Source: a virus. Taken from it: a DNA stretch of 22,530 nucleotides. Of the stretch, positions 1-22,530 are shown one piece after another. Within the stretch, counting starts at the first letter, position 1; every line of letters begins with the position of its first letter. Below the pieces are notes generated by a model. The model saw only the letters and a program-made list of their open reading frames with translations. It searched no databases and had not been told where the DNA came from. The stretch lies in the IMG/VR virus record IMGVR_UViG_3300020020_000162, positions 1 through 22,530 of that record. One strand, written 5' to 3'. The position numbers and the translations under genes were made by a program.

Positions 1-151
1 TAGCAACGGCTCCAGCCCGAATTGTAGGCGTTGGAATAGTTGTCGACAATTCCTACCCCCAACATTATTGCCAGCTCTATCATTTCAGCAGTTGTGGTTT
101 CTGGATCGACAACTATTCCAACGCCTACAATTCGGGCTGGAGCCGTTGCTA
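1..151. repeat. Perfect 46-bp inverted repeat at the window start
   Basis: Bases 1-46 are an exact reverse complement of bases 106-151, with 59 bases between the arms. The inner end of the left arm, 43-46, is the palindrome TCGA, which also occurs at 106-109. The repeat protein must therefore be read from a TTG at 40, immediately after an in-frame TAG at 37-39 that lies inside the copied segment. A fold-back chimera at a contig end, primed through the TCGA microhomology, would give this arrangement. A real inversion cannot be excluded. Confidence 0.95.
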
Positions 152-936
152 CCCCTACTGCGGTTTTAGGCACAACTAATATTCCCACGCCTATCATCGC
201 GGCTGGCGCTAGGTCTGTTCCTACGGTTGTCTTGGGCACTACAACTATACCCACGCCAACAATTAAAGCCAGCGTTACAGTCGCACCCATCGTGGTTAAT
301 GGTACAACCACGATTCCGACTCCCACCCCATCTGTGGGGGCTCAGGTCACCGTTTCCACCGTGGTCGCCACCACGACCATTCCCATACCTGCAATAATTG
401 CTGGCGGAAGTGCCACAGTTGTCGCGACAGTCGTTTCTGCTACTACGTTGATTCCAACGCCAACAATTCAAACCGGCGTAACGATCTCGGCCGTCGCGGT
501 TTCTGGAACTACAACTATCCCTACGCCTGTGATTCGTCTTGGTGCGGGGATCATACCTATTGTCGTTAACGCGGTTACAGTAATACCAACCCCCACAGTG
601 GCAGCCGGGTCGAGAGTTTCAGCCGTAGTTGTTTCTGCCACTACGACTATCCCTACGCCATCGATAATCGCAGTGACACGTGCACTGCCCACTGTGGTGA
701 TTAGTACTACTACAATTCCAATACCTGTTATTAATGCAGGTTCGACTGTCACCCCGAACGTGGTTCTTGGTACAACGGTGATTCCGTTTCCATCGATCAC
801 GGCAATTGTTCCACCACCGTTGCCGACTGACTACGACATTAACGTGGCCACATTCCACCTTGCCCGTATTGGTCAAGCGATAGGCTCGGTGGAAACGGGG
901 GAAACGGTAGGTTCGGATGCTACGGTTTCAGTTTAG
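40..936 (+). CDS. 22-residue-repeat protein, probable tail fibre or minor tail protein, 5' end unreliable
   Basis: The protein has about eleven imperfect 22-residue repeats with the core TTIPTPxI followed by a Val/Ala/Thr-rich stretch ending VVxGT. A non-repetitive tail of about 45 residues follows (from about residue 255, starting PPPLPTDYD). The composition (Thr, Ile, Val, Pro, almost no charge) suggests beta-rich stacked repeats, as in phage fibre or adhesion proteins; no catalytic motif is visible. The repeats differ at DNA level, so they are old. The only available start is TTG at 40, inside the suspect inverted repeat and without a Shine-Dalgarno site, and it falls in mid-repeat, so the true gene probably begins upstream. 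It converges with the resolvase gene and overlaps its end by 17 bases. The tail-protein assignment is inference. Confidence 0.75.
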   Translation: MSTIPTPNIIASSIISAVVVSGSTTIPTPTIRAGAVATPTAVLGTTNIPTPIIAAGARSVPTVVLGTTTIPTPTIKASVTVAPIVVNGTTTIPTPTPSVGAQVTVSTVVATTTIPIPAIIAGGSATVVATVVSATTLIPTPTIQTGVTISAVAVSGTTTIPTPVIRLGAGIIPIVVNAVTVIPTPTVAAGSRVSAVVVSATTTIPTPSIIAVTRALPTVVISTTTIPIPVINAGSTVTPNVVLGTTVIPFPSITAIVPPPLPTDYDINVATFHLARIGQAIGSVETGETVGSDATVSV

Positions 937-1348
937 CCCAATCAATCATATCGTGCTTCTCCTGATACACCAGTCGATGGCGTAGTGCGTCCATAGCGTC
1001 TTCATGGTCTTTCCCGGGGACAAACAATCCAAGCATCTTAAGCTTCTGGTTCGGCCAGCCCTGTTTCATGCCACGGTTCTGCATAATCAGTTGGATCACT
1101 TCTTTTGAAGCATAAAGCTTCACTATACCGATGAGTTCTGAGGTGATCATGCTGAGCTTCATGTACCGAGGAATATGGTAGAAATCCTCACAGATAATTA
1201 CATCCGGTCGCTGTCCATGAAGTAGTGCCCAAAAGATTATATAAGGATTAGTATCTGGGCGATATTGCCAAGACATGTCTCGTCCTGTTTTAGTGTCAAG
1301 GAAGGAAAGTCCTACATCTTCTCCAGGATCGATGGCAAGTATTCTCAT
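920..1348 (-). CDS. RuvC-like Holliday junction resolvase
   Basis: A 142-residue RNase H-fold protein. The N-terminus MRILAIDPG carries the first catalytic Asp (residue 7). A second acidic cluster lies in VIICEDF (about residues 50-56) and the C-terminal HEDAMDA supplies the last acidic residues (about 114-120). This D...E...DxxxD layout and size fit phage RuvC-like resolvases, which cut branched DNA before packaging or during recombination. The gene lies downstream of the polymerase in the replication/recombination run and starts at ATG 1348. Its end overlaps the converging repeat-protein gene. An inactive RNase H-like protein is the main alternative, but the acidic residues look intact. Confidence 0.85.
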   Translation of the reverse strand: MRILAIDPGEDVGLSFLDTKTGRDMSWQYRPDTNPYIIFWALLHGQRPDVIICEDFYHIPRYMKLSMITSELIGIVKLYASKEVIQLIMQNRGMKQGWPNQKLKMLGLFVPGKDHEDAMDALRHRLVYQEKHDMIDWAKLKP

Positions 1349-1363
1349 GGTCTTTAAACTCCG

Positions 1364-1639
1364 CTAAATATCTTCTCGGAGAGGTCCTAACTCGCGGTGG
1401 CCTAGGGTACTTGTACGGTCGCGAAGTCGGACTAAACGGGCAATGTGGACATCGAGTAATGGATCTTGAAAATTCATAAGACGCTTAGTTTTCCTCAGGT
1501 GATTGATCCTGTTGTTTAGCCTTTTGACGATGGCTGCCCTTATGTCGTCCACGAGCCAACCTCCATAGAGCGCGCCATAGTCGTTCTCTACGCCACCAAC
1601 CAACTCTGGTGGATAGGAAGGTGCCTGTCCGATCATCAA
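1364..1639 (-). CDS. Hypothetical protein, possibly the 3' part of a frameshifted gene
   Basis: This 91-residue frame opens at TTG 1639 or ATG 1636, with GTAGGG just upstream. The sequence is charged and helical (DIRAAIVKRLNNRINHLRKTKR) with natural codon use throughout, and I recognise no family. It shares 155 bases with the 3' end of the gene at 1485-1877, where that other frame turns into a Trp/Arg-rich run that looks like an out-of-frame reading. Either this is a coupled overlapping gene, or both frames are one gene of roughly 160 residues split by a small insertion. Confidence 0.6.
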   Translation of the reverse strand: MMIGQAPSYPPELVGGVENDYGALYGGWLVDDIRAAIVKRLNNRINHLRKTKRLMNFQDPLLDVHIARLVRLRDRTSTLGHRELGPLREDI

Positions 1640-1877
1640 ACCCTACATAGCGATACACTGTTCCACAGTTGATAGTCCACCACCATTTCCAGTTGGCTGG
1701 TAGAACCATAACCCACTTGTTATACGGTTGAATCATCTTGGAGTAAGCAGCTTTTTGGACTTTTTCGGCTCCCTTGCGAGTCCACGTATACTCAATAACC
1801 TCTGTAGGAGTACCATTATCGTCTGGTTTGTCTTCGTGGACAAGTACCGCGTAGAAGGGTTTGATTTTGGTTAACAT
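1485..1877 (-). CDS. Hypothetical protein, C-terminus probably out of frame
   Basis: The 130-residue frame starts at ATG 1877, three bases after the stop of the inhibitor gene. Residues 1 to about 90 read as a normal small globular protein (MLTKIKPFYAVLVHEDKP...NKWVMVLPANWKWWW). From about residue 93 it becomes WWRRERLWRALWRLARG and then a Gln/Lys-rich end, while the other frame (1364-1639) reads better. A tandem CAAC CAAC at 1597-1604 on the plus strand is the obvious place for a 4-base duplication; removing one copy joins the frames. Family not recognised. Confidence 0.55.
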   Translation of the reverse strand: MLTKIKPFYAVLVHEDKPDDNGTPTEVIEYTWTRKGAEKVQKAAYSKMIQPYNKWVMVLPANWKWWWTINCGTVYRYVGFDDRTGTFLSTRVGWWRRERLWRALWRLARGRHKGSHRQKAKQQDQSPEEN

Positions 1878-1880
1878 TTA

Positions 1881-2231
1881 CTACTCTACCATCGTGAACG
1901 ACTGCATAGCGTTATTCCATCCAGCGGGCATAGGACTGTACGACTGTCCCGGGGATACCAGCCATGAATTGCGTTGGTCGCTACACGGACCTTCGTGGAT
2001 GTACGTGCTGAGTGGCCTATTGTTGCGAACGGAACTGGCAGTGTTAGACAACGCTGAATTAATACATTGGCCTGTTGGGTAAAGAACCTGACTAAACGTG
2101 CCCCAGTAATTCTCGTTGTTCCACATGCAGAACCGGCCCCAGTCGCAAGCGTTCCAAGACGCTAGGGCGGGAGCAGGTGCGCCAATGATAGCTAAAGCTA
2201 GCACAGTGAAAACGACTAACAGCTTCTTCAT
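1881..2231 (-). CDS. Secreted peptidase-inhibitor-like protein, family I36 type
   Basis: The 116-residue product has a clear Sec signal peptide: MKK, hydrophobic core, then APAPALA with probable cleavage after Ala24. The mature part (SWNACDWGRFCMWNNENYWG) has the C-x-x-G-x-x-C-x-W-x-N pattern and Tyr/Trp/Gly-rich motifs of the actinobacterial peptidase inhibitor family I36 (beta-gamma-crystallin-like, SMPI type). Four Cys (29, 35, 56, 83) could form two disulphides. A GGAG site lies 6 bases before ATG 2231. It follows the mini membrane gene with an ATGA overlap. In a phage it would be an exported accessory protein, perhaps acting on host extracellular proteases; that role is inference. Confidence 0.75.
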   Translation of the reverse strand: MKKLLVVFTVLALAIIGAPAPALASWNACDWGRFCMWNNENYWGTFSQVLYPTGQCINSALSNTASSVRNNRPLSTYIHEGPCSDQRNSWLVSPGQSYSPMPAGWNNAMQSFTMVE

Positions 2232-2317
2232 CTTCTACTCCAATAGATAGCGCCATAAACCATAAGTGTGGCGACACCAATACAAAACAGATAACCAATA
2301 ACTGCTGACAGTCTCAT
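2228..2317 (-). CDS. 29-residue single-helix membrane protein
   Basis: An ATG at 2317 directly follows the polymerase stop codon and opens a 29-residue frame. It has one hydrophobic helix (SAVIGYLFCIGVATLMVYGAIYW) and a short positive end (SRR). Its TGA overlaps the ATG of the secreted inhibitor gene, the ATGA coupling typical of this genome. No strong ribosome binding site is visible, so translation may be coupled to the polymerase. It could be a small membrane effector or holin-like peptide; nothing in the sequence decides this. Confidence 0.6.
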   Translation of the reverse strand: MRLSAVIGYLFCIGVATLMVYGAIYWSRR

Positions 2318-4693
2318 CTAGAGTTGTCCCAGTCGTGTGCCAATGGTCGAATCGACAGCAAATGGCACGTAGTCAGTAAACCTCTCTCCGGCTGCGATCA
2401 TTTCTTTCTTCATGACTTCGATAACTTCGCTCGATCTATCTTTATGACACTCCGTAACAATGGCATCGTGGATTGTGAGTCGAAGCGTTGCCAGACCGAC
2501 CAGCATTGGTCGCAAACGTACGAGTGCGGAGAGACAGATATCTGATGCGATGGATTGGGGCAAGAAGGACAGGGCCTCGTTGAGGACATCACGCTTATTC
2601 TCATCTGTGATCAGGTGGAAGCTACGCTTCCGGCCGAATGGGGTAATCAGGTCTTCGCCGCTGAGGACCTTGTGGCTGATGGCGGACTGCCAAGCGACTG
2701 TTGCAGGAATGAGATTCTTAAAACTACTAAGTAGTTCATGGGCCTCATCGAGGGGCATGTCGAATTCACGAGCGATAGATGGCGCTTCTCGCCCGTAGGA
2801 TAGTCCATAGAAGAACGTCTTAATCTTAACACGTTCTTCTTTGGCCCAATTTCCTGCTCCATAGACTCGCTCCGTTAGTTCATCGAATATATCACGTGTA
2901 GGGTCTTGGAAGATATCGCGTAGGTATTCGTCCTGGGCAAGGGTCGTGATAACCCGCCCTTCAGCTTGCTTGTAATCGAGTTGGATAAGTACGTTGTCTC
3001 CAGAAGCAACTGTAAACTGGTTGCGGATTGGCTTATTGCGAACAATGTTTTGCATGTTTGGATTTCGGGAGGCAAGCCGACCAGAGGTTGTTCCATGGAG
3101 TAAATACGTTGTATAGATATTCCCATGGGTTGTCCTCTGCGATAGGCCCTTAATGTACGTGCCATACAGCTTGCTCGCCTTTCGGTTCTTTGACAGGACG
3201 TCGATGAACCGACCAACCTCTTCCTTTGTATCTGTCATGAACGGGCGGATCTCCGCAAGAAAATCCTTGTTGGTTGTTTTAGTGCGAATACCCTTCTTCA
3301 GCAAGTACGCTTGGATTTGCTTGGGTGATCGGGGATTAACGTAGTATCCAACAGTGTCTACGATCTCTTTTTCCGTGTCATTGATTCGTTCTAGGTATTC
3401 TTCAGCTAGGTCTGCACTATAGTCATGGTCAAAATGGATTCCGGCCAGTTCGAGATAAATGAGTTCGTTTGCGGCGGCGACCATAAAGTCGTGTGCCTGT
3501 CGGCCACGCTCTCCCAACTCGATGGCGAACAGTTCGTACAAATCCCATGTGCAGCAGACGTCATAAGCATTGTACTGATAAAGGATGGGTCGAGGAATGT
3601 TTCCATACGACTTGCCCTTCCCTTTCCCTACATACTGCTTGACGTCATCGTCATACGCTGGTGCCCCCAAGCGCTCAATAGCGAGGACTTTGAGGCCATG
3701 TTGTCCAGGGCGTTCGTCAATTGCGTAGGAGGCAAGCATTGTGTCAAACCAAAGCTGCTGCACGCCCACCACTGGGGAAAGTCCGCGTAGGTCAAATTTG
3801 CCATTGTGAGCAACGACTTTAACTCGACTGAGTAGTTCCCGTAGTTTATCGAGTACTCGCCGGTCTTTAAGTGAATTTTCACCAAGAACCACAGCCTTGC
3901 CTTTGGTGTATGCGATTCCAACGCAGAGTAGAGCATAGTCTTCTGGGTGGGCATAATTGAAGTCTTTCTCAATACCGACCTCAATGTCAACGACCACCAG
4001 TCGTACTCGCTCAATAAGCCGCTGTAGCGCCAATAAGGCAACACTAGGGTCGTCAAATACTTTGTACTCTGGTTCAACCCATGGGCCATGTTTTACTCCG
4101 TTGATCTTTCCGATGTCGCGGACGAAAGACGGGAAAGCATCAGGGGATCTAAGGCAGAAAGCAGGGTGCCAGGTTGCAATGATCTCGACGTCGTCTCGAT
4201 GAGGACTCGGCTTCGGCGGTCCCACACGGAGGCTGGAGATTCTACGATTATCGTCCAGTAACGCTTTGGCTGCCGTCCCACCCACAGCGACAATCGTACT
4301 TCTAGCTTCTCCGGTTCGTGGGAGAACGCCATCGATCTCGCGATTGAGTCGGTTTGCACATGCAGCAATCGCATCTTTCGGAGGAGCTTCAGTAGGGCCA
4401 GAAGGACGACAACTGCAAATGTTGGTGAGGAAGACTTCTTCACGTGCAACTCCATGATGTTTGAGAACTGCGTTGAGAAGATCACCCGATGGTCCGGTAA
4501 ATGGTATTCCCGTCCTAGCCTCCTGTGGCCCAGGGGCTTCGCCGACAACGGAGAGCTTAATCGGTTTAGTAGGAAAAAGGCTGGGGACGTACTTGCCTAT
4601 GGTCTTATAGGGGCACCGCTCGCATTCAGCGAGGGGGTGTTTTCTTCCCAGGCTTTCCGTCACGCCACACCAGCTTATTGAGACGATCGACAA
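2318..4693 (-). CDS. DNA polymerase A with N-terminal uracil-DNA-glycosylase domain
   Basis: The 791-residue protein has three parts. Residues about 20-200 are a family 4/5 UDG domain: C24-x2-C27, GEAPGPQE at 51-58, C95 and C112 (a likely 4Fe-4S set) and TWHPA at 174-178. Residues about 230-385 are a DnaQ-like 3'-5' exonuclease: DIE 236-238, HNGKFD 296-301, YNAYD 374-378. The rest is a PolA core: motif A LDYKQAEGR with D573/E578; motif B R621, K625, Y629, Y633-G; motif C HDA with D743. Tyr629 sits where E. coli Pol I has Phe762. No 5'-nuclease domain is present. The start is uncertain: TTG 4693 or GTG 4663 both lack a strong ribosome site and overlap a 33-residue frame. This is presumably the replicative polymerase. 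Confidence 0.93.
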   Translation of the reverse strand: MSIVSISWCGVTESLGRKHPLAECERCPYKTIGKYVPSLFPTKPIKLSVVGEAPGPQEARTGIPFTGPSGDLLNAVLKHHGVAREEVFLTNICSCRPSGPTEAPPKDAIAACANRLNREIDGVLPRTGEARSTIVAVGGTAAKALLDDNRRISSLRVGPPKPSPHRDDVEIIATWHPAFCLRSPDAFPSFVRDIGKINGVKHGPWVEPEYKVFDDPSVALLALQRLIERVRLVVVDIEVGIEKDFNYAHPEDYALLCVGIAYTKGKAVVLGENSLKDRRVLDKLRELLSRVKVVAHNGKFDLRGLSPVVGVQQLWFDTMLASYAIDERPGQHGLKVLAIERLGAPAYDDDVKQYVGKGKGKSYGNIPRPILYQYNAYDVCCTWDLYELFAIELGERGRQAHDFMVAAANELIYLELAGIHFDHDYSADLAEEYLERINDTEKEIVDTVGYYVNPRSPKQIQAYLLKKGIRTKTTNKDFLAEIRPFMTDTKEEVGRFIDVLSKNRKASKLYGTYIKGLSQRTTHGNIYTTYLLHGTTSGRLASRNPNMQNIVRNKPIRNQFTVASGDNVLIQLDYKQAEGRVITTLAQDEYLRDIFQDPTRDIFDELTERVYGAGNWAKEERVKIKTFFYGLSYGREAPSIAREFDMPLDEAHELLSSFKNLIPATVAWQSAISHKVLSGEDLITPFGRKRSFHLITDENKRDVLNEALSFLPQSIASDICLSALVRLRPMLVGLATLRLTIHDAIVTECHKDRSSEVIEVMKKEMIAAGERFTDYVPFAVDSTIGTRLGQL

Positions 4694-4727
4694 TCCAGAT
4701 CAAAACGTCGAGTATCTTACTCTTCAT
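4626..4727 (-). CDS. 33-residue small protein overlapping the polymerase start
   Basis: ATG at 4727 lies inside the last codons of the preceding 59-residue gene and opens MKSKILDVLIWIVDRLNKLVW followed by a basic, Pro-rich end (GKPGKKTPPR). It predicts one amphipathic or membrane-associated helix and a positive tail. It overlaps the first 68 bases of the polymerase frame. The ribosome site is weak, so coupling to the upstream gene is the likely mode of translation. No family recognised; it could also be a chance frame. Confidence 0.4.
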   Translation of the reverse strand: MKSKILDVLIWIVDRLNKLVWRDGKPGKKTPPR

Positions 4728-4896
4728 GAGCCATCTTAGCGCGATGAACTACATAGAGAACTTCAAGGGAGTTCATTATATCCGCGACGAGTGTTTCTAG
4801 TTGGACGCCATCGGACAATACGGAGTCCAAGCGCTCATTGCGTATCGATTGCAGCTCTCTAATGTAGCGGGAGGTCTGCTCAGGAGTTATGTCCAC
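4717..4896 (-). CDS. 59-residue hypothetical protein with GTG start
   Basis: GTG at 4896 is preceded by a strong GAGGAG seven bases upstream, inside the end of the 55-residue gene it overlaps by 17 bases. The product (MDITPEQTSRYIRELQSIRN...VVHRAKMAHEE) is predicted to be mostly helical and charged. No family recognised. The ribosome site and codon use make it convincing as a real gene. Confidence 0.65.
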   Translation of the reverse strand: MDITPEQTSRYIRELQSIRNERLDSVLSDGVQLETLVADIMNSLEVLYVVHRAKMAHEE

Positions 4897-5047
4897 GAAC
4901 GATCTCCTCTATGTCGTCAAGGACGACCTTGTAGCGCTCCACTATACTATTGAACATTGTGACAACGTCTTCTGGAGACACTTGCGTCCAAACACCATCT
5001 TGGAGTGCATAGAATTGATCCCAATAGCGTAGGCGAGCTAGCTCCAT
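4880..5047 (-). CDS. 55-residue hypothetical protein
   Basis: ATG at 5047 has an AGGAG site about six bases upstream. The product (MELARLRYWDQFYALQDGVWTQ...DDIEEIVRGHNS) is acidic and helical, with no signal peptide or metal motif. It is the first of three tiny overlapping genes between the 93-residue gene and the polymerase. Family not recognised. Confidence 0.65.
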   Translation of the reverse strand: MELARLRYWDQFYALQDGVWTQVSPEDVVTMFNSIVERYKVVLDDIEEIVRGHNS

Positions 5048-5055
5048 TTAATCTC

Positions 5056-5337
5056 CTATGCGTCTAGTAGGGTAACCGTGTTTCCATAAATGGTGCCATC
5101 GGCATTGAGGATTTCACACTCAACCCACAATACATTCTCATTCTCGTATAGGGCCTCTGCTACGATCTTAGCAATTCCCACGACGGGCTCATCATCAAAT
5201 GGCCCAGCCTCAACAGCTGAAGAAACTATGTCTTGTAGCTTGGACGGGCTAGTCAAGAATAGTTTCTCCGTTCCACACACCTTTATCGTCACCATTTCAT
5301 CCTTATGCCTAACCTTGGCGCCAATGTATGGCATCAT
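5056..5337 (-). CDS. 93-residue hypothetical protein
   Basis: The start ATG 5337 overlaps the primase stop codon (5334-5336), so the two are coupled. The product (MMPYIGAKVRHKDEMVTIKV...VECEILNADGTIYGNTVTLLDA) alternates beta-like stretches with one acidic helix and looks like a small alpha/beta cytoplasmic protein. Three CDS-sized genes follow before the polymerase, and it probably belongs to the same transcript. I recognise no domain. Confidence 0.75.
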   Translation of the reverse strand: MMPYIGAKVRHKDEMVTIKVCGTEKLFLTSPSKLQDIVSSAVEAGPFDDEPVVGIAKIVAEALYENENVLWVECEILNADGTIYGNTVTLLDA

Positions 5338-7541
5338 GCCTCCCGGACTGCGTGGTACAACTCGGATGGACCGAATTGAGTTTTGTGGATAAGATTACGC
5401 TGTAGCATTGTGGCAAACAATTCGGCAGCGTGTTTGTTAGAGAGTTGGTAATCTCTCATTAGTTCTGACCGAGCTAAACCCCCTGGCACAGTCTTTAGAC
5501 GTGTGACAATGGTATCGATCAGTCGTTCCTCCCGGGACTTTCCAACTCCATTGACAATCTCACTGCCATATGTCTTCCAATGCCTGCCGTAATAGATTGC
5601 ATGTAGGATGTCTGTCTTATCCACATTTATAACGCTGCCACGTTGGCGCGAAGCGGCAATGAGAATAGCTGACTTTAAAATGGATTTAGCTAAGCGGTCG
5701 TACACGGGAGTTAAGAATGACAACCCACTATCAAGGGCAGACTTGACCATGACGTCTTCTAGTTCATTATATCTGATCCATGCTTCATTCGTCAACTCTA
5801 CCGCGAAGTTAGGTACAGCTCCGATCGTTGAATTGCCATAGTGCATGTTGATCGTGGTATTGTAATGATTTCGAATATCGGTTAATTCGTTGATAATTAC
5901 CGATCGCGTTTCATCGTTGGTCGTTACCGCAGGCCCCACAGGGCGCAGTCGTGATACATCGGCTTCTGCGGTGATGAAGACAAATCGCGGGACGAACCCA
6001 CTCGCGATATGCTCTTCCGTTAACATCATCTGAATCTTGCTTTTGATGCCCCCACAGAGCATGAGGAACACCGGGTCTCGAACGGTGATGGTTTCTTTCT
6101 TCAGCAGTCGTCGGACGACATCATTATCGTAGAGCTTAGTAAAGTGCTCCGGCATGTCGGACATGTAGTCCTTAGCCATAATGGATTGCATGAGTCCGGT
6201 AACTTCGTCTCGATAGAATAGCGAAGCTTTTCCATCTCGATCGGAGAGTGACGATAATATTCCTTCAGCCGAGCCGTCAGTAGCGAAGACAACGTCATCA
6301 TCGATCTCCTGGAGCAAAGACGTCGCGATCCGCATCGCTGTAGTTTTTCGGGTTAAAGTAGTGTCCGCAAGGATCATAAACCACAAGTTCGGCCGGATCG
6401 TTCCAAATGAAGTAAATAGTCTTGCATTCGACGAAATCACTGCACTTAGCGCAGTAAAGCCGCCAGCCTGGTGGTATTGTGGCGATGCATCCGTGAGGTC
6501 CGTCGCCCATGTGATGTACCTTTCTACGAAAGTTTCGCGCTGTTGTACTTTAGAAACCTCAGCATCCGTCATGAGTTCGTAGATGACGGTATCAGGTTTA
6601 GGAATTGATAGCGTGATTTCCAGGTGCTTGATGTTGGCGCGGAGGACTTCATTCCATAGGTCGATGGGGGGTCGGCCGTCGCGAGCGTACTTGTTACACT
6701 TCGCCTGCATGGCGACCGAAAACTGCTGTGGTCGAGTAAGTCCAGCTTCAATGAGGAGTTGGATCAACTTCCAAAGCTTGGACGACCAATCCTCCCCGTC
6801 TGTGGGGTCTTTATCGAAGAGTTCAAAGGCCAGCGGATTCAACGTTGTACGATAACGCTGCATGATGTCGAGTGGTGGTTCGACATCCATGTCCGGCATA
6901 TCGTCATGGACGAACTTTGTCGCTTGGATTTCTGGATATTTGTTGAAATCGCTCTTCCGCATGAGCCGGTGGTGCGCAGTAGTAATAACCACCAGTGGTG
7001 CCGACTCAACGTCTCCGTACTTATAGTTTAGTGTATACGGAATCCGTAGAAGCTTGGTGAGTGCCCACCCCATATCGCAGCCCTGCTCTTTGTGAAAGTA
7101 GGCAATGCGACGACTGATGTCTTCGGCTTCGAGTGGTGCGACAGGACGATCGAAAAGCCATAATGCTTGGAACCGACCGGGACTGCTCTGAATGACCACT
7201 GACGGTTCGACGTTGAGCAGTGTAGGGTCACAGGTGTCCAAATCCGCCCACGCGGACGCACAAAACTCAACCTGTTCTTTCTTGCGTTCCTTGGTTTTGA
7301 ACAGGTGTGGACAGAAGTACGCATGTTTTCCCGATCTCGTATTACTGCTGATGTGTTGCAAAGCTTTAGGGAGTTCTTCAGGAAAAGCGAAGAAGTGTTG
7401 TTCTGCGTCGTGGCGTTGCAGTGGCGATATATATGCAATGCAGAGATAACCGCTTGATCCTGGTGGGAAGATGAGTGTGAAAAAGTCTTCTCTTGACTTT
7501 TCAGTGTTTTCCACCATGGCGCCAAATACTGGCCATTGCAC
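5334..7541 (-). CDS. DNA primase-helicase: primase-polymerase domain plus DUF3987-like ATPase
   Basis: The 735-residue protein starts at GTG 7541, five bases after a perfect GGAGGT. Residues about 40-190 match archaeo-eukaryotic-type primases: WADLD (metal-binding D100/D102), SSPGRFQALW at 119-128 and CDMGWALTKLLRIPYTLNYK at 155-174. After a linker, residues about 340-560 resemble DUF3987-type helicase ATPases, with PNLWFMI followed by a P-loop at 392-401 (ADTTLTRKTT) and an acidic strand FYRDEV at 442-447. The P-loop lacks the usual glycines but keeps Lys-Thr. A winged-helix-like end follows (ARSELMRDYQLSNKHAAELF). It presumably primes and unwinds for the downstream polymerase. Confidence 0.8.
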   Translation of the reverse strand: MQWPVFGAMVENTEKSREDFFTLIFPPGSSGYLCIAYISPLQRHDAEQHFFAFPEELPKALQHISSNTRSGKHAYFCPHLFKTKERKKEQVEFCASAWADLDTCDPTLLNVEPSVVIQSSPGRFQALWLFDRPVAPLEAEDISRRIAYFHKEQGCDMGWALTKLLRIPYTLNYKYGDVESAPLVVITTAHHRLMRKSDFNKYPEIQATKFVHDDMPDMDVEPPLDIMQRYRTTLNPLAFELFDKDPTDGEDWSSKLWKLIQLLIEAGLTRPQQFSVAMQAKCNKYARDGRPPIDLWNEVLRANIKHLEITLSIPKPDTVIYELMTDAEVSKVQQRETFVERYITWATDLTDASPQYHQAGGFTALSAVISSNARLFTSFGTIRPNLWFMILADTTLTRKTTAMRIATSLLQEIDDDVVFATDGSAEGILSSLSDRDGKASLFYRDEVTGLMQSIMAKDYMSDMPEHFTKLYDNDVVRRLLKKETITVRDPVFLMLCGGIKSKIQMMLTEEHIASGFVPRFVFITAEADVSRLRPVGPAVTTNDETRSVIINELTDIRNHYNTTINMHYGNSTIGAVPNFAVELTNEAWIRYNELEDVMVKSALDSGLSFLTPVYDRLAKSILKSAILIAASRQRGSVINVDKTDILHAIYYGRHWKTYGSEIVNGVGKSREERLIDTIVTRLKTVPGGLARSELMRDYQLSNKHAAELFATMLQRNLIHKTQFGPSELYHAVREA

Positions 7542-7551
7542 CTAACACCTC

Positions 7552-7589
7552 CAAAAGAAACCCGGGCCAAGCGCAAGCTCGACCCGGGT
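7552..7589 (-). terminator. Rho-independent terminator after the ssDNA-binding-protein gene
   Basis: On the minus strand ACCCGGG and CCCGGGT form a 7 bp stem (7583-7589 with 7560-7566), with an inner AGC/GCT extension, followed immediately by TTTCTTTT. It sits in the 66-base gap between the gene ending at 7608 and the primase start at 7541. It would end or attenuate transcription before the primase, whose own strong ribosome site lies just downstream. Confidence 0.8.
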
Positions 7590-7607
7590 CAAAACTTGCC
7601 CTTGCGT

Positions 7608-8114
7608 TTACGGGAGGTCGTACTCGTTAGCGGATTTCTTCGTCGTCAGGTACGAAGAATCAAGGGCGCGGAAGCCCTTAACGTCGAACTGGTCTTTCTC
7701 GTACTTCCCAACAATCTTGCCTTTACGCATCATGTTGCTGCCTTCACGATGCTTGATGCCCGTCACCATGATCTGCTTGCCCATGAAAGCCTCCGCATTG
7801 GGAATGCGTAGCTCGTTGCCCTCAAGCAGATCAGGAAACACTGATTTAACAAGTTGAGTGATTTGGAAAGCAGCACCTTCGAACAGCATGATATTAGAGA
7901 AGAGGGGAGTGCCGTCGAATTCGCTTCCCTGATCAATGACAAAACGTGCCCGCCAGTACGGCTTGCCCGCGTTGTCCGAGCCGGGCTTCACCGTCTCGGC
8001 GTTCAACTCGACAATGTTACAAACGTAAGCGCCACTCGGGGGAGTCTTATACGTACGCGCTTCAGAATTAACCTCTTGGTCCGTAAGGTTAAGCCTTAGA
8101 CCTTCCACAGTCAT
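7608..8114 (-). CDS. Probable phage single-stranded-DNA-binding protein
   Basis: A 168-residue protein with beta-strand patterns (GAYVCNIVELNAE, PYWRARFVIDQG, KQIMVTGIKHREG) resembling the DUF669-like or DUF2815-like group of phage DNA-binding proteins found beside Sak4 ATPases. There is no acidic SSB-like tail. It begins just after the recombination ATPase stop, in the same transcript, and is followed by an intrinsic terminator. The position between a Sak4-type ATPase and the primase is the main support. The family call is by overall pattern only. Confidence 0.6.
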   Translation of the reverse strand: MTVEGLRLNLTDQEVNSEARTYKTPPSGAYVCNIVELNAETVKPGSDNAGKPYWRARFVIDQGSEFDGTPLFSNIMLFEGAAFQITQLVKSVFPDLLEGNELRIPNAEAFMGKQIMVTGIKHREGSNMMRKGKIVGKYEKDQFDVKGFRALDSSYLTTKKSANEYDLP

Positions 8115-8117
8115 TCC

Positions 8118-8888
8118 CTACTGTTCCTTGTTGAGAAATTCGTAGATAGTTGCCATTGTGGGATCCGGAATAACCATTGGAAGTCGGTTCGACCGATCTT
8201 TGGCTACCGTGTCCTCAGTCTGGCCCGTAAGAAGCATCCGTTGCTGCTTAGATTCACCATCCACATCTCGTTCCTTGGTATACAAATAGCCCACAATATC
8301 AAGGAACGCGGCTACCTCATCTTTAACTTTTCCAGACAACGAGGGCTTACGACGAGTCGTGCCCCTCAGCATATTTTTGTCTGAATGTTCAAGCGCAGTA
8401 AAGATAGTATTAACTGGAAGGTCGCGGAATTTTCGTACAACCTTACGGGTCTGCTCGATGTTGATGTTCCATTCCCTGATCTGTGGAACGAGGTCTCCAT
8501 CAACATTCTCGATAGATTCGTCATCACCGGTCTCAACGAGCCGACGCATGATTCGATCCATCGAAAGCTTTTGCAGCTCAGTGAGACTGTCAACTACGAC
8601 AGTATTGAATCCATGGCCGGGAAGCATCAGTTCTTTGTACACTGCTTCCATCTCTTGCCACGATCGTACACGTACGACTTCTACCTCGTTGTACGTCGTA
8701 TTACGTAAGGTAAGAGTACCACCCTCAACGTCAATAAACAAAACCCTACGAAGTTCGGGGACGGCATCGGCTGAACCTGCCAATCGAGTCTTTCCCGCTC
8801 CCGAGTTTCCGTAGATCATCATGTTAAAAAACGGAGGCTGCTCGATTACCTTACTAATGGGTAGGCCCGCGATAGCGTCATTAAGCAC
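8118..8888 (-). CDS. RecA-like AAA ATPase, Sak4-type
   Basis: With the GTG at 8888 the protein is 256 residues and begins MLNDAIAGLPISKVIEQPP. Walker A is GNSGAGKT at about residues 27-34, Walker B is TVVVDS at about 96-101, and the C-terminus (FTALEHSDKNML..., LYTKERDVDG) follows the phage Sak4 recombinase pattern. Such proteins assist annealing or replication together with an SSB. An earlier in-frame GTG/ATG at 8963/8960 is possible, but that stretch overlaps a good promoter (8944-8973), whereas GTG 8888 has GGAG five bases upstream. It heads the replication transcript. Confidence 0.8.
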   Translation of the reverse strand: MLNDAIAGLPISKVIEQPPFFNMMIYGNSGAGKTRLAGSADAVPELRRVLFIDVEGGTLTLRNTTYNEVEVVRVRSWQEMEAVYKELMLPGHGFNTVVVDSLTELQKLSMDRIMRRLVETGDDESIENVDGDLVPQIREWNINIEQTRKVVRKFRDLPVNTIFTALEHSDKNMLRGTTRRKPSLSGKVKDEVAAFLDIVGYLYTKERDVDGESKQQRMLLTGQTEDTVAKDRSNRLPMVIPDPTMATIYEFLNKEQ

Positions 8889-8943
8889 AAATGCTCCACA
8901 AAACAATAAGGGATTTTGAGAGACATAAACTTGGTGTGCAACA

Positions 8944-8973
8944 ACTCTACCTCGGGCCATCACCGCATGTCAA
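8944..8973 (-). promoter_or_regulatory. Sigma-70-type promoter for the replication genes
   Basis: On the minus strand a perfect TTGACA (8968-8973) is followed after 18 bases by TAGAGT (8944-8949), which fits the actinobacterial housekeeping -10 form TAGRRT. The start site would fall near 8937, leaving a leader of roughly 50 bases before the ATPase GTG at 8888. It lies between the endolysin stop and the replication genes. Confidence 0.65.
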
Positions 8974-9006
8974 GGGCAAGATTCCATTGAAGCTTATCTA
9001 TTAGTA

Positions 9007-9705
9007 TTATCCTTGGGGCTCCGCGAGTTTCGCTTCAATTCGATTGAGCGCTTCCTGCTGCGCGACTAGTGTCTTACCAACCCACGAAGCCCAAACGTGC
9101 AGAGGAACCTTTTCCGTACCTGCCTTGGTGGGGTCATCAATGTTGGTTGCGGTGTAGTTGGTGTCTTTCAACCAGTCATTCTGATCCGAATTCAACTCGT
9201 TATCCTCCTCAGGCAGTGGTACAGGTCCGGGCATCGGCATTCCCTTTTGGACCCACGCGCGTAGGTTATCCCCAGGACACGACGTACTCGCCCCGGCCAT
9301 GCCGCTGTGGTAACGCTTGGCTAGAGTTTTCCCCGCACGGCGATTACATTCGTCGTAAAGCTCGCGAATCGCGCGCTTGTGTGCGTCGGTAATTTGTGAA
9401 TCCTTACCGATAGCACAGACGCCCATGTTCGCCGTGTTGTGATTGGCAACGTGTACGCCAATCGCCAACCACGTCCCTTGGGCTCCCTCGTAAAGCTTGC
9501 CATGCTTATCTACGAGAAAGTTGTAGCCAATGTCTCGCCAGCCCCTGGTATCCATCTGATAGTTCTGAATGGATCGAACGGTCTGATCATCATCGGCGGC
9601 GGAGTAGTGGACGACGAATCCTGTTCGATTCGCCCATGACGTGGTGGGAAACGGGCGGGGATCGGGTTTTCGTGCTCCCCATTCGCTACGAGTAACAATA
9701 TCCAT
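9007..9705 (-). CDS. Endolysin: N-acetylmuramoyl-L-alanine amidase (Amidase_2/PGRP)
   Basis: The amidase domain spans about residues 3-155 counted from ATG 9711. The zinc ligands of the T7-lysozyme family are visible as H35 (FVVHYSA), H135 (KRYHSGM) and C145 (STSCPGD), with Tyr63 in GYNFLV. A Pro-rich linker (PMPGPVPLPEEDN) leads to a C-terminal segment of about 60 residues that may bind the cell wall. No signal peptide is present, so release needs a holin or another carrier. ATG 9705 is preferred because AGGGA lies eight bases upstream; it is only two bases from the ATG at 9711. It should cut the amide bond between MurNAc and the stem peptide of the host wall. Confidence 0.92.
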   Translation of the reverse strand: MDIVTRSEWGARKPDPRPFPTTSWANRTGFVVHYSAADDDQTVRSIQNYQMDTRGWRDIGYNFLVDKHGKLYEGAQGTWLAIGVHVANHNTANMGVCAIGKDSQITDAHKRAIRELYDECNRRAGKTLAKRYHSGMAGASTSCPGDNLRAWVQKGMPMPGPVPLPEEDNELNSDQNDWLKDTNYTATNIDDPTKAGTEKVPLHVWASWVGKTLVAQQEALNRIEAKLAEPQG

Positions 9706-9719
9706 CGGCATCTTCCCTT

Positions 9720-9929
9720 CTAAATGAGGCCGTCGGATTTCATCTTGTATATTTCGTTGGCAAGTTCTTGCACCATATCGTGCACTACCTTACCAGCTAC
9801 AACACGTTTTCCACCATACTTGGAGAGTACATCGAGCAAGCGACCTTCCACATTAAGACGCCGATCCCCATCGGTAAGGCCGTCGTAATGATCCCGCTTT
9901 ACTTGGTATCGTGTGGATTCGTCGCTCAT
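9720..9929 (-). CDS. 69-residue hypothetical protein
   Basis: From ATG 9929 the product is MSDESTRYQVKRDHYDGLTDGDRRLNVEGRLLDVLSK... and is hydrophilic and helical. The ATG at 9944 overlaps the preceding stop but has no ribosome site, whereas GAGG lies nine bases before 9929. It is the gene just before the endolysin. No family recognised. Confidence 0.7.
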   Translation of the reverse strand: MSDESTRYQVKRDHYDGLTDGDRRLNVEGRLLDVLSKYGGKRVVAGKVVHDMVQELANEIYKMKSDGLI

Positions 9930-9940
9930 GTATCCTAACC

Positions 9941-10252
9941 TCATCGAGAAAACATCTTTAGGTACTGTTCGTGATCAATATCGAACGTGGCAACAATTAC
10001 CTTACCACGCCTACTGAAGTGATAGCAACGGACGTCCCGACGTAGGCAGCGCGTACTATAGCTCCAATCGCTTCCCTTGGGTTTTCGGTGACTCCACCAC
10101 TTAACAAATGGAATCTTCTCCACTCGCATGTCATACCAGTGGTAAACGCATGCGTGTAGCCAATCCTTGAACGGCTGATTCCAGACTTCTATTTGATAGG
10201 CTTTCGGCTTATCCCGACTGTATGTAGTGATTACTTCCCAGCCGCGCATCAT
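9941..10252 (-). CDS. 103-residue basic hypothetical protein
   Basis: ATG 10252 overlaps the stop of the zinc-ribbon gene (ATGA) and gives MMRGWEVITTYSRDKPKAYQIEVWNQPFKDWLHACVYHWYD..., rich in Trp, Tyr, Arg and Lys. An in-frame ATG at 10294 would add 14 residues and a 46-base overlap. It may bind nucleic acid given its charge, but no motif proves this. Family not recognised. Confidence 0.7.
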   Translation of the reverse strand: MMRGWEVITTYSRDKPKAYQIEVWNQPFKDWLHACVYHWYDMRVEKIPFVKWWSHRKPKGSDWSYSTRCLRRDVRCYHFSRRGKVIVATFDIDHEQYLKMFSR

Positions 10253-10422
10253 CCGCAGGTACACTTTGCGATAGCCTTTAGACAGCCGTGGCACCGAAGC
10301 GTGTATCCATCGCGATCATACGCTCCAACGTACGTTTGCCAACGTCCACATAGGCATCGTGGAAGTGCGCCATGCTTAGTCAGTTCTTTGATTAGCTCTT
10401 CAGTAGAAACATTAATGCACAT
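10249..10422 (-). CDS. 57-residue zinc-ribbon-like protein
   Basis: ATG 10422 overlaps the end of the previous gene. The product MCINVSTEELIKELTKHGALPRCLCGRWQTYVGAYDRDG... ends CHGCLKAIAKCTCG, giving CxC, CxxC and CxC pairs suitable for a zinc ribbon. It starts in the typical overlap pattern and runs into the 103-residue gene. It is small, cytoplasmic and possibly a nucleic-acid-binding accessory protein; function unknown. Confidence 0.65.
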   Translation of the reverse strand: MCINVSTEELIKELTKHGALPRCLCGRWQTYVGAYDRDGYTLRCHGCLKAIAKCTCG

Positions 10423-10705
10423 CTGCCGATTTCTCCGCGCGACGCTTCTGCTCGTTCTCGGCGGGCTCCAAAAGTCGCTCTTGGGCGCGCTTGTCCATGT
10501 TCTCGATATTGTCAAGCCACTCTTCGAGATCTTCGTCGTCAAGCTCGACGAGCTTTTCGACGTAGCCCTGCTCAAAAAATTCGACCTTGCCCGACCACTG
10601 ATGACGATGCTGTTCAGGGCGATCCTGCCGAGTGCTCTCGTACACTGCTTGAAAGTACAAGACGGTGAACTTTCGAATGCCGTGCTCCCACGGATCGTAA
10701 CACAT
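10412..10705 (-). CDS. 97-residue hypothetical protein, charged and helical
   Basis: ATG 10705 has GAGGA eight bases upstream. The N-terminal third (MCYDPWEHGIRKFTVLYFQAVYE) may be a small beta unit. The rest is acidic then mixed-charge helix (VELDDEDLEEWLDNIENMDKRAQERLLEPAENEQKRR), a possible coiled coil. It lies just downstream of the VWA gene. No family recognised. Confidence 0.7.
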   Translation of the reverse strand: MCYDPWEHGIRKFTVLYFQAVYESTRQDRPEQHRHQWSGKVEFFEQGYVEKLVELDDEDLEEWLDNIENMDKRAQERLLEPAENEQKRRAEKSADVH

Positions 10706-10716
10706 TAGTTAAATCC

Positions 10717-11727
10717 TCACTTTAGGAGAAGAAGCTTGGTGCCCGGAACCAGCTTTCGGTTTACCGACGTAGATTGAATGAATATGTCGTACTCGGGATT
10801 CAAGTCGGGCTTCACGCGGTCATTATCTACCTGCGAGAGCCCTAGCAGATTACGTGCTTCTGGCCCGGTGTGGAAACGACCAGATTTACGATTGCGAATA
10901 GCAACCGTCTTTTGTGGTTGTACCGTCTCAGCTTTGGTGAGTTGGTAGAAAGCCTTACCCACAAGGTAATGGTGACCCTGTTCCTGGACCCACTCTCGAA
11001 TCGGATAAGCTTTATCAACTTTAAGTACGTCATAGGTATCCCTAGCCAAAGGACGGAGTCTAGCCGCTTTGACAGTATTCTTGTTTAGGGTGTCTATGCC
11101 TCCGGTTGAAAACAGCGAACGCGTACCGCGAATGCCCGAAGACCGGCCAACCATGAAGTTGTCAGTGGCTTGCCGAATGGTCTCGCCAACTTCAACAACA
11201 CCCTTAACCGTTTTAGCATCCCAGATGGCAATGTTGTCCACCGGAAAACCAAACTTCTTGGCTTCGAACTTTCCGATCTGATCGGGAACCAGAACTGCGA
11301 CAGTCCAGTTTTCCGCTTGCTTTTCAAGCAATTGGGCCAGCGCGCCTCCGGTCCACCTACGCGACTTATTCTCCGCGCCATCAGTGAGTACGTAAGTGAG
11401 GAAAGCGTGGTCCCCATAGAGCTGTGCCGTTTGGGACAAATCTTCCTGAGACTTCATGGTGGCGTCGATGAGTGCGGTCCAACCAAATGGGCGATAGTGC
11501 TGCGCAATTGACGGCAGACGAAGAACGTCTTTGTCATAGATAACGCATTTCACCTCGGAATTGAAGGTGTAGACCGAGACACGAGTTTCCTGATCAAGTT
11601 CCCTCGATCGTTGCGCAAGATAGGCGATTTGCGCGTCTGCTACCTTAACCAGTTGATTCTGTAGGTGACCCATAGAAGAGGAAGCGTCGAGAACAAGAGC
11701 AATGTGATTGATGTAGTTTTGAGTCAT
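10717..11727 (-). CDS. VWA-domain protein with intact MIDAS
   Basis: Residues about 8-190 form a von Willebrand factor A domain. The metal-ion-dependent adhesion site is complete: DASSSM (D14, S16, S18), T84 in FGWTALID and D116 in VLTDGAEN. The C-terminal 120 residues contain VREWV-like and RNRKSGRFHTGPEARNLLGL segments of unknown fold. ATG 11727 overlaps the previous stop and has GGGAG four bases upstream. It is one of three VWA proteins in the window, with 17434-18063 and Ro60. Its ligand is unknown; a shared metal-dependent protein-binding role is inference. Confidence 0.85.
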   Translation of the reverse strand: MTQNYINHIALVLDASSSMGHLQNQLVKVADAQIAYLAQRSRELDQETRVSVYTFNSEVKCVIYDKDVLRLPSIAQHYRPFGWTALIDATMKSQEDLSQTAQLYGDHAFLTYVLTDGAENKSRRWTGGALAQLLEKQAENWTVAVLVPDQIGKFEAKKFGFPVDNIAIWDAKTVKGVVEVGETIRQATDNFMVGRSSGIRGTRSLFSTGGIDTLNKNTVKAARLRPLARDTYDVLKVDKAYPIREWVQEQGHHYLVGKAFYQLTKAETVQPQKTVAIRNRKSGRFHTGPEARNLLGLSQVDNDRVKPDLNPEYDIFIQSTSVNRKLVPGTKLLLLK

Positions 11728-11864
11728 TTCTCTCCCTTACCCAAAGAAAGTATTGCAGCGGCTAAACGTGGACAACTCATAACGTATTTAGGATCACATG
11801 TGCAGCCATCTTTGTCGTGTTTAACTTTTGCTTTCTCAAGAATTTCTTCTTCGTCATTTCTCAA
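11724..11864 (-). CDS. 46-residue Cys-containing protein, TTG start
   Basis: TTG 11864 overlaps the MazG-like stop and has GAAGG six bases upstream. The product LRNDEEEILEKAKVKHDKDG continues with CTCDPKYVMSCPRLAAAILSLGKGEK, holding a CxC and a third Cys that could bind metal. Its TGA overlaps the VWA start in an ATGA. The frame is preserved at both couplings, which supports a real gene. Confidence 0.65.
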   Translation of the reverse strand: MRNDEEEILEKAKVKHDKDGCTCDPKYVMSCPRLAAAILSLGKGEK

Positions 11865-12133
11865 TGCTGACCTTCAAGGAATTCAACCCACGTAAGTGCG
11901 ACATTAGCAGTTTGGATTAGTTCTTTAACTAGATGATCTTTGCCCCGATCTCCATAATAAGTGAGTGCGCGGGCCACCTCACCCACTTCTTCCATAAGTG
12001 CGGCTAACCGCTTCTCCGTCGAAAGGCGGGGGTCTAGCAGCGATCCACCGTGATCTTTGTGTTTTAGGTGGGCTCTAATTGCTTCCGCACTAACAGCATT
12101 AAGAGTTAATTGGCTAAGCACTAGCATGCTCAT
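11861..12133 (-). CDS. MazG-like protein
   Basis: The 90-residue product starts at ATG 12133, two bases after the nuclease stop, with GGAG five bases upstream. The core EKRLAALMEEVGEVARALTY has the EExxE metal-binding helix of the MazG/all-alpha NTP pyrophosphohydrolases, and KELIQTANVALTWVEFLEG matches the following helix, although the usual ExxD pair is not obvious. Such phage enzymes hydrolyse nucleotides, possibly affecting ppGpp or dNTP pools. Confidence 0.7.
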   Translation of the reverse strand: MSMLVLSQLTLNAVSAEAIRAHLKHKDHGGSLLDPRLSTEKRLAALMEEVGEVARALTYYGDRGKDHLVKELIQTANVALTWVEFLEGQH

Positions 12134-12135
12134 AA

Positions 12136-13359
12136 TCACTCCGTACTCATCTGGGTCTCGAAGTAGTGTTTTGTTCGCTTTTCGAAGGTCGTATCCAATA
12201 GGTACTGGTAGTCTTCCCCTTGGGACTTCCCAAGGCACGGCTGACGATAAGCACACGTTGGGCAGGAGAATCGACCAGGTTGAGGGTAAATTCGTGGGTT
12301 GTCAATGATGTCATGTGCCTCCGCTACCATGTTGTCCCACGCGTTTTTTAACTCAATGGCATTACGAGTCACCTGGTGACGTTGCCAGTAACGCGGGCCT
12401 TCTTCCTTCAACCATTTCAAGTATTCGTCGTAATGCCCTAACGCGAAAGCTTCATGGTCGTGTTCGAAAATGGTTTTCATAAAGGTCTGGTGATCGGTGT
12501 TGGCGTTCTTCGCGGTGGAGAAAGACCGCCCGCCCATCCGGCGCAGCAGAGCCTTGGGTGGCTCAGGGACGGCCTTGCGCTGCTCGTGGTATACGAAGCC
12601 AGCTACCGGCCGGCCGAGCCTCCACAGAGCCGTTACATACGAAGTAATCTGATCATCAAGTTCGAGGAACGAAGCTTCCGATGTTTCGTCAAGAATTCGC
12701 GCTGTACTCTTCCAGTCGAAAATCCAGATACGCTCGTGTTCGTCCAGCGCGATCATGTCTATTCGGCCACCGTAGGTTACCGGCAGACCTTCCCATTCTC
12801 GATGCTGCGGCATACGTCCGTCGATCCCAGTGTGATTACCATAACCACCAAGACGAAGAGTATCCCACTTCACCATGAATTTGTGCCAGCAGTAATCGCA
12901 TTTACACCGAAAGCCAAGAGGAACTTCGAATGGAACTTCTACCCCGATAGGCTTGAACCCGACATCAACCAGAGGACTAATCTTATCGATATAGTACGTA
13001 ATCATTTTGATGCCGAGATCAACCCGATCGCGGTAGTCTTCTTTAGTTTCGTGATCTAGTTCGCCGTTAAGTCTTTTGTATTCTTTGAGTTGTGCGCTAA
13101 CTACTTTTTGGAATTCTAGGATAGAAAGGCGTTTGCCAATGAACGCGTGATCCTCGTGACCCCACAGGTGGGGGTCGTACCACTTTTCCATCGCCGCGTG
13201 ATACGCAACGCCAAACTCTAATGGTCGAGCAGTCTTCAGCGGGTAGTACATATCGCGGAACACCCAGGCCCAACGACGACGACAGCCACGAAAGGCACGG
13301 CGTTCCGTTGTGTGTATAGGATGAAGAAGTCCCAGATCAATTAGTTCCTGATCATTCAT
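12136..13359 (-). CDS. Cas4/RecB-like PD-(D/E)XK exonuclease with Fe-S cluster
   Basis: The 407-residue protein has the nuclease core GGRIDMIAL (D201), WIFDWKST (D215, K217) and a DDQITSYVTAL helix with Q237 and Y241. H54 in VAYHAAMEKW fits motif I. C26 with C366-x2-C369-x5-C375 (FSCPTCAYRQPCLG) is the AddB/Cas4-type 4Fe-4S cluster arrangement. Another Cys cluster, CKCDYC, lies at 152-157. ATG 13359 overlaps the preceding gene by eight bases. With the Sak4-type ATPase and SSB it would form a single-strand-annealing recombination set, resecting DNA ends. Confidence 0.85.
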   Translation of the reverse strand: MNDQELIDLGLLHPIHTTERRAFRGCRRRWAWVFRDMYYPLKTARPLEFGVAYHAAMEKWYDPHLWGHEDHAFIGKRLSILEFQKVVSAQLKEYKRLNGELDHETKEDYRDRVDLGIKMITYYIDKISPLVDVGFKPIGVEVPFEVPLGFRCKCDYCWHKFMVKWDTLRLGGYGNHTGIDGRMPQHREWEGLPVTYGGRIDMIALDEHERIWIFDWKSTARILDETSEASFLELDDQITSYVTALWRLGRPVAGFVYHEQRKAVPEPPKALLRRMGGRSFSTAKNANTDHQTFMKTIFEHDHEAFALGHYDEYLKWLKEEGPRYWQRHQVTRNAIELKNAWDNMVAEAHDIIDNPRIYPQPGRFSCPTCAYRQPCLGKSQGEDYQYLLDTTFEKRTKHYFETQMSTE

Positions 13360-13477
13360 CGTTCATGTCCCAGGGGTAATCTTCATCGTCTTCGTCTTTC
13401 CAGCCGGACGGTTCATACATAGAGGCGTGGACGCCTCCGCATCTAGGACATGTGGGAATTTCCTCTACATCATCCAT
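13352..13477 (-). CDS. 41-residue acidic CPRC protein
   Basis: From ATG 13477 the frame reads MDDVEEIPTCPRCGGVHASM and then an acidic end (DEDDEDYPWDMNDE). CPRCGG looks like half of a zinc knuckle, so a dimer or an auxiliary role is possible. A GGGGGATGG lies upstream at a long spacing. A longer in-frame start at 13753 would run antisense through a good plus-strand gene and a terminator, so it is rejected. The first gene of the nuclease transcript. Confidence 0.65.
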   Translation of the reverse strand: MDDVEEIPTCPRCGGVHASMYEPSGWKDEDDEDYPWDMNDE

Positions 13478-13552
13478 TAGGTTTATACCATCCCCCTGTG
13501 GGGTATTTGTGTGGCTGAACTTTAATACTACCCCATGGGATGGAGTATGGCA

Positions 13553-13711
13553 ATGGCGAATCAGCCGCGTCGGCAGTCTTCTGTGGAAGACGAGCAGCAG
13601 CTTGCGCAAGAAGCTCAGCAGCGTGGTATGACGGTCGATGACCTGAAGAAGCAGCGCGAAAGTGAGCGCGAGCAGATTAGTTCTCAGGGTACTACCGAGA
13701 TCCACAAGTAA
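13553..13711 (+). CDS. 52-residue Gln/Glu-rich protein, only internal plus-strand gene
   Basis: ATG 13553 has GGAG seven bases upstream; the in-frame ATG at 13547 is too close to it. The product MANQPRRQSSVEDEQQLAQE continues AQQRGMTVDDLKKQRESEREQ and predicts one long charged helix, with no family recognised. It runs divergently from the 13352-13477 gene and ends 19 bases before a strong hairpin terminator. Being isolated on the opposite strand suggests its own promoter and timing, perhaps a small regulator or an acquired gene. Confidence 0.75.
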   Translation: MANQPRRQSSVEDEQQLAQEAQQRGMTVDDLKKQRESEREQISSQGTTEIHK

Positions 13712-13730
13712 ATATTGTTTTGAGAAAACG

Positions 13731-13771
13731 CCTAATAGGGCCCGGCGAACCACCAGGCCCTATTAGGTTTT
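13731..13771. terminator. Bidirectional intrinsic terminator
   Basis: A perfect 12 bp stem (13731-13742 with 13756-13767, CCTAATAGGGCC and its complement) with a 13-base loop is followed by TTTT on the plus strand and by GCGTTTTCTC on the minus strand. It lies exactly between the converging plus-strand mini gene and the minus-strand gene ending at 13770, so it can serve both. Confidence 0.9.
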
Positions 13772-14015
13772 AGGCACTTAATATTTCGGTACGTAGTTCT
13801 TGCTGTGCTTCTTGCGGAGGAATGTTGATCCACGTCATAGACCAGGTGAATGGAGGAACCCAGCTATCGTTGGAAATCTTATTCAGAATTTCTTGCTTTC
13901 CCTGATCAACTAAAGATTGGTCAGCCTCAACGATCCAGGAGGCGCCGTCAATCACGTTTTGAATTCGCGTTTCCGGGTCCTGACCTTCTAGCACCATTCC
14001 GGATAGCTGTGGCAT
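13770..14015 (-). CDS. 81-residue hypothetical protein
   Basis: ATG 14015 has AGGAG about eight bases upstream. The product (MPQLSGMVLEGQDPETRIQNVIDGASWIVEADQS...EILSA) has helices and a Trp-containing beta segment (FTWSMTWINIPP). It is the last gene of the transcript before the bidirectional terminator. No domain recognised. Confidence 0.75.
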   Translation of the reverse strand: MPQLSGMVLEGQDPETRIQNVIDGASWIVEADQSLVDQGKQEILNKISNDSWVPPFTWSMTWINIPPQEAQQELRTEILSA

Positions 14016-14031
14016 CCTCTACACTCCTAAA

Positions 14032-14157
14032 TTAAAGAACGACCACCATGGGTGCAAGCAGACCGATGGAAAACGTGGCGATTGAACCCAAAATGAGAAA
14101 CGCCCAGCCTTCAAGTGACTTCTTACGACGATGGGTTTGAACTGCGCGGTTAAGCAT
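14032..14157 (-). CDS. 41-residue single-pass membrane protein
   Basis: ATG 14157 overlaps the end of the previous frame by eight bases. The product MLNRAVQTHRRKKSLEGWAF continues with LILGSIATFSIGLLAPMVVVL: a basic, probably cytoplasmic head and one membrane helix to the C-terminus. The class is compatible with a holin-like or other small membrane effector, but it is not next to the endolysin, so no role is assigned. An upstream in-frame ATG at 14217 would lie inside the neighbouring gene. Confidence 0.65.
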   Translation of the reverse strand: MLNRAVQTHRRKKSLEGWAFLILGSIATFSIGLLAPMVVVL

Positions 14158-14365
14158 ACCACATCTTTCCGTTGTTGTAGTGGATGAGCGTAGACAAGAG
14201 AACGTATTCGTTTCCATTGCTACCTACGCCACACCAGCCTTCAGGAATGTCTTGCAGAGTTAACACACCAAATGTTGTTCGAAGGTACTCCCTGCCTTCT
14301 TCGTAGGAATTGAAGGCTACGTATCCCCCATCCCATGTGAAGAAGATTCGCTTTCTGACATTCAC
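14150..14365 (-). CDS. 71-residue hypothetical protein
   Basis: ATG 14365 overlaps the previous stop as ATGA. The product MNVRKRIFFTWDGGYVAFNSYEEGREYLRTTFG... is aromatic-rich alpha/beta without signal peptide. GWCGVGSNGNEYVLLSTLI suggests a compact beta sheet. No family recognised. Well-coupled position supports a real gene. Confidence 0.75.
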   Translation of the reverse strand: MNVRKRIFFTWDGGYVAFNSYEEGREYLRTTFGVLTLQDIPEGWCGVGSNGNEYVLLSTLIHYNNGKMWYA

Positions 14366-14673
14366 CGTCGTATTTCTGGCGTCCCTGGCCCTGTTTCTGC
14401 CTCAATCTGGCGATCTACAGATTCTTGCATGCGACTGGTGAAGTCGGGCATCTTGGGGAAAACCTTGTTTCGGTGCCTATTTGGATCGGGGAGAGTGCCA
14501 TCAGGACGGACATCCACAACCCAACCGGGTTGCTTATACCATCGGCATCGCTCATTCCTACAGCCAAACGTAAGAGTAGTACCTCCACCGCGTTGAGGCT
14601 TACGATTCTCTTCTACACCTAGTTCTTGGCAACGTGGACAACGCCTCGCCGCGTCGAGAGTAGTGTCAGTCAT
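14362..14673 (-). CDS. 103-residue zinc-ribbon protein
   Basis: C12-x2-C15 (RCPRC) and C38-x4-C43 (GCRNERC) form a likely zinc ribbon in the first 45 residues. They are followed by a Trp-containing segment (WYKQPGWVVDVRPDG) and a polar helical tail. Such ribbons usually bind nucleic acid or protein partners. ATG 14673 overlaps the preceding stop. Its start and end fit the chain of ATGA couplings here. Confidence 0.8.
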   Translation of the reverse strand: MTDTTLDAARRCPRCQELGVEENRKPQRGGGTTLTFGCRNERCRWYKQPGWVVDVRPDGTLPDPNRHRNKVFPKMPDFTSRMQESVDRQIEAETGPGTPEIRR

Positions 14674-14987
14674 GCGCTGTGTCCCTTACGCATTTCCTCA
14701 ATGGTGGCGGGATCATCTTTCCTGTGGGGTGGTGCGTCCGGATCACCCGTCTCGTGTGCGCGACGCCATTCCTCAAATAACACCGCTAAATTTCGAATTT
14801 CATCTGTATATTGCGGATCGTATCCTAGTGCTGCGGCAGCATCTGCGTACTGCAAAAGTGCTTCTGGAGCGGCAGGATCGGACGCAGCAAGAACGAAATG
14901 CGGCCATTGTGGAATTGATCCGTCACGACGTTTAACCAGATACTTACCTTCAGGCGTATTTGGATTATTGAAGAACAGTCCAGGCAT
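14670..14987 (-). CDS. 105-residue hypothetical protein
   Basis: The product MPGLFFNNPNTPEGKYLVKR... has an N-terminal beta unit (LVKRRDGSIPQWPHFVLAASD) and Ala-rich helices (DPAAPEALLQYADAAAALG, IRNLAVLFEEWRRAHETG). The design resembles small actinophage proteins of unknown function. It shares one base with the preceding gene stop and overlaps the next start. Confidence 0.8.
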   Translation of the reverse strand: MPGLFFNNPNTPEGKYLVKRRDGSIPQWPHFVLAASDPAAPEALLQYADAAAALGYDPQYTDEIRNLAVLFEEWRRAHETGDPDAPPHRKDDPATIEEMRKGHSA

Positions 14988-15289
14988 CAGTCGGCCAATC
15001 TTTCGAATAAATGCCAGACAAGCGAGCCGTTTTGTAGGGTCATCGGCGTTCCTTGAATTGACGTTCCCATGTATTGGGCATCCTCGGGGATAGAATGACC
15101 CGTGCCAAAAACCTGGAACGTTCGGGGGGAGGTGTGGTCGACCGCGTCTACATCTACGATGGCCCAGATATCAATGAAGCCATCCCTTTTGCTGCCAATG
15201 AAACAAATCTTGGCATCAACGGGCATGTGAACCTGCTGCGATTCATCGGTAACTACAACAGGGCCATACTTGAACACTTTACGTGCCAT
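14987..15289 (-). CDS. DUF7352-like small phage protein
   Basis: The 100-residue product has the pattern of a common phage protein: an N-terminal VFKYGPVVV strand, then HMPVDAKICFIGSKRDG, IDIWAIVDVD, RTFQVFGTGHSIP and a LVWHLFE end. This Trp/GTGH pattern recalls DUF7352. Predicted all-beta and cytoplasmic; biochemical role unknown. It overlaps the previous gene by 11 bases. Confidence 0.7.
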   Translation of the reverse strand: MARKVFKYGPVVVTDESQQVHMPVDAKICFIGSKRDGFIDIWAIVDVDAVDHTSPRTFQVFGTGHSIPEDAQYMGTSIQGTPMTLQNGSLVWHLFERLAD

Positions 15290-15539
15290 TGATTTCGTTC
15301 ATCCAATCAAAGATTGTCAACTGCTGGTACTTCTTACGTTGCTGTCGGTTGTATTTTTCCCTCTTGTGATCGAGTCGTTTTCTCTTAGTTTTGTCTCGAA
15401 TGTGCCAGTGATCAACGCACTCGTATACTTCTAGGTTCGCTTCGGTTCTGTGTTTAATACGGATGAGGATTGATTCTGCCAAACTCAGATCGTAGTATCT
15501 ACTTTTTTTCGGTGTAGGGCAGATTCCCTGGATTGTCAT
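15279..15539 (-). CDS. 86-residue basic hypothetical protein
   Basis: A strongly basic product (HIRDKTKRKRLDHKREKYNRQQRKKYQQ) with a C-terminal LTIFDWMNEINGT. The basic helix may bind nucleic acid; C41 and H44 in ECVDHWH hint at a metal or structural site but are not a full motif. ATG 15539 overlaps the stop of the acidic 38-residue gene, giving a very acidic and a very basic protein encoded back to back. Confidence 0.7.
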   Translation of the reverse strand: MTIQGICPTPKKSRYYDLSLAESILIRIKHRTEANLEVYECVDHWHIRDKTKRKRLDHKREKYNRQQRKKYQQLTIFDWMNEINGT

Positions 15540-15652
15540 TTCAAATCGTCGTCGTCTTCATCGTCCTCATCTTCGATCTCCTCATCTTCCCACAATTCAT
15601 CGTCCCCTTCGTCGTCATCTTCGACGTTAGGATTCAGTTCGAAAACTCCCAC
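15536..15652 (-). CDS. 38-residue highly acidic protein
   Basis: GTG 15652 has GGAGG five bases upstream. The product MGVFELNPNVEDDDEGDDEL is followed by WEDEEIEDEDDEDDDDLK, with more than half of its residues Asp or Glu. It may mimic nucleic acid charge or bind a basic partner, for instance the basic protein encoded next. Its stop overlaps that gene in ATGA. Confidence 0.7.
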   Translation of the reverse strand: MGVFELNPNVEDDDEGDDELWEDEEIEDEDDEDDDDLK

Positions 15653-15687
15653 TTTGTCCTCCAAAGGGTGGGTTGTCAGTAATTACT

Positions 15688-15885
15688 CTAGCTGATTCCG
15701 CCGGGATTGTCAATAACTAGAGACTTGCAGTCGTTCAACTGATGGTCCATCCACTTATTGACGATTTCTTCGGCTTCGTAATATGGAGAAATGTCGTTCT
15801 CAAATCTTGTGAAGGTGATTACACCTCCGCATGATTCACAAACCCCACCAATCTCTTCGCCATTGTATGATGCAATGACCTTCAT
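15688..15885 (-). CDS. 65-residue hypothetical protein with CxxC
   Basis: ATG 15885 overlaps the stop of the LAGLIDADG-like gene. The product MKVIASYNGEEIGGVCESCG continues GVITFTRFENDISPYYEAEEIVNKWMDHQLNDC. C16-x2-C19 with His47 and Cys52 could form a zinc site. It matches the general form of small phage Zn-ribbon proteins; family not recognised. Confidence 0.75.
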   Translation of the reverse strand: MKVIASYNGEEIGGVCESCGGVITFTRFENDISPYYEAEEIVNKWMDHQLNDCKSLVIDNPGGIS

Positions 15886-16502
15886 GGCATCCCACCGTAC
15901 GCTTCGATTTCTTTCGGCGGAATATCCGCGAGAAGTGCCACAGCGGCGGCACTAGTGCCATCCATTTCCTCTAATGTAAGCTTTACGTCCGCATTATACA
16001 GACTCACTTCGAATTTCTCGGGAAGCTCCCAACCGAGTTCTTTCATTCGACGGATAGCCTTTATCGTGGTCCCACTACCTTGACCCGTAAGTGTTGCCTG
16101 ATCCAGGAGAGCGTGAAGTGCCACCTCTAGACCGAGATTAGCTAGGCTGAAGGGAAGGACGTTGTAAAGGATGATTGCCGCTGTGCAACCTGTCGCTGTC
16201 CAGCGACCCATGGGTGGCATTTTCCAATCACTGCCGGGACGCTCAGCGTGAACGTGTTCGTGCTTTTCTGGACAGTGTTCAGCACACGGCCGACGCATCC
16301 AATCCGGCATCCTACGCTCGGTTCGTGCTTCGACCCGCGTGCCCGTCAGGGAACACAATTCACGGACGATGGCCATGTCTTTGGTTTCCACTTGGAGCAC
16401 AAATTGCGGAGTCGCTCGTTGCTGGTTGTTTTTGGTGACAACGCGTCCTTTAAGGTCGAGAACTCCAGCCACCCATCCTAGTTTTTGGATTGGGATTGTC
16501 AT
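15882..16502 (-). CDS. LAGLIDADG-like protein, catalytic Asp replaced
   Basis: The 206-residue protein begins with GWVAGVLDLKGRV (residues 9-21), which aligns with the LAGLIDADG helix of homing endonucleases; the normally catalytic last Asp is Lys19. FVLQVETKDMAIVRELCSLTG fits the strand-helix that follows. A CAEHCPEKHEHVHAE stretch adds a possible metal site. It encodes one motif only. Without the Asp, DNA cleavage is unlikely and a DNA-binding or structural role is more probable. ATG 16502 overlaps the previous gene end. Confidence 0.65.
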   Translation of the reverse strand: MTIPIQKLGWVAGVLDLKGRVVTKNNQQRATPQFVLQVETKDMAIVRELCSLTGTRVEARTERRMPDWMRRPCAEHCPEKHEHVHAERPGSDWKMPPMGRWTATGCTAAIILYNVLPFSLANLGLEVALHALLDQATLTGQGSGTTIKAIRRMKELGWELPEKFEVSLYNADVKLTLEEMDGTSAAAVALLADIPPKEIEAYGGMP

Positions 16503-16894
16503 TTTTGAGGGTCCACTTCATCAGCGAACTTGTTCATCCACCGAAGGACTTCGTCGCTTTCAGTGTTATCATTGAAGCATTCAACACCTGCGCGATCTGA
16601 CGCGAGCAACCCACTCTTGTAGAGGTAATCCCGAAAGTCCGTCAGCGTACGAACAACTTGTGGATTACGCTTCGATCGAGGAGGCTCCAGCGAGGCAATG
16701 ATCTTGCCAGGCGTGTCCATGTATTCGAAATTATCCGTGATTTGAGCATTTCCACACCAAGCGTAATTTACCGCTCCTCGAATGCAGAAACCGTTTTGTG
16801 GATCACCAGTACTACCCTTAAGATAGCCCTTGTCCTGCATTACTCCAGCAGCTTTACGTACTAGTCGCCCGGATTTCGCGGAATTCCAGCTCAC
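16499..16894 (-). CDS. DUF6197-like protein
   Basis: The 131-residue protein has the layout of DUF6197: RKAAGVMQDKGYLKG, a GFCIRGAVNYA segment, and near the end VECFNDNTESDEVLRWMNKFADE, the WND-type motif and final helix. This small cytoplasmic family occurs in actinobacteria and their phages; function unknown. A GGGAGG lies about ten bases before ATG 16894. The gene follows the 88-base structured RNA and tRNA-Arg. Confidence 0.65.
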   Translation of the reverse strand: MSWNSAKSGRLVRKAAGVMQDKGYLKGSTGDPQNGFCIRGAVNYAWCGNAQITDNFEYMDTPGKIIASLEPPRSKRNPQVVRTLTDFRDYLYKSGLLASDRAGVECFNDNTESDEVLRWMNKFADEVDPQK

Positions 16895-16923
16895 TTGATT
16901 CCTCCCTCTGTGGGGTTTTAGAA

Positions 16924-17011
16924 GTCGTAGGAGAACCCCTTCCTCCCGAAGAGGTAGAACGCACCTTGAGCCCGTGATCTCAGTGAATTCTCTCGGCTGA
17001 TCTCCTACGAC
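16924..17011 (-). ncRNA. 88-base structured RNA candidate, 11 bp closing helix
   Basis: The ends pair perfectly over 11 bp (17001-17011 with 16924-16934). Inside are possible UGAG/CUCA, AGGU/ACCU and CCUC-UUCGG-GAGG hairpins. The 5' side carries AGCCGAGAG next to the closing helix, similar to the GCCGA side of the Y-RNA-like elements at 20434-22451, and the 3' side has GGGGU before the helix where they have CATGT. It fills most of the gene-free gap between the tRNA-Arg hairpin and the gene at 16499. A Y-RNA-like molecule is possible; no tRNA arms are clear. Confidence 0.5.
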
Positions 17012-17020
17012 ATAAACTAC

Positions 17021-17044
17021 GCACCGGGACTTTCGTCAGGGCGC
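17021..17044 (-). other. Hairpin immediately after tRNA-Arg
   Basis: On the minus strand GCGCC pairs with GGUGC around an inner GAC-GAAA-GUC helix with a GNRA tetraloop. It lies nine bases past the tRNA end and nine before the 88-base RNA. No U-run follows, so it is more likely a processing or RNA-structure element than a terminator. Confidence 0.45.
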
Positions 17045-17053
17045 CGGGCGTCG

Positions 17054-17126
17054 TGCGCTACCGAGGAGTCGAACCCCGAACCTTCTGATCCGTAATCAGA
17101 AGCTCTATCCATTGAGCTAGTAGCGC
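17054..17126 (-). tRNA. tRNA-Arg(ACG)
   Basis: A canonical 73-base cloverleaf: acceptor GCGCTAC/GTAGCGC, D-arm GCTC/GAGC, anticodon stem TCTGA/TCAGA with loop TTACGGA (anticodon ACG, reading CGU/CGC after deamination), T-arm CGGGG/CCTCG with TTCGACT, discriminator A. No CCA is encoded. It stands apart from the main tRNA group, between two small genes. Confidence 0.95.
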
Positions 17127-17134
17127 CCTTGCTA

Positions 17135-17434
17135 TTACTGGGAAACATCTTCCTCAGTGATTCCTTCGTCCTTGAGCATTTCAAGGCGTTCTTCTCGGGT
17201 CATGACTTCTACCCGATTGATGTAGATTCCATATATGAGAAGAGTTATGAAGTTTTGCACGGAGCTGATGCTGTTATTAATTGCTGAGTGGAGATTTGTA
17301 TGTACTGTGTAAAAGGTGATTTCGGTTAGATTCCGTCCGTTGTCCACGTACGTTTGACCGAAGTTTCGGGATAGCTCATTGGCTAGTTTTTCTTCCACTG
17401 CACTATTTAACCGAATTCGTACGAACCAGATCAT
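17135..17434 (-). CDS. 99-residue hypothetical protein
   Basis: ATG 17434 shares a base with the VWA stop (TAATG), so the pair is coupled. The product MIWFVRIRLNSAVEEKLANE... has a central hydrophobic stretch (FITLLIYGIYINRVEVM) that may touch membrane or be buried, and a C-terminal acidic helix (REERLEMLKDEGITEEDVSQ). No family recognised. As partner of a VWA protein it deserves joint testing. Confidence 0.7.
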   Translation of the reverse strand: MIWFVRIRLNSAVEEKLANELSRNFGQTYVDNGRNLTEITFYTVHTNLHSAINNSISSVQNFITLLIYGIYINRVEVMTREERLEMLKDEGITEEDVSQ

Positions 17435-18063
17435 TACTTCTCTTCCTCGTGCGTTTCGCCACCGGTGGCCTCAGCGATAGTAGAAGAGACCGTTTGCCCA
17501 GAAGCGCCACCCGCGAAGCTCTTGGTGGCTCGGGACATTCCCGAATACGATGAACGAGTAGACGCCCGACCATAAGAAACCGTGTTGGCCCGTTGGAAAC
17601 CCATCGATCCAGCCTGCGTCCAAACATCTGGACCAGCACCAAGGAAAACGAACGACCACTTCTTAGTGGCTTCCCGTTCCTCAATCATAGTAGAAATCTG
17701 CTCCAAGCGAAATTCGCTGGAGGAGTTTTCACGGCCGTCAGTCTGAACGATGACCAGAACCTTGTCGCCGTCCTTGAGCACATCTTTGGCCTCGAAATCT
17801 GTCACCGTCTTGCCCACTGCATCAAGCAGGGCAGTCATCCCACGAGGGCGATAGTTTTTGTTGTCCAACCGAGGCGTGGCTTCCCAGGTGGCAGCAGTAC
17901 AAAGCGAAATGAACTGGGTGTCGAATAGGGTAACGGTAAAGCTGTAATCGTCTGATGAACTCTCCAAATCTTGGAGGAATGAATTGAATCCACCACGGAC
18001 GTCTGGAGCAAGATCGTACATACTGCCGGACATGTCAACGATCATGAACACATGAGTAGTCAT
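17434..18063 (-). CDS. VWA-domain protein, compact, intact MIDAS
   Basis: A 209-residue single-domain von Willebrand A protein: DMSGSM (D10, S12, S14), GMTALLDAVG (T77) and VQTDGREN (D109), all MIDAS positions present. The C-terminal 50 residues are Ser/Thr/Gly-rich (SYGRASTRSSYSG, FAGGASGQTVSS) and probably disordered. It sits two genes downstream of Ro60, whose VWA domain has the same metal motif, separated only by the structured RNA region. TerY-like or Ro60-associated function is possible but unproven. Confidence 0.85.
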   Translation of the reverse strand: MTTHVFMIVDMSGSMYDLAPDVRGGFNSFLQDLESSSDDYSFTVTLFDTQFISLCTAATWEATPRLDNKNYRPRGMTALLDAVGKTVTDFEAKDVLKDGDKVLVIVQTDGRENSSSEFRLEQISTMIEEREATKKWSFVFLGAGPDVWTQAGSMGFQRANTVSYGRASTRSSYSGMSRATKSFAGGASGQTVSSTIAEATGGETHEEEK

Positions 18064-18080
18064 TCAACGCTACTTTCCAA

Positions 18081-18160
18081 TAGAAAAGAAAAAGGGGCCG
18101 ACGTGTGGTCCTCCCTAAACGACGGATCAGGAAAACATCGTTGTCAGGCACGTCGGCCCC
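18081..18160 (-). ncRNA. 67-base hairpin RNA with U-tract: Y-RNA-like RNA or terminator
   Basis: A perfect 12 bp helix (18149-18160 with 18094-18105) closes a 43-base interior holding a second 7 bp helix, AACGAUG/CGUCGUU (18136-18142 with 18118-18124). The 3' side runs directly into TTTTTCTTTTC (18083-18093). It thus works as an intrinsic terminator after ro60. The 5' strand contains GGGGCCGACG, and GCCGA also occurs in the Y-RNA-like elements, so the product may also be a stable Ro60-associated RNA. Confidence 0.7.
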
Positions 18161-18167
18161 GGAAAGA

Positions 18168-18296
18168 GGGGCACTTCAGTTATTCGCGTACTTGAACCAC
18201 AGAACAGGATTCTGACTGTAGACGCGTGGAGAAGCATCCAAACCCTGCGTGCGTGGATAACTGGGGAGAGTTAACGCACTGTTCCTGAAGTACCCC
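18168..18296 (-). ncRNA. 129-base structured RNA candidate directly after ro60
   Basis: The ends pair over 12 bp with one G-U (18285-18296 with 18168-18179). The next six bases, GAACAG (18279-18284), pair with CUGUUC (18202-18207). A strong local hairpin follows: GUGCGU and UAACU pair back around CUCCCC with a 3-base bulge (18249-18279); it competes for one base with the previous helix. A 5 bp helix, GAUGC/GCGUC, is also possible. The same bases encode a plausible 41-residue peptide, so RNA and coding interpretations compete. It begins seven bases after the ro60 stop. Confidence 0.4.
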
Positions 18297-18301
18297 AGCA
18301 T
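18176..18301 (-). CDS. 41-residue small protein overlapping the structured segment
   Basis: ATG 18301 lies one base after the ro60 stop and gives MLGYFRNSALTLPSYPRTQG continuing LDASPRVYSQNPVLWFKYANN. Its composition is protein-like (Tyr, Pro, Asn, Trp) and GCGGA lies seven bases upstream. If real, it is translated with ro60. The competing reading is a structured RNA over the same interval. I recognise no family. Confidence 0.45.
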   Translation of the reverse strand: MLGYFRNSALTLPSYPRTQGLDASPRVYSQNPVLWFKYANN

Positions 18302-18302
18302 T

Positions 18303-19988
18303 TCAGAATCCGCTCTTCGCGAATTCGGTAATCAGCTTGGGAACACTGGCGTCCATACCAACAATATCCAGCATTCCAGCATCCGATGGGTCGGCGATAG
18401 TGAACGGCGTCGCCGTCATGGCCATCACGACCAGCTTAGCATCGATGCCCATCGTCAGGCGATAGTTCTTGAGCGCGACGTGCGGGTGAATATCGCCAAA
18501 CCACGTTTCGTTATCAGTAATGATAGCAAAGGTGTCAACTTCGATCCTGTTATTCAACGCGTGCGTCATGGGGAGAGCACAGTTGGTTCGACCGAAGTTC
18601 TGGTCATGGGTCTTTTTGAGCACCTGGGTAAGGTTCATTCCGGGCGAGATTCCCAAATCCACCAGCACGTCTTGACGCCAGTTGTACGCACGACCGCCAC
18701 GAGTGGTGCCATCGCTGAAACCATAGACCTGGTAGTACGGCTCGGTCTTGGCCACCGCCATAGCCAAAGCTGCACCAGCTTGCGCACAGCTCATGTCCAA
18801 ACCGCTGACCGCTGCCTTCATCGAACCCGAAACATCCAGATTAATAGACAGCCTCTTGCCGGAGGGCTGCACGTGCTTGAACGCGAGATAGAACCCCACG
18901 TTCAACGCGTCAAGAATCTGAGGAACAGTGTCCCAATCCTTAATACGCGAAATGCCATCGACGCGCCGAAGACCTTGCGGCTCACGCATAAGTGTGCTCC
19001 GGGGACGCCAAATCTGGCCATGCTCGTGCACAATCAGCGCGTTCAGGTAATTGAACGGGTGCAGCCGAGTCTTCCGAATCATTTCCTCATCGGTCAACTT
19101 AGCAGCGTAATCCGCAGCAAAAACCATGTCGCGAAAAGCACCGATCCGAGACAAACGGGTAATGTTACGTACCAGTGCTTGGCCAGAAAGTTGCCCATTA
19201 TAGAAGAGCTTCTTCCAAACATCAGGCTCCTTGTGGAACTGAGTTGGAATGGCTTCCCACGGAAGGCTCGGGAATAAGTCCAGAACGTTGAGCAGATCCG
19301 GAATCGTCTTCGCTGCCTGAGCGTTCTTGAACCCTACGAGAATCGAAGGATTGTCGAACGTAACGTCCCTACCCAGGATGAAGTTTCCGACGTTCTGGTC
19401 TACCCCAGTGGGGTGTGCCAGCCGGAAAACGTCCCGGTGCGTCCACCCGTCCCGCTGACGGTACTTCACTGCCTGATAGGCAAGCTGCTCAGGAGTCTTA
19501 TTGGTGTACCAGTTTTGGACGGCAGTCTTCCGCGCACGACCCCATGCGCCACCCATCTTCTCAGCAAATCCGGTGCTGGTGAAAAGGTGAGTAGAAGTAC
19601 GCACAATGCTGTGGAAACGATTTCGTGCGGCCTTCTTCAGCTCATCGCTTCCGTACTGGAAAACCAGCTCTAGAGCGAAGATAGCAGCATCATTGCGCAG
19701 AGCCCGACCATCATAAGAAATATCAGCAGCTCGATCAACAACCAGACCGTTTTCATCGCGCTTGATCAGCTCGATAAGCCATTCCACGTTCTGCTTCGTC
19801 AGATCCTGTTCGCTGACGTAGTACGTTCCCCCATCCGTACCGAGAATGAGGAACCGCTCCAACCGAGTTCTGTCGTTGACTTCGAAGGTGAATCCACCAG
19901 CGTTGTTCTTGACCTGTCGAGGATCAGCCTGTTCCTTTTGCGTCTTTGGCTTGTTTGCGTCATCGAGATAGTTTTGTAGCGACGACAT
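18303..19988 (-). CDS. Ro60/Rsr orthologue: TROVE domain plus VWA domain
   Basis: The 561-residue protein has the full Ro60 layout. Residues about 25-370 are the TROVE HEAT-repeat ring: NDRTRLERFLILGTDGGTYYV near 38-58 and the RDGWTHRDVFRLAHP segment near 179-193, both close to conserved Ro60 sequence. Residues about 375-555 are a VWA domain with intact MIDAS DVSGSM (D385, S387, S389), T468 and D492. Ro60 rings bind Y RNAs outside and misfolded RNA ends in the hole, and tether exoribonucleases. Here Y-RNA-like genes lie upstream in the same direction. ATG 19988 has AAGGA seven bases upstream. The ribosome site follows a hairpin. Confidence 0.95.
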   Translation of the reverse strand: MSSLQNYLDDANKPKTQKEQADPRQVKNNAGGFTFEVNDRTRLERFLILGTDGGTYYVSEQDLTKQNVEWLIELIKRDENGLVVDRAADISYDGRALRNDAAIFALELVFQYGSDELKKAARNRFHSIVRTSTHLFTSTGFAEKMGGAWGRARKTAVQNWYTNKTPEQLAYQAVKYRQRDGWTHRDVFRLAHPTGVDQNVGNFILGRDVTFDNPSILVGFKNAQAAKTIPDLLNVLDLFPSLPWEAIPTQFHKEPDVWKKLFYNGQLSGQALVRNITRLSRIGAFRDMVFAADYAAKLTDEEMIRKTRLHPFNYLNALIVHEHGQIWRPRSTLMREPQGLRRVDGISRIKDWDTVPQILDALNVGFYLAFKHVQPSGKRLSINLDVSGSMKAAVSGLDMSCAQAGAALAMAVAKTEPYYQVYGFSDGTTRGGRAYNWRQDVLVDLGISPGMNLTQVLKKTHDQNFGRTNCALPMTHALNNRIEVDTFAIITDNETWFGDIHPHVALKNYRLTMGIDAKLVVMAMTATPFTIADPSDAGMLDIVGMDASVPKLITEFAKSGF

Positions 19989-20003
19989 TCCATTTCCTTT
20001 CCG

Positions 20004-20021
20004 GCTCGAATGATTTCGAGC
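20004..20021 (-). promoter_or_regulatory. Leader hairpin of ro60, resembles the Ro-binding part of the local Y-RNA-like elements
   Basis: A perfect 7 bp hairpin (GCTCGAA/TTCGAGC, loop ATCA) stands directly before the ro60 ribosome site (GGAAAGG). On the minus strand the flanks are ACAAAAATGC before TCG and CGAGCCGGAAAG after it. The Y-RNA-like elements have ACA...CATGT before TCG and CGAGCCGGAAG. The leader thus shows the same two loop strands in reverse order across a closed helix. Autoregulation by Ro60 is inference. On the plus strand the hairpin is followed by ATTTTTG, so a terminator for antisense transcription is an alternative. Confidence 0.5.
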
Positions 20022-20028
20022 ATTTTTG

Positions 20029-20136
20029 TTACGGCTTTCTCATTCCTGGTTTGATTTCGATGAACTTGCTTACGCTGTATCGGCGGGCACCCGAATTATC
20101 GCAACTGGGACCGTTGTTGTAATTGTCTCCACGCAT
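20029..20136 (-). CDS. 35-residue small protein upstream of ro60
   Basis: ATG 20136 has GGGAG eight bases upstream. The product MRGDNYNNGPSCDNSGARRY ends SVSKFIEIKPGMRKP, polar with one Cys. The GGGAG lies in the 3' arm of a 6 bp hairpin (TCCCAA/TTGGGA, 20146-20160), so access of the ribosome may be regulated. An alternative frame (20096-20208) without ribosome site overlaps it. Confidence 0.5.
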   Translation of the reverse strand: MRGDNYNNGPSCDNSGARRYSVSKFIEIKPGMRKP

Positions 20137-20211
20137 GAGGATAACTCCCAACTTTTGGGAAGTGGGGCACCTGGACGAGCGGATGGGCGGACCTCTCACG
20201 ATCCCTCATCG

Positions 20212-20349
20212 CTAGACTGAACCAGGCCATCCATCGCTGAGGTCTTCTGCAACGCCACCACGTAGTGTACTGACGGTTTGCCAAGTTTCGGCCACGCTGC
20301 CTACTCGATCGATGTTGCCCCACTTCTTCTCTAGCCGACCCTCAATCAA
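20212..20349 (-). CDS. 45-residue small protein after tRNA-Arg(UCU), start uncertain
   Basis: The frame beginning at TTG 20349, nine bases past the tRNA, encodes LIEGRLEKKWGNIDRVGSVAETWQTVSTLRGG and ends SDGWPGSV. The amphipathic charged pattern looks protein-like, but no ribosome site precedes it and the frame is also open through the tRNA. It may be a real tRNA-linked small gene or a chance frame. Confidence 0.35.
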   Translation of the reverse strand: MIEGRLEKKWGNIDRVGSVAETWQTVSTLRGGVAEDLSDGWPGSV

Positions 20350-20357
20350 CCAGAGAG

Positions 20358-20427
20358 TGGGCCACCCAGGAATCGAACCTGGCATATCCAACTTAGAAGG
20401 CCGAATAGCGCATCCAGCGCGTAACCC
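20358..20427 (-). tRNA. tRNA-Arg(UCU), short D-arm
   Basis: Acceptor GGGTTAC/GTGGCCC pairs over 7 bp with two wobbles. The T-arm is canonical (CCAGG TTCGATT CCTGG). The anticodon loop is CTTCTAA (UCU), but the anticodon stem TCGGC/GTTGG has three wobbles. The D-arm is only GCGC-TGGAT-GCGC, so the gene is 70 bases long. Discriminator A. The unusual D-arm leaves it open whether the tRNA is charged normally. It begins six bases after the Y-RNA-like element 20434-20564. Confidence 0.7.
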
Positions 20428-20433
20428 GATTAA

Positions 20434-20564
20434 GATGCGAACATGTTTGTGAAGTCGGAAATTGCCTACACTTAAGGTGATGTCCTTCCCAACATCACCA
20501 AAAGTGCTTAGGGACTTGAACCCCAAGGCGCTGCCAAGATAACCAACTATCGCCGGCTCGCATC
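20434..20564 (-). ncRNA. Y-RNA-like element 2, T-arm but no D-arm
   Basis: Closing helix GATGCGA/TCGCATC (20558-20564 with 20434-20440). Internal loop GCCGG against ACAAACATGT, second helix AGTTGG/CCGACT (20543-20548 with 20453-20458), then TTATC. The interior has a GGC/GCC mini hairpin, a T-arm-like hairpin TTGGGG-TTCAAGT-CCCTAA, and a long acceptor-like hairpin GCACTT/AAGTGT extended by an 8 bp helix GGTGATGT/ACATCACC. There is no D-arm. 131 bases in total. The favoured reading is a Ro60-binding Y RNA with a partial tRNA-like module. Confidence 0.75.
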
Positions 20565-20579
20565 ATGTTTCTGATGGGT

Positions 20580-20695
20580 GTAGCGAACATGGTTGAAAGA
20601 ATCGGATGCCCTAACCAACTAGGCGATATCGCCAATTTTTGGCGGCGATAGGAGGAATTGAACCTTCGATAACCAACTCTAGTCCGGCTCGCTAC
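20580..20695 (-). ncRNA. Y-RNA-like element 1 with full circularly permuted tRNA-like module
   Basis: Closing helix GTAGCGA/TCGCTAC (20689-20695 with 20580-20586), loop GCCGG versus CATGT, second helix AGAGTTGG/CCGATTCT (20673-20680 with 20598-20605), then TTATC. The interior is a tRNA in permuted order: T-arm (GAAGG TTCAATT CCTCC), 3' acceptor strand TATCGCC, a ten-base linker, 5' acceptor strand GGCGATA, D-arm GCCT-AGTTGGTTA-GGGC, with the second helix in the place of the anticodon stem. This is the architecture of YrlA-type Y RNAs. A permuted tRNA gene that is circularised and cut is the alternative. Confidence 0.8.
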
Positions 20696-20704
20696 GTGTT
20701 TAGT

Positions 20705-20866
20705 TTACCTCATTGCGTTGAAGGTTTCTTTAATTGTGGCAATTGGGTGCATAATGAGGAATTTCAACCAGGCTAGGAATACAATTAACTGAGGCATTTT
20801 ACCCCAGTCAACTTCCTTTGCGTTGTAGTGGTGCTTGGCATATTCCCATCGTTCTTTGCTATTCAT
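20705..20866 (-). CDS. 53-residue probable membrane-associated protein
   Basis: ATG 20866 overlaps the preceding stop and has AGGA seven bases upstream. The product MNSKERWEYAKHHYNAKEVD is followed by WGKMPQLIVFLAWLKFLIMHPIATIKETFNAMR: a charged N-terminus and a hydrophobic helix at about residues 25-45. It ends nine bases before the first Y-RNA-like element. No family recognised. Confidence 0.65.
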   Translation of the reverse strand: MNSKERWEYAKHHYNAKEVDWGKMPQLIVFLAWLKFLIMHPIATIKETFNAMR

Positions 20867-21086
20867 GTCCTGATCCTTTTGTGTGGCGGTTTGGTACGTT
20901 GAAATCTGCTATGGATTCAAACTCGGTGTACCCTTCGAAAAGCATGCCACCAAATGCTGAGGTTGCTGGCTCTTCTGGACATCCGAGCGTGTTATAGAAT
21001 CCGTCCATTCGTTCTGCATTTACGTAGTCTTCTTTAGACACATCTTGGTAGTGTTGTTCGCCCTTTTTCTTCAGAAAGTATTTCAT
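20859..21086 (-). CDS. 75-residue hypothetical protein
   Basis: ATG 21086 has GGAG six bases upstream and gives MKYFLKKKGEQHYQDVSKED continuing to FEGYTEFESIADFNVPNRHTKGSGHE. The MKYFLKK... start and size match a common class of small phage proteins of unknown function. An earlier in-frame ATG at 21149 would add 21 residues but has a weaker site. It is coupled to the 53-residue gene. Confidence 0.7.
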   Translation of the reverse strand: MKYFLKKKGEQHYQDVSKEDYVNAERMDGFYNTLGCPEEPATSAFGGMLFEGYTEFESIADFNVPNRHTKGSGHE

Positions 21087-21280
21087 CCTGGTCTCCATGC
21101 GATTGATCACGTTTAAGGCCCGTCTTTTTGGTGACAGAGCGCGGGCCATTCTCTGTTCTTTAGCCCCTAACGCTCAACCCATTTAAACGGTCGCCACAAC
21201 CAAGGGAGCTATCAAGGATCACCTTTTCCCCCTCGCGGACCGGGGCGAGGAGTTTAGAGAGGAAAGCAGCTTTCCTCTAG
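21087..21280 (-). other. Gene-free spacer with two strong hairpins
   Basis: Between tRNA-Gly and the 75-residue gene I see no convincing frame. Two hairpins lie just past the tRNA on the minus strand: AGAGGAAAG/CTTTCCTCT (9 bp, 21258-21278) and CCTCGC/GCGAGG (6 bp, 21231-21250). Neither is followed by a U-run, so RNA processing or stability elements are more likely than terminators. The in-frame extension of the next gene (21087-21149) also lies here. Confidence 0.5.
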
Positions 21281-21352
21281 AGCGGGTAGGGAGGATCGAA
21301 CTCCCATAACCTGCTTGGAAGGCAGGCGCACTGGCCATTGTGCTATACCCGC
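21281..21352 (-). tRNA. tRNA-Gly(UCC)
   Basis: Canonical cloverleaf: acceptor GCGGGTA/TACCCGC, D-arm GCAC/GTGC, anticodon stem CCTGC/GCAGG with loop CTTCCAA (UCC), T-arm GGGAG TTCGATC CTCCC, discriminator U as usual for glycine. Its 5' end is two bases from the 245-base structured RNA, so RNase P cutting here would also create that RNA's 3' end. Confidence 0.95.
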
Positions 21353-21354
21353 GT

Positions 21355-21599
21355 GTACTAACTGGTATTCCTGCCATCTAGGGGGAACGCACCTCTTAGT
21401 CTGCTGTGTATCCTGCCATTGAAACACAGTTGTCTAATTTTGATCCCCGTGGTCTCGGATACCCGTGCGATTTTCATACTCCGATGGTCCGTAGCCTCTT
21501 TGAGACTAACTAGGATGTTTGAAAACCCGTCAAACGCCTTCAACCGTTAGTCCTAGCAGTATCTCCCCGCGTGCTACCTTTCGGAATACCAGTTAGTAC
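21355..21599 (-). ncRNA. 245-base structured RNA, 17 bp closing helix
   Basis: The ends pair perfectly over 17 bp (21583-21599 with 21355-21371). The interior forms several nested helices: GACTAAC/GTTAGTC enclosing GTTTGA/TCAAAC, TAGCA/TGCTA, GTCTC/GAGAC with CGGA/TCCG, and TTAG/CTAA enclosing CTGTGT/ACACAG. ATGGCAGGA occurs twice near the 3' end. The 5' helix is followed by GAAAGGTAGC, giving UUCCGAAAGG, which loosely recalls Ro-binding Y RNA ends. No convincing reading frame occupies the interval. The family is not recognised; it lies between a Y-RNA-like element and tRNA-Gly in the same direction. Confidence 0.75.
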
Positions 21600-21644
21600 T
21601 CCGCCCGACAATGGAGCCGAAACTTAACGTCGGGGGACTGGGTG

Positions 21645-21759
21645 TCCCTGAACATGTTGTGTCAATCGGGGTTGGCCTTGTCCATGTTTGGCCGCGTGGG
21701 ATTCGAACCCACAGTTTCTTTTTTGCAGAAAGATAACCGATCAACGTCCGGCTCAGGAA
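21645..21759 (-). ncRNA. Y-RNA-like element 3, T-arm module
   Basis: Closing helix TTCCTGA/TCAGGGA (21753-21759 with 21645-21651, one G-U). Loop GCCGG against CACAACATGT, second helix TTGATCGG/CCGATTGA (21737-21744 with 21662-21669), then TTATC. The interior has a TTTCT/AGAAA hairpin, a perfect T-arm (GTGGG TTCGAAT CCCAC), and a short acceptor-like GGCC/GGCC closed by 12 bases. No D-arm. A tRNA scanner may report its T-arm as a fragment. Confidence 0.75.
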
Positions 21760-21820
21760 TATATTCCTAGACCCTTTAGGCCCCAGGCCAGGTGACTACA
21801 GAATCTAGGAAACCTTGGAA

Positions 21821-21900
21821 GATACGAACATGTGTGATGACCCTCGGGTTTTTGGGTAGATTTGCAATCAGCGATAACCAAAGGTCTTCCGGCTCGTACC
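21821..21900 (-). ncRNA. Y-RNA-like element 4, minimal 80-base form
   Basis: Closing helix GGTACGA/TCGTATC (21894-21900 with 21821-21827, one G-U). Loop GCCGGAA against ATCACACATGT, a 9 bp second helix GACCTTTGG/CCGAGGGTC (21878-21886 with 21839-21847), then TTATC. The interior is only a small GATT-GCA-AATC hairpin and TACCCAAAAA, without T-arm, D-arm or acceptor. It keeps only the putative Ro-binding half, which argues that this half and not a tRNA is the conserved unit. Confidence 0.75.
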
Positions 21901-21904
21901 CAAA

Positions 21905-22069
21905 CTAAAGCGATTTCAAAAAGGTCTTCCACTGCTTGAACGAGAAAGTCAACACTGGGCCTTCAGGATCTTTACTGTCTCGAACTTCGACCAGGCTTTC
22001 TGTTATTCGCGCCTCAACGCAGTTGGTGTTCTGACTGCGCGTACTCTTGCGCCGGTGTCCATTCAACAC
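21905..22069 (-). CDS. DUF397-domain protein
   Basis: From GTG 22069 the 54-residue product reads VLNGHRRKSTRSQNTNCVEA, RITESLVEVRDSKDPEGPVL, then TFSFKQWKTFLKSL. The pattern KSxxS...NCVEA...VxVRDSKDPxGPVLxF...W..FL is the DUF397 signature, a family very abundant in Streptomyces, where members sit beside XRE-type regulators. No XRE gene is next to it here. The start lies one base after tRNA-Pro and lacks a strong ribosome site. Lateral gain from the host is likely. Confidence 0.85.
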   Translation of the reverse strand: MLNGHRRKSTRSQNTNCVEARITESLVEVRDSKDPEGPVLTFSFKQWKTFLKSL

Positions 22070-22070
22070 G

Positions 22071-22142
22071 TCGGGTACCCGCGAATCGAACGCGGTGTTT
22101 CTCGCTCCCAAAGCGAGTGGATTACCATCTTCCTCGTACCCG
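22071..22142 (-). tRNA. tRNA-Pro(UGG)
   Basis: Acceptor CGGGTAC/GTACCCG (7 bp), D-arm GGA/TCC with GATGGTAA loop, anticodon stem CTCGC/GCGAG with loop TTTGGGA (UGG), T-arm CCGCG TTCGATT CGCGG, discriminator A. No CCA encoded. The DUF397 gene follows after one base. Confidence 0.93.
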
Positions 22143-22149
22143 TGGATAT

Positions 22150-22218
22150 GGTGGCCAGGGTTCCAACCTGGTTACCGGCTAGCTCATCGCTACGGGACCA
22201 TTCTATCCCGCTGCCACC
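22150..22218 (-). other. Degenerate tRNA-like element
   Basis: Acceptor-like GGTGGC/GCCACC, a D-arm-like CGGGA/TCCCG hairpin with GG in its loop, and a T-arm-like CCAGG-TTGGAAC-CCTGG are present, but the T-loop lacks the conserved C56. No anticodon loop with U33 can be drawn (TAGC-GATGA-GCTA instead). It may be a decayed tRNA, possibly undetermined, or another tRNA mimic. It sits seven bases upstream of tRNA-Pro. Confidence 0.4.
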
Positions 22219-22227
22219 TAGTTTGGT

Positions 22228-22300
22228 GGGAGAACCATTCCCCAAGAACGGTTCTCCCGATTCCCTTAGATGCCCGCTCGGACAGACAATTCCTCGGGAG
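22228..22300 (-). other. Mutually exclusive hairpins between tRNA-like genes
   Basis: Bases 22228-22236 pair with 22250-22258 (GGGAGAACC type, extended to 13 bp by GTTC/GAAT). Bases 22254-22260 can instead pair with 22294-22300 (CTCCCGA/TCGGGAG). The CTCCC at 22254-22258 is shared, so the structures exclude each other. No U-run follows, so a switch or processing role is only a guess. Confidence 0.4.
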
Positions 22301-22306
22301 TTTGGT

Positions 22307-22451
22307 GCTTCCGAACATGGGGTGTAAATCGAAAAGGGTTTCCCCGACCGCTGCTCTGCCGCTGAGCTACCCGCAGTCAATGAAGACACGGGAGGGGATT
22401 TGAACCCATGACACACGGTTTCAGATAATCGATCTACTTCGGCTCGGAAGC
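22307..22451 (-). ncRNA. Y-RNA-like element 5 with permuted tRNA-like module
   Basis: Closing helix GCTTCCGA/TCGGAAGC (8 bp, 22444-22451 with 22307-22314). Loop GCCGAAG against ACACCCCATGT; here GCCGAAG fits the bacterial Y-RNA consensus I recall (GNCGAAN0-1G). Second helix GTAGATCGA/TCGATTTAC (9 bp, 22429-22437 with 22324-22332), then TTATC. The interior has a T-arm (TTCAAAT loop), 3' acceptor-like CCCGTGT, a linker, then CTGCGGG with TA and a D-arm GCTC-AGCGGCA-GAGC: permuted tRNA order again. Here TCGA replaces CCGA with a matching change on the other strand, a compensatory pair. Confidence 0.78.
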
Positions 22452-22458
22452 TCAAAGG

Positions 22459-22530
22459 TGGCGGGGAAGGGAATCGAACCCTCAATCGCTCGGGTTATGA
22501 GCCCGGCCAGTTACCGTTACATGCACCCCA
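22459..22530 (-). tRNA. tRNA-Met(CAU), 5' end cut by window edge
   Basis: Anticodon loop CTCATAA (CAU), T-arm GAGGG TTCGATT CCCTT, 3' acceptor CCCCGCC with discriminator A. The 5' acceptor visible is TGGGG, so the first two bases (expected GG) lie beyond base 22530. The D-stem is weak in this reading. Elongator versus initiator type, or a modified CAU reading Ile, cannot be decided. Confidence 0.8.

What the first reader, a model, noticed from the sequence alone, without database searches (positions are those of the whole stretch)
20434..22451. Five Y-RNA-like genes of one family interleaved with tRNAs near a phage Ro60
Seen: five minus-strand units share closing helix a - GCCG(G/A) - helix b - TTATC - variable interior - helix b' - CATGT - helix a'. 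Helices a (7-8 bp) and b (6-9 bp) have different sequences in every unit yet pair in all five, including compensatory changes (CCGA with TTGG/TCGG, but TCGA with TCGA in unit 5). Known: Ro60 orthologues are often encoded near Y RNAs, some with tRNA-like domains. Inferred: this is a multi-copy Y RNA array serving the encoded Ro60, organised like, and probably co-processed with, a tRNA operon. The number and interleaving look unusual.
Basis: partly seen in the sequence, partly recalled or inferred. Interest (0 to 1): 0.95.

Follow-up and report, generated by a model that had tools for sequence, protein, structure and literature searches.

The report
Phage Y-RNA array beside Ro60 gene
The phage carries five small-RNA genes that are almost certainly Y RNAs, the docking partners of the Ro60 protein it also encodes; this is a real and well-supported array, but the same kind of array, with up to nine copies wedged between tRNAs, turns out to be common in actinobacterial phages.

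Summary
Five minus-strand units (20434-22451) share helix a / CGR / helix b / TTATC / head / b' / A(T,C) / a' upstream of a true Ro60 gene (TROVE + vWA_Ro60). The same descriptor finds 78 sense but 0 antisense units in 80 cellular Ro60 loci, and 89 versus 4 in 80 viral ones. In 67 non-redundant stems all 16 pairs covary. A blind motif scan of viral contigs landed on Ro60-encoding contigs in 28 of 33 cases. Some interiors are circularly permuted tRNAs: unit 2 is called as a tRNA after rotation, and unit 5 is a sub-threshold full-length Rfam YrlA match. The units are therefore bacterial/phage Y RNAs, a known class. What is not supported is 'unusual': Rhodococcus phage Trina has nine, another phage six, and 190 mycobacteriophage records carry Alice's three-unit region. 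Additions: Y genes abut tRNAs with sharply fixed gaps (mode 2 nt before, 4 nt after), implying release by tRNA-processing enzymes, and the CGR-N10-UUAUC spacing also occurs in human Y1 and Y4. Ro60 binding, expression and function were not tested.

The parts
22307..22451 (-). Y RNA unit 5 (145 nt): helix a, CGA, helix b, TTATC, YrlA-type permuted tRNA head (T arm, acceptor, D arm), b', AT, a'
   Evidence: full-length Rfam YrlA match 37.6 bits, E 4.7e-6 (below gathering score 69); permuted tRNA only at relaxed ARAGORN setting; fold z -3.3
21820..21901 (-). Y RNA unit 4 (82 nt): bare stem with no tRNA-like head
21645..21759 (-). Y RNA unit 3 (115 nt): T arm and a short hairpin in the head, no D arm
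   Evidence: weak Rfam tRNA match over its T arm, 26.0 bits
20580..20695 (-). Y RNA unit 2 (116 nt): head is a circularly permuted tRNA (T arm, 7-bp acceptor TATCGCC/GGCGATA, D arm)
   Evidence: ARAGORN calls a tRNA after rotation at default settings
20434..20564 (-). Y RNA unit 1 (131 nt): T arm and acceptor-like stem extended by a long hairpin, no D arm
   Evidence: fold z -4.1
18303..19988 (-). Ro60 orthologue, 561 aa, conserved MIDAS motif DxSGS and the positions aligned with Xenopus K170 and H187
   Evidence: Pfam; PHROG 850; PDB 2nvo 9.2e-89, 1yvp 3.4e-80; alignment
22459..22530 (-). tRNA cut by the window end, 7 nt upstream of unit 5
   Evidence: Rfam RF00005 31 bits
22070..22142 (-). 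tRNA-Pro(tgg) between units 5 and 4
21280..21352 (-). tRNA-Gly(tcc) between units 3 and 2
20359..20427 (-). weak tRNA-like stretch starting 6 nt after unit 1
   Evidence: RF01852 19.1 bits, E 1.8 (weak)

Best explanation
The five units are Y RNAs of the phage-encoded Ro60. Shown computationally: each closes on itself through a Ro60-locus-specific double stem (helix a, a CGR/A(T,C) internal loop, helix b, then UUAUC), and the stem covaries across hundreds of relatives beside Ro60 in bacteria and phages. Above the stem sit different heads: a circularly permuted tRNA lacking an anticodon loop (units 2 and 5), partial tRNA pieces (1 and 3), or almost nothing (4). Inferred: the genes are co-transcribed with the tRNAs and cut out by the tRNA-processing enzymes; Ro60 docks on the shared stem; bare Y RNAs act as gates on the Ro60 ring, while tRNA-like heads act as adaptors that bring Ro60 to tRNA-handling enzymes or to host PNPase (as in the RYPER particle), for decay or quality control of structured RNA during infection.
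For: Descriptor hits sense/antisense: 78/0 in 80 cellular and 89/4 in 80 viral Ro60 loci. 267 units, CGR-to-TTA spacing 10 (151) or 11 (81). The 5' motif without structure: 195 of 428 sense occurrences have the 3' partner against 2 of 126 antisense; a substituted random downstream stretch gives 13. 67 non-redundant stems: 94.1% of cells paired against 31-44% when slid, all 16 pairs with double changes, covariation 0.890 against 0.283 shuffled, 0/500 shuffles. Blind 16-specified-base motif scans: 33 contigs tested, 28 with TROVE. Permuted interiors called as tRNA 44/267 against 3 unpermuted and 0 shuffled. tRNA gaps 0-3 nt upstream (31 cases, none at 4-15) and mostly 2-7 nt downstream. Ro60 identity. 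Secondary literature on YrlA anatomy and RYPER (PMC8394870).
Against: No expression or binding data. No unit reaches the Rfam YrlA gathering score. Annadreamy retains three Y units without a TROVE match, and NoodleTree retains three with a truncated Ro60, so Ro60 in cis is not strictly required. In the window itself only two units lie next to a tRNA or tRNA-like stretch. The function (gate, tether, decay) is carried over from other bacteria and untested in phages.
Confidence: 0.87

Rival explanations
1. The tRNA-like Y RNAs act mainly as decoys for host tRNA-cutting nucleases or tRNA-modifying enzymes. They display the tRNA body but have no anticodon loop to cut, and Ro60 merely stabilises them.
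For: The permuted heads have no anticodon loop, because the Ro60 stem takes the anticodon-stem position. The units sit among large phage tRNA arrays. Hughes et al. 2020 suggest YrlA could competitively inhibit an anticodon nuclease (PMC7790460).
Against: Many units have no tRNA-like head, e.g. unit 4, Alice 75 and 82 nt, Trina 62 nt, yet keep the full Ro60 stem and UUAYC. Decoy activity alone would not explain the strict Ro60 association.
Confidence: 0.2
2. They are permuted tRNA genes that are rearranged into working, translating tRNAs.
For: Unit 2 has a perfect 7-bp acceptor, D and T arms, and GCCA after the 3' acceptor strand (sequence).
Against: No anticodon is present; the anticodon stem continues into helix a; the shared stem also occurs in units with no tRNA features; strong association with Ro60.
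Confidence: 0.03
3. They are decayed tRNA copies or hairpin terminators in an untidy tRNA cluster.
For: Partial tRNA arms and weak tRNA matches.
Against: Compensatory change at every stem pair, fixed 10-11 nt spacing, strand bias 78 to 0, conservation across bacteria and phages.
Confidence: 0.01

Closest known systems
Bacterial Y RNAs of the YrlA type (Rfam RF02553; Salmonella, mycobacteria; Chen et al. 2014, Wang et al. 2018, as cited in PMC8394870)
   Same: Near Ro60, end-to-end closing stem, permuted tRNA head with D, T and acceptor arms; unit 5 matches the whole model (37.6 bits).
   Different: Below the gathering score. The shared motif here is CGR-N10/11-TTATC with A(T,C). Several units lack part or all of the tRNA head. 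Five copies lie among tRNAs.
Y RNAs of other actinophages (Alice, Sixama, GMA2, Big4, Patelgo, Gilson, TunaTartare, Trina)
   Same: Same stem motif, same covariation, in Ro60 loci, often between tRNAs.
   Different: Two to nine units; gaps to tRNAs are often tighter than in the window.
Vertebrate Y RNAs and nematode stem-bulge RNAs
   Same: Lower stem, loop or bulge, upper stem, then UUAUC at the start of the loop (PMC4450293); human Y1 and Y4 have CGA-N10-UUAUC exactly (PMC3928194, PMC5839159).
   Different: Animal lower stem has a single bulged C; no tRNA-like head; the Rfam Y_RNA model did not match; homology is not shown.

Membership tests
Bacterial/phage Y RNA (functional class) | Encoded close to a Ro60 gene | tested here: met
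   Unit 1 ends about 450 b from Ro60; across loci 177 of 267 units lie within 1 kb upstream of Ro60
Bacterial/phage Y RNA (functional class) | 5' and 3' ends pair in a conserved Ro60-type stem | tested here: met
   covariation; strand control
Bacterial/phage Y RNA (functional class) | At least one member has a tRNA-like domain | tested here: met
   unit 2 permuted tRNA, unit 5 YrlA match
Bacterial/phage Y RNA (functional class) | Bound by Ro60 in cells | not testable with these tools
   needs pull-down
Bacterial/phage Y RNA (functional class) | Expressed as a stable small RNA | not testable with these tools
   needs RNA sequencing or Northern blot
Rfam YrlA RF02553 | Reaches the curated gathering score of 69 bits | tested here: not met
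   37.6 bits best in window; 0 of 18 records over cut-off
Vertebrate Y RNA RF00019 | Match to the Rfam model | tested here: not met
   no match up to E 5
Ro60/TROVE protein | TROVE ring plus vWA domain with MIDAS | tested here: met

The most novel reading that the evidence does not exclude
The helix a / CGR / N10 / UUAUC element is one Ro60-docking module shared by phage, bacterial and animal Y RNAs, and actinophages use it as a tRNA-punctuated kit: many Y RNAs with the same dock and different heads, released from tRNA transcripts by tRNA-processing enzymes, each routing Ro60 to a different target.
Probability: 0.35. Interest if true: 0.8.

Novelty: new member of a known kind. Interest (0 to 1): 0.55.

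Why it matters
Phage Y RNAs have been known to exist, but what a phage needs several of them for is open. The descriptor and covariation found here give a working consensus that finds Y RNAs across the phage and actinobacterial Ro60 loci examined, where Rfam's YrlA model stays below threshold, and point to laboratory phages (Trina with nine, Alice with three) in which function and tRNA-dependent processing can be tested. The shared CGR-N10-UUAUC spacing makes the disputed relation between bacterial and animal Y RNAs testable.

Tried and rejected
A strict descriptor on the first relatives found nothing in Streptomyces BE phages or Gordonia phage Sixama because the inner pairs covary (GC/GT, GC/GC, GT/AT); this was fixed by treating them as pairs. 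A relaxed descriptor has a null of 0.8 per window, so single relaxed hits such as window + 9379-9458 and - 10444-10308 are taken as chance. Weak Rfam YrlA hits that span two neighbouring tRNAs (e.g. Gilson 74650-74739) are artefacts and were not counted. A covariance model of the whole units was not built because the interiors differ too much to align. Rfam matches to mir-499 and nematode ceN72-3 are far below their thresholds and taken as a lead at most. DNA-level search found no near relative of the array. Permuted functional tRNAs, pseudogenes and terminators were considered and rejected.

Full report
OBSERVATION. The five units were re-read on the minus strand and recovered by a script that requires helix a, GCCG, helix b, TTATC, CATGT and a'. 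Exact ends are 22451-22307 (U5, 145 nt), 21901-21820 (U4, 82), 21759-21645 (U3, 115), 20695-20580 (U2, 116) and 20564-20434 (U1, 131). The variable outer seven positions of helix a pair 7/7 within each unit and mostly 3-6/7 between units. A first-pass descriptor had one hit in 8.2 Mb of first-order resampled strand. Minimum-energy folds of four of the five units have z between -2.2 and -4.1; the short U4 is -1.8.

RO60. The gene at 18303-19988 (-) has TROVE and the Ro60 vWA domain, is PHROG 850 'RNA-binding protein', and matches D. radiodurans Rsr 2nvo (9.2e-89) and Xenopus Ro60 1yvp (3.4e-80) over nearly its full length. The MIDAS motif DVSGSM is conserved, and the residues aligned with Xenopus K170 and H187 are K175 and H192, K175 being invariant among 12 relatives (that these two contact Y RNA is from my own knowledge). 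Ro60 is common in actinophages: 340 phage records match.

WHAT THE UNITS ARE. Relatives were collected by protein similarity: 80 cellular Ro60 loci, 80 viral and named phages. The descriptor gave 78 sense, 0 antisense and 2 shuffled hits in cellular loci, and 89, 4 and 4 in viral loci. A slightly wider set holds 267 distinct units, with CGR-to-TTA spacing 10 or 11 in 232 of them, although 7-14 was allowed. The two inner pairs of helix a covary: GC/GC 99, GT/AT 70, GC/GT 47, AC/GT 20. Hits were found in Actinobacteria, one cyanobacterial MAG and one Armatimonadetes, with none or only doubtful ones in Poribacteria, Chloroflexi and Myxococcales, so the consensus is not universal.

COVARIATION. 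From 150 stems, 104 below 85% identity were kept and 67 of these were aligned without gaps. All 16 pairs have changes on both sides; 94.1% of cells pair, against 31-44% in slid registers; 340 cells have double changes against 108 in shuffles; no shuffle of 500 reaches the observed covariation score. The stems had been selected for pairing, so the percentage paired is biased upward, but the variety of pair types is not produced by that selection. A test without selection on structure: of 428 sense occurrences of CGR-N10/11-TTAYC, 195 have the 3' partner, against 2 of 126 antisense and 13 with a substituted downstream stretch.

ASSOCIATION WITH RO60, BLIND TEST. Two DNA motifs of 16 specified bases, searched without using any protein, were scanned over 2.9 million viral contigs. 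Of 33 contigs tested, 28 encode TROVE; six of the 33 had already been met through Ro60. Of the five without, three are fragments of 4-29 kb, one (68 kb) has no convincing partner and looks like chance, and one is Streptomyces phage Annadreamy, which keeps three Y units and whose relatives Faust, Sham and TunaTartare have Ro60. NoodleTree likewise keeps three units beside a truncated Ro60. Both look like recent Ro60 losses.

HEADS. Rfam YrlA matches U5 over its full length at 37.6 bits (E 4.7e-6) but below the gathering score of 69; no match in 18 Ro60-bearing records passes it. The YrlA layout is a circularly permuted tRNA: T arm first, acceptor closed by a loop, then D arm, with the anticodon stem continuing into the Y stem. 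To test this, interiors were rotated and joined through an artificial anticodon loop: ARAGORN called 44 of 267 rotated, 3 unrotated and 0 rotated-shuffled; at relaxed stringency 94, 4 and 6. U2 is called at default settings, U5 only at the relaxed setting. U3 and U1 keep a T arm and acceptor-like parts, U4 none. Bare stems retain UUAYC too (after allowing for about 61 expected false hits, few units lack it), so UUAYC is not merely the tRNA variable loop.

NUMBER AND INTERLEAVING. Five is not exceptional. Rhodococcus phage Trina (L182) has nine within about 4 kb upstream of Ro60, L180 six, Sixama about five, Big4 about five, Alice three; Alice's region is present in 190 records. In phages, the gap from a tRNA 3' end to the next Y helix is 0-3 nt in 31 cases with mode 2 and none at 4-15; the gap from a Y helix to the next tRNA has mode 4 and is mostly 2-7. 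Such fixed spacing is what one expects if RNase P and the tRNA 3'-end enzymes release the Y RNAs; this is inference. Existing annotation calls some of these stretches tRNA-OTHER, tRNA-Tyr or hypothetical proteins.

MECHANISM. Reviews describe the basal stem of YrlA as the Ro60 tether and the tRNA-like domain as the part that contacts PNPase, forming RYPER, which degrades structured RNA (PMC8394870). Hughes et al. suggest YrlA may instead inhibit an anticodon nuclease (PMC7790460). A phage with tRNAs, Ro60 and several Y RNAs could use either. I favour a Ro60 RNP with several adaptors acting in RNA decay or quality control (inferred), with a decoy role as the main rival.

KNOWN OR NEW. Phage Y RNAs have been reported (Sim and Wolin 2018 as cited in PMC7765460; from memory, Chen et al. 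2014 report likely Y RNAs near Ro60 in more than 250 bacterial and phage species; that paper was not held). The array is thus a new member of a known kind. Not found in the papers I could search: tRNA-punctuated arrays of up to nine units, and the CGR-N10-UUAUC spacing shared with human Y1 and Y4 (sequences quoted in PMC3928194 and PMC5839159). Nematode stem-bulge RNAs also carry UUAUC directly after the upper stem (PMC4450293). A review states that bacterial Y RNAs are not homologous to vertebrate ones (PMC4726728); the shared element is a lead against that, not proof.

Noticed in passing
window 21355-21601 (-): A strongly structured stretch of about 250 nt between unit 3 and tRNA-Gly, closed by a perfect 17-bp helix (GUACUAACUGGUAUUCC / GGAAUACCAGUUAGUAC), fold z -3.3. 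No meaningful Rfam match and no DNA relative among phages. Possibly an unknown structured RNA.
   Followed up: partly
window 17434-18063 and 10717-11727 (-): Two further proteins with vWA-like MIDAS starts (DMSGSM, DASSSM), both matching PHROG 7371 and 26613 of unknown function, one just downstream of Ro60. No Pfam match.
   Followed up: partly
Streptomyces phage Annadreamy (L232) and Mycobacterium phage NoodleTree (L064): Both keep three Y RNA units although Ro60 is absent or truncated; natural deletion cases useful for testing.
   Followed up: partly
L024 8452-8508 (Gordonia phage GMA2): Pistol self-cleaving ribozyme, 56.8 bits, above its cut-off, inside the tRNA / Y RNA cluster.
   Followed up: no
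L003 13944-14365 and L024 7731-8142: tmRNA genes (Rfam RF00023) right beside the Ro60 / Y RNA / tRNA clusters of Sixama and GMA2, absent from the annotation tables shown.
   Followed up: no
window 20155-20330 (-): Another intergenic stretch framed by GTGGGGCA / TGCCCCAC between the array and Ro60, possibly structured; not identified.
   Followed up: no
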